From contig JAKVOU010000001.1 of assembly GCA_022482625.1 (NCBI GenBank), forward strand, positions 1,288,784 through 1,352,783: DNA of 64,000 nt. The letters run 5' to 3'. Both the position numbers and the translations under genes were made by a program. This stretch comes from Spirochaetia bacterium (GTDB taxonomy: Bacteria; Spirochaetota; Spirochaetia; Sphaerochaetales; Sphaerochaetaceae). The notes beneath the pieces were generated by a model, which saw nothing but the letters and a program-made list of their open reading frames with translations, had not been told where the DNA came from and did not search any database. Numbering within the stretch: the first letter of the stretch is position 1; each line of letters starts with the position of its first letter. Shown here one piece after another: positions 1 through 64,000 of the stretch.

Positions 1-94
1 AGCCTTGGTAACCAGATTGACTTCAATCTGTGTATCTGCAACATCAGCAGAAGTACTGCCGGCAAAACTTTCATGGAAAAATCAGTACTTTCAC
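1..94 (-). pseudogene. Second ATP-grasp ligase, 5' end only, apparent frameshift
   Basis: A coding start follows the neighbouring ATP-grasp gene with a 5-base gap: GTG at 94 reads VKVLIFP and then meets a stop (TGA at 71-73). The frame one base away continues as HESFAGSTSADVADTQ and IEVNLVTKA to the window edge. Joined by removing one C from the run at 75-76, the product begins MKVLIFHESFAGST, much like the N-terminal strand of D-Ala-D-Ala-ligase-type ATP-grasp proteins. I infer a second ligase in the kamA operon with a one-base frameshift at about 75, or a sequencing error. Only about 30 residues are visible, so the family call is tentative. Confidence 0.4.
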
Positions 95-99
95 AGCTA

Positions 100-1089
100 T
101 TATCTTGCCTTCATGCCTAATCTGTCCAAGGCACTTGAGAAGATTTCACGGATCAGATGATCATAATCCATTCCGACGAAACGAGCCAGCATCGGAAGAT
201 CAGAATCAATCGGATTTAGTCCTGCAAGAGGATTTACTTCAAGGAACTGTACCCTTCCCTTGCAATCCATCTTCAAGTCGACTCTTCCGCCATCTCGGCA
301 TCCAAGTGCACGCCAAGCACCCAAAGCAACTTTTTCACACTGTTCATTTACCTGTGCATCTTCCACAAGATGATAGGTAGTGCATTCCTTATAGTCCTGC
401 TTTGTCTTATAGGAATAGATACCATCGTCACTTTTATGATCAACGACAATTTCCATACTTGCAATACAGCGGGCACTTGTACCGGTGCCTAGGATTCCTG
501 TGGTAAATTCACGTCCTTCCAAGACAGTCTCCGCAATGACAGGCTGATCAAATGTCTTCAGCTGATATCTTGCCTCTTTTTCCAAGGAGTCTCTGTCATG
601 GACTATGGACTTGCTGCTGATCCCCATTCCTGTCCCTCCGCCGACGGGCTTCAGAAACAAAGGAAATGGCAAATCAACAGCCGCAATATCCTTTTCTTCC
701 GCAATCATATAATAATCAGGAGTAGGGACCCCGCTTCTTGCAACTACGGCCTTGGTCATTCCTTTATGCAGGCACAACGCAAGGACCATGGCATCAGAAA
801 ATACACAGGGTATCCCATAGGCTTCAAGCAATGCCGGTACCTGTGCTTCCCGCGCCATTCCATGCAATCCTTCACAGATATTGAATACAATATCACACCT
901 GCTGCCTTTTGCGAGAAATGCTACCAAAGACCTGATACCACCTATCCTGATTACCTGATGACCTTCTTTCTCAAAGACAGCTTCCAATGCCTCTATCGTC
1001 TGAAGGTTGTCAAACTCAGCGATAAGCTGTTCTGGATAGCCGGCCTTGCGATAGTCATCTTTCAGATCATATGTCATACCGATGATCAT
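100..1089 (-). CDS. ATP-grasp ligase, D-alanine--D-alanine ligase-like
   Basis: The 329-residue protein has the ATP-grasp layout: an N-terminal pre-grasp region with FNICEGLHG, a lysine and glycine-rich loop (FLKPVGGGTGMGIS, near residue 150), and the C-terminal metal-binding signature LEVNPLAGLNP followed by SDLP. These are the motifs of the D-Ala-D-Ala ligase family, which activates a carboxylate with ATP and couples it to an amine. Its ATG overlaps the kamA stop by 4 bases (ATGA), so the two are translationally coupled. Because the partner is an aminomutase rather than murein genes, I infer that it ligates beta-lysine or another amino acid, not cell-wall D-alanine. A second, broken ATP-grasp start follows. 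The substrate cannot be told from sequence. Confidence 0.8.
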   Translation of the reverse strand: MIIGMTYDLKDDYRKAGYPEQLIAEFDNLQTIEALEAVFEKEGHQVIRIGGIRSLVAFLAKGSRCDIVFNICEGLHGMAREAQVPALLEAYGIPCVFSDAMVLALCLHKGMTKAVVARSGVPTPDYYMIAEEKDIAAVDLPFPLFLKPVGGGTGMGISSKSIVHDRDSLEKEARYQLKTFDQPVIAETVLEGREFTTGILGTGTSARCIASMEIVVDHKSDDGIYSYKTKQDYKECTTYHLVEDAQVNEQCEKVALGAWRALGCRDGGRVDLKMDCKGRVQFLEVNPLAGLNPIDSDLPMLARFVGMDYDHLIREIFSSALDRLGMKAR

Positions 1090-2345
1090 CTGGCAGCTCT
1101 CTTTGTCTGCGGCAGAGGATAAGCAAATTTTCGGCCTTCATAGTTGTAAAGATAAATGTTGTCTTTATCACATCCTGCATTGTAATCAGGAATGATTGGT
1201 ACCTTGCCACCACCACCCGGGGTATCAATTACATATTGGGGCACTGCATAGCCACTTGTAAAACCTCTTAGTCCATGGATGATCTGCTTGCCTTTATCTA
1301 CCGTAGTCCTGAAATGCTGGGAACCGGTAATCGGATCACATTGGAAAAGATAGTATGGACGTATGCGTATCTGCAACAGCTTATGCATGAGTTCCAGCAT
1401 TACCGGTACAGAATCATTGACACCCTTGAGCAGTACGGTCTGGCTCCCCATCACGACTCCTGCATCAGCAAGACTGTTGGCAGCATATGCGGACTCTTCG
1501 GTAATCTCATCTGGATGAGTACAATGGATACTCATATACAACGGCTTGTAACGTTTGAGTATATCGAGCAACCTAGGAGTAATTCTCTGAGGCAACACCA
1601 TCGGCACCTTCGTACCGATACGAATCATTTCGATATGTGGTATACTGGTCAGCTCATTGAGCAACCAATCAATTTTCTCATCGCACAAAGTCAATGGATC
1701 ACCACCAGAAATGATGACATCACGGACTTGAGGCGTTTTCCTTATATACTCAATTGCCGCACTCCAATTCTGTTCCAATGCCTCTGTATGACCTCCGACA
1801 AGCCTGCTGCGAGTACAATATCTACAATAGGTGGAACAAAAACTGGTCGTAAGGAAAAGTACCCGGTCAGGATAACGATGTACGATACCGGGGACAGGAC
1901 TGGTTCCGTCCTCATGCAATGGATCATCACTTTCGCCAGGACTGGAATACGATTCCTTGATTGAAGGAATAACGGTCTTCCTGAGCGGATCGTCAAGATC
2001 ATCTAGATCAAATACTGAAAGATAGTAGGGGGTAATTGAGAAAGGGAACTGGCGGAAATTTGATTCCAAGGCCAATTTTTCATCTGATGTCGGAGTAATG
2101 AAGCGTGAAATTTCCTTAAGAGTGGTGACCCTGTGGGAAATCTGCCATTTCCAGTCATTCCACTCTTCCATTGACGTGCCGGGAAAATACTTCTGCACGA
2201 AAGAAGTTATGTTGCGGTTCCTGAAAGAAAGAGCAACCCGATTGTTGTAGGGAACATGCTCATCAGCATGATTCGCCTTTTTCTGTTTTTGCTTGGGAGC
2301 AGGTGATTCTTCTCCCGAAGCTGCAAGTCCAGCCATAGAAACCAT
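1086..2345 (-). CDS. kamA: Lysine 2,3-aminomutase-family radical SAM enzyme
   Basis: The radical SAM cluster motif CSTYCRYC lies near residue 170 and the PLP-binding signature DTPGGGGK near the C-terminus, as in lysine 2,3-aminomutase, which interconverts L-lysine and L-beta-lysine. The aspartates known to recognise lysine in that family appear conserved, in CDPITGSQHFRT and in the Asp before TPGGGGK. About 419 residues is normal for the family; an N-terminal segment rich in Lys, Gln and Ala is poorly conserved. I chose ATG at 2345 because GAGGT lies 6 bases upstream; GTG at 2351 is the longer alternative but would touch that site. It leads an operon with ATP-grasp ligase genes. An EF-P-modifying EpmB role is less likely because EpmA is not adjacent. 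Confidence 0.85.
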   Translation of the reverse strand: MVSMAGLAASGEESPAPKQKQKKANHADEHVPYNNRVALSFRNRNITSFVQKYFPGTSMEEWNDWKWQISHRVTTLKEISRFITPTSDEKLALESNFRQFPFSITPYYLSVFDLDDLDDPLRKTVIPSIKESYSSPGESDDPLHEDGTSPVPGIVHRYPDRVLFLTTSFCSTYCRYCTRSRLVGGHTEALEQNWSAAIEYIRKTPQVRDVIISGGDPLTLCDEKIDWLLNELTSIPHIEMIRIGTKVPMVLPQRITPRLLDILKRYKPLYMSIHCTHPDEITEESAYAANSLADAGVVMGSQTVLLKGVNDSVPVMLELMHKLLQIRIRPYYLFQCDPITGSQHFRTTVDKGKQIIHGLRGFTSGYAVPQYVIDTPGGGGKVPIIPDYNAGCDKDNIYLYNYEGRKFAYPLPQTKRAAR

Positions 2346-2942
2346 AGCCACACCTCAGAATATAAAGTATTAAAAAACACTCCCTTCAATCCTAAGAAAA
2401 AAGGAAATCAAAAACCCTATTTCTAGAGCGGAGTCTATCACCATCATTCAATCAGTGCTAGTCTTTTTTTGTGAAAATTTCAAAAAATTTTTATTTGAAT
2501 AAATTGTTTATGTATACAAAAAAATTTAAGATTATAATTATTTATATTGGAAACAGATAGCTTGAATACATAATTATATTTTTCTACCTATTGGAATATG
2601 TTTTTTTTCATCAGGAGCTTAATCACCGGCAACCTTCCTCAGAAAGGAAAAAACGAGTTTTTGAGTACAGCAGATACAAGGCACGACAATACGGGAAAAT
2701 CTGTCGTAATTTCAGTAGAAATTGACCAAAAAATGCAGGTCACAGAATATCAAAACATATAGAAAAAAATTTGGGGAAAAGAGCAAATTGCCATTGAAAA
2801 CTTACTCTATATCCCTACATTACAGGAACAATCAGTTCAGGCAACAACCAGACAAAAAAAAGATGCCAAGCCTTACGCTCACTGAGCTTTTTCGGTTGAC
2901 ATCAATATAAGGGAACTTATCTGATATAAAATTTAGGAAATA
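2346..2942. other. AT-rich intergenic region upstream of kamA
   Basis: About 600 bases between kamA and the next minus-strand gene. The part 2460-2590 is strongly AT-rich. On the minus strand TTGAAG and TTTATA are spaced 17 bases apart just before the kamA ribosome site, which would give a very short leader; this is only a possible promoter. No convincing gene, terminator or RNA was seen. Confidence 0.4.
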
Positions 2943-3833
2943 TTACTTACCTGTTGATTCAATTTTATCAAGTATATCCTGGATGGCATTGGTTCGGATT
3001 TCATCACGCTGCGTCTTATATTGTGCGGGGTCCAGAAGAATAGTCCCGTCACTACTGGCTGCCGGCGATACCGTTTCACTGGTTGCTGCAGTTCCACTCT
3101 CAGCAGAGGTGGCCGGTACAGCTTCAACTACAGCATTGCGCTGATTATATACCTGCTGAGGAACGACAGTAACTTTCAAGGAATGTACCCTCGGTGCAAC
3201 AGGTACAAGCTTCATCCTGGCATCCTGCTCGATTGCATCCAAGATACTCGGCGCCAAATCCTTGATCAGGGCAGACCTGTTCGCCTGATAAAGCTTCAAG
3301 ACCTCATCTTCAGGCAAATTGATCTGTTGGGCAATCTGCTTGACATACTTGTCACTGTCAGCCTTAAGCAAATCATAAACACCCTTGACGACATCAGGTA
3401 ACAGGGCATCAACCAGCTGAGGCAGATAGGCGCTCAGGTTTTCCTTTGAAACAAAACCATCCATTTCCGTCTTAAGTTCAGCCTCAAGCTGTGGCTTAAG
3501 CACAGAATTGATCTGCTCATCAATATGTTTCTTCAAAGCAACTTCAACTTTGTCGGACACAGTTGCAATGAAGTCATCATCACCTGCCAACTGTTCTTTG
3601 ACCTTTGGAGCTACTTTATTCGCAAGCCTGGCAATTTCATCATCAGTCAGAGAAACTTCTGGCGCTCTCTTTGCTGGTTCTGTAATCTCAAGCAAAGGAA
3701 CCGACTGCCTATCCTTTGCTTCATCCAAAATATAGCTTGGAGTTCCCGGTCTCAAATACCAAAGGGCACCGAAGGCAAACAGTGCTGCAACTATGGTAAC
3801 TACCAGCAATGAAACTCGAGTCTTCTTTTTCAT
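2943..3833 (-). CDS. Membrane-anchored coiled, unknown function
   Basis: I do not recognise this 296-residue protein. It has a basic N-terminus and one hydrophobic segment (about residues 8-28), then a mostly charged, helix-rich region with many Leu/Val heptad-like positions (residues 60-200). A low-complexity Ser/Ala/Thr/Pro stretch near residue 245 precedes a short helical tail. This fits a protein anchored in the inner membrane with a periplasmic helical body. ATG at 3833 was preferred to the adjacent TTG at 3836; neither has a clear ribosome site. It stands alone between kamA and coaE, with non-coding gaps on both sides. An envelope structural role is only a guess. Confidence 0.7.
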   Translation of the reverse strand: MKKKTRVSLLVVTIVAALFAFGALWYLRPGTPSYILDEAKDRQSVPLLEITEPAKRAPEVSLTDDEIARLANKVAPKVKEQLAGDDDFIATVSDKVEVALKKHIDEQINSVLKPQLEAELKTEMDGFVSKENLSAYLPQLVDALLPDVVKGVYDLLKADSDKYVKQIAQQINLPEDEVLKLYQANRSALIKDLAPSILDAIEQDARMKLVPVAPRVHSLKVTVVPQQVYNQRNAVVEAVPATSAESGTAATSETVSPAASSDGTILLDPAQYKTQRDEIRTNAIQDILDKIESTGK

Positions 3834-4202
3834 CAAAATTCGGCAAGGATACCCCAGCTAACACAAGCCGGGGAGGATTTGCCATCCTCCTCTATCTTCC
3901 ATTCAGGATATACATCCTGATGTCTGCAGCGTTAGGACATAAGGCAACGGAAAAAAGCCTTTGACCAACCCCATCAAAATGAATCACGACCAAGGAACAG
4001 CCCATAACAACACAGGTACAGATGTCTCCATCTTCACCCAGACGTTGCTGAACCTTACCCCATATCAGGCAATCGTGCCAACTCTCTCTGACATTCTGAT
4101 GTTCACCTTAGAAAATTTACAGGCACGAAACACGTCCTGCCTCATAACTTCTCATCTTAATGAACAAAAACACCCGCAGAATGTAACACTTTATCCTCTG
4201 CC
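3834..4202. other. Intergenic region with small hairpin
   Basis: About 370 bases with no supported gene. An inverted repeat GGAGGAT/ATCCTCC (3872-3890) lies in the leader of the upstream-facing gene; it has no T-run and could shield or act as a translation-control hairpin. Short open frames on the plus strand here lack ribosome sites and have coding-unlike composition. Confidence 0.35.
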
Positions 4203-4814
4203 CTACCTAAATCCATTCTTTTTGGTCAGTATAGCACAATAGTCGTCAACTTGTCGACAAATATTCAGTACTCCACTGTTATTATTGAAGACAATGACAG
4301 GTATTTTCCCATGAAATGAGTTTTTTGAAATATCTTTCTGCGACCACTCCCGATGCAGGAACCACATGATGCCTCTCCTATCCCTTGCAAGAGATCGGCG
4401 ACAACGTACCCATAGCAAGGCAGAAACAAAAATTATTTCATCACACAGTTCGTCCAATCCTCCTCTTTTCAGCAATGCGGCATTCAGCACGACAACCCTT
4501 CTTGAAGTTTCCTGTTCTTCCTGAATCAGTTGCCTGCAACGTTGCTTGACTACAGGATGAATGACTGCATCAAGCCTTTCCAATGCCGCTTTATCCTTGA
4601 ACACAATATTTCCAAGCAATCGTCTGTCAATCTGTCCCTCAGAGGTCACGACAGAAGGAAACAGCCGGCCTACTTCGGCTCTTCTTTCATCCAGGGCTTC
4701 ATGTCCCAGCTTGTCAACATCTATGACCAACAGGCCATGTTCCTGCAAGCAACGGCCATATTGGTTCTTTCCTGCACAGGCTTTGCCAGTCAGTCCTATG
4801 ACAGTTACTTTCAA
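4203..4814 (-). CDS. coaE: Dephospho-CoA kinase
   Basis: This 203-residue P-loop kinase performs the last step of coenzyme A synthesis, phosphorylating the ribose 3'-hydroxyl of dephospho-CoA. The start MKVTVIGLTGKACAGKNQ carries a P-loop of the form GKACAGKN rather than the usual GGIGSGKS, a variant I associate with spirochaete CoaE. The segment VIDVDKLGHEALDE matches the conserved DAD/H region, and HPVVKQRCR the lid-adjacent helix. The C-terminal 50 residues are less typical. Its ATG overlaps the polA stop by 4 bases, so it is co-translated with polA. Confidence 0.85.
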   Translation of the reverse strand: MKVTVIGLTGKACAGKNQYGRCLQEHGLLVIDVDKLGHEALDERRAEVGRLFPSVVTSEGQIDRRLLGNIVFKDKAALERLDAVIHPVVKQRCRQLIQEEQETSRRVVVLNAALLKRGGLDELCDEIIFVSALLWVRCRRSLARDRRGIMWFLHREWSQKDISKNSFHGKIPVIVFNNNSGVLNICRQVDDYCAILTKKNGFR

Positions 4815-7750
4815 TGGAAATCACCCCAATCATCTCCGACTTCTATGCTTGCACGGAGAGGTATGGACAATCTGGCAGCGCCCTCAAGGGCTTCCTTGAC
4901 CAATGGTTGTACGATCTCCACTTCAACGGCAGGAACTTCAAGGATTACCTCGTCATGGACCTGCAGCAATATTCTGGAAGCAAGTTCATGTTCTTTCAAG
5001 GTACCAGCTAACCGTAGCATACCCTTCTTCATGATTTCTGCGGCAGTACCCTGAATGACAGTATTGACTGCTATTCTTTCTGCAGCAGCCCGCTCAACGC
5101 TGTTCTTGCTGTTGATCGTCGATATATGCCGGACATGTCCTCCCATCGTCTCAACCTTACCGGTTTTCCTAGCCTGTTCCACAGTCTTGTTTATAAAAAG
5201 GGCAACCCTGCTGTAACGCTTGAAATAAGCCTCTATGAAAGCTGCGGCCTCACTTCTTTTTATTTCCAGTTCCCCTGCAAGACGAAATGCACTCATACCA
5301 TACATGACGCCAAAATTAATGGTCTTGGCAATTCTTCTTTCACCGGAAGTTATCTCTTCCATGGATTTGCCAAAGATCAAGGAAGCCGTAAACCTATGGA
5401 CATCGACCCCGTCGTTGAAAGCCTTGCATAATGCCGGATCACCACTCAAATGAGCAAGGACCACCAGTTCAATCTGGGCATAATCCGCTGAAAGGAACAG
5501 ACATCCTTCCTCAGGACGGAAAGCACTGCGGACACGCCTTCCCTCTTCACTTCTGATCGGAATATTCTGAAGATTCGGATTACGGGAAGACAACCTGCCG
5601 GTTGCAGTTCCAAACTGTAGGAATGAAGTATGGATCCTGCCAGTCTGTTCATTCACCAACTTAGGCAAGGCATCAAGATAAGTACTTTTCAATTTCGTAA
5701 GAGTACGATAATCCAAAATCAAAGGGATGAGCGGGTCTACATTTTTCAGTTTTTCCAATACTCCTGTCGCCGTAGAATAACCGCCTCTCGTTTTCTTCCC
5801 TGGCTGCAGTTTTCTTTCTTCAAACAGAACTACAGAAAGCTGTTGGGTTGAGTTGAGGTTGAATTCATGTCCACAGAGACCAAAAATCTTTTTTTCAAGA
5901 ATGGCAATCTTTTCCGCATAGGATTTTGACAGTCTTTCCAGCCTCTGAGGATCAAGCCGTATGCCAGCCAGTTCCATTTCTGCCAGCAACCTGATAAGTG
6001 GGAGTTCCATCTCATTGAAGACCTTCTTCTGCTTTTCAGGCAAAGCAAGTTCAAGATATTCATAGAGCCTGTAGGTAACGTCACTGTCTTCTGCAGCATA
6101 TCTCACTGCGGATTCAAGCGGCACATCACTGAACAGGCCGCCGTCAGGAACGACATCGGAAAAGGCAACGGTCTGGTAATGGAGATACTTTGCTGCCAAT
6201 GCATCCATATTGTAGACATTGGCCGTGGAATCCAACAGCCAAGCAGCAATAAGTGTATCATAGGCAATTGTCCTGATAGTCACTCCGAAACGTTTAAGTA
6301 CCTTATAATCATACTTTATATTCTGCCCTATGACAGCAATCTTCCCCCCTTCCAGATAGGTCTTGAGTACTTTTCTGACACCATCGTCCTGCTGCACCCG
6401 AACTCCACCGCAAACCAAAGGAAAATACCAAGCCTCCTTGCTGTGGTCGGTAAAAGAGAAACCGACAAGAGTAGCCGCCATATCATCAGGTGAAGTCGTC
6501 TCCGTATCGAAAGCCATCAACCCACCTCTGCCGGCAATTGAGGACAGCAGAGCATCCAGTTCTTCAAGGCTGGTAACAGGATGCAGCATCCCAGGTCCCT
6601 GCAAACGGTCTGGGCAGGCAACAGAAGCAGATTCCTGCAGTTCATCCAATATCTTGTCCCGGGACTGCTCAATCTTGTTTTTTGCTACCTGACGGGCGCC
6701 ATTGTTAAGAAGGTTCGCATACGATTGTACAAGTGATTTTGCACCTGCTTTTTCGAATACGGGCAATACTGCACCGAAATCACAGGAATCAAGGCTATAG
6801 GACGCAGCATCAAAGCAACCGGCAAGCTCAGGATCCCTTCTGAGCGTAATCAGCTGTTTGCTGAGAAAAGCAGCCTCACGCCCCTCTTCAAGCCGTGCCC
6901 GCTGTGCCTTTGTAAGTTTCGGCAGATTAGCATATAAGTTTTCCAAAGTATCGAACGCTCCCAGCAGCTTGACAGCTCCCTTTGCTCCGATGCCCTTGAC
7001 TCCCGGTACATTGTCAGCGGTATCACCGACCAAAGACAGGTAATCGACAATCTGGTCAACTCTGACACCGAATTCTTCATATACTTCCTTTTCCGTAAAC
7101 AGCTGATATTGTCCCTGTACCTTCTTGGCCGGTCTGAGAGCAGTCACATGCGCATCAACCAACTGCAGCAGGTCCTTGTCAGAAGTAAACAATACGCTGT
7201 CAAGACCATGGTCATCAGCCTCTTGGCAAAGGGTCGCTATGATATCGTCAGCCTCAAGTCCCTGCTTTGCCAATGTAGGGATACCCATGGTACCAAGCAG
7301 GTCAATTACCTTCGGAATCTGTTCCAACAGTTCTTCGGGAGCTGCTTCTCTGTTTGCCTTGTATTGGGGATACATTCCATGTCTGAAAGTCGGCCCCTTG
7401 GAATCCAAGGCGACAACAAGATAATCCGGTGCATACTCTCTCAACACAAGGGACAATGAATGGAAAAAACCAAATACTGCAGAAAAGTTATTGCCTTCAA
7501 GATCAAATATGGGATGGGTAATAAAGGCAAAATATGATCTGAATATGAGACCAAAGCCATCTATGATATAAAGCTTTTTCCGTAGCTGCGCTTCGCCTCC
7601 CTCATCCAATACGGTCTTCATAGCCTGTTTCATCTGGGATTCTTCGACTACGACAGGTGTATGCACAATCTTGACCGAAGGGGTCTTTTCCTGTGCAAGC
7701 TTTTCCTGATCCAAGTCTTCCTCATCAAACAAAGAGGGTTCCTTACTCAT
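4811..7750 (-). CDS. polA: DNA polymerase I
   Basis: A 979-residue three-domain polymerase I for repair and Okazaki-fragment maturation. Order: a 55-60-residue N-terminal extension; a 5'-3' exonuclease domain starting at LYIIDGFGLIFRSYF; a proofreading 3'-5' exonuclease with intact motifs (FDTETTSPDD, IGQNIKYDYK, YAAEDSD); and the polymerase domain with motif A (DYAQIELVVLAH), motif B (RRIAKTINFGVMYG) and motif C (VHDEV). All three activities look intact. ATG at 7750 was chosen because AGAGG sits 9 bases upstream; an in-frame GTG at 7768 is possible. The start overlaps the upstream hydrolase stop (ATGAGTAA). The N-terminal peptide EPSLFDEEDL could be a sliding-clamp-binding motif. Confidence 0.95.
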   Translation of the reverse strand: MSKEPSLFDEEDLDQEKLAQEKTPSVKIVHTPVVVEESQMKQAMKTVLDEGGEAQLRKKLYIIDGFGLIFRSYFAFITHPIFDLEGNNFSAVFGFFHSLSLVLREYAPDYLVVALDSKGPTFRHGMYPQYKANREAAPEELLEQIPKVIDLLGTMGIPTLAKQGLEADDIIATLCQEADDHGLDSVLFTSDKDLLQLVDAHVTALRPAKKVQGQYQLFTEKEVYEEFGVRVDQIVDYLSLVGDTADNVPGVKGIGAKGAVKLLGAFDTLENLYANLPKLTKAQRARLEEGREAAFLSKQLITLRRDPELAGCFDAASYSLDSCDFGAVLPVFEKAGAKSLVQSYANLLNNGARQVAKNKIEQSRDKILDELQESASVACPDRLQGPGMLHPVTSLEELDALLSSIAGRGGLMAFDTETTSPDDMAATLVGFSFTDHSKEAWYFPLVCGGVRVQQDDGVRKVLKTYLEGGKIAVIGQNIKYDYKVLKRFGVTIRTIAYDTLIAAWLLDSTANVYNMDALAAKYLHYQTVAFSDVVPDGGLFSDVPLESAVRYAAEDSDVTYRLYEYLELALPEKQKKVFNEMELPLIRLLAEMELAGIRLDPQRLERLSKSYAEKIAILEKKIFGLCGHEFNLNSTQQLSVVLFEERKLQPGKKTRGGYSTATGVLEKLKNVDPLIPLILDYRTLTKLKSTYLDALPKLVNEQTGRIHTSFLQFGTATGRLSSRNPNLQNIPIRSEEGRRVRSAFRPEEGCLFLSADYAQIELVVLAHLSGDPALCKAFNDGVDVHRFTASLIFGKSMEEITSGERRIAKTINFGVMYGMSAFRLAGELEIKRSEAAAFIEAYFKRYSRVALFINKTVEQARKTGKVETMGGHVRHISTINSKNSVERAAAERIAVNTVIQGTAAEIMKKGMLRLAGTLKEHELASRILLQVHDEVILEVPAVEVEIVQPLVKEALEGAARLSIPLRASIEVGDDWGDFH

Positions 7751-8531
7751 GTTCTCCATCCTCTTCACTCAGTTCAAGACTGAGCATATCATAGGCAAAA
7801 GCCATATTTCGCGGCAGAAGCACACTGTCCCTGCCATGCATCAGCCCATGGCTGATATGCGTAAACAGCGTCTGCCTTGCTCCTATCTTCCTTGCTTCTT
7901 CAATAGCCTGGAAAATGTTGAAATGTGTCGGATGATCATGATGCTGCAAGGCGTCAAGTACAAGCAGATCCAAATCATGCAAGTAAGGATAGGTCTCAGG
8001 TGGGATCCTGCTGCAATCCGTCAGATAAGCCATTTTTCCTATCCTATAACCAAAATCCTCGATATTACCATGAAACAAGACCACCGGCTGTACAGGAAAA
8101 CCACAGATGTTACATATTTCGTAAGGTCTAAGCACATGCGTCTGGAGATGAGGCAGGGCCCCATACTTTTCCGCATTGTCAACAGCATAGGAAAAACGGT
8201 AGCGGATCTGAGCTATGGTAGTCTCATTGCCATACAGCGGCAATACATGATAGCGTGAAAGAGGCCGTATGTCATCGATGCCGTTGAGATGATCTGCATG
8301 AGCATGTGTGTAAAGAATGGCATCCAGGCTATCCAATCCTACACGCAATGCTTGCAGCCGAAATTCTGGGCCTGTGTCAATTATGATTCTTTTCCCGTCC
8401 TTTTCAAGCAAAAGGCTGCTTCTCAGCCTCTTGTCCCTAGGGTCCTTGGATCTGCATGTACTGCAAGTGCAACCGATCATAGGAACTCCATGACTGGTAC
8501 CCGTACCGAGAAAAGTAATTCTCAGACTCAC
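7743..8531 (-). CDS. PhnP-like metallo-beta-lactamase-fold phosphodiesterase
   Basis: The 262-residue protein begins ITFLGTGTSHGVPMIGCTC with a C-x-C-x-x-C cysteine cluster, the structural zinc site seen in PhnP-type hydrolases. The dinuclear metal site HAHADH lies near residue 77, with later histidines and aspartates in LTDCSR, LDALQHHDHPTH and FTHISH. The family cleaves cyclic or linear phosphodiesters. No phosphonate genes are nearby, so a housekeeping or nucleotide-repair role is more likely than phosphonate use. It overlaps the next gene upstream by 4 bases and polA by 8 bases, making a tight operon. Confidence 0.85.
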   Translation of the reverse strand: MSLRITFLGTGTSHGVPMIGCTCSTCRSKDPRDKRLRSSLLLEKDGKRIIIDTGPEFRLQALRVGLDSLDAILYTHAHADHLNGIDDIRPLSRYHVLPLYGNETTIAQIRYRFSYAVDNAEKYGALPHLQTHVLRPYEICNICGFPVQPVVLFHGNIEDFGYRIGKMAYLTDCSRIPPETYPYLHDLDLLVLDALQHHDHPTHFNIFQAIEEARKIGARQTLFTHISHGLMHGRDSVLLPRNMAFAYDMLSLELSEEDGEHE

Positions 8532-8797
8532 TTTGAGCTGCCTTCCGAGGCATCATTGCCAAGCAGATCCTGTACACTGTCAAGATTCAGCTTGTCCTTC
8601 AGCTTATCCAAGGATGCTCCAGTAGCCTCTTCTACTTTCTGTTTCATCTGCTCAGTATCGGCACTTCTTTCTGTTTTTTTATCATATGCAAATCCAAGAT
8701 ACTTCGTAGCAAGAGAGGGGAAAAAGAAATAAAGTGTAAAAAAAGAAATGACAGCAACAAGAAGCGGGGCAAAGAAAGACCTTGAAATCTTCGACAT
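8528..8797 (-). CDS. Small single-pass membrane protein, unknown
   Basis: An 89-residue protein with one strongly hydrophobic, Phe-rich segment (residues 8-30) and a charged, helical C-terminal half (DKLKDKLNLDSVQDLL) ending in a Ser/Gly tail. AGGAGG lies just upstream of the ATG, and its stop overlaps the PhnP-like gene by 4 bases. I do not recognise a family. The arrangement suggests an inner-membrane anchor with a soluble tail. Confidence 0.75.
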   Translation of the reverse strand: MSKISRSFFAPLLVAVISFFTLYFFFPSLATKYLGFAYDKKTERSADTEQMKQKVEEATGASLDKLKDKLNLDSVQDLLGNDASEGSSK

Positions 8798-8830
8798 AAT
8801 TTCTCCTCCTGAAAGTCTGTACCTATGAGG

Positions 8831-9418
8831 TTACAGCAATGAAAACTTCAACGAAATTCCGACTTTCCCATGGGCAGGGTTTGATGGTTTCAACCGATCC
8901 AATTGCGGATCATCTATAGTAAAGCCTTCCGTCGGCAAGCGATACCACACTTCAAGCCGCAATTGCCGCAACAGCAGCATAGCAGAAAACCTATAGCTGA
9001 AAGGAGCACGGGAAAAATCTTTGCAGAAATCAATCGATCCATCACCATCAGAAACAGTACCATCATCAGCAATGGCGAAGTCAACCTGAGGGCCAAGTCC
9101 ACCTGACAATACCAACAATTTGTTAATATTAAAAGCCAATCCGGCAGCAACAAATACATTCAAGGCTCCTTCTTGGGAAGCTTGGGAATTCTCACAGGTA
9201 TAGATGACATCCGTATCCAAGCGAAGTCCTAAAAGCCTTACATCACAGGAAGCACCGAAATCATAATTACCAATATGTTTCAGCAGAGACATATCACCGT
9301 CAACTCCAGAAAGCTTTTCTTTGTACATGGCAGTGCTTCCGATTTCTATATCACCGATACTTGCATAAAGCTGCATGGCAATACCTATGAACAGACAAAA
9401 GACTATGAACTTCTTCAT
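8831..9418 (-). CDS. Secreted outer-membrane beta-barrel-like protein
   Basis: The 195-residue protein starts with a clear signal peptide (MKKFIVFCLFIGIAMQLYAS, cleavage near residue 20). The rest alternates hydrophobic and polar residues in short strands with Gly/Asn/Asp turns. It ends in LKFSLL, a hydrophobic final strand as seen in outer-membrane barrels. The family is not recognised. It is first in the run of minus-strand genes leading to polA, separated by 33 bases from the small membrane gene. A barrel fold is inferred from pattern only. Confidence 0.7.
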   Translation of the reverse strand: MKKFIVFCLFIGIAMQLYASIGDIEIGSTAMYKEKLSGVDGDMSLLKHIGNYDFGASCDVRLLGLRLDTDVIYTCENSQASQEGALNVFVAAGLAFNINKLLVLSGGLGPQVDFAIADDGTVSDGDGSIDFCKDFSRAPFSYRFSAMLLLRQLRLEVWYRLPTEGFTIDDPQLDRLKPSNPAHGKVGISLKFSLL

Positions 9419-9465
9419 CTTTCAGCCCCTCCAACCACACGGCCATACTATATCAATCATGATAT

Positions 9466-11388
9466 TCACTGATCTTCTCCCCAATGTCGGAAATTCTTCC
9501 AGTCTGCAAGCGGGGCATCACTAGGCATCCTCCAATCGCCACGGGGACTCAATGTGACTGAACCGACTTTAGGCCCATCAGGCAATGCGGAACGCTTGAA
9601 CTGCTGCTGGAAAAACCTCTTTATGAATACAGAAAGCCAATGATTGACCACCGCTGGTGCATACTGTCCTTCAAAAGCCTGTGTTGCAAGCCGGCTGATC
9701 TTTGAAAGGGAAAAACCCCATCTGACAAAATAGTACAGAAAAAAGTCATGGAGTATATACGGTCCCACCAAGTCCTCTGTCTTCTGGGAAATGGTTCCTT
9801 CGCCTGTAGGCGGAAGCAATTCAGGACTCACGGGCGTATCAATGATATCCAGCAATATTTGGGAAATTTCCGATGTTTCAATGGAAGCTACGTAACTGAC
9901 CAAATGGCGGACCAAGGTCTTAGGGACAGAGGCATTGACTCCATACATTGACATGTGGTCACCGTTGTAGGTTGCCCATCCTAATGCAAGCTCTGAAAGA
10001 TCACCGGTACCTACAACCAGTCCCCCCACTTTGTTGGAAAGATCCATAAGCACTTGGGTCCGTTCCCTTGCCTGGCAATTTTCATAGGTGACATCATGCC
10101 GCTGTTCATCCTGCCCGATATCCTTGAAATGCTGTCGGACGGCTTTCGTAATGTCAATTTCCCTGAAATCAACACCCAAGGCCGTTGCTAGCTTCATGGA
10201 ATTTGTTCTTGTCCTTCCTGTTGTACCGAAACATGGCATGGAAACCGCATGAATTCCCTTCAAATCGAAACCAGCACGTCTGAAAGCCCGGACCGTAACA
10301 AGCAAAGCAAGAGTCGAATCCAATCCCCCGGACAACCCTATCACTGCATGTGAACAATGTGCACCTTGCAATCTGGTACACAGTCCCTGTGCCTGCAGGC
10401 CAAGGATCTTTTCACAGCGCTGTTGCCGGACAGCATCATCATCAGGGACAAAAGGATCAGTCGCAATGGCCCTGCAAGACAAATCGGTCTGTTCTACGGA
10501 CATATCAAAACTTACAGTCCTGTAACCTTCGACATCATGGAAGAAGGTAGTCATACGTCTTCTTTCCAATGCCAGTTTCTGCACGTCTATGACTGAAACA
10601 GTCAACTCTTCACCCTGGTCCATGCTTTCTGCAAGCAACGTTCCGTTCTCACAGATCAGTGAATGACCGGTAAACACCAAATCGGTAGAAGACTCGCCGC
10701 AACCAGCCCCTGCATAGACATAGCCGGATATGCATTTGGCACTCTGCATGCATACAAGCTTACGTCGGTACTCATCCTTGCTGACCAGATCATCGGTTGC
10801 AGAAGGATTCAATATCATGGTTGCCCCCGCCATTACATGGGTAAGACTAGGACTGAGAGGTACCCATAGGTCCTCACAGATTTCGATGCCAAGTACCAGA
10901 TCCTTTATCTGCTGACAGGCAAACACCAGTTTTGTACCAAAAGGTACATCCTGACCCAACAAGTTGATCTGTCGGTTTCCTGGAGCAGGAACACTGAACC
11001 ACCGTTTTTCATAGAATTCCTGATAGTTCGGCAAATTCTGCTTAGGTACGATTCCCAGGATCTTTCCTGCCTGCAGCAAAATCGCACAATTATAAAGTCT
11101 CCCCTCGACAACAAGGGGACTCCCTATCAACGTCACCATATCGTCCGTCTGCCTGCTCAGTTCCAGCAAATTGGAAAGAGCTCCCAAAGCCCGGGACTGT
11201 AACGTCTGTTGAAGAAACAAATCAGCGGCTGTATAGCCGGTAAGGCAAAGTTCAGGCAATACCAACACCTTTACAGACCCTGCCGCAGCACGGAGCATCG
11301 CCCGCGCAATTTTATTTTCGCTTTCACTGACATCTGCAGGATGGATCACAGGACTGCAGGTCGCTACCTTTATAAAACCGTCAAACAT
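9466..11388 (-). CDS. nadE: Glutamine-dependent NAD+ synthetase
   Basis: A 640-residue two-domain enzyme that makes NAD+ from deamido-NAD+, ATP and glutamine. The N-terminal nitrilase-type amidase domain shows the Glu-Lys-Cys triad (LPELCLTGY, PKQNLPNYQEF, GIEICEDLW) and supplies ammonia. The C-terminal synthetase domain carries the PP-loop GLSGGLDSTLAL near residue 350 and conserved downstream motifs (GTGDLSELALGWATYNGDHM). Length matches the glutamine-dependent type. GGAG lies 6 bases before ATG 11388. It appears monocistronic, divergent from the efflux operon. Confidence 0.95.
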   Translation of the reverse strand: MFDGFIKVATCSPVIHPADVSESENKIARAMLRAAAGSVKVLVLPELCLTGYTAADLFLQQTLQSRALGALSNLLELSRQTDDMVTLIGSPLVVEGRLYNCAILLQAGKILGIVPKQNLPNYQEFYEKRWFSVPAPGNRQINLLGQDVPFGTKLVFACQQIKDLVLGIEICEDLWVPLSPSLTHVMAGATMILNPSATDDLVSKDEYRRKLVCMQSAKCISGYVYAGAGCGESSTDLVFTGHSLICENGTLLAESMDQGEELTVSVIDVQKLALERRRMTTFFHDVEGYRTVSFDMSVEQTDLSCRAIATDPFVPDDDAVRQQRCEKILGLQAQGLCTRLQGAHCSHAVIGLSGGLDSTLALLVTVRAFRRAGFDLKGIHAVSMPCFGTTGRTRTNSMKLATALGVDFREIDITKAVRQHFKDIGQDEQRHDVTYENCQARERTQVLMDLSNKVGGLVVGTGDLSELALGWATYNGDHMSMYGVNASVPKTLVRHLVSYVASIETSEISQILLDIIDTPVSPELLPPTGEGTISQKTEDLVGPYILHDFFLYYFVRWGFSLSKISRLATQAFEGQYAPAVVNHWLSVFIKRFFQQQFKRSALPDGPKVGSVTLSPRGDWRMPSDAPLADWKNFRHWGEDQ

Positions 11389-11842
11389 TATCTACTCCGT
11401 ATGACATGGAAAATGCAGCAGGTCATGCCGTCTTCCTATCCCGTCCATAGTATCATAAAAGGACATATGATACAAACAAAAGATACCGTTGCCGAAGCGA
11501 TAGGAGGCTATATACCGACCAAGGACATTTTTCTCTTTATAGGAGTATGTAGTTTGGATGTAGTTGCACCGAAATACCATATTTTTGCCACAACAAGTCC
11601 CTGCAGGACAGCAATTGAGAGAATCAGGCACAAATATGTATAAAAAATCATTATCCAAAAAGAAATTATATTTCGAAAAAATAATTTCAGCTTATATCAA
11701 GGTCAAAAATACTTTCTAGTTCAATTTTGCACAGATCATAAATTGAAACCTTTTGTGGCTATTCCTTCCATGGATATACATAATATGTCCATATTTGTAC
11801 TCTAGTGTTGGATTAGATTGAAACGAAAGTTGGGAGTTTATT
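11389..11842. other. Divergent intergenic region between nadE and efflux operon
   Basis: About 450 bases with no supported gene; open frames on both strands at 11392-11658 have cysteine-rich, atypical composition and no ribosome site. The right half (11640-11830) is AT-rich and holds the probable operator listed separately, followed by GGGAG 7 bases before the tolC ATG. Confidence 0.4.
11770..11792. promoter_or_regulatory. Inverted repeat, likely operator of the RND efflux operon
   Basis: ATGGATATA (11770-11778) and TATGTCCAT (11784-11792) form an inverted repeat with 8 of 9 arm positions matching around a 5-base centre, 51 bases before the tolC start. Size and place suit a dimeric repressor such as TetR or MarR. 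No regulator gene is adjacent, so the protein is unknown. Confidence 0.4.
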
Positions 11843-13135
11843 ATGCAAAGAAAAATACTCAAGGTACTGCCATGCCTGCTCCTGCTGTTCATTCCTTCAC
11901 TCACAGCGGAAACGCTGAGTCTGGACGAAGCGATACAGCTGGCAACAGCAAAAAGCGATGCTGTTGCGGCCTCACAGCTTGATGCTGCAAGCAGTAAGAG
12001 GACAACACAGATCAACCATCTGTTGCCTTCATTTTCCGTAGATGGCAGTGCAACAGCCACAGGGCAATTGTTTGACTTGGCAAACTTGTCAACCAGCCAA
12101 AGTTACTCATTGTCAACCTCTCTTTCGGCGTCTGCCAGCTTTTCAACTGCCGACAGTACCCCCTATACGAAGAAAACCGAACAATTGAATTCCATCTCTG
12201 CCGATTTGTCAGTATTGACGGAAAAGCAAACAGTAAGAAGTACGGTGACAGCCGATTATTGGAATGTGGTCTCTTGCAGGCTTTCCCTTGAAGAAGCACA
12301 GAAGGCTTTGGCAAACCAGCAGGAAATCCAAGATTCGAATCAGGCGAAATACGATGATGGGTCACTTGGCAAAGTTTCCCTAAGTGAAAGTGAATTGGCC
12401 CTTGTACAGGCAAAGCAGACTGTAGACAGTGACAAAGCCAGCTTGGAAGCGGCAACCAAAACACTTGAAAAGGAAATCGGCAAGGATATCGACCCTGACC
12501 AACTGGAAGATCTTATGGAAATGAAGGAACCGAAGGGAGAAAAGGATCTGTATACCCTGATTCCGAAAACCAGCGCCATGCAGTCCTTGCAGAATGCCAT
12601 TGCCCTGAGCAATATTGAATACAAGAGCGACAACTATGATGCAAAGGTGCCGACTATGACAACTTCTGCCTCTGTAGGACTGAGCAGTAAGATTGACTCA
12701 GATTCAGAAAATACTGCAGCAGACAGTTCTTCCGTTTCTTTGACAGTCTCTGTGCCACTGGATGCCTATTTTAAAAACTCAAGTACAGCCATTTCATTGG
12801 AAAATGACAAGAGAAGCATCGATGTTGCATCGTATAACTATCAGGCTGAATTGACGACCATGCAACAGCAGGTTACCTCCTACCTTACTTCAATCCAAAG
12901 CTACCTGTCCAAGAAAGATTCCCTTGAAAAGCAACTTGAACTGTATACGTACTTGGAAACACAGCAAAAAGAATCATACGATGCAGGTATTTCCAGTTAC
13001 AGTGACTACCAAGATGCTATTCTTGACAGGGAAAACAGCAACATAGCTATACTGCAGAATCAACTCAATTATACTTTGTATCTCCACGACCTCGCATGTT
13101 ATCTTGAAGCGAGCGTTGACAATATATTGAAATAG
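11843..13135 (+). CDS. TolC-family outer-membrane efflux channel
   Basis: The 430-residue protein has a signal peptide (about residues 1-22), then ETLSLDEAIQLATAKSDAV, the usual opening of outer-membrane efflux proteins. It continues with two long helical coiled regions rich in Ala, Ser, Gln and Lys, interrupted by strand-like segments. TolC-family channels trimerise to form an outer-membrane and periplasmic exit duct. It is first in an operon with an adaptor (12 bases downstream) and an RND pump. GGGAG precedes the ATG by 7 bases. Confidence 0.88.
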   Translation: MQRKILKVLPCLLLLFIPSLTAETLSLDEAIQLATAKSDAVAASQLDAASSKRTTQINHLLPSFSVDGSATATGQLFDLANLSTSQSYSLSTSLSASASFSTADSTPYTKKTEQLNSISADLSVLTEKQTVRSTVTADYWNVVSCRLSLEEAQKALANQQEIQDSNQAKYDDGSLGKVSLSESELALVQAKQTVDSDKASLEAATKTLEKEIGKDIDPDQLEDLMEMKEPKGEKDLYTLIPKTSAMQSLQNAIALSNIEYKSDNYDAKVPTMTTSASVGLSSKIDSDSENTAADSSSVSLTVSVPLDAYFKNSSTAISLENDKRSIDVASYNYQAELTTMQQQVTSYLTSIQSYLSKKDSLEKQLELYTYLETQQKESYDAGISSYSDYQDAILDRENSNIAILQNQLNYTLYLHDLACYLEASVDNILK

Positions 13136-13147
13136 GAGCAATGGGAC

Positions 13148-14071
13148 ATGAAAGAGAAAAACTTTGACCATATAGTCACGATCATTTTGCTGGCAATCTG
13201 CGTCGTGCTGGCGACAGTGACCATCAGAAACAATTTGTCAAACAAGACAGATGCTGGCAAATCCGGCCTTACAGCACAGCAGAATAAAAATGAAACTGCA
13301 ACAAACGTTTCTGTGACCAAGGTAGCAGAAGGGGACTTCATAAAATACACGACTATCGGCGCTGATATCATAGATGAAAGTGATGAAACCGATCTCAAGA
13401 GTGAGTATGCCGGCAAGGTTACAAAGATTTATGTAAAGGAGAATGATGAAATCCACAAAGGAGATATCATCTGCACCTTGGATAATTCTACACCAGGCAA
13501 TCAATATAAGGCCACAGATATCAAGTCGGTAATAGACGGAAAGGTCGAAGATGTACCAATCTATGTCGGAGAGACGCTCTCGGAAACCTCCACTACCATC
13601 ACCGTACAGCCCACACCGGATCTGAGGGTCAGCGCTCAACTTCCTGAAAAGTATCTGTCAATATTGAAACAGGGTATGGAAGCAACCTTCACTACACAAG
13701 CCTGGCCAGATGATCCTATAGAAGCAACCCTTACAGAAATCGGAGATGAAGTCAACACGACCAATCGTACGGTAACCATAAAGCTCAAACCGAAAGACTC
13801 AAGTAAATTGCTCGCAGGTATGTTCGTTTCATTAAAACTTATTACAGAAGAAGTAGACAACTGCCTGACCGTTCCGAATGATGCCATTTCCAGTTATCTG
13901 GACAAGAACGTGGTATACATCGTCAAGGATAATGTAGCGACAAGGCAAACCGTCACAACAGGCTCTTCCAATGCAACAGTTACCGTCATTACTGAGGGTC
14001 TGCAGGCCGGAGACGAAGTAGTAACTGCGGGATCTGTCACGGATCAGACAAAAGTCAATATCGTCAAATGA
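13148..14071 (+). CDS. RND efflux periplasmic adaptor (membrane fusion protein)
   Basis: This 307-residue protein has an N-terminal membrane anchor (residues 9-26) and the lipoyl-like half motif YAGKVTKIYVKENDEIHKGDIICTLD. A beta-barrel part follows (ATFTTQAWPDDPIEATLTEIGDEVN) and then the membrane-proximal domain (LTVPNDAISSYLDKNVVYIV...GLQAGDEVVTAG). It lacks a long coiled hairpin, so it is shorter than AcrA. It should link the inner-membrane pump to the TolC-like channel encoded upstream. Confidence 0.88.
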   Translation: MKEKNFDHIVTIILLAICVVLATVTIRNNLSNKTDAGKSGLTAQQNKNETATNVSVTKVAEGDFIKYTTIGADIIDESDETDLKSEYAGKVTKIYVKENDEIHKGDIICTLDNSTPGNQYKATDIKSVIDGKVEDVPIYVGETLSETSTTITVQPTPDLRVSAQLPEKYLSILKQGMEATFTTQAWPDDPIEATLTEIGDEVNTTNRTVTIKLKPKDSSKLLAGMFVSLKLITEEVDNCLTVPNDAISSYLDKNVVYIVKDNVATRQTVTTGSSNATVTVITEGLQAGDEVVTAGSVTDQTKVNIVK

Positions 14072-14078
14072 ACAGGCA

Positions 14079-14345
14079 ATGCAGATGATCAATATTGCAA
14101 TAACATCTCATCTGATGGATAGAGTAGCCATTCGGCAGATATCTCTGCAAGAGATGTGTACCAACCGGAATTGGGAAACAATAGGTTTCCCTTATCTGTA
14201 CAAGTGCAGGTACATCAAGCTCCAGCACTTGTCTCATCCAAGAACAGCATGTCTTACGACATGTCTGTACAATCAACAGGAGGATGGCAATTCCCTTCAG
14301 GTAATTCCCGAAGTATCCTTGCCTAAACATATAGATGAAACTTAG
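14079..14345 (+). CDS. Possible small protein between adaptor and pump
   Basis: An 88-codon open frame fills the gap between the adaptor and the RND pump and overlaps the pump start by 11 bases. The pump ATG has no ribosome site and comes directly after an in-frame stop, so translation coupled from this frame would explain its expression. Against it: no clear ribosome site of its own, and many Cys, His and Tyr residues. No family is recognised; it may be a leader peptide or chance. Confidence 0.22.
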   Translation: MQMINIAITSHLMDRVAIRQISLQEMCTNRNWETIGFPYLYKCRYIKLQHLSHPRTACLTTCLYNQQEDGNSLQVIPEVSLPKHIDET

Positions 14346-17300
14346 TGAATTTTCAGTTCGTCGTCCTGTCATGATGACGATGATCTACCTGCTCATCTGC
14401 ATCATTGCAGCCTTGAGCGTCAAAAACCTGAAACAATCCCTCTTTCCTGATGTTGACATGCCAGTCATATCCGTATATGCGGATTGTACGAATGCAGGTC
14501 CGGATGAAATCGAAAGCCAAGTAGCAGAAGTATTGGAAGATGGCTTCAGCTCGCTCGAAAACCTCAAGAAAATGACAAGTTACTCTGAAAGTGACCGTTG
14601 TTTTATTGTTCTCGAATATAACTACGGTACTGACTTGGATGATGCTTCCAGCGATGTTTCTGATATCATCACCCGTGTGTCAGACAGTTTGCCTGATTGG
14701 TGTGCTACTCCGTCAGTGATGAAAATGGATATGTCCAGCAATACGGTTTTCATGCGGTTGGTCCTGAGTGGTGATGAAAACCAGAAAAAGTTGCTGGATT
14801 TGGCAGACAATACCATTTCACCTCTTATTTCAAGAATCAGTGGTGTTTCAGAAGTTGAAGTAAGAGGCGGTGACAGTGTCTATCATGTCGAACTTGACAA
14901 AAACAGAATGGAAGCTTTGGGCTTGTCCTATTCAGATGTAGTATCAGCACTGGATGACCAGAACCTTGAAGGTACCGGCGGTACTTTTACCCAAGGAACG
15001 CTGAATTACAATGTCAACATCAATACGCAGTATACCAGCGCAGATGAAATACTGAATACAATCGTTACGACATTGGATGGATATGCTGTCCGGGTAAAGG
15101 ACATAGGTACTGTCACACTTAAAAAGGAAACCAGCTATAAAGAAAGTTATTTGGATGGTACTTCAGTCATCAGCCTCAGTGTATCAAATGACAGTGATAG
15201 CAATGAATCCACTGTAGCAAAGGCAGTAAAGGCAGCATTGCCTTCAATTCAGAAACAACTGCCGAAAGGCGTGAAACTGACGATTGAACGTGACGAAACA
15301 AAAATGATTTCCACTACGTTAAGTGAAGTATACCAAAATGCAATAGAAGGGATCCTCCTAGCAGGCCTTATTATATTCCTGTTTCTCAGAGGCTTCAAAT
15401 CGACCTTTATCATTATGCTTTCCATGCCGATATCCCTATTGATTACGTTGATGTTCATGTATGCCTTTGATATTTCACTCAACATGATGAGTATGAGCGG
15501 ACTGATATTGGGTATAGGCATGATAGTCGACTCGTCAATTGTTATCCTTGAAAATACCTACCGATACAGGGAATCCGGTATGCTCAGCGTAGAATCTGCA
15601 ATATTGGGCAGCAACAACATGGGAAATGCCATAGTTGCCTCTACTTTGACAACCCTATGTGTATTCATCCCGCTTATCCTATACAAAACAAAGCTTGAAA
15701 TGATCGGCATGATGTTCCAGGATCTGATCATTACCGTCTGTATCGCCTTGCTTGCTTCCTTGTTCGTGGCAATGACACTGGTACCAGCCCTTTCCGGCAG
15801 TATCCTGAAATTGCATACAAGGAAAGACAAGCCACTGAAAAGCAGGGTGCTGAGAACAATTGACAACGCACTGGCACGGTTTGAAGAAAAAATGACCAAT
15901 GCCTATGCTACGGCTCTGAAATATTTTCTGCATCGGCGGTTGCTGCTTATCATCCTGTTGGTTCTGCTTACGTTATTCTCCCTGTCAAAGGTATCAAACA
16001 TCGGGATGAGCCTGACACCAACGATGAATAGCGACGATGAGATTTCATTATCTCTGACTATGCCGTCAGGTACCAACAAGAAATACACGAAACAAGAACT
16101 TTTCGCAATACAGGAGAAAATCCAGGCTACATTGCCGAAAGACAGCTATACCGAGATTATGGCAGAAGTCGGTGCTTCCAATACCGGTTCACTCGATATT
16201 TCACTGCCGGATATTTCAAAGCAGAAATATAGCATACTTGACCTGAAATCAAAAATCAGGGCTTTGCTCAACGACAATCCGAATGCCACATGGACATTTG
16301 ACTCAGGCAGAGGACCAACAAGCAATTCAGCCATAGATATCGCCATATCCAGCAAGGATATGGATGCCATACAGGAAACAATCGACAATATCAAGACAAT
16401 ACTTGCCGATCATGTTCCTACGGTCCAGAACATTGCAAGTGACTTGGATAACGGAGCTCCTAAGATTGAAGCTGAAGTAAACCTTGACCTTGCCAATGAA
16501 CTTGGAGTAACTGCTGATGATATCTATACCGAACTGGAATTTGCCCTGGACGGCATAGAAGCAACAAGTTTGACTTCATTGGATCCGGATGACAGTTATG
16601 ATTTCTATGTAACTTTGGACAGCGACAAGTTCACTTCTATCAGTGACCTGGAAAACTTGACAATACAGACTTCGGAAGGAGCTGTTACCCTCGGGACTTT
16701 CGTAACATTCAAGAAGACCACTGCACCGGCTTCCATTACCAGGGTTGATAAGGTCCGTGTCAACCATGTCACTGCCGATGCTGCCGATGGCTACAGTTCC
16801 AGCCAGGCATTGTCCAGCGTACAGACTGCCCTTGACAAATATCTGCTGTTACCAGATGGAGTAACATTGTCACAGGAAGGTGATATGGCAACATTTACTT
16901 CCTATGCCCCTACCTTGATACTGATTATATTGTTGGCTCTGTTCCTTGTCTTTGCCGTAATGGCAGCCCAGTTTGAATCATTGATTGATCCTTTCATTAT
17001 CTTTGCAACCGTACCGCTGCTGCTTATCGGTGTCATTTGGATTCATATCTGGATGGGACAGGACTTCACGTTGTATTCAATAGTCGGTATCATTGCCCTC
17101 ATAGGAGTTGTCGTCAACAATGGCATTGTCATGGTTGATACAATCAACCAGTTGGTAAGAAAAAAGATGCCGGTAAAGCAAGCCTGTATCACAGCAGCAA
17201 AGACTCGTCTGCGGCCAATACTTATGACGACACTTACTACTGTCCTCGGCATGATTCCTTTGGCTTTCTTCCCTGGAAGCGGAGCCGAAATGATGCAGCC

Positions 17301-17475
17301 GATTGCCCTTACTTTCGTAGGTGGCCTGTGTACAGGAGCTTTCCTGACGCTGTTCCTCTCCCCCGTCTTGTATTCCATTCTGAATGCAAGAAAGGAAAAG
17401 CATTATGAAGATCCGAAGACATTGAACAATCAGCTGTTAGCTTTTGATGATAAATATCCGAATGGACGGTATTAG
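14335..17475 (+). CDS. RND-family (HAE1/AcrB-like) efflux transporter
   Basis: The 1046-residue inner-membrane pump begins MKLSEFSVRRPVMMTMIYLL, the standard start of HAE1 RND exporters. It has TM1, a large periplasmic loop, a block of TM segments 2-6 (IIFLFLRGFKSTFIIMLSMPISLLIT; LGIGMIVDSSIVILEN, with the TM4 acidic residue used in proton coupling), TM7, a second periplasmic loop, and the final TM block containing GVVVNNGIVMVDTIN. Length is full. It should export drugs or amphiphiles by proton antiport with the adaptor and TolC-like gene upstream. A perfect terminator hairpin follows 33 bases after the stop. Confidence 0.93.
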   Translation: MKLSEFSVRRPVMMTMIYLLICIIAALSVKNLKQSLFPDVDMPVISVYADCTNAGPDEIESQVAEVLEDGFSSLENLKKMTSYSESDRCFIVLEYNYGTDLDDASSDVSDIITRVSDSLPDWCATPSVMKMDMSSNTVFMRLVLSGDENQKKLLDLADNTISPLISRISGVSEVEVRGGDSVYHVELDKNRMEALGLSYSDVVSALDDQNLEGTGGTFTQGTLNYNVNINTQYTSADEILNTIVTTLDGYAVRVKDIGTVTLKKETSYKESYLDGTSVISLSVSNDSDSNESTVAKAVKAALPSIQKQLPKGVKLTIERDETKMISTTLSEVYQNAIEGILLAGLIIFLFLRGFKSTFIIMLSMPISLLITLMFMYAFDISLNMMSMSGLILGIGMIVDSSIVILENTYRYRESGMLSVESAILGSNNMGNAIVASTLTTLCVFIPLILYKTKLEMIGMMFQDLIITVCIALLASLFVAMTLVPALSGSILKLHTRKDKPLKSRVLRTIDNALARFEEKMTNAYATALKYFLHRRLLLIILLVLLTLFSLSKVSNIGMSLTPTMNSDDEISLSLTMPSGTNKKYTKQELFAIQEKIQATLPKDSYTEIMAEVGASNTGSLDISLPDISKQKYSILDLKSKIRALLNDNPNATWTFDSGRGPTSNSAIDIAISSKDMDAIQETIDNIKTILADHVPTVQNIASDLDNGAPKIEAEVNLDLANELGVTADDIYTELEFALDGIEATSLTSLDPDDSYDFYVTLDSDKFTSISDLENLTIQTSEGAVTLGTFVTFKKTTAPASITRVDKVRVNHVTADAADGYSSSQALSSVQTALDKYLLLPDGVTLSQEGDMATFTSYAPTLILIILLALFLVFAVMAAQFESLIDPFIIFATVPLLLIGVIWIHIWMGQDFTLYSIVGIIALIGVVVNNGIVMVDTINQLVRKKMPVKQACITAAKTRLRPILMTTLTTVLGMIPLAFFPGSGAEMMQPIALTFVGGLCTGAFLTLFLSPVLYSILNARKEKHYEDPKTLNNQLLAFDDKYPNGRY

Positions 17476-17507
17476 AATATACTAGCTGCCATAGCAGTTG
17501 AAATATT

Positions 17508-17543
17508 GGGATTGCCGCAGTTGCTGCGGCAATCCCTTTGCTT
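17508..17543 (+). terminator. Rho-independent terminator of the RND operon
   Basis: GGGATTGCCGCAG (17508-17520) pairs perfectly with CTGCGGCAATCCC (17524-17536) over a 3-base loop and is followed by TTTGCTT. It ends the tolC-adaptor-RND operon. Confidence 0.85.
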
Positions 17544-17591
17544 ATTCAAAAATATAGTTTTCTCTATGTCTGGGAAATTGAAGAATATATG

Positions 17592-18599
17592 TCAGATTAA
17601 AGACAATTCTGTAAGCTTTTCCTTTGCAACCTCAAGATTCACTTCAGTAAACTGGGCACCTGTTTGGGAAATGATTTGGCCCGCAAGTAGGGAAGCAATG
17701 TTTCCGCAGGCTTCAATCGTGCAGTTCCGACATAGTCCAAGCAGGAAGCCTGCTGCATACATATCCCCTGCTCCAGTGGTATCAACAGGATGTATCGAAC
17801 CTGCAACAGGAATCTGGTATATCTTACCTTTATCACAGATGACCGAACCATGGACTCCATTTTTTACTACAGCTGTCGGACATAACTGTCCAAGTCTGCT
17901 GCAGCATCCTACGACATCATCACAGCCTAAAAGAATTCTACTTTCGTCCCTATTTGCAAACACTACATCACAATAATGGTCAATCAGATAGAGGAACTCT
18001 TCCTTATATCTTTGAACAGCAAAAGGATCGGCAACATCAAATACAATGGCTGTTCCCTCCGTTTTGCAATAATCGAGCACTTTCTGGATAGCTTTCTTCT
18101 GGTTGTCCGTATCCCACATATAGCCTGTAAAATAGAAATAATCAGCCCTTCGTACACTGTCAAAATCCACATCAGTTTCATTGAACTCACGGTTGGCGCA
18201 TAGATAGGTATTCATGGTACGTTCTGAATCCGGTGTATCAAGAATGATGGAACTGCCGGTAGATTGGTTACAGTCTCTCAGCTGGTCTATGATATTGAAT
18301 TGTCCCAATCGGTCATGATAAAGATTTCCGTGTGTATCCCTGCCGACCTTTCCTGCAAGTATGGTACATACATTGAACTGGGAAAGTGCAATCAGTGTGT
18401 TTGCCGCTGAACCTCCGCAGGAATAGGTAACCGGTTTGCCTTCTATGAATCGGAGCAATTTTTCACGAAAGCTTCCATCTATCAACTGCATTGCGCCCTT
18501 TGACAACCCCAAAGTCATGAGATCTTCCTCTGCTACCCGGGTAATGATATCTACCAGTGTATTGCCAATACCATACACTACAGCTTGCTGTGATTTCAT
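17592..18599 (-). CDS. PfkB-family carbohydrate/adenosine kinase
   Basis: The protein (335 residues from ATG 18599) has the PfkB signatures: an N-terminal VYGIGNTLVDI strand, the di-glycine region SCGGSAANTLIALSQF, and the C-terminal catalytic signature DTTGAGDMYAAGFLLGL with the base Asp. Family members phosphorylate sugars or nucleosides; spacing and residues resemble adenosine-kinase-like members. A TTG start at 18635 is possible but adds unconserved residues. There is no ribosome site at 18599; TTGAAT and TAGACT spaced 17 bases lie 7 bases before the ATG, hinting at a near-leaderless message. It stands alone. Confidence 0.82.
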   Translation of the reverse strand: MKSQQAVVYGIGNTLVDIITRVAEEDLMTLGLSKGAMQLIDGSFREKLLRFIEGKPVTYSCGGSAANTLIALSQFNVCTILAGKVGRDTHGNLYHDRLGQFNIIDQLRDCNQSTGSSIILDTPDSERTMNTYLCANREFNETDVDFDSVRRADYFYFTGYMWDTDNQKKAIQKVLDYCKTEGTAIVFDVADPFAVQRYKEEFLYLIDHYCDVVFANRDESRILLGCDDVVGCCSRLGQLCPTAVVKNGVHGSVICDKGKIYQIPVAGSIHPVDTTGAGDMYAAGFLLGLCRNCTIEACGNIASLLAGQIISQTGAQFTEVNLEVAKEKLTELSLI

Positions 18600-18839
18600 G
18601 GGGAAAAGTCTATAGAAAACATTTGAGTTATTCAACCGACTATTGATAGATAATGCTGGAGATTGCAGTCAAAATATACCTATAGATGTTACTACCATAT
18701 TCTTCAAACTACGTAGAGACAAAATCATGATTCACAGGAAGTATTTTTGGTAAATATAGTATCTTTTATAATTTTTTTAATTTATTATTACTTTATGTGT
18801 AACTAATTATAAATAATAATCATTTTTTTAAACAACTGA

Positions 18840-18882
18840 TTGACCTAAACGTCGCATGCGACTAATATACAGGCATGCGACC
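18840..18882 (+). promoter_or_regulatory. marR-MATE promoter with embedded palindromic operator
   Basis: TTGACC (18840-18845) and TAATAT (18863-18868) are spaced exactly 17 bases. The spacer contains the perfect 12-base palindrome GTCGCATGCGAC (18851-18862), and GCATGCGAC recurs at 18873-18881 over the start codon. Transcription would begin about 7 bases after the -10, at the A of the marR ATG (18875), so the message is probably leaderless. The encoded MarR most likely binds here to repress itself. Confidence 0.7.
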
Positions 18883-19318
18883 AGAAGACAAACCAATCGG
18901 ATTCACTCTGAAGCTGATTCACGATTCACTTCAGCGTTTCGCAAACAAGCAGCTGAAAGAACTTGATCTTACGCTTTCCCAGGACAACATACTGGATTTC
19001 CTTATAATGGAAAAAAGAGGAAAAACAGCTCGGATAAAAGATTTGGAAGCACATTTCCATCTCCAGCATTCTACGGTCGTCGGATTGGTAAAGCGTCTGG
19101 AACAGAAAGGATTCGTACTGGTCGGAAAAGACAAGAAGGATCGTCGTTGTACACAGGTAAGCTGTACACAGAAAGCCACAGAAAAATATGAAGCAATGAG
19201 CACGTATCGCAAGCAGCTGGATGCACTGATGGTTGAACACATGAGCAAGACAGAAGCTGCGGAACTGGCCCGATTGCTGGAAATATTGCTGGCTAATCTA
19301 CAAGGAATTGACAGATGA
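18875..19318 (+). CDS. MarR-family transcriptional repressor
   Basis: The 147-residue protein shows the MarR winged-helix fold: a dimerisation helix (FTLKLIHDSLQRFANKQLKELDLTLSQ), a recognition helix region (LEAHFHLQHSTVVGLVKRLEQKGFV), a wing with GKDKKDRRCTQVSCT, and a C-terminal dimer helix. It overlaps the MATE gene by 4 bases, so it very likely controls that efflux pump and itself through the palindrome in its promoter. The ATG is the only suitable start: the next Met is past the first helix. No ribosome site precedes it. Confidence 0.9.
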   Translation: MRPEDKPIGFTLKLIHDSLQRFANKQLKELDLTLSQDNILDFLIMEKRGKTARIKDLEAHFHLQHSTVVGLVKRLEQKGFVLVGKDKKDRRCTQVSCTQKATEKYEAMSTYRKQLDALMVEHMSKTEAAELARLLEILLANLQGIDR

Positions 19319-20706
19319 TTGACAAGGAACGTTTGTTTTTATTTGAAAAAGCACCGATAAAAAAATCTGTATGGGAGCTGTCATTCCCAACCATCGTAAG
19401 CATGCTTGTCGTCGTGCTCTACAACATGGTAGATACATTTTTCGTCGGACAGCTACAGGATCCGAATAAAGTGGCAGCAGTTGCAGTTGCCACCCCTGTA
19501 TTCCTGTTTCTCATGGCTGCAGGCAATATATTCGGAGTAGGCGGTTCAACTTTCATTTCCCGGGCATTGGGTAAGAAAGAAATGGACAAAGTCAAGCATA
19601 TCAGTTCCTTTTGCTTCTATGCCGGTATAGTAACCGGTCTGGCAGGTTCCCTCATTTTCCTTCTCCTTGGAGAACCGATATTGAGGACTGCAGGAGCAAG
19701 CGACTATACGATAGGATATGCCTCGGGATACCTGAGGATCATTGCATGGGGAGCTCCTCTTGTCGTCATCTCAAATACTTTTTCAAACTTGGTCAGAGGT
19801 GAAGGTGCAGCAAAGACTTCCATGCGCGGCATGTTGCTGGGTACCTTTGCCAACATCATACTCGACCCGATATTCATCTTACCCTCCTTTACCATTGGAA
19901 AAATAACAATCCCGTTGATCGGATGGGGAGTCGAAGGAGCTGCCTTTGCAACTGTACTCGGTAATGTCTTTTCGGTCATCTACTACATTGTCTTCGCAGT
20001 AAGCGACAAATCTATCATGTCTCTTTCACTGAAGGAATTCAAAATGCGCAATGGTATTTTTTCCGGAGTTTTCCTGATAGGTCTGCCGGCTTCCCTCAAC
20101 AGTGTATTGATGAGCATGAGTAATATCCTGCTTAACAACGTACTTGTTTCCTATGGAGATATCGCTATAGCTGCCATGGGTGTCGCCATGAAAGCCAACA
20201 TGCTTGTGATATTCATACAGATAGGGCTTTCTGCAGGTGTACAGCCACTACTTGGCTACAGCTACGGAGCAGGAAATAAAGAAAGGTTGCAAGCCACTGC
20301 AAAATATACAATGAAGGCAAATGTACTTATCGGCTTTGTTCTTTCCATCGTGTATATGTTCGTAGCACCCACCATAATCAGTGTTTTCATCAATAATGAC
20401 GAGGTTATTTCCTTCGGTACGCTCATGCTCAGGGCCTTGATGATTTCACCGACATTCCTCGGTATCATGTTTGTCAATGAATTTGCTTTCCAGGCCATGG
20501 GCAAGGCAAAGGAATCACTGTTGCTTTCAATCAGCCGTCAAGGATTCGTATTCATCCCTGTACTGTTTGTTGCAAAGGCTCTGGCAGGCCTCAATGGCAT
20601 CATACTTGCACAGCCCGCTGCAGATATCGCCTCAGTCTTTATTTCCCTGTGGATGTACCGCAACATTCTTAGGAAAGATCCCATCCTCAGCCAGAGTCAA
20701 CGGTAA
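19315..20706 (+). CDS. MATE-family multidrug efflux transporter
   Basis: The 463-residue protein has about 12 hydrophobic helices and the MATE layout of two related halves. The first begins SVWELSFPTIVSMLVVVLYNMVDTFFVG, with AVATPVFLFLMAAGNIFGVGGSTFISRALG in the second helix pair; GLPASLNSVLMSMSNILLNN opens the second half. MATE proteins expel cationic drugs by Na+ or H+ antiport. It is the second gene of a marR-MATE operon. Its last 75 bases overlap, on the opposite strand, the 3' end of the histidine kinase gene. Confidence 0.92.
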   Translation: MIDKERLFLFEKAPIKKSVWELSFPTIVSMLVVVLYNMVDTFFVGQLQDPNKVAAVAVATPVFLFLMAAGNIFGVGGSTFISRALGKKEMDKVKHISSFCFYAGIVTGLAGSLIFLLLGEPILRTAGASDYTIGYASGYLRIIAWGAPLVVISNTFSNLVRGEGAAKTSMRGMLLGTFANIILDPIFILPSFTIGKITIPLIGWGVEGAAFATVLGNVFSVIYYIVFAVSDKSIMSLSLKEFKMRNGIFSGVFLIGLPASLNSVLMSMSNILLNNVLVSYGDIAIAAMGVAMKANMLVIFIQIGLSAGVQPLLGYSYGAGNKERLQATAKYTMKANVLIGFVLSIVYMFVAPTIISVFINNDEVISFGTLMLRALMISPTFLGIMFVNEFAFQAMGKAKESLLLSISRQGFVFIPVLFVAKALAGLNGIILAQPAADIASVFISLWMYRNILRKDPILSQSQR

Positions 20707-22023
20707 CTTCAATGTAAAGCAGGAGCCTTCATCAAGTTCGGAAACAACATCCAACTTTCCATGGAGGCGCTTGATCTGGTCACCTACCAGATACAGGCCT
20801 ATACCTTCTCCGGGCAGGCCTGCTACCCTTGCACTTCTGAAATATGCTTCAAAAATATGAGTCTGGTCTTCCTTGCTGATGCCTATGCCATTGTCTCTGA
20901 CCCAGATAACAGCCGCATCTGCTTCTTTTTTGCATCCGAGTTCAACTTTTCCACCTGAGGAAGTATATTTCTGTGAATTTGTAAGCAAGTTGTAGACTAT
21001 TTGGCTCAATACATTAGGGTCACTTGTTATATGAAGCTTCTCAACAAGATCCAAGTCAAGTTGCAACCCTTTCTTCTCAAATTGAGGACGAAGTCCTGCA
21101 GCGATTGTCTGCAACCGAGCCGGAAGGTTGAATTCCTTCAGCTGGAGATTTTCAGTTTCACTGCTTGCATCAATCATGGAACTCATATTGGAAATCATTA
21201 CTGTCAGGCTGTCAATTTCCTTATAGAGAATGCCTTTTTCCCTTTCATCATAAGGTATCAGTCCATCTTCAAGAGCCTCAAGATGCGTTTTCAGTACCGT
21301 CAGAGGAGTCCTGGTCTGATGGACCAGTTCATCAAGCAAAAGCTTTCGCCCCTGCCTTTTCAGCCTGAGGCGCGAATCAAGGTCCGTAAGCGTGTCTCGT
21401 ATGGTCGAAACTTCTTCTATATTGCTTGGAGGAGGCAGTTCCTTGATATCCACCAACAAGTCACCGGCTAACTTTGCAGTATCTTCCAGGGGATCGGTAA
21501 TACGACGGCTAAACAGCCAGCTCAAAGACAAAGCAAGCGCCAGTACAATTGCCATAGCTATGAAATAGCTCATGAAAAGTGAAGATTGTGCCAAACGTTT
21601 CAGCAATGGTACTTTATGATAAGCCAGTACACCTAGCTCAATCATACCTGATAGCTTACCTTTTGCATCCTTGATCTGGATTCTCTGTTCATTGACAGGA
21701 GGCTGATGTGGTCCTATCTGCCCAGGAGGTGCATCCACCCTGGCAATCAATATACCTGCATTATCGTAGTATGCAATTGACTTAATCGGCATACGGACAA
21801 ACCCTGAAAGGATCCTGGCATATTCCTGCCGTTTCAGCTCCAAAGGATCGCCCTTGTCATTCTTGAGAGCATTCACCAATTGGGTTTCAGCCTGCTGAAG
21901 CTGCTGCTGGCGTTCTTTCTCCATATAGGTATCCGTAAGTACAATCAGAAGAATGGTTGTAAGGGTCACGGCAACCACAGCAACCATGGCAAAACTTCTA
22001 TCCAGCAGGTGACGTATCGTCAA
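20632..22023 (-). CDS. Sensor histidine kinase
   Basis: The 463-residue kinase has TM1 (residues 11-29), an extracytoplasmic sensor region (about 30-145), TM2 (150-170) and a HAMP linker. The dimerisation/phospho-acceptor helix has H235 in DELVHQTRTPLTVL, and the ATPase domain shows NLLTNSQKYT (N box), VRDNGIGI (G1) and GEGIGLYLV (G2). The H-box resembles BaeS-like kinases. It overlaps the response regulator stop by 4 bases. About 20 residues follow the usual end of the catalytic domain, in the part that overlaps the MATE gene. Confidence 0.92.
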   Translation of the reverse strand: MTIRHLLDRSFAMVAVVAVTLTTILLIVLTDTYMEKERQQQLQQAETQLVNALKNDKGDPLELKRQEYARILSGFVRMPIKSIAYYDNAGILIARVDAPPGQIGPHQPPVNEQRIQIKDAKGKLSGMIELGVLAYHKVPLLKRLAQSSLFMSYFIAMAIVLALALSLSWLFSRRITDPLEDTAKLAGDLLVDIKELPPPSNIEEVSTIRDTLTDLDSRLRLKRQGRKLLLDELVHQTRTPLTVLKTHLEALEDGLIPYDEREKGILYKEIDSLTVMISNMSSMIDASSETENLQLKEFNLPARLQTIAAGLRPQFEKKGLQLDLDLVEKLHITSDPNVLSQIVYNLLTNSQKYTSSGGKVELGCKKEADAAVIWVRDNGIGISKEDQTHIFEAYFRSARVAGLPGEGIGLYLVGDQIKRLHGKLDVVSELDEGSCFTLKLPLTLAEDGIFPKNVAVHPQGNKD

Positions 22024-22703
22024 GCTTCACCTCCAAATTGATACCCTGCCCCATATCGGGTATAAATAAAGGAAGGAGCTTTGGAATCATCTCCTATCTT
22101 TTTTCTCAATTTCTTGACATAGGTATCAATATTACGATCATAGGCATCATAGGAAGAACCAAAAGCATCCCTTATCAGCTGTTCCCGGGAAAGTACATAC
22201 CCTACATGAGTCATAAATGTTTCAAGAAGCTTGAATTCGGTACTAGTCAGCACAATGGGTTTCCCCCCTTTTGAAGCACTGAGACTTTTCCGATCTAGTA
22301 CAAGATCCTTATATTTCAATACTTCCTCTGCTTTTTCCTTGTATACCCGTTTTAATATGACGGATACCCTCTTCATCAGTTCCCTGGGACTGAAAGGTTT
22401 CACGACATAGTCATCGGCACCCAAATCAAAGCCCCTGAGACGGTCAGTTTCCAGTTCCTTTGCAGTCAGGAAAAGAGCCGGGACATCACTGGTCATACGA
22501 ATCCGTTTCAGAACTTCAAAACCATCTATACCGGGCATCATGACATCAAGGATGATCAGATGGAATTCTCCACTGCTGAACTTTTCCAATGCAACAAAAC
22601 CATCTTCAGCCACAGTACAATGATAGCCGTTCCGAACTAAATATTTCTCTACTATTGACCGAATCTCTTCATTGTCTTCAACTACTAAAACATTATACTC
22701 CAT
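22020..22703 (-). CDS. OmpR-family response regulator
   Basis: The 227-residue regulator has a receiver domain with the acidic pair (VVEDN), phospho-acceptor D53 (ILDVMMPGIDG), Thr in LFLTAKE and Lys in VVKPFSPRELM. A winged-helix DNA-binding domain follows (LTSTEFKLLETFMTHVGYVLSREQLI...RNIDTYVKKLRKKIG). AGAGG lies upstream of the ATG. It pairs with the kinase downstream and lies 66 bases after the PfkB-like gene, which may share its transcript. Confidence 0.93.
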   Translation of the reverse strand: MEYNVLVVEDNEEIRSIVEKYLVRNGYHCTVAEDGFVALEKFSSGEFHLIILDVMMPGIDGFEVLKRIRMTSDVPALFLTAKELETDRLRGFDLGADDYVVKPFSPRELMKRVSVILKRVYKEKAEEVLKYKDLVLDRKSLSASKGGKPIVLTSTEFKLLETFMTHVGYVLSREQLIRDAFGSSYDAYDRNIDTYVKKLRKKIGDDSKAPSFIYTRYGAGYQFGGEA

Positions 22704-22769
22704 CGTGCATTCCTCTGTTTCCAGACTACCCTATCAATATGTATCAATTATGTATCTATGCAGAAAATA

Positions 22770-23576
22770 TCAGATGGAAGACAAAACGTTGCTACAAAGT
22801 TTCTCAGAAAGTTGCAGATGGGGCTCTTCCCCGTCCAAACCAAAGGCATCGTGTTTATATAGCCCGCTGATGATATTCACAGTCTGCTCCAAGCTGTCTA
22901 CAGCTGATGGATTGACCACCTCCTCACGGATACCTGACGATGTAGCAAAGGTAATCCGATAGGGAGAAAGACGCACTGTCATCTGCGGTAACGGCAGGAT
23001 ACTTTCGTCAATAGCATCATCGACCTGTATGATATCAGCAATTCCTGCCAAAGTCTCAACTTTTTCACTTTTCAGTAGGCTATCCTTGGCCACACAAGTA
23101 TCCAGATAAATGATAGGCTTCGGGTCCTGCTGTCCAATAGCTTTGACAATGGCATCCATTTCGTCAGGAAACGTCAAAAGACTTCCTTCAATATACACGA
23201 CCTTGATGTCTGAATTGACAGCAAATGCATCAAGCAACTGCCTCGCAGTTAGTGAAGTCGGTGCAGTCCCGCCAATCACATGATAAGGAACCGCTGTTGA
23301 CTGCAATGAAATACTTATGGGAGATGGCAAGGGGCTGTTGCACAGATGAGGCTCAAAAAGCACATCCTTGTCAATGAGCATATCAAGGAGTCTCAATCCG
23401 AACCCATCGGAAGATATCGGGCACAGAAATTCAACAGGGACCTGCCGGTCTGCAAGGCTACAGGCAATCTGCAATCCCCGGCCTGTCAGACTTGTCTTGA
23501 AAAAAGACGAAGATTTGCTGTCCTCACGGATCTGTTCTTCCATATGATAGCAATAGCCTCCGATTACGACGACCAT
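22770..23576 (-). CDS. Degenerate PfkB/ribokinase-like protein
   Basis: The 268-residue protein has a PfkB-like N-terminal half: VVVIGGYCYH, a glycine turn followed by a helix (SLTGRGLQIACSLADRQVPVEFLCPISSDGFGLRLLDMLIDKDV), and central strands such as VVYIEGSLLTF. It lacks the C-terminal DTTGAGD catalytic signature, so it may bind a sugar or nucleoside without phosphorylating it. TAGGAGG precedes the ATG at normal spacing. It lies between the HD-domain gene (9 bases upstream) and the two-component genes, suggesting a sensory or regulatory role. The family call is moderately sure, the loss of catalysis fairly sure. Confidence 0.6.
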   Translation of the reverse strand: MVVVIGGYCYHMEEQIREDSKSSSFFKTSLTGRGLQIACSLADRQVPVEFLCPISSDGFGLRLLDMLIDKDVLFEPHLCNSPLPSPISISLQSTAVPYHVIGGTAPTSLTARQLLDAFAVNSDIKVVYIEGSLLTFPDEMDAIVKAIGQQDPKPIIYLDTCVAKDSLLKSEKVETLAGIADIIQVDDAIDESILPLPQMTVRLSPYRITFATSSGIREEVVNPSAVDSLEQTVNIISGLYKHDAFGLDGEEPHLQLSEKLCSNVLSSI

Positions 23577-23585
23577 ACGTTCCTC

Positions 23586-24393
23586 CTACAGGTAATGCTT
23601 ATCCTTCAACCCAGGCACTTTTGCAACGACTTCAAGATAATCACGGATAGTACTCTTGCTGATTTTCTGCAACAAGACTTCTTCTATCTGGAACATCCCT
23701 ATCTCAGCACTCATCTCTATATCAATCCTGATAGGTTTTTCGTCCCCTTTGGTGATGCGTACCTTTTCAATTGCATTGGCGCTGTATTTGTGGATGTCAC
23801 CCACCTGTGGTTCTGTATGGAGTGCCAATGGTATCCTACTGCGGCCCTTTTCCATATCACATCCATCAGCAACCAGAATAATTCCTGCTTCCATACTGGT
23901 TATCTTTCTGTTGCCCATATGTCCATAGATGCCTTCCAAGGCTATTTCTCCGATTGATACACGTTTCTGAAGATTATTCGAGAATGTTTGTTCCAACCAT
24001 TTCTCACACATCGGTCGTGCCAATACCATGGAAACGAGTTCATGGTCCTGCCTTGAAATTCCCATGCCCAGATCATGGCAGAGACTTGCAATGACTACGC
24101 CGCAACGACTGTCATCATAACTGCCCATCTCTTCGGTCTCAAGTGAGGTTTCAAGGCCTGCACCTATGGAGCAGATCAAGCATTTTCAATGCGTTGTAGC
24201 ACACTTGTCTCATATGGACAGGACCATGATCATTATAGTTCATACGCTTGATGGATACGCTGTTGCCGTATTCCTGCATAGCCTGCAATTTATCATCAGA
24301 CAAGAGAAGCTGACAAAGTCGGCGACTATTGCTCCCCGTTTCCAATTTCCCCAAAATCTTCTTTTCAAGAACATTTTCCTTAGGTGATTTCAT
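23586..24393 (-). pseudogene. HD-domain phosphohydrolase interrupted by a frameshift
   Basis: Two adjacent frames together make one HD-type metal hydrolase. The N-terminal piece carries MNYNDHGPVHMRQVCYNALKM and runs out at about 24162. The C-terminal piece, one base out of frame, carries VVIASLCHDLGMGISRQDHEL with the HD motif and continues to 23586. Joined near 24165-24180 by dropping one base, spacing between NDHGPVH and HDLGM matches my recollection of this uncharacterised HD family. Either the gene is inactive, a frameshift is used, or the assembly has an indel. ATG 24393 is preferred; TATCAT lies 6 bases before it, so the message may be leaderless. It precedes the PfkB-like gene by 9 bases. 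Confidence 0.65.
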
Positions 24394-24437
24394 ACTTATA
24401 TGATAGAAAAACATCCAGAGAAAGTAAAGGAAGATGC

Positions 24438-24467
24438 TTTTCATGCAAACGATTCAAACGATATACT
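24438..24467 (+). promoter_or_regulatory. Promoter of the 24474 gene, probably leaderless
   Basis: TTTTCA (24438-24443) and TATACT (24462-24467) are 18 bases apart. Six bases separate the -10 from ATG 24474, so transcription should start at the A of the start codon. The region 24394-24473 also carries the opposite promoter for the HD gene (TTTACT, 17 bases, TATCAT on the minus strand). Confidence 0.5.
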
Positions 24468-24473
24468 TCAGAC

Positions 24474-24935
24474 ATGAAAAAACCAACTGTAAGAGAAATG
24501 GAATGGATCGGAAAAGGCGAATGGAAAAACAGGGATTACCGTTCCATCACGGCAAGGGCCCAGGACGCCCTGCTGCTTGCTGTCAGTGATGAAGATTTCA
24601 AGGTAACCTGTAGAATAGAAGCAGGGAATTTCCCGCACGGGTTGGTCATCAGTCAGTCAGAGGCAACTTTCATCAAGGTAGATATCCAAGATACCATAAT
24701 CATCAGGACGAGCATCAGGGGATTCGGTTCCTGCGTGATGATACCAAGATCTTCAGATGATAAATTTGAGCACTGCATCATTGAAAGAATCGGCAAAGAT
24801 ATCTCCATTGCTACCGAAAAAGCAAAACTTGTCGACTGTTCTCTTCCTGGTTGTAAGGATGCCGTTGCGTTCGGTCTCTTCTACACACAAAACCGCTTCT
24901 TTGCAATGGAAGACTTTTCCTATAGCCGAAAATAA
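24474..24935 (+). CDS. Unknown protein, possible beta-sandwich fold
   Basis: A 153-residue soluble protein I do not firmly recognise. It opens MKKPTVREMEWIGKGEW and is rich in alternating hydrophobic strands (DFKVTCRIEAGNFPHGLVISQ, SEATFIKVDIQ, TIIIRTSIRGFG). It ends with YTQNRFFAMEDFSYS, which recalls the jelly-roll DUF1349-type proteins of carbohydrate regions, but that is weak. There is no signal peptide. ATG 24474 is preferred to upstream in-frame codons because a -10 hexamer lies just before it. It diverges from the HD-domain gene across an 80-base shared promoter region. Confidence 0.6.
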   Translation: MKKPTVREMEWIGKGEWKNRDYRSITARAQDALLLAVSDEDFKVTCRIEAGNFPHGLVISQSEATFIKVDIQDTIIIRTSIRGFGSCVMIPRSSDDKFEHCIIERIGKDISIATEKAKLVDCSLPGCKDAVAFGLFYTQNRFFAMEDFSYSRK

Positions 24936-25153
24936 ACAGGTATTTGCCATCCTACCGGTCATGACAGAACCTCATATTTGCACGAATTTTGATATGCCAA
25001 GACAGAAAACAATCCATCCGTATGCTCTGCTGATAATCATAAAACTTTCTTTTCAGCCGGTCCATTTCCCTAAAACAAGCCAATATATCAAAAGGATTGC
25101 ATCAATAGTCAATTCCATGCACAAATTTGTCATACAAACCATAGCGAACATTC

Positions 25154-25182
25154 TTTATCCAGATGCCCCACTATGGTATACT
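25154..25182 (+). promoter_or_regulatory. Likely glnS promoter
   Basis: TTTATC (25154-25159) and TATACT (25177-25182) are 17 bases apart, giving a leader of about 43 bases before the glnS start. The rest of 24936-25231 shows no gene. Confidence 0.4.
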
Positions 25183-25231
25183 TGTGCATTATAAGTTTCA
25201 TGCCCCTTTGAAAGGGCGAAGGACGGTCAAT

Positions 25232-26932
25232 ATGGAAGGGGAAGAGAAAAAGGAAAGACCTTTGAACTTCATCGAAAAGATCATTGAGGATGATCTTGCA
25301 AACGGTAGGGTCCCGGACAATAAGATTGTCACCAGGTTCCCTCCTGAGCCAAACGGTTATCTTCACATCGGACATATCAAATCAATATGTCTGAATTTTG
25401 GCTTGGCAGAGAAATATGGTGGCATATGCCATCTGCGGCTTGATGACACGAACCCAAGTAAAGAAGACAATGAATATATCCAGTCAATCAAGGACGACAT
25501 TCATTGGCTTGGCTTTGATTGGAAGGAACATGAGTACTATGCATCCGACTACTACCAGCAACTTTACGAAATTGCAGTCAGATTGATAGAAGAAGGAAAA
25601 GCATACGTAGATTCCCTGTCCCCTGAACAGATGAAAGAATACAGAGGTACGCTGACTGAACCTGGGAAAAACAGTCCTGACAGAGACAGAAGCATCGAAG
25701 AAAACCTTCGTCTCTTCCAGGAAATGAAAGACGGCAAGCATCCGGAAGGCAGTTATACACTGCGGGCAAAGATTGACATGGCAAGTCCGAACATCAACCT
25801 GCGTGATCCTGCCCTCTATAGAATCAAGTTTGCCACACATCCCAGGACGGGTGACAAATGGTGTATCTACCCCATGTATGACTTCACCCATCCTATCAGT
25901 GACGCCATTGAGGGTATTACCCATTCAATCTGCACACTCGAATTCGAGGACCACAGGCCAGCCTATGATTGGGCTACGTCAATCGACGGAATCGACCATA
26001 CACCTCACCAGTATGAATTTGCCCGTCTCAACATCAACTACATGCTGATGAGCAAAAGACGGTTGCTGAATCTCGTCAAGCTTGGTATCGTCTCAGGTTG
26101 GGATGACCCAAGGATGCCGACGATCAGCGGCGTACGAAGAAGGGGCTATTCTCCTGAATCAATGAAGGATTTTGTCTCTCGGGTTGGAGTTGCGAAAGTC
26201 GAGGGTGTCGTAGACTACTCCTTGATGGAATTCTGCGTCCGGGAGGACCTGAACAAACGTGCAAAGCGCCTGATGGCAATCCTTGATCCCATCAAGTTGG
26301 TCATCGACAACTATCCAGTAGACAAGGTAGAGTATTTCGAAGCAGAAAACAACCCTGAAAATCCTGCAGATGGTACACATCTGATGCCATTCAGCCGGGA
26401 AGTGTATATAGAACGGGAAGACTTCATGGAAGTACCTCCCAGAAAATATCACAGACTTTATCCTGGGAATGAAATAAGGTTGAAGTATACTTACTATGTA
26501 ACGGCGACAAGTTTCGAAAAAGATGCTGATGGAAAGGTCACAACCGTACATTGTACCTATGATCCTGAAAGCCGCGGCGGTACGACTCCTGACGGTCGCA
26601 AGGTCAAAGGGACCAGCCATTGGGTTTCGGCAGCACAGGCCGTCGATGCTGAAGTAAGGCTCTATGACAAATTGTTCAAGAGTGAATACCCTGGCGGAGA
26701 AACAGGAAATTATCTGGATGACCTCAACCCGGATTCCCTTATCGTCATCCCTCATGCGAAAGTTGAACCTGAATGCCTCAAGGCAAAAGTCGGAGATTAT
26801 CTGCAGTTTGTCAGAAACGGCTACTTCTGCTGTGACAGCAAGGATTTTTCACCTGAGCACCCGGTGTTCAACAGAACCGTGACATTGAAGGATACTTGGG
26901 CAAAGATGAAGAAAAAGATGGGTATCAAATAA
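25232..26932 (+). CDS. glnS: Glutaminyl-tRNA synthetase
   Basis: The protein (566 residues) is a class I synthetase charging tRNA-Gln. It shows the HIGH motif in PPEPNGYLHIGHIKSI, the conserved LRLDDTNP segment, and the KMSKS-type loop LMSKRRLLNLV. It has the two C-terminal beta-barrel anticodon domains (YPVDKVEYFEAENNP...SDFMEVPP region and RGGTTPDGRKVKGTSHWV). ATG 25232 was chosen because AAGGA lies 8 bases upstream; 23 earlier codons are open but unconserved. Its presence with gltX in the same window suggests direct Gln-tRNA charging rather than only the transamidation route. Confidence 0.95.
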   Translation: MEGEEKKERPLNFIEKIIEDDLANGRVPDNKIVTRFPPEPNGYLHIGHIKSICLNFGLAEKYGGICHLRLDDTNPSKEDNEYIQSIKDDIHWLGFDWKEHEYYASDYYQQLYEIAVRLIEEGKAYVDSLSPEQMKEYRGTLTEPGKNSPDRDRSIEENLRLFQEMKDGKHPEGSYTLRAKIDMASPNINLRDPALYRIKFATHPRTGDKWCIYPMYDFTHPISDAIEGITHSICTLEFEDHRPAYDWATSIDGIDHTPHQYEFARLNINYMLMSKRRLLNLVKLGIVSGWDDPRMPTISGVRRRGYSPESMKDFVSRVGVAKVEGVVDYSLMEFCVREDLNKRAKRLMAILDPIKLVIDNYPVDKVEYFEAENNPENPADGTHLMPFSREVYIEREDFMEVPPRKYHRLYPGNEIRLKYTYYVTATSFEKDADGKVTTVHCTYDPESRGGTTPDGRKVKGTSHWVSAAQAVDAEVRLYDKLFKSEYPGGETGNYLDDLNPDSLIVIPHAKVEPECLKAKVGDYLQFVRNGYFCCDSKDFSPEHPVFNRTVTLKDTWAKMKKKMGIK

Positions 26933-26980
26933 GTATTGTACAATATATGCATCTTTTTACATAAACAAGATAATGACAAG

Positions 26981-27014
26981 GTCGTTGTCGCGAAAGTGGC
27001 AACGACTCTGTTTT
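26981..27014 (+). terminator. glnS terminator
   Basis: GTCGTTGTCGC (26981-26991) pairs with GTGGCAACGAC (26996-27006) around a GAAA tetraloop, followed by TCTGTTTT. It lies 49 bases after the glnS stop. Confidence 0.7.
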
Positions 27015-27201
27015 ATGCCAAGTACCAAACAGAAAAAACATAGGACTGTTTCAAAGGTCTCAGAAAACAAGACTTGTTGAACAACACCTTTTTATGTAAC
27101 CGCGAACAGGCTCATCAGACAGAACGCGGAGGCCATCGAGGAAGTTTCTTCCACACAGACCGTCAACACAGGTTTGCCTTCCTTATACGGCAGACTATCA
27201 G

Positions 27202-27250
27202 AAAACAAAAAAAGCAGGCCATCACACATCAATCGTATTCATGGTCTGCT
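27202..27250 (-). terminator. Terminator downstream of secreted protein gene
   Basis: On the minus strand AGCAGACCAT (27250-27241) pairs with ATGGCCTGCT (27222-27213), one mismatch, across an 18-base loop, followed by a run of T. It ends the 27321-28127 gene about 70 bases after its stop. The rest of 26933-27320 shows no gene. Confidence 0.55.
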
Positions 27251-27320
27251 CTTTCATCTGTTTTCGGACTATCCAAAACTTACTTTTGTAACAGCCCTGT
27301 CATTCAAAACTGAAAAGTTA

Positions 27321-28127
27321 TCAATCAACAGCATAAGCCAGCGTCACCGTACTGATATAACGTCCGGAAGGCAATTTTCTCTTGTTATCAGGAACTGCAG
27401 CTTTAATGGCAAATGTTACTACAGTACCATTCATATGCCCTACAATACCGCCGTTATTGGCAGTTGCGTCATAGTCGACACCGTTGTATCCATCATAGTA
27501 GGTATTTTTAGCAAGATTAAAAAAGACATTTGAGTCTTCTGTTTTAGTACTTCCAGCGGAAAAAGTCGAGGCATTTGAATCTTCCGACGATGCAGAATAC
27601 TTGCCCTTTCCCTGACTTGCAGAAGACACGATAATGGATACAGCACCTCCATAGACAGTCGAACCACTGTTAAGATAGAATGGCGATGCAGTAATACCGA
27701 CATAAACTTTCTGTTTGCTATTTGCCGTCGAACCTGAAACAGCCACTGCAAAAGTGCCGGTCTTAAAGCCATCTTCTACATTCCAGTCCTTATCAAACAA
27801 TACTTTTGCCTTGGTCGTTGTAGTCACATCAGTACCTTCATAGTACAATGCAGTCACGATAGGTTCAACAGGAACCTCACTGACAAGCATAAGAGTATCT
27901 GTTTCGTTGCCGGTCGTAGTTGCAAGGGCTGCTTTCTCAGTAAAGGCAATGGAATCTTCACTATCAGATGCAGCATCTTTTTTATAAAGGCTATATGTAT
28001 TTTCTTCATATGTTGAATTAGCAGTGCCATCATCGTCCACGATAGCCGTTGATGTCGCAAATGCCATCATACCCACAGAAAGCATTGCCATGCTGGCAAG
28101 CAGAACCCTTTTTATGCTCATAAACAT
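27321..28127 (-). CDS. Secreted Ser/Thr-rich protein, paralogue A
   Basis: The 268-residue protein has a signal peptide (cleavage near the AFA at about 23-25) and a Ser/Thr/Val-rich strand-forming body. It shares ordered blocks with the protein at 28720-29568: VSEVPVEPIVTALYYEG, WNVEDGFKTGTFAVAVSGST, YGGAV, LAKNTYYDGY, and the C-terminal LPSGRYISTVTLAYAV. No known family is recognised; the Ig-like or fimbrial style suggests a surface or exported protein. ATG 28127 and ATG 28121 share the GGTGG ribosome site; the latter is spaced better. It is flanked by very AT-rich DNA. Confidence 0.75.
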   Translation of the reverse strand: MFMSIKRVLLASMAMLSVGMMAFATSTAIVDDDGTANSTYEENTYSLYKKDAASDSEDSIAFTEKAALATTTGNETDTLMLVSEVPVEPIVTALYYEGTDVTTTTKAKVLFDKDWNVEDGFKTGTFAVAVSGSTANSKQKVYVGITASPFYLNSGSTVYGGAVSIIVSSASQGKGKYSASSEDSNASTFSAGSTKTEDSNVFFNLAKNTYYDGYNGVDYDATANNGGIVGHMNGTVVTFAIKAAVPDNKRKLPSGRYISTVTLAYAVD

Positions 28128-28719
28128 CCACCCTTGTTGAATTTTTTTCTAAGTATAGTTAATATATCAGAAATCTATACATATGTCAATAGTTTAAACA
28201 AAATTATTTCATACCATATTAATAAATTATTAAAGTATAAATAAATAATTTTTATAATAATTTATTATAGATAAACAAATTAATTTTAAATACTGTTTTT
28301 CATGTAAATTACATACCTTTTATTATATCATTTAAATTACAATATATAATTAACAATATCAAACATCTTCAGTTTATGATATGACATAGAATACAACAAA
28401 TTTCTTAACAAAAAAAATTGCTACAACTGATAAAACTTAGAGTAAAATAGAGTTTTCAACTCCCCGACCGAGAAAAAACAATTTTATGCCGTAGCTGGTA
28501 CAGATTGTCATGGAACTGAGGCATCCATATAGGCTCAGGAACAAGATAAAATCTATCGTAAAAACAACGACCCATACGCTTCAGGAGGCATCCAACACAA
28601 GAGAAAACAAATAGCAAGGCCATGTAGAGGCCTGGATCCTGTCCAGCATCATCTGAAATTAATGGATCAAAGAGAAATTGTCTCCGATTTTGCGGCATCA
28701 TAATAAAAGGCTCAAGCTG
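28128..28719. other. AT-rich region between the two secreted paralogues
   Basis: About 590 bases. The part 28137-28440 is extremely AT-rich (roughly 80% or more by eye) and lies just upstream of paralogue A, so it probably holds its promoter. The part 28456-28701 has an 81-codon minus-strand open frame 18 bases after the paralogue B stop, with no ribosome site and no recognisable family; it may be a decayed gene. A weak hairpin GAGTT/AACTC with a TATTTT tail ends it near 28450. Confidence 0.4.
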
Positions 28720-29568
28720 TCATTGAATGGCATAAGAAATGACTACCCGGCTCTCATACCTGCCTGTAGGCAAGGTCGTTGAAGCAGGAGAAATCCTGAA
28801 AAAGAAAGAGTCAACATTACCAGAGGCATGTCCTGATTCGGTAGATGACGAAACTGTCGCATCACTGTAGCCATCAAAATATGTATTGGTTGCAAGCTCA
28901 GCAATTCCACTTTCGTAGACGGAAGACTCACCTACTTTCTTGTCCCAAGCGGAGACACTTTCATTTTCATAGACAGCTACCGCTCCACCATGTACCGAAT
29001 CAGATTGATCACCGTTGTTGTCCAGCAACGCAAAGGGTTCCGTTGAAATTTCAATGCTGAGGGACTGAGACACATAACCGGTAGAACCTGTTACAGCTAT
29101 GGTAAAGACTCCCGTATCGAACCCACTCTGAACATTCCACGAAGAACTGTACAACGTTTTCGTAGAAACAGTGGTAGATGCATCAGAAGTTGTTGCAGAT
29201 GTAACTGCAGAATCAGTCACGTCAACGCCTTCATAGTACAGGGAAGTTGTCAAATCGACAGTAGCAACTTCACCGACCAGATTGACAGCATCATAGGAAT
29301 TTTCAGGTGCAGAAGCCAACGAAGTCTGGCTATCGGCAAGTGAAAAGGCATTGCGAGGTGAACTTCCAAGAGAGACCGGTGTACTGCTACCCTCCTGGTA
29401 GGTCTTGCTGGTATCAGAATCCTCTGCAAGTGCCTGATAGGTCGTAAAAGAATCAGTAAGGTAAGTAGAAGAACCATTGACAGCAGTATATGTGTAATCA
29501 GCTGATGCAGATAACGAACTATCAGCGATAACCAGCAACGTTATTCCAATAGCAAGTTTTTTTCTCAT
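28720..29568 (-). CDS. Secreted Ser/Thr-rich protein, paralogue B
   Basis: The 282-residue protein has a signal peptide (cleavage near SASA, about residue 22) and about 20% serine. Blocks shared with paralogue A occur in the same order: NLVGEVATVDLTTSLYYEG, WNVQSGFDTGVFTIAVTGST, HGGAVAVYE, LATNTYFDGY and LPTGRYESRVVISYAI. The cores are conserved while the N-terminal 90 residues are low in complexity and free to vary. GGGAG precedes the ATG by 6 bases. Function unknown; surface exposure is inferred. Confidence 0.75.
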   Translation of the reverse strand: MRKKLAIGITLLVIADSSLSASADYTYTAVNGSSTYLTDSFTTYQALAEDSDTSKTYQEGSSTPVSLGSSPRNAFSLADSQTSLASAPENSYDAVNLVGEVATVDLTTSLYYEGVDVTDSAVTSATTSDASTTVSTKTLYSSSWNVQSGFDTGVFTIAVTGSTGYVSQSLSIEISTEPFALLDNNGDQSDSVHGGAVAVYENESVSAWDKKVGESSVYESGIAELATNTYFDGYSDATVSSSTESGHASGNVDSFFFRISPASTTLPTGRYESRVVISYAIQ

Positions 29569-29924
29569 ATTTTTCTCCCTGACACCATTTAGAAAACAAA
29601 TTACACTGCAAACTACTTATAGCAATAATATAAATGTTTGCAACTTATGTCAATAGATATATTATTTTTTGACATTTACTCTAAAAATCGTGCAACACAA
29701 CATATCCATCTCAATAAATACATATTTTATCCATAATTAATCTTAATTATTGCATACATAGCTACTGAATAATATGACATAAGATAAGCTAAACATAAAT
29801 TCATGTAAATCAAGATTCACTAAGTATCGCTCGATTCCACTGCTATTGAGAGAGTGCTTTACTACTGATTCTCCATAGCTATCAAATCCTAAGCGACTTA
29901 ATTCTAAGAAAAGAATGAAAAACA
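29569..29924. other. AT-rich intergenic region
   Basis: About 350 bases, strongly AT-rich at 29580-29760, upstream of secreted paralogue B. It likely contains that gene's promoter; no gene or RNA is supported. Confidence 0.35.
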
Positions 29925-29954
29925 AATAAAAAAACCGAGGATGATACTCCTCGG
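29925..29954 (-). terminator. perR-rbr operon terminator
   Basis: On the minus strand CCGAGGA and TCCTCGG (29954-29935) form a 7-base-pair stem over 6 bases and are followed by TTTTTTT. It lies 21 bases after the rubrerythrin stop. Confidence 0.85.
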
Positions 29955-29975
29955 CATGCAATTCATAAATATGGT

Positions 29976-30518
29976 CTAATAGTTCTTGGATTGCAATTCA
30001 AAGAAAGACTGCGGATGTCCACATACAGGGCAAATGGCAGGAGCTTTTTTCCCTACATGTATATGCCCGCAATTTGCACATTTCCATACCATGTCTCCCT
30101 CACGTGAAAATACAATACCTTCATCAAGGTTCTTCAGCAAAGTAAGATAGCGTTCCTCATGTGTCTTTTCGATGTCACCGACAAGAGCAAACAGCTTGGA
30201 AATCTTTGAGAAACCTTCCTCTGCTGCTTCTTCAGACATCTGCTTGTACATAGAAGTCCATTCATAGTTCTCCCCTGCTGCAGCATCCTTGAGGTTTGTT
30301 GCAGTATCCGCAACTTCCCCATTTTCCTGCAGAGCCTTGAACCAAAGTTTGGCATGTTCTTTTTCATTGTTGGCAGTCTCTTCAAAAAGACTTGCAATCT
30401 GCTCATATCCGTCCTTGCGAGCCCTGGAAGCATAATACGTATACTTGTTCCGTGCCTGGGATTCTCCCGCAAAGGCATCCCTCAGATTCTTTTCAGTTTT
30501 TGATCCCTTCAATTCCAT
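29976..30518 (-). CDS. rbr: Rubrerythrin
   Basis: The 180-residue protein reduces hydrogen peroxide in anaerobes. The N-terminal ferritin-like four-helix domain holds the di-iron glutamates (FAGESQARNKYTYYASRA, FEETANNEKEHAKLW, and SKISKLFALVGDIEKTHEERY). The C-terminal rubredoxin domain has two CxxC iron sites, WKCANCG and CPVCGHP. It follows perR by 16 bases and should be co-transcribed and repressed by it; the terminator after it is clear. Confidence 0.95.
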   Translation of the reverse strand: MELKGSKTEKNLRDAFAGESQARNKYTYYASRARKDGYEQIASLFEETANNEKEHAKLWFKALQENGEVADTATNLKDAAAGENYEWTSMYKQMSEEAAEEGFSKISKLFALVGDIEKTHEERYLTLLKNLDEGIVFSREGDMVWKCANCGHIHVGKKAPAICPVCGHPQSFFELQSKNY

Positions 30519-30534
30519 TTTCTTACCTTACTCC

Positions 30535-30936
30535 TTATCCCTTGTCCTGGGTCTTTTCATAACAATCGGGACAAATCCCGCTTACTACCAAATTTGGGTC
30601 AATATGCCGGAAGCCTGTGGCATTGCAAGCCTTTGCCAATGCAATCTGGTCTGGTTTGAAATCGATATCCACCACACGCTTACAAATTCTGCACATCATA
30701 TGGCAATGTTCAAAAACCGTTGCATCAAAACGGTCAGGGCCGCCTTCAACAGGGATTTTCAGCAGACGCCCTTCTTCAACCAACAAGTTCAGATTCCGAT
30801 AAACAGTTGCCATTCCTATCCTTGGATGTGCAACTTTGACATGGTTGAAGACTTCTTGGGCTGTAGGATGGTTATGTAAAACCATCACGGCTTTATACAC
30901 TAAATCCCTTTGAATTGTCTGACGTCGTTCAATCAT
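30535..30936 (-). CDS. perR: PerR-type Fur-family peroxide repressor
   Basis: The 133-residue protein has the Fur-family winged helix (HPTAQEVFNHVKVAHPRIGMATVYRNLNLLVEEG) and a metal-binding domain with two CxxC zinc pairs (CRICK, CPDC). The Asp in DRFDA and the H-x-H in FEHCH sit where PerR places its iron ligands for peroxide sensing. GGGAG precedes the ATG by 5 bases. With rubrerythrin next in the operon and a box overlapping its own promoter, it most likely represses peroxide and superoxide defence. A Zur or Fur role is less likely. Confidence 0.88.
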   Translation of the reverse strand: MIERRQTIQRDLVYKAVMVLHNHPTAQEVFNHVKVAHPRIGMATVYRNLNLLVEEGRLLKIPVEGGPDRFDATVFEHCHMMCRICKRVVDIDFKPDQIALAKACNATGFRHIDPNLVVSGICPDCYEKTQDKG

Positions 30937-30978
30937 ATTTACTCCCAGCTATAACATAGCGCACTTGACCATTTCATA

Positions 30979-31004
30979 ATGACCGTATTGATAATAATTG
31001 TCAA
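30979..31004 (-). promoter_or_regulatory. perR-rbr promoter with PerR/Fur box
   Basis: TTGATAATAATTGTCAA (30988-31004) is a near-perfect inverted repeat (one mismatch) of the 7-1-7 Fur/PerR type. On the minus strand it contains the -35 TTGACA, with a CATTAT -10 about 17 bases on. Binding there would block RNA polymerase, so the operon is probably self-regulated. Confidence 0.65.
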
Positions 31005-31056
31005 TATCTTTTATAACTTTTCAACTACAGGCCCCGCGGATAATCAGATCCATACA

Positions 31057-32946
31057 TCAAGTCAGTACAGCTTTCCCTGTATACAGCTGATAGTATTTTC
31101 CCCTCTTTTCCAATAATTGCCCATGGGTACCCTTTTCAATGATCTGACCATTCTCCAAGACCATAATGACATCACTGCCTCGCACAGTCGACAGTCTATG
31201 GGCAATGACAAAGACTGTCCTCCCATCCATAAGACGGTTCATACCAGCTTGGATCAATGCTTCAGTCCGAGTATCTATGCTACTTGTTGCTTCGTCCAAG
31301 ACCATGATGGGAGGATCGGCAACAGCTGCCCGTGCAATAGCCAACAATTGTCTCTGTCCTGTGGAAATATTGCTTTCCTTTCCAGAAATAATGGTTTCAT
31401 ATCCCAGGGGAAGCAATTTGATAAAATGGTCGGCCCCTGCCAGTCTTGCAGCGACCTCAACTTCTGCATCGGTAGCATCAGGCCTTCCATATCTGATATT
31501 TTCCCTGACCGAAGCAGTAAACAAACTTGTATCCTGCAATACCATACCAAGAGAATGTCGAAGATCCTTTTTGCTGATGTCCTTGACATCTATCCCGTCT
31601 ATGGTAATTTCTCCCTGCTCAATCTCATAGAATCGGTTAAGCAAATTGGTTATGGTAGTCTTGCCTGCTCCTGTTGAACCGACAAAAGCCACAACTTGCC
31701 CAGGATGGGCATAGACATCTACATGACGGAGCACCGGTTTGCCAGGTACATAAGAAAATGATACATCATCAAGTTTTACATCACCCTGAAGAAGTCTGAA
31801 CGATTCTTTTCCATTTTCAGTCTTTTTCCAAGCCCAATGGCCAGTATGTTCATCACACGCCTGAAAAGCACCAGACTGGCCTTTACAGACATTCTCCAAT
31901 ATTACCGTGCCGTTGTCAGGTTCCGCCTTTTCATCCAAAAGTGCAAAAATCCTTTCAGCGCCTGCAAGCGCTTGAACAACTGCATTTATTTGCTGACTCA
32001 TCTGCCCAAGAGGTCTTGCCAAGGTCTGGGACAATTGCAAGAAGCTTACAATCATTCCCAACGTAAGTCCTGCCAAGCCATGGATTTCCATGAATCCACC
32101 CGCAATTGCAATTACAGCATATTGAAAGTTACTCAACATCTGGACCAATGGCATAAAGATATTTGCAAATTTGTTCGCATTGGTTGTATTGGCACACAAT
32201 TGTTCATTGAGTTTATCAAATGCTGCTTCTACTTCTTTTTCCCGAGTAAAGACCTTTACAACCTGTTGTCCGCTGACCAATTCTTCTATGTAGGCATTCT
32301 CAGCCCCCAAGGAAGCCTGCTGTTTGGAAAAATATTTCCCAGACAGACTGCCTACTTTGCCAGTAACAAATAGCATGAGCAGGATTGAAAGGATCACCAC
32401 GATAGTCAGTTGCCAACTGGTAACGATCATGGCAACAAAGACCCCAATGACCTGGATACTTCCAGAAAACATCTGGGGAAGGCTTTGGTTCAGCATATTG
32501 ACCATTGCATCGATATCATTGGTATACCGGCTCATGATATCGCCATGTCCATTTGCATCGAAATAACCGATAGGAAGGCTCTGCATATGGACAAACATTT
32601 CATTCCTCAGCGTCCTGAGCACTTCCTGCGATATGACAACCATCGTCCTGGAATAATAGAACATACCGGCAATGCCTACCGCAATAATCAATGCCAGCTC
32701 GCTGATCAGGTGCAGGATATAGCTGAAATCTGGATTCTGGGCACCAATCAAGGGCATAATTCCATCATCGACCAGGTACTTGAGAAAAACACCGATGGCA
32801 ACTGTCATCACAGATGAAACTATTATGGCAGCTACGACAAGTACCAAAGTACCTCTATACGGTCTGAGATAATGAAATGTACGCTTTATCGTTTTCTTAA
32901 TATTCTTTGGTTTTTCGGAGGGTTTCCCTCTGTTCGGCCTAGGCAA
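31057..32946 (-). CDS. Heterodimeric ABC exporter, canonical-site subunit
   Basis: The protein (629 residues from TTG 32946) has a six-helix type IV transmembrane domain and an ATPase domain with Walker A FVGSTGAGKTT, signature NISTGQRQL (STGQ instead of SGGQ) and Walker B IMVLDEATSSID with the catalytic Glu. TTG 32946 is chosen because AGGGAGG ends 6 bases upstream and the start overlaps the partner's stop (TTGCCTAG); longer frames up to 33096 lie inside the partner gene. The STGQ change is common in the half of heterodimers that pairs with a degenerate partner. It should export drugs or lipids. Confidence 0.88.
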   Translation of the reverse strand: MPRPNRGKPSEKPKNIKKTIKRTFHYLRPYRGTLVLVVAAIIVSSVMTVAIGVFLKYLVDDGIMPLIGAQNPDFSYILHLISELALIIAVGIAGMFYYSRTMVVISQEVLRTLRNEMFVHMQSLPIGYFDANGHGDIMSRYTNDIDAMVNMLNQSLPQMFSGSIQVIGVFVAMIVTSWQLTIVVILSILLMLFVTGKVGSLSGKYFSKQQASLGAENAYIEELVSGQQVVKVFTREKEVEAAFDKLNEQLCANTTNANKFANIFMPLVQMLSNFQYAVIAIAGGFMEIHGLAGLTLGMIVSFLQLSQTLARPLGQMSQQINAVVQALAGAERIFALLDEKAEPDNGTVILENVCKGQSGAFQACDEHTGHWAWKKTENGKESFRLLQGDVKLDDVSFSYVPGKPVLRHVDVYAHPGQVVAFVGSTGAGKTTITNLLNRFYEIEQGEITIDGIDVKDISKKDLRHSLGMVLQDTSLFTASVRENIRYGRPDATDAEVEVAARLAGADHFIKLLPLGYETIISGKESNISTGQRQLLAIARAAVADPPIMVLDEATSSIDTRTEALIQAGMNRLMDGRTVFVIAHRLSTVRGSDVIMVLENGQIIEKGTHGQLLEKRGKYYQLYTGKAVLT

Positions 32947-34669
32947 GCTGCACCTCCCTGGTCTGGGATTCATAGACTTCCCTATAGATGGCATTGCCAG
33001 CCAGAAGCTCTGCATGAGTTCCAAATCCACTGATCCTACCCTCGTCCAGTACCAAAATGCGGTCACACTCCTGTACAGTCGAAACCCTTTGGGCAATGAT
33101 CAATTGAGTAACGGAGGGAAGCTCATCATGCAGTGCCAACCTGATAGATGCCTCCGTACTCATATCAACGGCACTGGTAGAATCATCAAAGATGATAATT
33201 CTAGGTTCAGTCAGCAAAGCCCGTGCAATACAGAGACGCTGCCGTTGGCCACCGGATACATTTCGTCCTCCCTGTTCAATATGGGTATCATACCCATCAG
33301 GAAAAGTACGAATGAATGCATCTGCTTGGGCTATACGACAAACCCGTTCCATCTGTGCATCAGAAGCGGTCTCATTGCCCCATCTCAGGTTTTCTTTTAT
33401 CGTACCACTGAACAATCGGCTTTCCTGCGGGACAAAGGCCACATTATGCCTAAGAATTTTCAAACTATAATTCCTTACATCGACGCCGCCGACCAGTACA
33501 TGTCCTTCGGTAGTGTCATAAAGGCGAGGAATGAGAGAAACCAACGTCGTCTTGGAGCTACCGGTCCCTCCGATTATGCCAATTCGTTCTCCGCTGGTAA
33601 TGTTCAGGTCAATATCCGACAAACATAATTTGTCAGATGAAGAGGAATAACTAAAAGCAACATGGTCAAAGACAATGTCACCATTTTCTACGTTCATAAT
33701 AGGATGCTCAGGATCCCGCAAGTCTACTTTTTCATTGAGTACATCACAGACCCTTTTTGCAGAAGCGCTGCTAATAGTCATCATCACGAAGAAAGAAGAA
33801 AGCATCATGAGGCCCATCATAGCCATAGAAACATAGCTGACCAAACTTACCAATTCACCCGTAGTCAGGGAACCAAGGACAACCTGTTTTGCTCCCAGCC
33901 ACATGATAAGGACATCAAGAGAAAAAATACTCAGCAGCATCAGAGGCATGATATTGATTGCAAGTTTACCGACTTTTGTGTATTGGCCGCAAAGCGTATT
34001 GCTTTCTTTCTTAAATTTATTGATTTCTCTCCGTTCATTGACGTACGCTTTTACAGCACGGATACCGTCAACATTTTCTTCAACGACTGTATTGAGACGG
34101 TCATACTGGGCAAAGACTTTTTCAAATAGGGGAAAGGCAATCTTGATGGTTATAATCATTATCAAGGCTATGATCGGAATCATATAGACAAACAGCAAAG
34201 CAAGATGCCAGTCCACATAGAATGCCATGCACATTGAAAATATAAGGCTGAATGGTGCCCTGACGGCTAAACGTATCGACATTTGAAATGCCATTTGAAG
34301 CCGTTGGACATCTGTCGTCAACCTGACGACTAAGCTACTTGTGCTATATTTATCAATATTCTTGGCTGAATATCCTTGGATAGCATAAAACAAATCATGA
34401 CGAAGGTTCTTGGCAAAACCAGCAGAAGCTTTCGCAGCAGTCCATCCTCCAAGAACACCAAATAGTCCCATAAATAACGTTGCAATAATGATATAAAAAC
34501 CCACACGCCAAACCTGTGTCATATTATGGACCTGTAGACCCTGGTCAATCAACATAGACATCAAATATGGCAGCACAGACATCATCAACGTTTCAAAAAA
34601 TACTAAAAAAGGGGTCAGGACACTCACCTTGCGGTATTCCCTGACCCTTCCAAGAAGCGTCTTGATCAA
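32939..34669 (-). CDS. Heterodimeric ABC exporter, degenerate-site subunit
   Basis: The 576-residue partner has a six-helix membrane domain and an ATPase with Walker A IIGGTGSSKTTL, an intact signature NVSGGQRQRL, and Walker B IIIFDDSTSAVD, where Asp replaces the catalytic Glu. Such an Asp, with a partner whose signature is STGQ, defines one degenerate ATP site as in BmrCD, LmrCD and TM287/288. It overlaps the MarR gene by 4 bases and the second subunit by 8 bases, so all three form one operon. Confidence 0.88.
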   Translation of the reverse strand: MIKTLLGRVREYRKVSVLTPFLVFFETLMMSVLPYLMSMLIDQGLQVHNMTQVWRVGFYIIIATLFMGLFGVLGGWTAAKASAGFAKNLRHDLFYAIQGYSAKNIDKYSTSSLVVRLTTDVQRLQMAFQMSIRLAVRAPFSLIFSMCMAFYVDWHLALLFVYMIPIIALIMIITIKIAFPLFEKVFAQYDRLNTVVEENVDGIRAVKAYVNERREINKFKKESNTLCGQYTKVGKLAINIMPLMLLSIFSLDVLIMWLGAKQVVLGSLTTGELVSLVSYVSMAMMGLMMLSSFFVMMTISSASAKRVCDVLNEKVDLRDPEHPIMNVENGDIVFDHVAFSYSSSSDKLCLSDIDLNITSGERIGIIGGTGSSKTTLVSLIPRLYDTTEGHVLVGGVDVRNYSLKILRHNVAFVPQESRLFSGTIKENLRWGNETASDAQMERVCRIAQADAFIRTFPDGYDTHIEQGGRNVSGGQRQRLCIARALLTEPRIIIFDDSTSAVDMSTEASIRLALHDELPSVTQLIIAQRVSTVQECDRILVLDEGRISGFGTHAELLAGNAIYREVYESQTREVQLA

Positions 34670-35112
34670 CTCTTTTCGGTCTCCACCAGATTCTTTCGCA
34701 TCTGTTCAATTACCTTGAAAAAGATCTGCATTTCCTCATCACTTAGATTCTTGGTCAAATCATTTTCAAGTTGTTCAAGGAATATATCAAATTCCATGTC
34801 CATCTTCTTCGCTTTCTCAGTAATCACTACTCTCTTCAGACGCTTGTCCGAGCTGACACGCTCTTTCTTGACCAGACCATTCTTTTCCATCAGCTTCAGA
34901 ATTTCAGTAGTAGTAGGTCTCCGAAGAGAAAACATGGTGTCAATGTCCCGTTGATATACAGGAGTATCACCCTTCGAATCAATAAAATTGATGATATAAA
35001 AGTGAGATGACGTCTGCGTCGTTTCACTATACTCAGTCCTGAAGGTCATCAACCTCCGTCTCAAATGGTTCGAAAGCTTCCGTAGCTCTCTTGATGCACA
35101 TTGTTCTCTCAT
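34666..35112 (-). CDS. MarR-family repressor of the ABC exporter operon
   Basis: The protein (148 residues) has a MarR winged helix: TPVYQRDIDTMFSLRRPTTTEILKLMEKNGLVKKERV followed by the wing SDKRLKRVVIT and a long C-terminal dimer helix. ATG 35112 has GAGGAG 7 bases upstream; TTG 35118 is less likely. Its stop overlaps the first ABC gene by 4 bases, a usual arrangement for drug-responsive control of heterodimeric exporters. Confidence 0.88.
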   Translation of the reverse strand: MREQCASRELRKLSNHLRRRLMTFRTEYSETTQTSSHFYIINFIDSKGDTPVYQRDIDTMFSLRRPTTTEILKLMEKNGLVKKERVSSDKRLKRVVITEKAKKMDMEFDIFLEQLENDLTKNLSDEEMQIFFKVIEQMRKNLVETEKS

Positions 35113-35133
35113 ACACAACTCCTCACAAACAAA

Positions 35134-35145
35134 ACTTAGTTAAGT
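35134..35145. promoter_or_regulatory. Candidate operator for MarR-ABC operon
   Basis: ACTTAGTTAAGT is an inverted repeat with 5-base arms and a 2-base centre in AT-rich DNA, 22 bases before the MarR start. Its place just upstream of the ribosome site suits repression by the encoded MarR protein. Confidence 0.4.
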
Positions 35146-35222
35146 ATATATTGAAGCAATATGGCAATAAAAGTACTCTCCTATCATCTTCATACTTCTT
35201 CATATACACCGCCTTTTATTTC

Positions 35223-35259
35223 CATGTCCTGCAGGATTCCCCCTTTCCTGCAGGACATG
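35223..35259. repeat. Perfect 13-base inverted repeat
   Basis: CATGTCCTGCAGG (35223-35235) and CCTGCAGGACATG (35247-35259) flank an 11-base pyrimidine-rich loop, between the rlmK-like stop and the MarR promoter. It would form a strong hairpin in either transcript but has no T-run, so it may end the rlmK-like message by a non-standard route or protect its 3' end. Confidence 0.6.
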
Positions 35260-35271
35260 ACCTGCAATAAC

Positions 35272-37662
35272 TTATGATTCTTTTTTCTCATCCAACCAGA
35301 AGAACTGACTTTCATCTTCGCCCCTGGTATGGGTCTTTTCAAACTTTTCAAAACCATATGGCTTGACACCACCATCACGGGAAATTACAGAGCGAGTATT
35401 TTTCTTTTTCCGCCTATCCATATCATAGCGGCTCTCCCTGCGTTCCCTATCCCCTCGATATCCGGAATCATCCCGAGATCGGCGGTCGTATCCACCACGG
35501 TCATCATCATGATATCTTCGGCTACCATAGCCACCGCGGTCATCATCACGATACCCACGACTGCCATAACCACGATCGTTATCACGAGACCTGCTGCCGT
35601 ATCCGCGGTCATCATCATGATATCTTCGGCTACCATAGCCACCGCGGTCATCATCACGATACCCACGACTGCCATAGCCACGATCATTATCACGAGATCT
35701 GCTGCCATAGCCACCGCGATCATCATCACGATACCCACGACTGCCATAGCCACGATCATTATCACGAGATCTGCTGCCATAGCCACCGCGATCATCATCA
35801 CGAGACCCACGACTGCCATAGCCTCGATCATTATCACGAGACCTGCTGCCGTATCCACCGCGGTCGTCATCACGGGACCTGCGGCTACCATATCCACCGC
35901 GGTCATCATCACGAGACCCACGACTGCCATAGCCACGATCATTATCACGAGACCTGCTGCCGTATCCACCGCGGTCGTCATCACGGGACCTGCGGCTACC
36001 ATATCCGCCACGGTCGTCATCACGGAACCTACGGCTACCATAGCCACCACGGTCATCATCACGGGACCTGCGGGATCTATCTCCATCAGAGAAACGACCA
36101 GGACTCCTTCTGTCGTCACGGCGATTATCTCCAAAGTCACGTCTGTCACGATCACCTCGGCCAGCACTTCCATCGTCACGGCGAGAACCATGCGATGAAA
36201 AGACTTTATCCAAATCCCTCTTCTTCTGATCATCCATATCAGAATCTTTTTTCCTATCCTTGAGGCTTTCAATCGGTTTTGGTTCACTTGTAGCAACTTT
36301 GACCGGTTCAGAATCATCCCAACGTAGGCTAAGCATGCCGTTGTCAGAATCAGTTTCCTGATCTGAATCAAGGGACTTGATAATATTATCGTAATTATTT
36401 TCTTCGGTGGATTCTGCAGTTACTTCTGTTGCTTCCGTCTCCGAACTTTCCGATCCCTGACTTTCGTCAGATTCCTTGGTCTGTACGGCATCTTCTTGTT
36501 CTGATTTACCTTCCAAGGCAGCATCTTGATCAGTTTTTTCTACCGGAGAAGCATCAATCTCCTGCTGATCATTCAATTCAAAATTTTCATCTTTCTTTTC
36601 TTCAGTATCCATTCTTTCAAATTCCTTTGCATTCCGCAGGATCCTGTCATCGGACCCATTTTCACTGCTGGGCACTCTTTTATATCCAACCCAGTCTTTC
36701 TTCCTAAGAGTAATATTCCTTATCTTTTTCAATATCCAGGTACGGCTGGTACCCTTGTTCTTTGTAAAGCCAGGAGCGGCTACCGACTTAGTAATCTGCT
36801 CCAAATCAAAACCTCTTACTCTCCCACTGTCCATTTGAAAAGTACTCAGATTCGTCGAAAAAACCATGGTACCTTCAGGAGACAACAAATTGTTCAATAA
36901 ATCGAAATAACGTACATAATCTCGCCTAACATCAAAATCCTCATCCATTCTGTGGCTATTTGAAAAACTTGGTGGATCAAAAATAATCAAATCATATATT
37001 TCATTGTTCTTCAATGCTTCAATGATAAATTTCAATGCATCAGACTGGATGCATCGGTACATATCACCTATAAACCCATTGGCACCCAGGTTCTGTCTGG
37101 CCCATGCAGTAGAAGGCCCACTCAAATCAACAGAAACAACCTCCCTGGCACCACCACCGGCAGCATACACAGAAAATGCACCAGTATAAGAAAACAAATT
37201 CAGTACTTTGAGCCCTTTGCTCATCTCGCCAACCATCTGTCTGGTCCTCATATGGTCAAGAAACAAGCCGGTATCAATATGACTGGTCAAATCAACTGTA
37301 AAGGAATAGCCACTTTCCTTTACCGGTACTTTCAGGCTTTCCATAGCCTGAAGACCATGCTGTTGTCGGCCTTCTCTTTTCAGACGATGCATAAAAACAA
37401 CATGATCTGACTGAATATAGCACATACGACGAACAATATCACAGCAATCAGATATGACGTCATCAGCCAATCCCTCAGGACTATAATCAGTTACCCTTGC
37501 ATAGAGACCATATAAATCAACAGCAACAGGGAGTAAGCCAAGATTTCGGTCATATACCCTCATGCAATCCGTATTCTCATTGAGTACAATGCGCCTCATC
37601 GCCAGAGAATTATGTTTGAGTATCTTTCCAAAATCCTTGTATGAATATTCCAATTCCGTCAA
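35272..37662 (-). CDS. RlmK-type rRNA methyltransferase with acidic and RGG-like repeat tail
   Basis: The first ~325 of 796 residues match RlmK, the C-terminal half of RlmKL, a 23S rRNA m7G methyltransferase: CMRVYDRNLGLLPVAVDLYG, HIDTGLFLDHMRTRQ, SAM-binding LNLFSYTGAFSVYAAGGG and catalytic IIFDPPSFSNS. An acidic Glu/Ser/Asp-rich region (~350-450) follows, then a basic tail with 16 tandem units of two kinds (RxxRDDDRGGYGS and RSRDNDRGYGS, ~526-729) and a Lys/Arg-rich end. The tail is intrinsically disordered and of RGG/RG RNA-binding character, unusual in a bacterial methyltransferase. The start is TTG with AGGGA 7 bases upstream. I infer that the tail binds rRNA or RNA condensates. Confidence 0.85.
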   Translation of the reverse strand: MTELEYSYKDFGKILKHNSLAMRRIVLNENTDCMRVYDRNLGLLPVAVDLYGLYARVTDYSPEGLADDVISDCCDIVRRMCYIQSDHVVFMHRLKREGRQQHGLQAMESLKVPVKESGYSFTVDLTSHIDTGLFLDHMRTRQMVGEMSKGLKVLNLFSYTGAFSVYAAGGGAREVVSVDLSGPSTAWARQNLGANGFIGDMYRCIQSDALKFIIEALKNNEIYDLIIFDPPSFSNSHRMDEDFDVRRDYVRYFDLLNNLLSPEGTMVFSTNLSTFQMDSGRVRGFDLEQITKSVAAPGFTKNKGTSRTWILKKIRNITLRKKDWVGYKRVPSSENGSDDRILRNAKEFERMDTEEKKDENFELNDQQEIDASPVEKTDQDAALEGKSEQEDAVQTKESDESQGSESSETEATEVTAESTEENNYDNIIKSLDSDQETDSDNGMLSLRWDDSEPVKVATSEPKPIESLKDRKKDSDMDDQKKRDLDKVFSSHGSRRDDGSAGRGDRDRRDFGDNRRDDRRSPGRFSDGDRSRRSRDDDRGGYGSRRFRDDDRGGYGSRRSRDDDRGGYGSRSRDNDRGYGSRGSRDDDRGGYGSRRSRDDDRGGYGSRSRDNDRGYGSRGSRDDDRGGYGSRSRDNDRGYGSRGYRDDDRGGYGSRSRDNDRGYGSRGYRDDDRGGYGSRRYHDDDRGYGSRSRDNDRGYGSRGYRDDDRGGYGSRRYHDDDRGGYDRRSRDDSGYRGDRERRESRYDMDRRKKKNTRSVISRDGGVKPYGFEKFEKTHTRGEDESQFFWLDEKKES
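35475..36085 (-). repeat. Coding tandem repeat of RDDDRGGYGSR type
   Basis: About 610 bases of imperfect 33- and 39-base units inside the rlmK-like gene, encoding 16 peptide units. Units share near-identical DNA (for example CGGTCATCATCACGA on the plus strand), so length could change by slippage or recombination. Confidence 0.8.
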
Positions 37663-37747
37663 TTCTCAGTCCCTTTCTCTGAAAAAACTTTCAATAATCT
37701 GCTGACTATGATACAGTAATAACAAGATTATTTCAAGGAGAAACAAC

Positions 37748-38206
37748 ATGGAAGACACTGAAGCAACAGAGTTTCTACATGAACTAGAAAACAAATGGCA
37801 AGGCACTATTTCATGGAAAACTTTCGCCACGTGGTATTGCTGTTCCGATGGAACTCTCAGAGAGTATGGTGTTTTCTTGTTCAAGATCAACAATACCTTT
37901 CATTTTGAGGACTTCTATCGGGAATCAACAATCTTCGGCATTCCTTTACCAAAAAAGAAAAATGAAAAAAAGTTCATAAAAATGGAAAGATCTTTCACGA
38001 TAGGAGATGTTGCAGATGTCTTTCAGATTTCACAAAAATCAGCATTGGATATCGCTGAAGGACGACTACGCATTGAGCAAGCAAAGAAAATTGGAAAATT
38101 CGATAAAATATTTAGGAAAGTCGTTACCATTGTCAAACTCAAGGACGGTAGTGCCCATTGCTTTGAACTTCTCGATACAAAACAATTCAAGACCCAATTA
38201 CAATGA
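37748..38206 (+). CDS. Conserved-looking small protein, unknown function
   Basis: The 152-residue soluble protein is not assigned to a family. The N-terminal 70 residues are aromatic-rich (ISWKTFATWYCC). The C-terminal half reads like a helix-turn-helix or peptide-binding domain (FTIGDVADVFQISQKSALDIAEGRLRI) followed by strands (VVTIVKLKDGSAHCFELLD). AAGGAGA lies 7 bases before ATG. It diverges from the rlmK-like gene across 85 bases and ends at a terminator shared with rpsD. Confidence 0.75.
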   Translation: MEDTEATEFLHELENKWQGTISWKTFATWYCCSDGTLREYGVFLFKINNTFHFEDFYRESTIFGIPLPKKKNEKKFIKMERSFTIGDVADVFQISQKSALDIAEGRLRIEQAKKIGKFDKIFRKVVTIVKLKDGSAHCFELLDTKQFKTQLQ

Positions 38207-38210
38207 GATA

Positions 38211-38243
38211 AAAAGCCCCATGTATGCTGCCATGGGGATTTTA
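38211..38243. terminator. Bidirectional terminator between unknown gene and rpsD
   Basis: CCCCATG (38216-38222) pairs with CATGGGG (38231-38237). ATTTTATC follows on the plus strand and CTTTTTATC on the minus strand, so it can end both convergent genes. Confidence 0.75.
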
Positions 38244-38265
38244 TCCTGAAAATATATTGAAAAAT

Positions 38266-38862
38266 CTACTTTGAGTAGAATTCAACGACCAACTGATCAT
38301 TGATTTCTACAGGTACTTCGCTACGTTCAGGAAGTCTCAGCAAAGTGCCTGAAAAAGCTTCCTCATTCTTTTCGATATATGCCAGCTTAAAATGAGCTGC
38401 ACCTAGGAAATTTTTTCTAAACTGTTCGTTCTTGGTAGATTTCTCTTTCATGGAAATAACATCACCAGGTCTGCAACGATAGGAAGGAATATCAACCTTC
38501 TTCCCGTTGACCAAGATATGACCATGTGAAACCAACTGACGTGAAAGTCTGATGGAATTACCAAAACCGATACGATATACAAGGTTGTCAAGCCTGCATT
38601 CCAGAGTCGTGATCAATGCATCACCAGTTCTCATAGTTGTAGACTTGGAAGCCTGCTCATAATAATTGCGAAGCTGCCTTTCAAAGATACCATAATATGA
38701 TTTGACTTTTTGCTTCTCAGTGAGCTGCATACCATAATCAGATACTTTGTGTTTCTTTCGAAAAGCAGGATCATTTGCTCGATCCATAGCCTTGGGGTGA
38801 CCACAAGTATTCACACCAAGTCTACGACATTCTTTAAAACGGGGACCTCTTCTAGTTGCCAT
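38266..38862 (-). CDS. rpsD: 30S ribosomal protein S4
   Basis: The protein (198 residues) starts [18 protein letters not shown] and carries the S4 RNA-binding domain ([38 protein letters not shown]). S4 binds 16S rRNA early in small-subunit assembly. ATG 38862 has AAAGGA 8 bases upstream. Here rpsD stands alone, outside the usual rpsM-rpsK-rpsD-rpoA cluster, between tRNA-Asn and a bidirectional terminator. Its leader could hold a feedback site; a 6-base stem GGTACG/CGTACC lies at 38931-38955. Confidence 0.96.
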
Positions 38863-38961
38863 CGTCAATTCCTTTAAGAAAGTCAGATACAATTCCAGCA
38901 TGAACCAGCATGTTCAGACTTCAATTGTGTGGTACGTAACTTCGTCTCTCGTACCTTAAGA

Positions 38962-38995
38962 CAAAAAATGACTTCCGTCGTTACCTCAGGAAGCC
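38962..38995 (-). terminator. tRNA-Asn terminator
   Basis: On the minus strand GGCTTCC (38995-38989) pairs with GGAAGTC (38976-38970), with one G-T pair, followed by ATTTTTTG. It lies just after the tRNA 3' end. Confidence 0.6.
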
Positions 38996-39002
38996 ACAGT
39001 TG

Positions 39003-39075
39003 CTCGCCCGGAGGGATTTGAACCCCCGACAGGGTGGTTAACAGCCACCTGCTCTGCCAACTGAGCTACAGGCGA
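39003..39075 (-). tRNA. tRNA-Asn (GTT)
   Basis: A 73-base cloverleaf: acceptor TCGCCTG/CGGGCGA (one G-T pair), D-arm AGCTCAGTTGGCAGAGC, anticodon loop CTGTTAA with GTT, and T-loop GGTTCAAATCC with GGGGG/CCTCC-type stem. Discriminator G; the CCA end is not encoded. Confidence 0.95.
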
Positions 39076-39095
39076 ATATCATGCGAACGATAGGA

Positions 39096-39124
39096 ACATT
39101 ACCCTATCAGCCTTTTTCTGTCAA
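39096..39124 (-). promoter_or_regulatory. tRNA-Asn promoter
   Basis: On the minus strand a consensus -35 TTGACA (39124-39119) and TAATGT (39101-39096) are spaced 17 bases, about 20 bases before the tRNA. Confidence 0.7.
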
Positions 39125-39263
39125 TATATCCCAACTTTTTTTTCAAACATTTTTCTATCAAAAAAACAATGACAAATAAATAGAAAAAACAGAATAAAAT
39201 ACAACTGTCTAAAACCATTTGCCAACAGCACATAAAGAATTTCTACCTAATAAATATTTTTGC

Positions 39264-39308
39264 AAAAAAAGTACAGAAGTGGGGAAGCATCCGAAGCTGC
39301 TTCCCCAC
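39264..39308 (-). terminator. Terminator of the triple-module nucleotidase gene
   Basis: On the minus strand GTGGGGAAGCA (39308-39298) pairs perfectly with TGCTTCCCCAC (39289-39279), followed by TTCTGTAC and seven T. It begins 27 bases after the stop. Confidence 0.85.
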
Positions 39309-39334
39309 ATAATTTTACTTATCAACCAAAGCCT

Positions 39335-42300
39335 TTACCTAACTGGATAATTAGCTTTGAGATAATCCATCAAGGCATCGCTAAGCATACCATATGTGCC
39401 GATCACCTTGGTAAACATCGTGTAGCCATCACCACCAGCAACCATGAAGTCATTGGTACAGACTTTATATGGAGTAGAATCCTTCTTGATAATCTTGTCA
39501 CCAACCAAGACTCTCAGAATCCGCTTGCCAGGCTTTCCGTACTTATTGTACACAACCCTGAGATCTGTCTGGCTATATGAACCTGCAGGTTCAGGCAATC
39601 CAGAATAGCCATGCTCCAAAGCTGCATAGACCTGTTCACCAGTCAATTCGCAGACTGTCATGGTATTACCAAACGGCAACACAGTCATTACATCATTGAT
39701 CGTAACATCGCCTGCAGCAAGGCTAGCTCTGATACCACCACCGTTGGTGATTGAGAAATCAGCGCCTGTAGCTTCAGTCATTGCAGTACAGATCATCCTT
39801 GAAAGGTCAGTAGGCCTTGTACGGACATCAGCCCTTTCACCATCCAACCATACTGGCAGTTTGGCAATGACCGTGCCATATTCCTTATCAAGCGCAGCCT
39901 GCTTGTCTGCAATAAAGGATGCAACTTCAGGATCATCTGGGACCTCAGTAATTCCATATTTCTGTGCAAGCTTGCTCTCAGCAGGATCCAACACATCAGA
40001 AGCCTTGACAAGAGTCTCTGTCTGACCTACGGCCTTGTCGTTGCGAACTGACACATCGACAACACCTACATTCTTCATGTATTCCCCGGCCTGTACAATC
40101 AAAGCCCCGTTTACAACCTTGCCACCTTCGATAGCATCATGGCTATGTCCGTCTATAAACAGATCAATACCATTGATATGTTTGCAAATGTCAATGCTTG
40201 TCAAGCCACTGGTAACATTCGGATTGATGCCGACGTGACCAAGTACCACTACATAATCAGCATACTTATGAGCCATGTTGACTGCAGCTTGCGCCTCATC
40301 AAGTACATCCAAAGGATTCACGAACTTAAGACCGACAACATTCTTTGGATTGGTAGAAGTCATGGTATCAGGAGTAGTGAGACCAATGACAGCCACTTTG
40401 AATCCATTGAATTCATAAATTTGATATGGCTGCAACAGGAAATTGCCCTTGCTATCGAGAATGTTGGCACTCAACACCTTAATATTGGTGTACTGGTCAG
40501 CATATTTGGCAGCTTGGATAAGTCTATCCTGTCCAAAGTCAAAATCATGATTTCCTGGTGCAACTGCATCATAGCCCAGCATATCAAGCATTACACCGGC
40601 AGTCTCACCCTGGAACATGTTGACAATATTAGTGCCTTGGCTTACATCACCTGCATCCAAAACCAAGATATTGTCAGTCAAACTCCTTGCAACCTGCAAC
40701 ATGGTAGAAAGTTTTGGATAACCAATTGTGGCCTTTCCATCAGAAGCGAGCCGTCCATGCACATCATTGGTATGAACAATAAACAAATCGAAATTAGGAT
40801 TAGAACCCTTGGCTTTAATTATCGGAGTCACACCATACGGATATTTGACAGCAGCCTTTTCGGCAGCAGCCTTCTCGGCAGCGGCCTTCTCAGCGGCAGC
40901 CTTCTCAGCGGCAGCCTTCTCGGCGGCAGCCTTCTGGGCAGACATATTCATTTTAGCCGTATATGCCGCACTTACCTTGGCAAGGTAACAAGCAACATCA
41001 TTATCCGCAGGAATGGAAGCTATACCATATTGTTTTGCCAGCGCACTGTGGGCAGGATCGTTGATGTCAGAGGCCGATACAAAACCAAGGACCTTCGTGG
41101 ACATCCTGTCACCCTTCACGGACACATCCACCAGACCAATCTGCTGCAGCCCGGCTCCGGTCCCTACCAACGTCGTCCCGTTCACCATTTCGGTATACGG
41201 CTTGTCCGACGCCTCAACGAACAGGTCAATGCCCTTGATGTTCTGGCAAATCAGCTTAGCCGTATACTGGCTGTCGTCGACGTTGCCAAGCACCACGACG
41301 TAGTCAACCATCGACTTCGCCATGTCAACTGCCGCCTGTGCGTTCTTTATGATGACAGGATCAGTAAAGCTGAGCCCCTCAGTGTCATTCTTTGCAGCCG
41401 CAGGAGAAGTCAGCCCGGCAACCAGCACGGTCTTGCCGTTGAAATAGTAGACCTGATACGGCTGGAACACAGGGTTCCCCTTCTTCGTGAGCGTATTGGC
41501 CGAAAGGACCTTCAGGCTCGTGTTCTGGTAGGCATAGGAAGCAGCCTGCTCCAGACGAGCGGTACCATAGGCAAAGTCACCGGCACCAGGAGCCACGGCA
41601 TCATAGCCCAGCATCGCCATCAGCACGCCTGCAGGCTCCCCGCCGAAACTCTCGACCAATGCACTGCCACTGGTCGCATTGCCCGCATCAAGGAGCAAGG
41701 TATCGGCAGTAAGACTCCTGCCAGCCTTCAGCAAAGTAGCGAGCTTGGCATAGTCTATGCCATCAAGCGCGCCCTTCACGTTCCCGGTAGCGGCAATGTA
41801 CAAATCAAAGTCAGAAACCGCCTTGTCGCTCTTCACGATAGTCGAGACATTATAGGGATATTCAGTAGTCTTCTTGGCGGCAAGTTTCTCAGCAGCAGCC
41901 TTCTGGGCAGCGGCTTTCTCGGCAGCGGCTTTCTCAGCGGCAGCCTTCTCGGCAGCGGCCTTCTGGGCAGCGGCCTTCTGGGCAGCGGCCTTCTGGGCAG
42001 CGGCCTTCTCGGCAGCAGCCTTCTCAGCGGCAGCCTTCTGGACTGGTGTCATCATTTTTTCTGCATATGCCGCACTTACCTTGGCAAGATAACAAGCAAC
42101 ATCATTATCCGCAGGAATGGAAGCTATACCATATTGTTTTGCCAGCGCACTGTGGGCAGGATCGTTGATGTCAGAGGCCGATACAAAACCAAGGACCTTC
42201 GTGGACATCCTGTCACCCTTCACGGACACATCCACCAGACCAATCTGCTGCAGCCCGGCTCCGGTCCCTACCAACGTCGTCCCGTTCACCATTTCGGTAT

Positions 42301-43282
42301 ACGGCTTGTCCGACGCCTCAACGAACAGGTCAATGCCCTTGATGTTCTGGCAAATCAGCTTAGCCGTATACTGGCTGTCGTCGACGTTGCCAAGCACCAC
42401 GACGTAGTCAACCATCGACTTCGCCATGTCAACTGCCGCCTGTGCGTTCTTTATGATGACAGGATCAGTAAAGCTGAGCCCCTCAGTGTCATTCTTTGCA
42501 GCCGCAGGAGAAGTCAGCCCGGCAACCAGCACGGTCTTGCCGTTGAAATAGTAGACCTGATACGGCTGGAACACAGGGTTCCCCTTCTTCGTGAGCGTAT
42601 TGGCCGAAAGGACCTTCAGGCTCGTGTTCTGGTAGGCATAGGAAGCAGCCTGCTCCAGACGAGCGGTACCATAGGCAAAGTCACCGGCACCAGGAGCCAC
42701 GGCATCATAGCCCAGCATCGCCATCAGCACGCCTGCAGGCTCCCCGCCGAAACTCTCGACCAATGCACTGCCACTGGTCGCATTGCCCGCATCAAGGAGC
42801 AAGGTATCGGCAGTAAGACTCCTGCCAGCCTTCAGCAAAGTAGCGAGCTTGGCATAGTCTATGCCATCAAGCGCGCCCTTCACGTTCCCGGTAGCGGCAA
42901 TGTACAAATCAAAGTCAGAAACCGCCTTGTCGCTCTTCACGATAGTCGAGACATTATAGGGATATTCAGTAGTCTTCTTGGCGGCAAGTTTCTCAGCAGC
43001 AGCCTTCTGGGCAGCGGCTTTCTCGGCAGCGGCTTTCTCAGCGGCAGCCTTCTCGGCAGCAGCCTTCTGGGCAGCGGCCTTCTCGGCAGCAGCCTTCTCA
43101 GCGGCAGCCTTCTCGGCGGCAGCTTTTTCAGCAGCAGTCTTTTCAGCTGGCACAGGTGCCTCTGCAACTGGTGTGCTTGGAACCTGTTCGACCTTAGTCG
43201 CAGTAGAAGCACAACCTACAAGGGATATGATCAGCGATGCCGTAAGCACCGATGTCATAATTTTACTGGACAAACGCTTCAC
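39335..43282 (-). CDS. Lipoprotein with three 5'-nucleotidase modules, two catalytically dead
   Basis: The 1315-residue protein has a lipoprotein signal ending LVGC (Cys24), then three UshA-like modules (~105-405, 473-773 and 810-1315) joined by Ala-Glu-Lys pentad helices. Module 3 has every metal site (TNDVHG, DAGDVSQG, GNHDFDFG, LGHV, GHSH) and a nucleotidase C-terminal domain (TNGGGIR, FMVAGGDGY), so it should be an active nucleotide hydrolase. Modules 1 and 2 are identical over long stretches, lack that domain and have lost the ligands: TGNVKG, DAGNATSG, GAGDFAYG, LGNV, EASDKP. They are pseudo-enzyme modules, perhaps binding nucleotides or acting as spacers. GTG start with GAGGAGG 7 bases upstream. 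Confidence 0.9.
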   Translation of the reverse strand: MKRLSSKIMTSVLTASLIISLVGCASTATKVEQVPSTPVAEAPVPAEKTAAEKAAAEKAAAEKAAAEKAAAQKAAAEKAAAEKAAAEKAAAQKAAAEKLAAKKTTEYPYNVSTIVKSDKAVSDFDLYIAATGNVKGALDGIDYAKLATLLKAGRSLTADTLLLDAGNATSGSALVESFGGEPAGVLMAMLGYDAVAPGAGDFAYGTARLEQAASYAYQNTSLKVLSANTLTKKGNPVFQPYQVYYFNGKTVLVAGLTSPAAAKNDTEGLSFTDPVIIKNAQAAVDMAKSMVDYVVVLGNVDDSQYTAKLICQNIKGIDLFVEASDKPYTEMVNGTTLVGTGAGLQQIGLVDVSVKGDRMSTKVLGFVSASDINDPAHSALAKQYGIASIPADNDVACYLAKVSAAYAEKMMTPVQKAAAEKAAAEKAAAQKAAAQKAAAQKAAAEKAAAEKAAAEKAAAQKAAAEKLAAKKTTEYPYNVSTIVKSDKAVSDFDLYIAATGNVKGALDGIDYAKLATLLKAGRSLTADTLLLDAGNATSGSALVESFGGEPAGVLMAMLGYDAVAPGAGDFAYGTARLEQAASYAYQNTSLKVLSANTLTKKGNPVFQPYQVYYFNGKTVLVAGLTSPAAAKNDTEGLSFTDPVIIKNAQAAVDMAKSMVDYVVVLGNVDDSQYTAKLICQNIKGIDLFVEASDKPYTEMVNGTTLVGTGAGLQQIGLVDVSVKGDRMSTKVLGFVSASDINDPAHSALAKQYGIASIPADNDVACYLAKVSAAYTAKMNMSAQKAAAEKAAAEKAAAEKAAAEKAAAEKAAVKYPYGVTPIIKAKGSNPNFDLFIVHTNDVHGRLASDGKATIGYPKLSTMLQVARSLTDNILVLDAGDVSQGTNIVNMFQGETAGVMLDMLGYDAVAPGNHDFDFGQDRLIQAAKYADQYTNIKVLSANILDSKGNFLLQPYQIYEFNGFKVAVIGLTTPDTMTSTNPKNVVGLKFVNPLDVLDEAQAAVNMAHKYADYVVVLGHVGINPNVTSGLTSIDICKHINGIDLFIDGHSHDAIEGGKVVNGALIVQAGEYMKNVGVVDVSVRNDKAVGQTETLVKASDVLDPAESKLAQKYGITEVPDDPEVASFIADKQAALDKEYGTVIAKLPVWLDGERADVRTRPTDLSRMICTAMTEATGADFSITNGGGIRASLAAGDVTINDVMTVLPFGNTMTVCELTGEQVYAALEHGYSGLPEPAGSYSQTDLRVVYNKYGKPGKRILRVLVGDKIIKKDSTPYKVCTNDFMVAGGDGYTMFTKVIGTYGMLSDALMDYLKANYPVR
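40961..41956 (-). repeat. Tandem duplication, copy 2 (encodes module 2)
   Basis: This ~1-kb block matches 42065-43060 at an offset of exactly 1104 bases (368 codons); in the parts compared I saw one mismatch (40985 versus 42089). The offset keeps the reading frame. Such identity points to recent duplication or gene conversion. Confidence 0.85.
42065..43060 (-). repeat. Tandem duplication, copy 1 (encodes module 1)
   Basis: The partner of 40961-41956. The flanking Ala-Glu-Lys linkers, built of 15-base units, differ in unit number and in Glu/Gln choice, and would favour slippage or crossing-over between copies. Confidence 0.85.
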
Positions 43283-43303
43283 GAGTCTTCCTCCTCAACG
43301 AAA

Positions 43304-43333
43304 ATCATATGAATTGCTATTTTAAATAATCAA
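43304..43333 (-). promoter_or_regulatory. Promoter of the triple-module nucleotidase gene
   Basis: On the minus strand TTGATT (43333-43328) and TATGAT (43309-43304) are 18 bases apart, with the GAGGAGG ribosome site just downstream. The rest of 43334-43763 is AT-rich and shows no supported gene. Confidence 0.5.
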
Positions 43334-43763
43334 TTACGACTATTATAACACAAATTAAAAAGTATATATACAAAATTCCTTACTCTGACAAACAAAACTG
43401 CCCCCCTGATATGCCAATTTTCAATTGTACCGTTGGTCAAATCATTCGGGTGGCGGTCAATGCAGTATCAGTGTGTTTTTCAATCATAGCAGACTCCAAG
43501 AACACGATAATAAAGTTTCCTCAACTTCCCATACGGATGGGCACAGTCGTACTTCATCCTTTTCCTTATATTACCCCTCGGACTCTCTCATACCGCCCTT
43601 TATTATAGACATTAGATATCCAAGTCGTCAATTGGCAATTGTTAGAATTTCAAGCAACTAGCTGGTTTATCTTACAAACATCCCATTTTTTATCATTTTA
43701 TTAACAAAAAACAATTTCAGTGACTTTACTTTCAAGAAAAAACACACTTTGGTTTTGTTAAGC

Positions 43764-43798
43764 TAAAAAAATGCCTATGGAATCAAATCCATAGACAT
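43764..43798 (-). terminator. Terminator of the 56-residue protein gene
   Basis: On the minus strand ATGTCTATGGA (43798-43788) pairs with TCCATAGGCAT (43781-43771), one G-T pair, followed by seven T. It lies 22 bases after the stop. Confidence 0.85.
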
Positions 43799-43820
43799 TA
43801 CTACAAGAGCCATGAGACAC

Positions 43821-43991
43821 CTACATCAGGTCCTTGGCTTTACGGGCTGTGTTGCCAGTCTTCTCGCAGTAAGCTACATGTCGCAACTTGCCATTCTCAA
43901 AAACGGACTTCATCTTGATCTGTCCGCCCCAGCGGCTGGTCAAAACCGAAGCTCCGGCACGACGTGCATTCTTGGATACAGTACCTGCCAT
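43821..43991 (-). CDS. Small basic protein, 56 residues, unknown
   Basis: The frame reads MAGTVSKNARRAGASVLTS, then a middle with RWGGQIKMKSVFENGK, and ends TGNTARKAKDLM. It has GGAGG 9 bases before the ATG and a strong terminator after the stop, so it is almost certainly a real monocistronic gene. It is rich in Lys and Arg, with single Cys and Trp residues, in the style of a small ribosomal or nucleic-acid-binding protein, but it is not L28, L32, L33 or S21 by inspection. It faces away from yidD. Confidence 0.75.
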   Translation of the reverse strand: MAGTVSKNARRAGASVLTSRWGGQIKMKSVFENGKLRHVAYCEKTGNTARKAKDLM

Positions 43992-44076
43992 ATTGATATT
44001 CCTCCATTGACATTACTAAAGACTCAGGCCAACTTAACATGTTCATAGGCAAAAGTCAAATCCCTTACTTCATTTA

Positions 44077-44105
44077 TTGCATAAACCTTAAAAACGGGCT
44101 AAATT
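44077..44105 (+). promoter_or_regulatory. yidD promoter, probably leaderless
   Basis: TTGCAT (44077-44082) and TAAATT (44100-44105) are 17 bases apart; the ATG begins 7 bases after the -10, where transcription should start. No ribosome site precedes the ATG. Confidence 0.55.
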
Positions 44106-44111
44106 CAAAGT

Positions 44112-44402
44112 ATGCAAAACCTGCGTAACATACTACGCCAAGTATATCTTATTCCAGTCTATTTATACAAGGGATTGCTATCCCCTTATATGGGTGGATC
44201 CTGTATTTACTCACCGACCTGTTCGACATATTTTGTCAATGCAGTTGCAAAACATGGGATAATACGGGGAACTATCATGGGTATCGCCCGCATTACTCGC
44301 TGCAGCCGCCATTATCTTGGCGGTAATGATCCGGTACCGGATACTTTCAGCTGGAGTAGGTTCCGTTATGATCGAAAAGTCTTCAGACGGAAACGGAAAT
44401 AA
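44112..44402 (+). CDS. yidD: Membrane protein insertion efficiency factor YidD
   Basis: The 96-residue protein contains the YidD hallmark YKGLLSPYMGGSCIYSPTCSTY with its two cysteines, and an amphipathic helix region rich in Arg. YidD helps YidC insert inner-membrane proteins. Usually it sits by rnpA and yidC; here it is alone, 2 bases from the convergent galM stop. A C-terminal basic tail (RKVFRRKRK) extends the family core. Confidence 0.92.
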   Translation: MQNLRNILRQVYLIPVYLYKGLLSPYMGGSCIYSPTCSTYFVNAVAKHGIIRGTIMGIARITRCSRHYLGGNDPVPDTFSWSRFRYDRKVFRRKRK

Positions 44403-44404
44403 AA

Positions 44405-45442
44405 TCAACAAACGGAAAAAGTATATTCAGTTACTTCCTCATACACTTTTCCAGCACCATACAGGCAGGAAGGGAAAGTCGGCTGATTCGGAGAATCTGG
44501 ATAAAATTCTGTTTCCAAGGCAAGGCCCCCATATTGGCAACACGGTATTCCTTCCTTTGTAAGCGTTTCCGATGAAAGAGTATTCGACGTATACATCTGA
44601 ATGGCAGGCATCGTAGTGGATATATCCAGCTGGCGCCCGCTGTTTTTCTCCCTTACCGTAACCCTATGTTGCAATTTTCCATCAACATCTGCAAACGCAA
44701 AACAATGATCATAGCCCCCAGCAAGAGCAATTCTTTCGCCAATTTCATGGAAGAAAGAAAAATCAAAGGGAGTATGCTGACATGGCAGTATCCTGCCCGT
44801 CGGAATAAGTTTGCCATCTACTTCAACATAACCTTTGCTGGGCAACAAGACTTCATGTCCAAGAATTCCCTGCCTGACATCTCCTGTAAGATTGAAATAA
44901 CTATGATTGGTGAAATTCAAATACGTTTTCTTCTTGCTGATTACCTGATAACGTATTCTCAGTTTTCCTTCAGAAGAAAGTGAAAAAAAGACACTGGCAT
45001 TGATCGGCCCCGGCCAGTTACCTTCACCATCCTGCAGTCCTGAAGTAAAAACAACCGTAGGAGTGCCGTCAATCTCGCTGATAGCATAAGCCCAGTTTTT
45101 CCAACAAAGACTGGAACTCCCGCTATGGAGAGAATCCGTACCATCATTGATATTGGCTTCCAGATGATATTCTTTGCCATCGATAAAAAAACGGGCTTTG
45201 CCGATACGATTTGCAAAAGGCCCGATTGTCATGCCAAAATAAGTCGTACCTTGCATATATTCCTTGACACTGTCATGCCCAAGTACGACATCTGCAACAT
45301 TTCCATTCCGATCAGGCACCATCAACCGCCGTATGGTAGCTCCCAAAGTAAGAAGTTCCACAGAAAACAAACCGGACTCGATGGTAATACTCTTGACAGG
45401 AGAGCCATCACCATAGGTTCCGAAATCAGTAACTTTAATCAA
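44405..45442 (-). CDS. galM: Aldose 1-epimerase (galactose mutarotase)
   Basis: The protein (345 residues) interconverts alpha and beta hexose anomers. It shows GATIRRLMVPDRNGNVADVVLGHDSVKEYM, the substrate-binding NRI region (PFANRIGKARF), the catalytic His in TNHSYFNLTG and the C-terminal Glu in GLALETEFYPDSPNQPTFP. TTG 45442 is chosen because AAGGAGG lies 8 bases upstream and the product then begins MIKVTDFGTYGDG; GTG 45472 is the alternative. It is last in the rplY-to-galM gene series. Confidence 0.9.
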   Translation of the reverse strand: MIKVTDFGTYGDGSPVKSITIESGLFSVELLTLGATIRRLMVPDRNGNVADVVLGHDSVKEYMQGTTYFGMTIGPFANRIGKARFFIDGKEYHLEANINDGTDSLHSGSSSLCWKNWAYAISEIDGTPTVVFTSGLQDGEGNWPGPINASVFFSLSSEGKLRIRYQVISKKKTYLNFTNHSYFNLTGDVRQGILGHEVLLPSKGYVEVDGKLIPTGRILPCQHTPFDFSFFHEIGERIALAGGYDHCFAFADVDGKLQHRVTVREKNSGRQLDISTTMPAIQMYTSNTLSSETLTKEGIPCCQYGGLALETEFYPDSPNQPTFPSCLYGAGKVYEEVTEYTFSVC

Positions 45443-45484
45443 TTCCCTTTCCTCCTTTGTCAGTGGCAACACCCAATTTTACTA

Positions 45485-47302
45485 TCATGAATCGGTTTCG
45501 TCACTCTTCAGCACAGCGAGAAAAGCCTGCTGAGGAATCTCGACATTGCCGACCATCTTCATCCGCTTCTTGCCTTCCTTCTGTTTCTCCAGCAACTTTC
45601 TCTTCCTGGATATATCACCGCCATAACATTTTGCAGTAACGTCTTTGCGGAAAGCATTGACGGTCTCCCTTGCAATGACCTGGCCGCCTATTGCCGCCTG
45701 TATCGCTATTTTATACTGTTGGCGATGAATTTCTTTTTTTAGTCTTTCACAAACCACACGTCCACGGGAAACTGCGTTGTCTCGGAAAACGAGCTGAGAA
45801 AGTGCATCGACCTGTTCACCATTGACAAGGATATCCAACCGAACCAAATCCGTCTGCCTGAAACCCTTGACCTCATAATCAAAGGAAGCATACCCTCTTG
45901 AAATGGATTTCAGCCGATCATAGAACTCAAAAAGTATTTCAGCCAACGGCATATCATAAGTAAGTTCAACCCTTTTCTGATCCAAATACTGCATACCGGT
46001 CTGTGTACCCCGTTTTTCCATAGCAAGGGACATGATGGGGCCTATGAATTCAGACGGAGTAATCACATGGGCCTCTATATAAGGTTCTTCGACAAAGTCA
46101 ACTTGCATCGGCTCCGGATACTCAAGAGGATTGTCAATAATCAATAATTCCCCATTTCTCATATGGACCTTGTATTTTACGGAAGGACTGGTAAACACAA
46201 TTGACAGATTGAATTCTCTTTCAATCCTTTCCTGTACGACTTCCAAGTGAAGCAAACCAAGGAACCCACACCTGAAGCCGAAACCTAAAGCCGCAGATGA
46301 ATCTTTTTCATAGACCAGCGAGGCATCATTCAGTTTCAGTTTCTCCATTGCAGAAGACAACTCTTCATAATCATTGGAATCAACCGGATAAATGGAGGAA
46401 AAGACTACAGGCTGGACTTCTTTGAAACCTGAAAGAGGTGCCTTGGCAGGATTATCAGTCCTAGTCACCGTATCACCGACCCTGATATCTCCAATCGTCT
46501 TGATACCCGCAATGAAATAACCGACATCACCGGCATGCAGTTCTTCTACAGGAGAAAGTACCAGCTTGAATATGCCTACTTCCTCAACTGTATACTCAAC
46601 ATTCCCATGCATAAACCGAATCTGATCACCGACCTTCAGGCTACCATCAAACAAACGGCAATTGACAACAATTCCCCTATATGGATCGTAGTGGGAATCA
46701 AAAATCAAAGCTTGCAAAGGATCTGTATCACAACCCTTCGGAGGTGGAATCAACCGTACGATCTGTTCCATCAGATCATCAACTCCGAAACCAGTCTTGG
46801 CACTTACCTTGACCGTAAGATCAGGATCCAATCCCAGGTCATTGTCTATTTGTTTCAGACACATATCGATGTCCGCGGACGGCAAATCCACTTTGTTGAT
46901 TACTGGTATGATTTCCAAGTCATGTTCCAACGCCATATACATGTTGGCAAGCGTCTGTGCCTCCACACCTTGGGTTGCATCAATCAATAGCACAGCACCT
47001 TCGCAGCTGCTGATTGCCCTGGAAACCTCATAGCTGAAATCAACATGTCCCGGCGTATCAACCAAATTCAGTTCATACTGCCGACCATCCTTGGCAACAT
47101 AAGGAACAGTCACTGCCTGGCTCTTTATGGTAATGCCCCGTTCCCTTTCGATATCCATACTGTCAAGCACCTGGTCTACCTTAGGACCATGTTGATTGCC
47201 CAGTTTCGCTTTCTCAATGAAACGGTCAGCCAACGTTGACTTGCCATGATCTATATGCGCTATGATACAAAAATTTCTTGTCAGTGAAGAATCTTTTCCC
47301 AT
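45485..47302 (-). CDS. lepA: Elongation factor 4 (LepA)
   Basis: The 605-residue GTPase has G1 AHIDHGKST, the switch motif RERGITIKSQ, G3 DTPGHVDF and G4 NKVDLPSAD. EF-G-like domains II, III and V and the LepA-specific C-terminal domain follow (DVTAKCYGGDISRKRKLLEKQKEGKKRMK). It back-translocates or rescues stalled ribosomes. It follows ftsH by 2 bases. Confidence 0.96.
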   Translation of the reverse strand: MGKDSSLTRNFCIIAHIDHGKSTLADRFIEKAKLGNQHGPKVDQVLDSMDIERERGITIKSQAVTVPYVAKDGRQYELNLVDTPGHVDFSYEVSRAISSCEGAVLLIDATQGVEAQTLANMYMALEHDLEIIPVINKVDLPSADIDMCLKQIDNDLGLDPDLTVKVSAKTGFGVDDLMEQIVRLIPPPKGCDTDPLQALIFDSHYDPYRGIVVNCRLFDGSLKVGDQIRFMHGNVEYTVEEVGIFKLVLSPVEELHAGDVGYFIAGIKTIGDIRVGDTVTRTDNPAKAPLSGFKEVQPVVFSSIYPVDSNDYEELSSAMEKLKLNDASLVYEKDSSAALGFGFRCGFLGLLHLEVVQERIEREFNLSIVFTSPSVKYKVHMRNGELLIIDNPLEYPEPMQVDFVEEPYIEAHVITPSEFIGPIMSLAMEKRGTQTGMQYLDQKRVELTYDMPLAEILFEFYDRLKSISRGYASFDYEVKGFRQTDLVRLDILVNGEQVDALSQLVFRDNAVSRGRVVCERLKKEIHRQQYKIAIQAAIGGQVIARETVNAFRKDVTAKCYGGDISRKRKLLEKQKEGKKRMKMVGNVEIPQQAFLAVLKSDETDS

Positions 47303-47304
47303 TC

Positions 47305-49281
47305 TTACCCCTTGAGGCTCAGATGTCCGTCCGTAGCCTCAAAGCCAAGCAACTCCCTGATTTCAGCATCGTCCATGGTCTCCCGTACCACAAGCTCCTC
47401 CGTCAGGCGATCCAACTGGTCCCGGTGCTCACTGAGAATCTGTCTTGTTTCCTCAAGAGCCGTATCCAATATCTTGCTCATCTCAACATCAATCAGCCTA
47501 GCTGTCTGATCTGAAAAATTCTTATGTTGCTGAATATCCCTGCCAAGGAACAACGGTTCATCTTCATCCCCTAGATTTATAAATCCAAGCTCACTCATGC
47601 CAAATTCGGTGACCATTCTCTTTGCAATATTCGTTGCCTGCTGAATATCATTGCTCGTTCCCGTCGTGGTTTCCCCATATACAAGTTCTTCCGCGACATA
47701 TCCACCCATACAGATTTTTATACGGTCAACCAACTTTGACTTCGTCATGGTATAATCATCTTTTTCAGGCAAGCTGATCGTCAACCCCAATGCCCGGCCA
47801 TGAGGTATGATCGTTACTTTATTAAGCGGATCGACATGCTTAAGATAATAATGCAGAAGCGTATGCCCTGCTTCATGGTATGCCGTAGCTTTTTTATCCT
47901 CTTCCGTCATGAATCTACTTTTCCTTGCTACGCCAATAGTTACCTTATCTCTCGCTTGATCAATATCATCCATTGACACAGCGCTCCTGTTTGCACGTGC
48001 TGCCAACAGGGCTGCCTCATTGACGATATTTGCCAAATCGGCTCCGCTACAGCCTGGAGTAGCCCTGGCGATACGGCTCAGATCAATGGAGCCTTCAAGC
48101 TGTACTTTCTTGCAATGAATCTTCAGGATTGCTTCTCTTTCATGTACATCAGGAAGATCTACGACAACCTGCCGGTCAAAACGACCGGGACGAAGCAAGG
48201 CCTTATCAAGAATATCCGGTCTGTTTGTCGCTGCCATGACAATAACATTTGACTTGGTGTCGAAACCATCCATCTCAACCAGAATCTGGTTAAGTGTCTG
48301 CTCTCTTTCATCATTGCCGCCGCCAAGGCCACTTCCACGTGCACGGCCGACAGCATCCAACTCATCAATAAAAATAATACAAGGTGCGGCTTTGCGCGCC
48401 TGTTCAAAAAGATCCCTGACACGTGATGCACCCATTCCGACAAACATTTCAACAAAATCAGAACCACTGGTATGCAGGAATGATACACCGGATTCACCTG
48501 CTACGGCTTTTGCAAGCAAAGTCTTGCCGGTACCAGGAGGACCCACCAGCAACACACCCTTGGGAATCTTAGCCCCGATGGCGTGGAACCGATTAGGATG
48601 TTTGAGAAAATCAACGACTTCGGATAGTTCGGTCTTGGCTTCTTCTTGCCCTGCAACATCAGAAAAGTTTATCTTGTTTTCGTCCGGTTTATATTCCTTG
48701 GCCAAATTCTTGCCAAGTCCACCACCCATCATGCGTGAATTCATACCGGATGTCTGCTTCCAAAGCATGATGGTAAATCCTATGAAAATAATCCATGGAA
48801 TCAATTGCAGCAACAATGCTACGTAGCTTACATGCTGGGCAACACCTGTAACGGTGACATGTTTGTCCATCAGCTTCTGCAACAATGTACTGTCCGTATA
48901 GGGAATCCTAGTCCTGAACTGTATATTGTTGGCCGTAGTAAATGTAATTTCAGTATTTGCCTCAATGGTTACAGAAACGACCTGTCCAGCGTCCACAGAC
49001 TGCAGGAAGGAAGAATATGGAACTTCCTGCCCTTTGCCCGATGAAGAAGTGTCAAAGAACATAAAGGCAAGCATTATGAGCAAAAAGACAAACAGGCCCA
49101 ACGAAAACATGTTTCTTGGATTCTTGCCGGAGCCTCCGCCATTCTTGGGGTTGCCGCCACTGCGCAATCCATTCCAAAAATCGCGGTCATCCTTCTTTTT
49201 TTTGTCATCATCGGTATTTCGGTTTCCCTCATCATTTGAAAGAGCCCAAGGGTATATACTTAGCATTGTTTCGTCATTCAC
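47305..49281 (-). CDS. ftsH: ATP-dependent zinc metalloprotease FtsH
   Basis: The 658-residue inner-membrane protease has a cytoplasmic lead of about 60 residues rich in Asp and Lys, and two TM helices flanking a small periplasmic domain. The AAA module shows Walker A GPPGTGKTLLAKA, Walker B IIFIDELDAVG and an SRH with arginine finger (NRPDILDKALLRPGRFDR); the zinc protease has HEAGH. It degrades damaged membrane proteins and regulators. GTG 49281 has AAGGA 9 bases upstream and overlaps the tilS stop by 8 bases. The extended N-terminus is longer than in E. coli. Confidence 0.96.
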   Translation of the reverse strand: MNDETMLSIYPWALSNDEGNRNTDDDKKKKDDRDFWNGLRSGGNPKNGGGSGKNPRNMFSLGLFVFLLIMLAFMFFDTSSSGKGQEVPYSSFLQSVDAGQVVSVTIEANTEITFTTANNIQFRTRIPYTDSTLLQKLMDKHVTVTGVAQHVSYVALLLQLIPWIIFIGFTIMLWKQTSGMNSRMMGGGLGKNLAKEYKPDENKINFSDVAGQEEAKTELSEVVDFLKHPNRFHAIGAKIPKGVLLVGPPGTGKTLLAKAVAGESGVSFLHTSGSDFVEMFVGMGASRVRDLFEQARKAAPCIIFIDELDAVGRARGSGLGGGNDEREQTLNQILVEMDGFDTKSNVIVMAATNRPDILDKALLRPGRFDRQVVVDLPDVHEREAILKIHCKKVQLEGSIDLSRIARATPGCSGADLANIVNEAALLAARANRSAVSMDDIDQARDKVTIGVARKSRFMTEEDKKATAYHEAGHTLLHYYLKHVDPLNKVTIIPHGRALGLTISLPEKDDYTMTKSKLVDRIKICMGGYVAEELVYGETTTGTSNDIQQATNIAKRMVTEFGMSELGFINLGDEDEPLFLGRDIQQHKNFSDQTARLIDVEMSKILDTALEETRQILSEHRDQLDRLTEELVVRETMDDAEIRELLGFEATDGHLSLKG

Positions 49282-50632
49282 TTTTATTTTCCTTGTTTAT
49301 GATACTATATAGTCTAACCGTCTTTGATACAAGGCTTTTCTTCAGGGTACGGGACAGTCTGTCGCGTCCTCCCGCATGCCGTAGGAAAAGGGCCTTCACA
49401 CCTTTCCCATCTTCCAAGACAAAACATTTTTGTCTCTCAGCCGGACCGACTTTCCATGATGCAATCAATTTGCTTACAGCCACTTTGCCACCATCCGTAA
49501 GCAACATATCCCCTGGTTCAGGACTTCTCAGCACCAGAGGAGGTTTCAAATCCTCATCAGCTATACGGAGTATCCTACCATCGTCTTCCGATAAGTCACT
49601 GTTAATTTTCAGTTCAAGTCCATTATCAAGATGTATATCAGCGTCTTTCCCATATGGGACAGGATAACATTGATGGGAAAGAGGACATACGGCATGGTAT
49701 GTTGCCACTCCATCAGACAATTGGATGTCATAGGTATCAAAATGTTGGGTTCCTTCTTTGCTACCAAGAAGAAAATCATCAATATACTGCAACCTGGCAT
49801 AAGGAACAGGACTATGGTTTTTCAGTAAGAAAAGGAGAATACGGTAGCGCACAATCGGTATCTGATGCTTATATGCATCAATATGGATTTTTTTTGAACC
49901 GTCATACACCTGTGCAACTTTTTCATCAACCAAATTGGAAATACCCGAAGCCAAATAGGTTTTGCGAGCAACTATTTGCTTTGCCTCGGGAAATATCCTT
50001 CTGATGACCGGTATGATTTCAGTACGTATCTTGTTGCGCAGATAAGCAGTTTCACCATTGGTCGAATCTTCGCTCCAAGTCAATCCGTTGACTTTGAGCT
50101 GCAACCTAAGTTCCTCTTTGCTATAGCCTAACACCGGGCGTATCACACGGATTCCGTCCATAGTCCAATCATCTCTGATACATGTCAGCGAAAGAGGAGA
50201 GGAACCATTGAATGTCCTCATGACCATCGTTTCAAGCTGGTCATCGCCGGTATGGGCGGTGGCAAGCATCGGATAACCATGTTCCTCACAATATTTCAAC
50301 AGAAGATCATAGCGCATGTGACGTGCCGCAGCCTCAATGCCACAGTCATCACTTTTTGAAAGCTGCTCAATCTGCCCCTCATCAAGCCATAGCTCCTTAT
50401 AGGCAACTCCGATTCTCCGGCAGTTCTCTGCATTCAGTACAGATTCATTTTCCAATTCGGCCTTGTCCCTCAACCGATGATTGACATACAGGGCAATCAG
50501 ATGATCTGGCTTGAAATAGCAACTGCACGACAGCAGCAAAGCTAGACTATCACTGCCACCAGAAAAGGCAATGGCAAGTCTTTCATTTCCATCAATGCCA
50601 TGGGAAAGAAAAAATGTCCGAATTTTTTCCAA
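49274..50632 (-). CDS. tilS: tRNA(Ile)-lysidine synthetase
   Basis: The 452-residue enzyme modifies C34 of tRNA-Ile(CAU) to lysidine so that it reads AUA. The PP-loop AFSGGSDSLALLLS is near residue 25, with the conserved TAHTGDDQLETMVMRTFNGS and EDSTNGETAYLRNKIR segments. A C-terminal TilS substrate-binding region follows. It lies 72 bases after pth and overlaps ftsH by 8 bases, the classical tilS-ftsH order. Confidence 0.94.
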   Translation of the reverse strand: MEKIRTFFLSHGIDGNERLAIAFSGGSDSLALLLSCSCYFKPDHLIALYVNHRLRDKAELENESVLNAENCRRIGVAYKELWLDEGQIEQLSKSDDCGIEAAARHMRYDLLLKYCEEHGYPMLATAHTGDDQLETMVMRTFNGSSPLSLTCIRDDWTMDGIRVIRPVLGYSKEELRLQLKVNGLTWSEDSTNGETAYLRNKIRTEIIPVIRRIFPEAKQIVARKTYLASGISNLVDEKVAQVYDGSKKIHIDAYKHQIPIVRYRILLFLLKNHSPVPYARLQYIDDFLLGSKEGTQHFDTYDIQLSDGVATYHAVCPLSHQCYPVPYGKDADIHLDNGLELKINSDLSEDDGRILRIADEDLKPPLVLRSPEPGDMLLTDGGKVAVSKLIASWKVGPAERQKCFVLEDGKGVKALFLRHAGGRDRLSRTLKKSLVSKTVRLYSIINKENKSE

Positions 50633-50704
50633 AACGGTACCTCCTGCAGAAAGTCACGTAAAAAAGATAGCAAGATACCGCAAAAAAGCAAGCAAAAATC
50701 TGAA

Positions 50705-51274
50705 TCAGCCGATTGAATTGGTACGATTATATTTCCGCATGACTTCCTGAAGATCCATTCCACCGATAATATCTTCCAGTGCTTCTGCAGCCCGTCCGAT
50801 TCCCTGTTTCCTGCTCCTTTCATCCGGTTCTTTTCCTAAAACATGGTCAACGACACTGGTACCATTCCCAGGTCTTCCGATACCGACATAGAGTCGGACG
50901 AAACCACGGTTACCATGCAAAGCCGCAATAATGCTTTTGAGACCATTGTGACCGGCATCTCCTCCACCTGTCTTTATCCGTATCATACCGACCGGCAAAT
51001 CCATCTGATCGCAAACGACAATCAGATCCTTTGCCTCAATCTGGGGAAAATAAGACAGGACATCCCCGCTATCATTCATATATGTCAAAGGCGTCACCAG
51101 CAGAAACTGTTCCTGCTTTCCTTCCGCCAAGGCATAACGATATGGACGGAAACAGCGTTTCCTCAGTTTCAACTGAAGAAACGCTGTAACCTGACCAATG
51201 GTATCAAAACCACTGTTATGTCTCGTAGATTCATACTTGACGCCTGGATTTCCTAATCCAAGCACGAGTCTCAT
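50705..51274 (-). CDS. pth: Peptidyl-tRNA hydrolase
   Basis: The 189-residue enzyme recycles peptidyl-tRNAs. It begins LVLGLGNPGVKYESTRHNSGF with the catalytic His and Asn-contact residues, followed by FLLVTPLTYMNDSG, VVCDQMDLPVGMIRIKTGGGDAGHNGLKSI with the catalytic Asp, and YVGIGRPGNG. AAGGA sits 4 bases before ATG, and 6 bases separate it from rplY, the usual rplY-pth pair. Confidence 0.96.
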   Translation of the reverse strand: MRLVLGLGNPGVKYESTRHNSGFDTIGQVTAFLQLKLRKRCFRPYRYALAEGKQEQFLLVTPLTYMNDSGDVLSYFPQIEAKDLIVVCDQMDLPVGMIRIKTGGGDAGHNGLKSIIAALHGNRGFVRLYVGIGRPGNGTSVVDHVLGKEPDERSRKQGIGRAAEALEDIIGGMDLQEVMRKYNRTNSIG

Positions 51275-51280
51275 AAATCC

Positions 51281-51925
51281 TTATTCCTCAGCTGGTGCCG
51301 TTCCATCTGCAGGAGCAGCTCCTATTACCTCAGCTTCTGCATTTGCAGACTCAGGCGTAGCAGGTTCAACCTCAGCCTTTACCGTCTTGACGGAAGCAAC
51401 TGTATCAGCAAGATTATGATGAATCGTAATCCCTGCACCCAATTGCAGATCCTTGACAGCCAGATGTTGGTTAATTCCCAAGCCACTTACATCAACGATA
51501 ATCTCCGAAGGCAAGTCCTTCGGCAGACATTCAACTTCAATTTCATGCAATACGACATCCAGAACACCACCCTCGCGACATCCTACAGGGTTGCCCTTTG
51601 CTATGATAGGTACATATGCACGTAGCTTTTCACCACGCTTGACTGCATAGAAATCTATATGACGGATGGTATCTGACAACAGATCATCCTGGAACTCCTT
51701 CAGAAGGACTTCATACTTCTCTCCATCCACGTCCAGAACTATCAATGTGGATTCAGTAAGCTTGCCAACAGCAATTTCAAACTCATGTGCATCAAGCACG
51801 ATATGCTGCGGAGCGACATGTCCATAGATTACTGCTGGAATCTTTCCAGCACGAACAAGACGACGAGAGCCGGCACTTCCGAAATCTGAAGTACGGCGAT
51901 GAGCATTAAAAGTCATTTCAGACAT
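51281..51925 (-). CDS. rplY: 50S ribosomal protein L25, CTC type
   Basis: The 214-residue protein is the long bL25/Ctc form: an N-terminal 5S-rRNA-binding domain (FGSAGSRRLVRAGKIPAVIYGH) and a C-terminal TL5-like domain (VVLHEIEVECLPKDLPSEIIVDVSGLGINQHLAVKDLQL). An acidic Ala/Glu tail ends it. AGGAG precedes ATG. It follows the tRNA-Gln terminator and so needs its own promoter in 51926-52062, which I could not fix. Confidence 0.95.
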   Translation of the reverse strand: MSEMTFNAHRRTSDFGSAGSRRLVRAGKIPAVIYGHVAPQHIVLDAHEFEIAVGKLTESTLIVLDVDGEKYEVLLKEFQDDLLSDTIRHIDFYAVKRGEKLRAYVPIIAKGNPVGCREGGVLDVVLHEIEVECLPKDLPSEIIVDVSGLGINQHLAVKDLQLGAGITIHHNLADTVASVKTVKAEVEPATPESANAEAEVIGAAPADGTAPAEE

Positions 51926-52062
51926 TGCTTTCTCCTACTACTCTCATTGGATATAGGTCCAATTACCATGGGATACGGATTCATACGAATCCACAGTCCG
52001 TCATCATACAGGAGAAACATCAGCTGTTGCAAGACTCGATACAAAGGAAAATAAAAAAAGAG

Positions 52063-52089
52063 AAAAAAAATGATCCGCCTGAGCGGATC
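52063..52089 (-). terminator. tRNA-Gln terminator
   Basis: On the minus strand GATCCGC (52089-52083), a TCAG loop and GCGGATC (52078-52072) form a perfect stem followed by ATTTTTTTT. It starts 3 bases after the tRNA. Confidence 0.9.
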
Positions 52090-52092
52090 AAA

Positions 52093-52164
52093 CTGGGAAG
52101 GCGGGATTCGAACCCACGATGCCGGCACCAAAAACCAGAGCCTTAACCACTTGGCGACTTCCCA
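52093..52164 (-). tRNA. tRNA-Gln (TTG)
   Basis: A 72-base cloverleaf: acceptor TGGGAAG/CTTCCCA, D-arm GCCAAGTGGTTAAGGC, anticodon stem CTGGT/GCCGG with G-T pairs around loop TTTTGGT (anticodon TTG), and T-arm GTGGGTTCGAATCCCGC. Discriminator G; CCA not encoded. It is the substrate of the glnS product in this window. Confidence 0.93.
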
Positions 52165-52180
52165 AATCTTACGTTGGAAA

Positions 52181-52209
52181 AATATATAAGATTGCAACTT
52201 CTTTGTCTA
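52181..52209 (-). promoter_or_regulatory. tRNA-Gln promoter
   Basis: On the minus strand TAGACA (52209-52204) and TATATT (52186-52181) are 17 bases apart, about 17 bases before the tRNA. It lies in the 89-base gap after spoVG. Confidence 0.5.
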
Positions 52210-52253
52210 GTATGGTCAGAGAAACAAAAAGATCACCAAGCAGTTTTGAAGGC

Positions 52254-52523
52254 TTATGGAGCCGGACGCTCCAAAGCATCCAAATAGGCAGCAATCACTT
52301 TCTTCTGGAGAAGATTCCTGAATTCTGTTGTTATAGGATGGGCAACATCCTTGTATTCATGATTGCTGGTCAATCGGGTCGGCATGGCAATGAAAAGATT
52401 GTCATCACTCCTGATGACCTTAATATTGTGAACAACAAACACACCGTCAAACGTAACTGTCGCATACGCTTTCAACTTGCCTTCATCGCCGACCGTCCGA
52501 ACACGAATGTCAGTAATTTCCAT
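52254..52523 (-). CDS. spoVG: SpoVG-family RNA/DNA-binding regulator
   Basis: The protein (89 residues) begins MEITDIRVRTVGDEGKLKAYATVTFD and contains the conserved NIKVIRSDDNLFIAMPTR and DVAHPITTEFR segments of SpoVG. In spirochaetes and firmicutes this small protein binds nucleic acids and modulates gene expression; no sporulation is implied. ATG 52523 has GGAGGAG upstream at good spacing. It lies between ispE and tRNA-Gln. Confidence 0.95.
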   Translation of the reverse strand: MEITDIRVRTVGDEGKLKAYATVTFDGVFVVHNIKVIRSDDNLFIAMPTRLTSNHEYKDVAHPITTEFRNLLQKKVIAAYLDALERPAP

Positions 52524-52588
52524 AAGACTCTCCTCCTTTTTCCAATACAACAAAAAAATTAACACTGTATTATTCTACATACGCGAAA

Positions 52589-53482
52589 CTACATTTTGCA
52601 ACAGAAAAACGTGAAACTAGAGAGACTTTCCTTGATTAATTCAATTTTTTCTTTTCTTTCAGGTACTTGAGAACCCATAAAAGCATAGCAACAGGACCCA
52701 CTGCCGCTCATTGACACATAGCCATCCAAGCCGACCCGTGCTACAGCATCCCGGAATTGTTGCAATGCTACTTGGCCAGAAACCATACAGAAATCATTCC
52801 TGAACAAACCATCCCACAGGGAAAAAGGTGCTGAAAGAGCAGCAACAAGTCGGTCTTTCCCCAGAAATCCTGCCCGTGGAAGCACATCAAGAAGCGAAAA
52901 CGCGTGTTCCGTTACGATACCATGGTCTGGCATGGCAAGCAAAAAACAACCATCAAGCATTGTTTCAACCGGTATGACATTTTCTCCTCGTCCGGTAACA
53001 TAGGCAACAGGAACATCCCAGAGGAAAAATGGAACATCTGAACCTATCTCCAATGCCAAAGCCAACAAATCATTCTTCATCAGATGTGACTCAGGAAAAA
53101 ATGAATCAAGCAAGGACAACAAAGCCGCAGCATCAGCAGAACCACCGCCAAGTCCTGATTTTACAGGAATATGCTTGGTTATTGACACTCGGGTTTCTAG
53201 TGCAATTCCCGAACGTTTGCACCAAAGCCTCACTGTCTTTGTCAATGTATCCGTTCCTGCAGGACACAGCCCTTCCAACCCCAAAACCACACAACTGGCT
53301 TTTTCCGCCTTTCTACAGGAAAGTTCTATGACATCAGAAAGAGATGGAAGACGCACGAAAATGGATTCCAAATCATGGAAACCGTCATTTCTCTTCTTAC
53401 CTACCGCCAAGTGAAGGTTTATTTTTGCAGGAGCAAGGGCTGTCCCACTCAGCCAATGGCCGGATGACAATTTCAGTTCCAT
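52589..53482 (-). CDS. ispE: 4-diphosphocytidyl-2-C-methyl-D-erythritol kinase
   Basis: The protein (297 residues) is a GHMP kinase of the MEP isoprenoid pathway. It shows APAKINLHLAVGKKRNDGFHDLESIF at the start, the ATP loop PVKSGLGGGSADAAALL near residue 100, and a C-terminal MSGSGSCCYAF motif. ATG 53482 overlaps the SMUG1 stop (ATGGAACTGA), so it is probably translated by coupling; the longer frame upstream is within SMUG1 coding sequence. Confidence 0.93.
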   Translation of the reverse strand: MELKLSSGHWLSGTALAPAKINLHLAVGKKRNDGFHDLESIFVRLPSLSDVIELSCRKAEKASCVVLGLEGLCPAGTDTLTKTVRLWCKRSGIALETRVSITKHIPVKSGLGGGSADAAALLSLLDSFFPESHLMKNDLLALALEIGSDVPFFLWDVPVAYVTGRGENVIPVETMLDGCFLLAMPDHGIVTEHAFSLLDVLPRAGFLGKDRLVAALSAPFSLWDGLFRNDFCMVSGQVALQQFRDAVARVGLDGYVSMSGSGSCCYAFMGSQVPERKEKIELIKESLSSFTFFCCKM

Positions 53483-54210
53483 AGACCAGCGGCTTTTATC
53501 TGAGCTGTACAGATACCAGCCCAATCTTTGTTCGCCAAAGGATTGGCAGGAGAAGGATGCAGCAAGGTAATGACATCCTGACCGTCTTTACAGATATGCT
53601 TCAGCTTCTTTGCAGCATAATTGCCTATTCCTCCCACATGCAGGGGAGACAAAAGGACAAGTATATCCGTCAGGTAGGCATCACAGACAACTTCCAGCTT
53701 CTTCCGGAACTCAAGAGGAAGCTTGTCCGGTGTTATATTCCTGCCATTTTTCTCATTGCTGATGAACGCAAGAGGACAATAGTTGGATACAAAGAGCTTA
53801 CCCTCCATGGCTTCCTTGTTTCCATAATGGCTCTGCATCAATGTCCATAGTCTTTTTCCTGATATTTCACTTCTGGGACAGGAAAGGCCAAGTACAGGTC
53901 GCGAAGGATGTTCGTTTTCAGGTTTGTCTACTTTACCGTCAATTTTCAGAAACTGCTTGACAAAATTGACTTCTCCGAATGGAACCCCGTCCTGGACCAT
54001 ACCAAAGGGTCCTGGGTTCATGCCTAATAAAAAAATTTCAACATGCTCCTGTCCAAAAGTCTCCAGATATTGCCGATGAAGGTCCCATGCATAGTCAAGC
54101 GGATTGTACACGGTAACAGCATTTCCAGGCAATTGGGCGATTAATCCATCAGTTTCCATGGCAAAGGCACGAGTCCTCTCGACCAATTCAAAAGTTACTT
54201 TATTTATCAT
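53473..54210 (-). CDS. SMUG1-type uracil-DNA glycosylase
   Basis: The 245-residue protein matches single-strand-selective SMUG1: VYNPLDYAWDLHRQYLETFG, the active-site loop LLGMNPGPFGMVQDGVPFGEV with catalytic Asn, VSNYCPLAF, and the DNA-intercalating HPSPANPLAN loop. It removes uracil and oxidised pyrimidines from DNA. SMUG1 is known mainly from animals but occurs sporadically in bacteria. GGAAGAG lies upstream of ATG. It heads the ispE-spoVG-tRNA-Gln series and diverges from the HAD gene. Confidence 0.9.
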   Translation of the reverse strand: MINKVTFELVERTRAFAMETDGLIAQLPGNAVTVYNPLDYAWDLHRQYLETFGQEHVEIFLLGMNPGPFGMVQDGVPFGEVNFVKQFLKIDGKVDKPENEHPSRPVLGLSCPRSEISGKRLWTLMQSHYGNKEAMEGKLFVSNYCPLAFISNEKNGRNITPDKLPLEFRKKLEVVCDAYLTDILVLLSPLHVGGIGNYAAKKLKHICKDGQDVITLLHPSPANPLANKDWAGICTAQIKAAGLWN

Positions 54211-54265
54211 CCTGCTCTTCCTTCCCCACTAGGCAAAACCGACCTTCTCGCCTATTATCCATATT

Positions 54266-55042
54266 ATGGAAAATGGCACTCACAAAATCAAGGCAGTAAT
54301 CTTTGATAAGGACGGAACACTCTATGATTATGCTGAAATATGGAACAGCATATTCACACTTTCCATAAATGAAGGCCTGGCGTTCTTCGGGTTGACTGCC
54401 ACCGATGATATCGAAAAAGGACTTTTGTCTGTCCTCGGAATTGACAGCACAGGCAAACCTTTGTCAAAGGGTATTGTATTTAATCACAAGAAACGGAATA
54501 TATTTTTCCGGTCTTTGTTTTTTTGCATAAAATATCGGATTTCCATCAATACATATATAAAATTGGCACATTATATCTATGACCGTTGCGATATCCATTT
54601 GGAAAAGCGACTACAAGAAATCGACTTCATCCAATTGCGTCAATTGTTTTCTGCACTCAAACAGCAGAAATATCTGCTCGGCATGATTACCCAAGACAAA
54701 AAAGCATCAGTAGACCTTTTTCTTCGCTATATGGGCATTGCCGATAAACTCGATTTCATAAGTACCAGGGATGACAAGCTTCCGGAAAAGCCAAATCCGA
54801 AGGCTTTCCATGTTTTCTGCAAAAAATTCAATCTGTCAAATGATGAGGTAGCATTGGTAGGTGATTCCCAAAGCGACATGGAATTTGCAGAAAATGCAAA
54901 GGCCGGTTATAAAATCGGCATTCTCTGGGGAGCAGGAGACAGAAAAAGTCTCGAAAAGACATGCAATGCAATCTATCCGGATATCTATGGAATTGGCAAG
55001 GATCCGGTACTTTTCCCCAAAAACATGAATGTTGACATTTGA
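54266..55042 (+). CDS. HAD-family hydrolase
   Basis: The 258-residue phosphatase begins IKAVIFDKDGTLYDYAEIW with the DxDGT nucleophile motif. It has a helical cap of about 100 residues, motif II near LGMITQD, and motif III/IV KPNPKAFHVFC...VALVGDSQSDMEFAENAKAG. This is the phosphoglycolate phosphatase-like subgroup; the substrate is unknown. No ribosome site is present; TATTAT lies 7 bases before ATG with TAGGCA 17 bases further, so it may be leaderless. It precedes the acyl-CoA synthetase by 90 bases. Confidence 0.85.
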   Translation: MENGTHKIKAVIFDKDGTLYDYAEIWNSIFTLSINEGLAFFGLTATDDIEKGLLSVLGIDSTGKPLSKGIVFNHKKRNIFFRSLFFCIKYRISINTYIKLAHYIYDRCDIHLEKRLQEIDFIQLRQLFSALKQQKYLLGMITQDKKASVDLFLRYMGIADKLDFISTRDDKLPEKPNPKAFHVFCKKFNLSNDEVALVGDSQSDMEFAENAKAGYKIGILWGAGDRKSLEKTCNAIYPDIYGIGKDPVLFPKNMNVDI

Positions 55043-55132
55043 GAAGTGAAATGGGAAAATGGAAAAAGATTATTTTCTGTCGGAATGCCAGTGTGTCGAT
55101 TGGCACAACAGAATATTTAGGAAAAAAACCGA

Positions 55133-56845
55133 ATGGAACATATGTGGAATGAAAAACTTGCCGATTACAGAGGCACATTCTTTGAAGGTGAATGGCCTAC
55201 TATTACCCAGGCATTCCTTATTACCCACAGTAAATTCCCAGATAAACCCTGCTTCACAACCTTCAGCCCTGACAGGATCAGCTATACATTTGATGAAATC
55301 TATCAACGCCTGCTGAAAATCAGCTCATACTTGCGGGAACATGGATTAAAAAAAGGTGACAAAGTCGTTATAAATGGCAAAAACAGCATCGAATGGGCAT
55401 TAAGCTACCTAGCTATCAATTTTGCAGGTGGCGTTGTCGTACCATTGGACAACCAACTTCATACACAACGGATAGTACAGTTATGCCAGTTCAGCGATGC
55501 CAGTTTTATATTTGCAGATAAAAATGTCTTATTGTCCATTGAAAAAGAAGCTCCGAAACTCCTTTCTTCCATGCAAGGAATTTTTACATTGCAGGGAAAA
55601 GATGAAAGGTTTCCTTCGATAATGAATCTGGAACCTTCGGCCATCATGACTCCGGAAGAAGGAAATGAAAATGACATTGCAGCCATTTTGTTTACAAGCG
55701 GCACTACAGGCATGGAAAAAGGTGCAATACTGACTCAAAAGAACATCGTAAGTGATGCCTTCCAAGCCTGTGAACCGGAATTTCTTCCTGTAGATGAGAC
55801 TGATGTCCTCTATGCCCTGCTGCCGCTCCATCATAGTTATTGCTGTACGGCAGTTCTGATTGAAACAGTACTGATCGGATGTGAATGTGTCTTTGGCCAT
55901 GGTATCGTCATTTCAAAAATGATCAACGATCTCAAGCAGGGACAAATAACCTTCTTCATGGGAATCCCTCTTTTATTCAACAAGTTGCTTTCCGGTATGA
56001 TGAAGGAAATAAGGAAAAAAGGACCGCTGGTCAATGCTTATATCCACACCCTAATGTGGATCAACGGTTTTTTCAAAAAATACTTCAGAAAAAATCCCCT
56101 GAGACCTTACTTCAACAAAATACTGCTTTCAAAAATAGGATTTGCCCACAACAGGATTCTCATTTGCGGAGCAGGTCCCCTTTCGCCTAAGGTCTTCAGA
56201 CAATACCAACAGCTCGGACTGGACTTCATCCAAGGCTATGGACTGACCGAAACCAGTCCGATCATAGCCCTTAATCCGACCCAGCATTTCAAGGTCAAAT
56301 CAGTCGGGAAAATACTTCCTCTTGTCGATGCAAAGATCATTGACAAAGACGAAAGGAACATAGGAGAACTGGTAGTCAAAGGTCCGATAACGACTTCAGG
56401 TTACTATAAGGACCCAAAGAATACGGAAACATTGTTTACAGAAGATGGTTACCTTAGGACAGGTGACCTAGGATATCTCGATAAGGAGAATTACCTTTAC
56501 CTCATGGGAAGGGCAAAAAATATCATTGTCACAGAAGGCGGAAAAAATGTCTTCCCTGAAGAAATCGAGGATATGTTCCAGCTCCAGCCGGAAATAGAAC
56601 AAGTACTTATCAGGGGTTATCAGGCAAAGAAGGATTATCCTGCAGAGTGTATCGAGGCGGTCATCTATCCTTCACCGGAATATTTCAAGGGTAAGGAAAA
56701 TACAATAGATTCCGCAATTGCATCAGTTATTTCTTCTGTAAACAAAGAACTGTCCGGTTACAAGAAAATCGGTAAAGTAACCATCATAGACAAGCCGATG
56801 GTTACTACGAGCACAAGAAAAATCAAGAGAAATCTTGTCAACTGA
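55133..56845 (+). CDS. AMP-forming acyl-CoA synthetase (long-chain type)
   Basis: The 570-residue adenylate-forming enzyme activates a fatty acid with ATP and transfers it to CoA. Motifs: P-loop ILFTSGTTGMEKGAILTQKN near residue 190, A5 GYGLTETSPI, A7 YLRTGDLGYLD, A8 LMGRAKNIIVTEGGKNVFPEEIE, and the A10 Lys region near TSTRKIKRNLV. AGGA precedes ATG 55133 by 9 bases. It is followed 17 bases on by mtaD. A 40-residue hydrophobic/basic insertion after NKLLSGMMKEI may touch the membrane. Confidence 0.9.
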   Translation: MEHMWNEKLADYRGTFFEGEWPTITQAFLITHSKFPDKPCFTTFSPDRISYTFDEIYQRLLKISSYLREHGLKKGDKVVINGKNSIEWALSYLAINFAGGVVVPLDNQLHTQRIVQLCQFSDASFIFADKNVLLSIEKEAPKLLSSMQGIFTLQGKDERFPSIMNLEPSAIMTPEEGNENDIAAILFTSGTTGMEKGAILTQKNIVSDAFQACEPEFLPVDETDVLYALLPLHHSYCCTAVLIETVLIGCECVFGHGIVISKMINDLKQGQITFFMGIPLLFNKLLSGMMKEIRKKGPLVNAYIHTLMWINGFFKKYFRKNPLRPYFNKILLSKIGFAHNRILICGAGPLSPKVFRQYQQLGLDFIQGYGLTETSPIIALNPTQHFKVKSVGKILPLVDAKIIDKDERNIGELVVKGPITTSGYYKDPKNTETLFTEDGYLRTGDLGYLDKENYLYLMGRAKNIIVTEGGKNVFPEEIEDMFQLQPEIEQVLIRGYQAKKDYPAECIEAVIYPSPEYFKGKENTIDSAIASVISSVNKELSGYKKIGKVTIIDKPMVTTSTRKIKRNLVN

Positions 56846-56862
56846 AGAGAGGTCACACGAAG

Positions 56863-58137
56863 ATGAATATCCTGATCAGGAATGCATTGATCATTCCTAT
56901 GACCAAAAGAAATTATAGTTACAAGGGGAATCTGTATATCAAGGAAGGAAAGATTTCCGACGGCAAGGATTTCAAGGCTGACAAGATCATAGATGCTTCC
57001 CACATGATTGCCATGCCGTCCCTGGTCAATGCCCATACACATGCTGCCATGGAACTGATGAGAAACTACAAGGATACTGCTCCTGACCTCATGTCATGGT
57101 TAAGCCAGATATTTCCTATCGAAGCCCGCTTGACTGATGAGGATATCTACTGGGCCTCGAAATTGGCAACAGCAGAAATGATTTCAACAGGCTGTACGGT
57201 TTTCAACGACATGTATTTCATGCAGGAAAACACAATAAAGGCGACCTTGGAATCAGGCATCCGAGGAAGTATCGGACTTACCCTTTTCGGTGACATCGAT
57301 GATACGAAGCAAAGAATCAGCAAATTCGATGAATTCTTACCAAAATATTCCCAGGAAGATTTGATTACCTTCATGATAGCTCCCCATGCCATTTATACGA
57401 CGACGGCTGCCAGTTACCTGTATGCACATGACTGGATCAAGGAAAGACATCTGAGGATGCATACCCATATGAGCGAGACACAGACAGAAGTCAAGGATTG
57501 TCTAACTCAGCATAAGACTACTCCGTTGATGTATCTTGAAAAAGAAGGAGCACTTGAAGACATCAATGTCGTTCTCGCCCATGGAGTCTATCTGACCAAT
57601 GATGAAGTGAAGCTCTGCAAGGAACGAGACTTCTCCATAGTGCATAATCCCAGCAGCAACTGTAAGCTTGCCAGCGGTATTGCACCGGTATCAAAATTCC
57701 GCAAGGCCGGCATCACCATGGCTCTTGGTACGGATGGTTCAAGCAGTAACAATAACCTTGATATGTTTGAGGAAATGCATGTGGCGGCCCTTCTAAGTTC
57801 TGTAAGTACAATGGATCCCATAGCAAATACTCCTTACGATATCCTTTCAATGGCAACAACAGGGGGAGCAAAGGCCCTTGGCCTTGCTGATAAAATCGGG
57901 ACTCTGGAAGAAGGAAAAGATGCCGACATTATCCTTGTCGATACCCATAAGCCACACCTGACACCACTCAATGATCCATTCTCTGCATTGGTCTTTGCGG
58001 CACAGGGATCAGATGTCGATACCGTACTTTGCAGAGGCAAGATACTGATGGAAAACAGGAATTTCACTACCATCAATGTAAATGAAATCATGAAACAGAC
58101 GGAAGCCTGCTGGGCTTCCATACAGAACAGGAAATGA
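56863..58137 (+). CDS. mtaD: 5-methylthioadenosine/S-adenosylhomocysteine deaminase
   Basis: The 424-residue amidohydrolase has the metal motif VNAHTHAAMELMRNYKDTAPDLMSWL, later HTHMSETQTEV, HGVYLTNDEV and the catalytic GTDGSSSNNNLDMFEEM. It matches MtaD-type deaminases that convert methylthioadenosine or S-adenosylhomocysteine to inosine forms. GAGAGG lies upstream. It overlaps mtnA by a few bases at most and shares a pathway with it, supporting a methylthioadenosine role. Confidence 0.9.
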   Translation: MNILIRNALIIPMTKRNYSYKGNLYIKEGKISDGKDFKADKIIDASHMIAMPSLVNAHTHAAMELMRNYKDTAPDLMSWLSQIFPIEARLTDEDIYWASKLATAEMISTGCTVFNDMYFMQENTIKATLESGIRGSIGLTLFGDIDDTKQRISKFDEFLPKYSQEDLITFMIAPHAIYTTTAASYLYAHDWIKERHLRMHTHMSETQTEVKDCLTQHKTTPLMYLEKEGALEDINVVLAHGVYLTNDEVKLCKERDFSIVHNPSSNCKLASGIAPVSKFRKAGITMALGTDGSSSNNNLDMFEEMHVAALLSSVSTMDPIANTPYDILSMATTGGAKALGLADKIGTLEEGKDADIILVDTHKPHLTPLNDPFSALVFAAQGSDVDTVLCRGKILMENRNFTTINVNEIMKQTEACWASIQNRK

Positions 58138-58145
58138 GGCAATAT

Positions 58146-59180
58146 ATGGACGAACCATTCAAGACATTGGAATTTACTGACGGCGAATTGAAACTTATTG
58201 ACCAAAGACAGTTGCCGGCAACCTTCACATACTATACCTGCAAGACATACAGGGATGTCCGTTTTGCCATCAAGGACATGGTCGTCCGAGGAGCACCAGC
58301 CATCGGCACCAGTGCAGCCTACGGTGTATACATGGCTTTCCGGGAACTGGGAACCGATGAACAGGATTTCAAGGAAGCCTGTACATTCCTTGTCGAAGCA
58401 CGGCCGACTGCAGTCAATCTCAAATGGGCCGTAGACAGGATGCTCGTATGCTATGAGACACACAGACATGACAATGACTTGGACAATATCCTACTTGAAG
58501 AAGCAAGAAAAATAGAAGCTGAAGATATTGCAGTCAATAAGATGATCGGAGAAAACGGCCTCAAGGTAGTGCCGCAGAATGCTACGATATTGACCCATTG
58601 CAATGCAGGCGCACTTGCAACTTCAGGATGGGGTACAGCCTTAGGGGTAATAAAAAGCGCTTTCTATGCAAAGAAAAATATTTTTGTCTATGCAGATGAA
58701 ACCAGACCTAGATTGCAGGGAGCAAGATTGACAGCTTGGGAACTGACACAGGCAAAGATTCCTAGCAAGCTTATCCCTGACAGTGCTGCCGCAACACTTA
58801 TCAGGGACGGCAAGATAGATCTTGTCGTGCTTGGTGCCGACAGGATTGCGAAAAACGGTGATGTCTGCAACAAGCTCGGTACTTTTGCGCTTTCTGTCAT
58901 CTGCAAACACTATGGAGTGCCATTCTATTCAGCAGCTCCTCTCTCAACCATCGATTTCAGCATTGAGGACGGTTCCCAGATTCCCATTGAAGAACGAAGT
59001 GCAGACGAGGTAAGGTTCGTCGGAAAAACGCAAGTAGCACCATTGGAAATGGATGTCTATAACCCAAGTTTTGACGTTACACCCCATGGCAATGTCACGG
59101 GAATAATCACTGAAAAAGGAATCGTATATCCTCCCTTCAAGGAAAACATTGAAAAACTTCAAGCCGGAATTTCTCTGTAA
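58146..59180 (+). CDS. mtnA: S-methyl-5-thioribose-1-phosphate isomerase
   Basis: The protein (344 residues) isomerises methylthioribose-1-phosphate to methylthioribulose-1-phosphate in methionine salvage. Motifs: VVRGAPAIGTSAAYG, ARPTAVNLKWAVDRM, ILTHCNAGALATSGWGTALGV with the catalytic Cys, VVLGADRIAKNGDVCNKLGT with the catalytic Asp, and YNPSFDVTPHGNVTGIITEKG. ATG 58146 has GAGG 6 bases upstream; ATG 58134 overlaps mtaD. No mtnB/C/D genes follow, so a shortened route (MTA shunt) is possible. Confidence 0.93.
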   Translation: MDEPFKTLEFTDGELKLIDQRQLPATFTYYTCKTYRDVRFAIKDMVVRGAPAIGTSAAYGVYMAFRELGTDEQDFKEACTFLVEARPTAVNLKWAVDRMLVCYETHRHDNDLDNILLEEARKIEAEDIAVNKMIGENGLKVVPQNATILTHCNAGALATSGWGTALGVIKSAFYAKKNIFVYADETRPRLQGARLTAWELTQAKIPSKLIPDSAAATLIRDGKIDLVVLGADRIAKNGDVCNKLGTFALSVICKHYGVPFYSAAPLSTIDFSIEDGSQIPIEERSADEVRFVGKTQVAPLEMDVYNPSFDVTPHGNVTGIITEKGIVYPPFKENIEKLQAGISL

Positions 59181-59191
59181 GGGTTTTCGAC

Positions 59192-59225
59192 AAGATGCAA
59201 TCCAATCGGTTGCATCTTTTTTTAT
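59192..59225 (+). terminator. mtnA operon terminator
   Basis: AAGATGCAA (59192-59200) pairs with TTGCATCTT (59210-59218) over a 9-base loop, followed by a run of T. It ends the HAD-to-mtnA series. Confidence 0.8.
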
Positions 59226-59257
59226 CAAAATCATAGAATGTAGTCTGGAAAGAAAAA

Positions 59258-59286
59258 TTAATGATAATAATTCTTATTTTCATTAA
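59258..59286 (+). promoter_or_regulatory. PerR/Fur box upstream of desulfoferrodoxin
   Basis: The interval starts TTAATGATAATAATT and ends TTATTTTCATTAA, an imperfect 29-base inverted repeat of overlapping 7-1-7 Fur-type units. It shares TGATAATAATT with the box before perR. It lies 55 bases before the gene start; a TATATT -10 follows near 59317. Confidence 0.55.
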
Positions 59287-59340
59287 TTTTCTCTAGCCTA
59301 ACAGCAAAGATGGTGGTATATTAAAGACAAGGAGAAAAAA

Positions 59341-59727
59341 ATGAAAGAACAAGAATTTTATCTTTGCAAGCATTGTGGCAACCTTATAGCTATGGTACAC
59401 AGTGCAGGTCCCCGTGTCGTCTGTTGTGGAGATGAAATGACCCGGTTGATTCCGAATTCAACTGACGCTGCCGGAGAGAAACATGTACCAGTTGTAACGG
59501 TCAATGGCAATACCATTGAAGTAAATGTCGGTTCAGTTGACCATCCGATGACCGAGGCACATCTTATCCAGTGGATTTATATCCAGACCGAACAGGGTGG
59601 ACAGAGAAAGATACTCAAGGCCGGTGACAAGCCACATGCTACATTCTCACTTGCAGCAGGCGACAAGGCTGTAGCTGCTTATGCATACTGCAATCTCCAC
59701 GGGCTTTGGAAAGCAGAAATCAAATAG
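59341..59727 (+). CDS. dfx: Desulfoferrodoxin (superoxide reductase)
   Basis: The 128-residue protein reduces superoxide to peroxide. The N-terminal desulforedoxin centre (FYLCKHCGN...VVCCGDEM) binds one iron with four Cys. The superoxide-reductase domain supplies the second iron site through the His of EKHVP, HPM, the HLIQW region and YCNLHGLW. This is the two-iron form. AGGAG is 6 bases before ATG. The box upstream suggests control by the PerR encoded at 30535. Confidence 0.95.
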   Translation: MKEQEFYLCKHCGNLIAMVHSAGPRVVCCGDEMTRLIPNSTDAAGEKHVPVVTVNGNTIEVNVGSVDHPMTEAHLIQWIYIQTEQGGQRKILKAGDKPHATFSLAAGDKAVAAYAYCNLHGLWKAEIK

Positions 59728-59757
59728 GTTGAAAAGAGACAACCTCAACAGAAAATC

Positions 59758-59793
59758 GAATCTCCCCTGTTTGACATAGGGGAGATTCTTTCT
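59758..59793. terminator. Terminator between dfx and tyrS
   Basis: GAATCTCCCCT (59758-59768) pairs perfectly with AGGGGAGATTC (59778-59788) over 9 bases. TTTCT follows on the plus strand, so it ends dfx; it may also stop the convergent tyrS transcript. Confidence 0.75.
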
Positions 59794-59815
59794 GCAATAT
59801 GCTTTGTTATTGCTG

Positions 59816-61072
59816 TTATTTTACAATGATTCGGAAATATCTCTTTTTCCCGGCTTTCAGCAACAGCTCGCCGTGAGCATCCAGCAATGAAGCATCAACT
59901 ATGAATTTTGGATCAGAAATCTTCACATCGTTGATTGATGCTCCTCCGCCGACAACAAGCCGTCTGGCATCACTGTTGCTTGCACAAAGCCCTACAGAAC
60001 TGAACAAGTTGAGTACCGGCAGCCCTTCATCAAGTTCTGCTTTAGAGATTTCCTTTGAAGGCATACCATCCCGCGCTGCAACGGATGTTCCAGCTCCACC
60101 GAACATGGCTTTTGCTGCAGTCCTTGCCTTTTCGGCTTCCTCTTCCCCATGTATGATCTTTGTCTGTTCATAGGCAAGACGTTCCTTGGCCTCATTGATA
60201 TTGACAGAAGGCTTGTCATAACCCTTGATTTCCTCAAGAGGAAGAAAGGTAAAAAGCTTCATGAAGCGAATCACATCTGCATCATTGACATTCCGCCAGT
60301 ATTGATAGTAATCGTATGGACTGAACATCTCAGGATCAAGGAAAACTGCTCCGTTTTCGCTCTTTCCCATTTTCTTCCCATCTGCACGGGTAATGAGATT
60401 GAACGTAAGGCCATAGCATTCTGTCCCTTCCAGTTTCCTGATCAGATCAATGCCGGCAACGATATTTCCCCACTGGTCATCTCCTCCTATCTGAAGCCGA
60501 CATCCCTGATTACGGTAAAGCGTCAGGAAATCATACGATTGGAGCAACTGATAATTGAACTCAATGAAAGAAAGGCCACGTTCCAACCTTTGCTTATAGG
60601 ATTCAAAAGTCAACATTCGGTTGACAGAAAAATGCCTGCCGATGGTACGGAGAAAATCAATATAGTTCAGGTTAGTAAGCCAATCTGCATTGTTCAGCAT
60701 CTTGGCATGCCCCATTCCCTTTCCAGGATGATCAGAAAGATCTACGACCGTCCCCAGCTGGGCACGTAAGCTCTTGGAGTTCTCGGCTACTTGCTCGGGT
60801 GTAAGCATCTTCCTCATTTCAGTCTTTCCTGAAGGATCCCCGATCATCGCAGTACCTCCACCGACAAGAATAATCGGATTGTGTCCTGCCTCCTGAAGAT
60901 GATGCATGGCAAAAATCGGGACCATATGGCCGACATGTATCGATTTACCAGTAGGATCGACCCCGGCATAAAGAGTCACCTTCTGTTCGTCCATAAGATC
61001 ACTCAAGGCATCTATATCCGTACAAGCCTTGAAGAATCCCCGGTCAATCAATGTCTGTAGTGCACTGTTCAT
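59816..61072 (-). CDS. tyrS: Tyrosyl-tRNA synthetase
   Basis: The 418-residue class Ic synthetase has the HIGH-type motif SIHVGHMVP, the tyrosine-binding SFIEFNYQLLQSYDF, GGDDQWGNIVAGIDLIRK, and KMGKS as KKMGKSENGAVFLD. It has a C-terminal S4-like RNA-binding domain (DARRLVVGGGASINDVKI). It is the last of the gltX-glyS-tyrS operon, 2 bases after glyS. Confidence 0.96.
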   Translation of the reverse strand: MNSALQTLIDRGFFKACTDIDALSDLMDEQKVTLYAGVDPTGKSIHVGHMVPIFAMHHLQEAGHNPIILVGGGTAMIGDPSGKTEMRKMLTPEQVAENSKSLRAQLGTVVDLSDHPGKGMGHAKMLNNADWLTNLNYIDFLRTIGRHFSVNRMLTFESYKQRLERGLSFIEFNYQLLQSYDFLTLYRNQGCRLQIGGDDQWGNIVAGIDLIRKLEGTECYGLTFNLITRADGKKMGKSENGAVFLDPEMFSPYDYYQYWRNVNDADVIRFMKLFTFLPLEEIKGYDKPSVNINEAKERLAYEQTKIIHGEEEAEKARTAAKAMFGGAGTSVAARDGMPSKEISKAELDEGLPVLNLFSSVGLCASNSDARRLVVGGGASINDVKISDPKFIVDASLLDAHGELLLKAGKKRYFRIIVK

Positions 61073-61074
61073 CC

Positions 61075-62397
61075 TTACGCCCTCTTGTAATCCTTCGTAG
61101 CTTTGCGGATAGTTGCAACGATATCATCCATAGGAACCCTTATCTGCTGCATGGAATCCCTATATCGCAAGGTCACGGTATTATCCTTCAAGGTATCATA
61201 ATCAAGCGTAATGCAGTATGGAGTCCCGACTTCATCCATCCTTCTGTATCTTCTTCCAATCGCACCACCCTGGTCATAGAAAGTAGTAAACTCTTCCCTA
61301 AGGCTCTCTTCAAGAGCCTTTGCCTTTTCAGCAAGCCCATCTTTCTTTACCAAAGGAAGCACAGCTACCGTAATCGGTGCAATCGTGGGATGGAAATGCA
61401 ACACGACACGTGTATCTCCATCTACTTCTTCTTCATCATAGGCATCACACAGTGCCATCAACACATTGCGGGTAAGGCCAGCACTGGTCTCTACGACATA
61501 CGGAACATACTTTTCATGGGTAACAGGATCAAGGTAATCCTGTGGTTTGCCACAGAACTTCGAATGTTGGGTAAGATCATAGTCAGTCCGGTCATGAACA
61601 CCTTCCAACTCCTGCCAACCCATCGGGAAAAGGAACTGAATGTCATAAGCATCCTTTGCATAGAAAGCCAGTTCATCAGGCCCATGCTGATGCCATCTGA
61701 GGTGGTCCATCCTGATGCCCATCTTGTCATAAAAACTCATTCGCTGTTCTCTCCAGTAGGGGAACCATTTGTCATCGCTACCCGGCTGGCAGAAGAACTG
61801 CATTTCCATCTGTTCAAATTCACAGGACCGGAAAATAAAATTCTTCGTAGTAATCTCGTTACGGAATGATTTGCCGATCTGTGCAATGCCAAAAGGAATC
61901 TTGACACGTGAAGAATCGACAACGTTCCTGAAATTGACATAGATGCCCTGTGCAGTTTCAGGTCTAAGATACACAACTGATGCAGCATCACTGTTTGCTC
62001 CGATATGAGTGGCAAACATAAGGTTGAAGTTCTTCGGCTCAGTAAAGGAATTCTTGTTCCCGCAAACCGGACAGGGAGCATTGAGGTCAATCTGATCTGC
62101 CCGGAACCTACTCTTGCAGACCTTGCAGTCTACCATCGGATCACTGAAGTTCGACACATGGCCTGATGCTTCCCAGACTTTTGAAGCCATAAGAATAGAT
62201 GCATCCAACCCGACGATGTTGTCATGTAACTGGGTCATCTCCTTCCACCATAAATCACGGATATTGTTTTTTAGCTGTACCCCCAACGGACCGTAGTCAT
62301 ACGCACCGTTCAAACCGCCGTAGATTTCACTTGACTGAAAGATAAAGCCACGCCTCTTGCACAGGGAGACGATCTTGTCCATTGTTACATCAACCAT
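61075..62397 (-). CDS. glyS: Glycyl-tRNA synthetase, homodimeric type
   Basis: The protein (440 residues) is the single-chain class II glycyl-tRNA synthetase found in eukaryotes, archaea and some bacteria, not the alpha/beta form. It starts with FIFQSSEIYGGLNGAYDYGPLGVQLKNN, has a zinc-type CKVCKSRFRAD...CPVCGNKNSF insert, motif 2 GKSFRNEI, motif 3 GLTRNVLMALCDAY, and an anticodon domain. ATG 62397 has GAGG about 9 bases upstream and lies 2 bases after the gltX stop. Confidence 0.95.
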   Translation of the reverse strand: MVDVTMDKIVSLCKRRGFIFQSSEIYGGLNGAYDYGPLGVQLKNNIRDLWWKEMTQLHDNIVGLDASILMASKVWEASGHVSNFSDPMVDCKVCKSRFRADQIDLNAPCPVCGNKNSFTEPKNFNLMFATHIGANSDAASVVYLRPETAQGIYVNFRNVVDSSRVKIPFGIAQIGKSFRNEITTKNFIFRSCEFEQMEMQFFCQPGSDDKWFPYWREQRMSFYDKMGIRMDHLRWHQHGPDELAFYAKDAYDIQFLFPMGWQELEGVHDRTDYDLTQHSKFCGKPQDYLDPVTHEKYVPYVVETSAGLTRNVLMALCDAYDEEEVDGDTRVVLHFHPTIAPITVAVLPLVKKDGLAEKAKALEESLREEFTTFYDQGGAIGRRYRRMDEVGTPYCITLDYDTLKDNTVTLRYRDSMQQIRVPMDDIVATIRKATKDYKRA

Positions 62398-62398
62398 A

Positions 62399-63892
62399 CT
62401 ATCTAACCTCACTCTTGAGCTTTTCTATCGCTCTTTCAATTCTTTCACAGGTTCTGTCCTTGCCAAGCAATGCAATCATATCCTGCATCGGAAGAGTTAC
62501 ATTGCTGCTGGCAAGAGCTACACGCAAAGGAGTAAATACCCCATTGGCTTTCAGTCCCTTTTCTTTTGCCATCTCATTGATTGCGGCCTCGCTTTCACTG
62601 AAAGGACGGCCAGAAGCAAAACCTTCCTTGATAATCCTATAATCAGCCTCGAGGGCTTCCAGGGAAGACTTCAGATCCATTTTCTTTGCTATGAACAGTT
62701 CAGTAGCGGCCAAAGGTACATCAGTAAAGAAGAAACGTGTCAGTTCAACGACATCAGAGAGAACTTTCATCCGAACCTTTACGGACGGAAGCATCTGCTG
62801 GATTTTCTTGTCCTCTGCCTCAGTCGGCGGATCATTGATAAAACCAGCTTTCGCCAAGAATGGTATAAGAAGCAAACGCAACCGTTCATCATCACATTCC
62901 CTGATATACTGACCATTGAACCAATCAAGTTTCTTATAGTCAAAGACTCCCGGAGCCTTGTTGATCTTGGCAATGTCAAACAGCTTTTCCAAGTCTTCCC
63001 TGGAAAAGAACTCACGTTGTCCATCATAGGACCAACCGACCAAACTGACATAGTTCAGCAAAGCTTCCGGCAAATAACCGGCCTGTCTGAAATCCCTCAC
63101 ACTGGTAGAACCATGACGCTTGGACAATTTCTGTCCATCTTTTCCCATCACCATCGGAAGATGGCAATAGACAGGAGGTTCCCAGCCAAAGGCCTTGTAC
63201 AGCAGGACATGCAAGGGACCGGAAGGAATCCACTCCTGGGCCCGCATAATATGGGTAATCCCCATAAGATGGTCATCGATGACATTTGCAAGATGATAGG
63301 TAGGATACCCATCACTCTTCAGAAGGATGGGATCCGGAGAAACATCACGGTTTCTCCTCGTGATGTCTCCCATCAATACATCATGAAAAGTCGTCTTGCC
63401 ATCAAGAGGCACTTTAAGCCGTATCACAGGCTTTATACCTCGGGCTTCATACATAGCCCTCTGCTCGGCCGTCAGGTTCCTGCAATGACGATCATATCCC
63501 TGTACAGGACTTTTCGAAGCAATCTGTTCTTTCCTGACTTCTTCAAGCCGTTCAGGAGTGCAATAACAATAATAGGCCTGTCCTTGCTCGATAAGCCAGT
63601 GTGCATATTTCTGATATATTGCGTATCGTTGGCTTTGTATGTATGGACCATATGGACCACCGACGACCGGACCTTCATCCCACTTGATTCCAAGCCATTC
63701 CAACGTATCGTATAAGTCCTGAAGGCTGTCGTCGCTGTAACGTTCCCTATCTGTATCTTCAACACGGAGGATAAACTTGCCGCCTTGGCTCTTGGCAAAA
63801 AAATAATTGAACAGTGCCGTCCTTACCCCACCGATATGCTGCAATCCCGTCGGAGACGGAGCATAACGTACTCTCACTTCCATGGAACTCAA
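62399..63892 (-). CDS. gltX: Glutamyl-tRNA synthetase
   Basis: The 497-residue class I synthetase begins VRVRYAPSPTGLQHIGGVRTALFN (HIGH region), followed by LRVEDTD, and the KMSKS loop GQKLSKRHGSTSV, with a helical anticodon-binding C-terminus. TTG 63892 and ATG 63883 are both possible; AAGGAG lies just upstream, favouring TTG slightly by distance and ATG by codon. It leads the operon. With glnS present it may be a discriminating enzyme. Confidence 0.95.
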   Translation of the reverse strand: MSSMEVRVRYAPSPTGLQHIGGVRTALFNYFFAKSQGGKFILRVEDTDRERYSDDSLQDLYDTLEWLGIKWDEGPVVGGPYGPYIQSQRYAIYQKYAHWLIEQGQAYYCYCTPERLEEVRKEQIASKSPVQGYDRHCRNLTAEQRAMYEARGIKPVIRLKVPLDGKTTFHDVLMGDITRRNRDVSPDPILLKSDGYPTYHLANVIDDHLMGITHIMRAQEWIPSGPLHVLLYKAFGWEPPVYCHLPMVMGKDGQKLSKRHGSTSVRDFRQAGYLPEALLNYVSLVGWSYDGQREFFSREDLEKLFDIAKINKAPGVFDYKKLDWFNGQYIRECDDERLRLLLIPFLAKAGFINDPPTEAEDKKIQQMLPSVKVRMKVLSDVVELTRFFFTDVPLAATELFIAKKMDLKSSLEALEADYRIIKEGFASGRPFSESEAAINEMAKEKGLKANGVFTPLRVALASSNVTLPMQDMIALLGKDRTCERIERAIEKLKSEVR

Positions 63893-64000
63893 AGACTCCT
63901 TGTAAAAATTACATATTGTATGTTGTACAGTAAATCAACAGGAATAGCAACCTGACAAAACAACAGCCTTGCAACAGCAGGCAATGCAGTATCTGCGAGA
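63893..64000. promoter_or_regulatory. Upstream region of gltX
   Basis: On the minus strand TTTACT and TAATTT are spaced 17 bases apart shortly before the gltX ribosome site (about 63907-63937), a plausible promoter. ACATA/TATGT arms around 63911-63923 overlap it. Nothing else is supported to the window end. Confidence 0.35.

Follow-up and report, generated by a model that had tools for sequence, protein, structure and literature searches.

Introduction

RlmKL (YcbY) helps the assembly of the 50S subunit in Escherichia coli (PMC11194073). In eukaryotes, mixed-charge KKE/D tails bring snoRNP proteins close to nascent rRNA and thereby help its modification (PMC11528048), and among bacterial RNA-binding proteins, arginine is enriched in low-complexity regions (PMC6821194). 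Here, we analyzed a spirochaete gene that joins an RlmK-type domain to a long mixed-charge tail. The gene lies in a contiguous stretch of 64,000 nucleotides, which we refer to in its entirety as the window. We found no description of such a tailed RlmK-like protein in the open-licence literature.

Results

A stand-alone RlmK-type enzyme with a long extension

The gene consists of one open frame that starts with TTG. A further TTG, three codons further in at 37653, matches the starts of related proteins better in the alignment, so the start is uncertain by three codons. The product is composed of an RlmK-type domain, an acidic linker, tandem units of Arg, Asp, Gly, Tyr and Ser, and a distinct C-terminus:

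35272-37662 (-): gene of the tailed RlmK-type methyltransferase, one open frame, 796 aa
36688..37662 (-): RlmK-type methyltransferase domain, residues 1-325 (profile, structure and fold matches)
36223..36654 (-): acidic linker predicted to be disordered, approximately residues 337-480 (charge metrics, pLDDT mostly <50)
36313..36333 (-): LSLRWDD, a short motif within the linker, residues 444-450 (orthologue comparison)
35461..36078 (-): Arg/Asp tandem repeats of mixed charge, residues 529-734 (TRF, composition, pN/pS)
35275..35364 (-): KPYGFEKF...RGEDESQFFWLDE, the conserved C-terminal motif, residues 767-796 (orthologue comparison, motif profile)

Residues 1-325 carry the intact motifs DTGLFLD, NLFSYTG and DPPSFSNS and were predicted confidently by AlphaFold, with pLDDT mostly <50 beyond. 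The RlmK half of the NCBIfam RlmKL profile NF008748 matched residues 9-313 (E 7e-79), the best sequence match was to the E. coli RlmKL structures 3v8v/3v97 (E 1.2e-51), and Foldseek likewise placed E. coli RlmKL first by fold. By its full-length homology to the K half and its SAM-binding and DPP motifs, the protein belongs to the RlmK-type 23S rRNA methyltransferases, as the initial annotation of this DNA had proposed. It falls outside the RlmKL equivalog NF008748, which has a curated cut-off of 466 bits and calls for both halves: it scored 265.8 bits, and profile positions 396-702 alone were matched.

The second RlmK domain of the genome resides within a full RlmKL (G000:C1), a 755-residue frame with the motifs DTGIFLD and DPPTF. 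Thus, the tailed enzyme is a separate, stand-alone K-type paralogue. A tree built from 59 domains separated this group of stand-alone enzymes from the K-domains of RlmKL with a support of 99/95; a few other stand-alone spirochaete enzymes sit on the RlmKL side of this tree. Because the same genome encodes an RlmKL with its main motifs, m7G2069 cannot be assigned to the tailed enzyme, whose target could differ. The initial reading as a 23S m7G enzyme therefore stands for the enzyme type and has become uncertain for the modification.

With one exception, DTGLFLD and DPP are conserved in the tailed orthologues, six of which have variants near motif I or IV, indicating that catalysis is apparently under selection almost everywhere. 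In the exception, L023 (genome G004), the catalytic motifs are degenerate (FTGLTLE, NLFANTG, DSPNF), and the tail and its terminal motif are intact. This one MAG sequence gives a single hint that the function of the tail may be separable from catalysis.

The repeat tail is translated and nearly neutral

The repeats span about 206 residues and are built from 13- and 11-residue units, for example GSRDDDRGGYGSR and SRDNDRGYGSR. Tandem Repeats Finder (TRF) reported a 39-bp unit in 15.8 copies at 35492-36073 (score 471). The 13-residue units differ from one another chiefly at synonymous sites, with a pN/pS between units of 0.10 in the coding frame; the two remaining forward frames give 2.1 and 2.0. 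Since the ratio is low in the coding frame alone, the array is evidently read as protein, which bears out the translated tail of about 200 residues of tandem Arg, Asp, Gly, Tyr and Ser described initially. Gene conversion may contribute to the likeness of the repeats; it leaves the frame-specific ratio unexplained. Antisense to the repeats lies an open frame of 289 aa (window 35329-36198 (+)), probably a by-product of the repeat codons.

The tail had been described as basic and of RGG type. Its net charge per residue (NCPR) is, however, +0.04 over residues 506-750, and a tail so close to neutrality is not basic. An RGG box requires at least two RGG triplets within 0-4 residues of each other. 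The window protein contains 10 RGG triplets, no pair of which is ≤4 residues apart, and five di-RG spacings without any di-RGG or tri-RG spacing. Among 44 complete tails of orthologues, di-RGG spacing occurred in one, and 27 of the 44 R-rich regions lacked RGG altogether. These counts rule out the RGG box as the defining feature.

The tail of the window protein is an arginine-rich mixed-charge domain: predicted to be disordered, dominated by Arg and Asp, interleaved and near-neutral. The complete tails (n = 44) share this make-up, with 24-34% Arg, interleaved Asp and Glu, an FCR of about 0.5-0.7, an NCPR of about +0.03 to +0.11 and ~6-13% aromatic residues. In most orthologues, the charge segregation was lower than the mean of shuffled sequences. 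Tail length ranges from 109 to 565 residues, and the similarity of the repeat sequence is gone even within a genus. Hence, the persistent feature is an arginine-rich mixed-charge domain, with high Arg content, interleaved acid, near-zero net charge and aromatics. Two orthologues (L040, L129) have short tails that lack the R-rich block and keep the C-terminal motif. Pfam and NCBIfam searches of the tail gave nothing over the cut-off, and similarity searches of the genomes with the tail retrieved no gene other than the tailed RlmK-like one.

A fixed motif terminates the tail

A PYG(F/Y/M)(D/E)-type motif, absent from the initial annotation, ends all 44 complete tails, where the pattern also accepts A or L in place of P, F in place of Y, and G in the final position. 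It usually precedes a basic stretch and often FFWxDE. The motif profile gave significant scores only at the locus of the tailed gene or on contig fragments that appear to be its end, severed within the repeats. A comparison of the motif with solved structures yielded no match, and AlphaFold did not place it confidently on the methyltransferase (pLDDT about 40, with a shallow alignment in this region).

The acidic linker is variable

Residues 337-500 have an FCR of 0.45 and an NCPR of -0.16. Of the 44 complete tailed orthologues, 16 have a linker with a net charge of at most -20 and 26 one with a net charge above -10; an LxLxW-like motif was found in 27. The acidic block had been suggested to regulate the tail by charge pairing. 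As a general rule this was discarded, given that 26 of 44 orthologues have little or no such block, yet the net charges of linker and tail are anticorrelated (Spearman -0.55, with relatedness and length ignored). In eukaryotic proteins, nonspecific RNA binding can be suppressed by acidic clusters (PMC8348266), which is consistent with the linker where it is present. In genus g11 (L251, L252), a long, largely acidic insertion within the methyltransferase domain replaces the long acidic linker after it.

The tail was gained once in a spirochaete family

We compared 61 relatives, then 119 genomes of the same spirochaete family (22 genera) and a class-wide sample. The relatives include Sphaerochaeta sp. 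and Spirochaetales MAGs, so the tailed family is presumably Sphaerochaetaceae or a near neighbour of it. Within the family, nearly every frame was far longer than the domain, with 423-1315 residues (partly upstream overhang) versus ~320 for the domain alone. The long upstream frames of L120, L113 and L122 were rejected as domains, as they look like open overhang.

The tail is kept across about 100 family orthologues with a handful of exceptions. The short frames of G065 and G137 are cut off by the ends of their contigs, the frame of G091 diverges from the conserved sequence at the domain end, and the other exceptions examined were sequence gaps or frameshifts. One absence is real, in the reduced 1.2-Mb genome G009. 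The initial annotation had named absence of the tail from close relatives as grounds for its rejection; close relatives keep it. In a large-contig genome (G082; L143/L241), the repeat tail contains several frameshifts, attributable to sequencing or assembly error or to decay.

Orthologues from other families in the class-wide sample had tailless frames of ~300-400 residues. In two longer frames (445 and 583 residues) the extra length was not a C-terminal tail, and the out-of-family orthologue L037 has a basic extension of 49 residues from which the motif is absent. On the maximum-likelihood tree (59 domains), the tail maps as one gain and one loss, the latter in G009. We conclude that it was gained once in the spirochaete family.

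The gene order galE - phosphomannomutase - F1 - rlmK-like - glnS is common to tailed and tailless orthologues, most of the latter at the same locus. In the window and in the congener L114, the locus has rpsD at one flank and MarR/ABC-transporter genes at the opposite one. The small divergent gene F1 (37748-38206 (+), 152 aa) adjoins the methyltransferase gene in nearly all loci compared, tailed or tailless, and its product had no match in Pfam or NCBIfam searches. Also in the window, a frame at 39335-43282 (-) encodes 1315 aa with a Metallophos/5'-nucleotidase unit, preceded by two near-identical copies of a related-looking domain; AAAEK-type repeats lie between the internal domain copies.

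Discussion

A stand-alone RlmK-type enzyme appears to have gained a disordered mixed-charge arm in one spirochaete family. The best explanation, to which we give about an even chance, is that the arm serves as a low-specificity RNA tether on the nascent or assembling 50S subunit, with the C-terminal motif as its anchor. The arginines and aromatics of the arm would contact rRNA, and the interleaved aspartates would hold the net charge near zero, so that binding would be weak and reversible. Such tethering would raise the local concentration of the enzyme at 50S particles that are nascent or still assembling, and the motif would bind one partner specifically, be it a ribosomal protein, rRNA or an assembly factor. 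We infer all steps from RNA binding onwards, including the 50S as the site and the motif as the anchor; the combination of a weak tether with one specific anchor is read from the analogy with the snoRNP KKE/D tails and from the arginine enrichment in bacterial RNA-binding proteins. Phase separation, together with RNA affinity, was seen for blocky R/D peptides, whereas alternating ones did not phase-separate (PMC9324279); a well-mixed tail may therefore bind RNA weakly. Sister-family orthologues manage without a tail, which counts against the tether.

Alternatively, the protein might act mainly as a 23S rRNA scaffold or RNA chaperone in methylation-independent ribosome assembly, with the methyltransferase fold as a docking module. 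In E. coli, RlmB and RlmKL promote 50S assembly in a way that does not depend on modification, and RlmL devoid of methylase activity equals active RlmL in this respect (PMC11194073). The orthologue with degenerate catalytic motifs, which retains the tail and the PYG motif, points in the same direction. It is, however, one MAG sequence, and DTGLFLD and DPP are retained in the rest of the tailed orthologues, so that we regard this explanation as unlikely.

Still less probable is the condensate idea, which goes back to the initial annotation and by which the tail would form a nucleolus-like focus in the bacterial cell and collect enzyme and rRNA there. Its Arg and Tyr/Phe content (~6-13% aromatic) amounts to a sticker-rich composition, tails reach 565 residues, and in eukaryotes nuclear speckles are sites where R/D mixed-charge domains build up (PMC9324279). 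Nevertheless, the alternating peptides of that study failed to phase-separate in vitro, and charge segregation below shuffled controls in most orthologues is the opposite of the pattern that favours coacervation. Moreover, most orthologues lack RGG boxes, and the tails differ in length, between 109 and 565 residues. Tandem-repeat expansion could also have left the tail as a neutral side product without specific function. This would fit the great differences in repeat sequence and length between genera and the tailless sister families and reduced genome, but is very unlikely in view of the ~100 orthologues that keep the tail, its constant, interleaved charge make-up, its fixed C-terminal motif and the pN/pS of 0.10 between repeat units.

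Returning to the tether, a bolder version would make it a bacterial counterpart of the snoRNP tails, in which arm and docking motif recruit a second, stand-alone RlmK-type enzyme to nascent pre-rRNA and organise ribosome assembly in part independently of methylation; this we put forward as a doubtful idea. The fixed C-terminal motif predicts one specific partner, which makes the question of the tail testable. Tailed and tailless orthologues at a conserved locus represent a natural experiment on mixed-charge tails of rRNA-modifying enzymes in the absence of a nucleolus, and the finding draws attention to a second enzyme of RlmK type in spirochaetes that is uncharacterised.

Comparison with known systems

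E. coli RlmKL is homologous to the window protein over residues 10-311, with the same fold and the DTGLFLD and DPPxFSNS motifs. In contrast to RlmKL, the window protein lacks the RlmL half, belongs to a separate paralogue clade and carries a long mixed-charge tail. This tail resembles the mixed-charge tails of eukaryotic RNA proteins more closely than an RGG box. As in RGG/RG-box proteins, Arg, Gly and Tyr occur close together, yet the tail is nearly neutral and without di-RGG or tri-RG. The arginine-rich mixed-charge domains (R-MCD) of eukaryotic nuclear-speckle proteins likewise consist mostly of interleaved R and D with a slightly positive net charge, whereas the tail is bacterial, has Gly/Tyr or Pro/Phe spacers, sits on an rRNA-modifying enzyme and ends in a fixed motif. 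The snoRNP KKE/D tails are also disordered mixed-charge tails on rRNA-modification machinery, for which targeting to nascent rRNA is proposed, as it is here; they differ in being Lys/Glu based and part of an RNA-guided machinery, with no sign of common ancestry.

Among bacteria, Arg-rich low-complexity extensions also occur on rRNA pseudouridine synthases (TIGR00093), an unrelated enzyme. The Pseudomonas protein L233 has a C-terminal Arg-rich region (18% R over 220 residues) that is less acidic than the RlmK-like tail, and L231 from a Chitinophagales MAG has a long N-terminal RDGGGGYQNRNYN repeat region. As Arg-rich extensions thus already exist on other bacterial rRNA-modifying enzymes, what is new here is a family-wide tail of single origin with a dedicated terminal motif.
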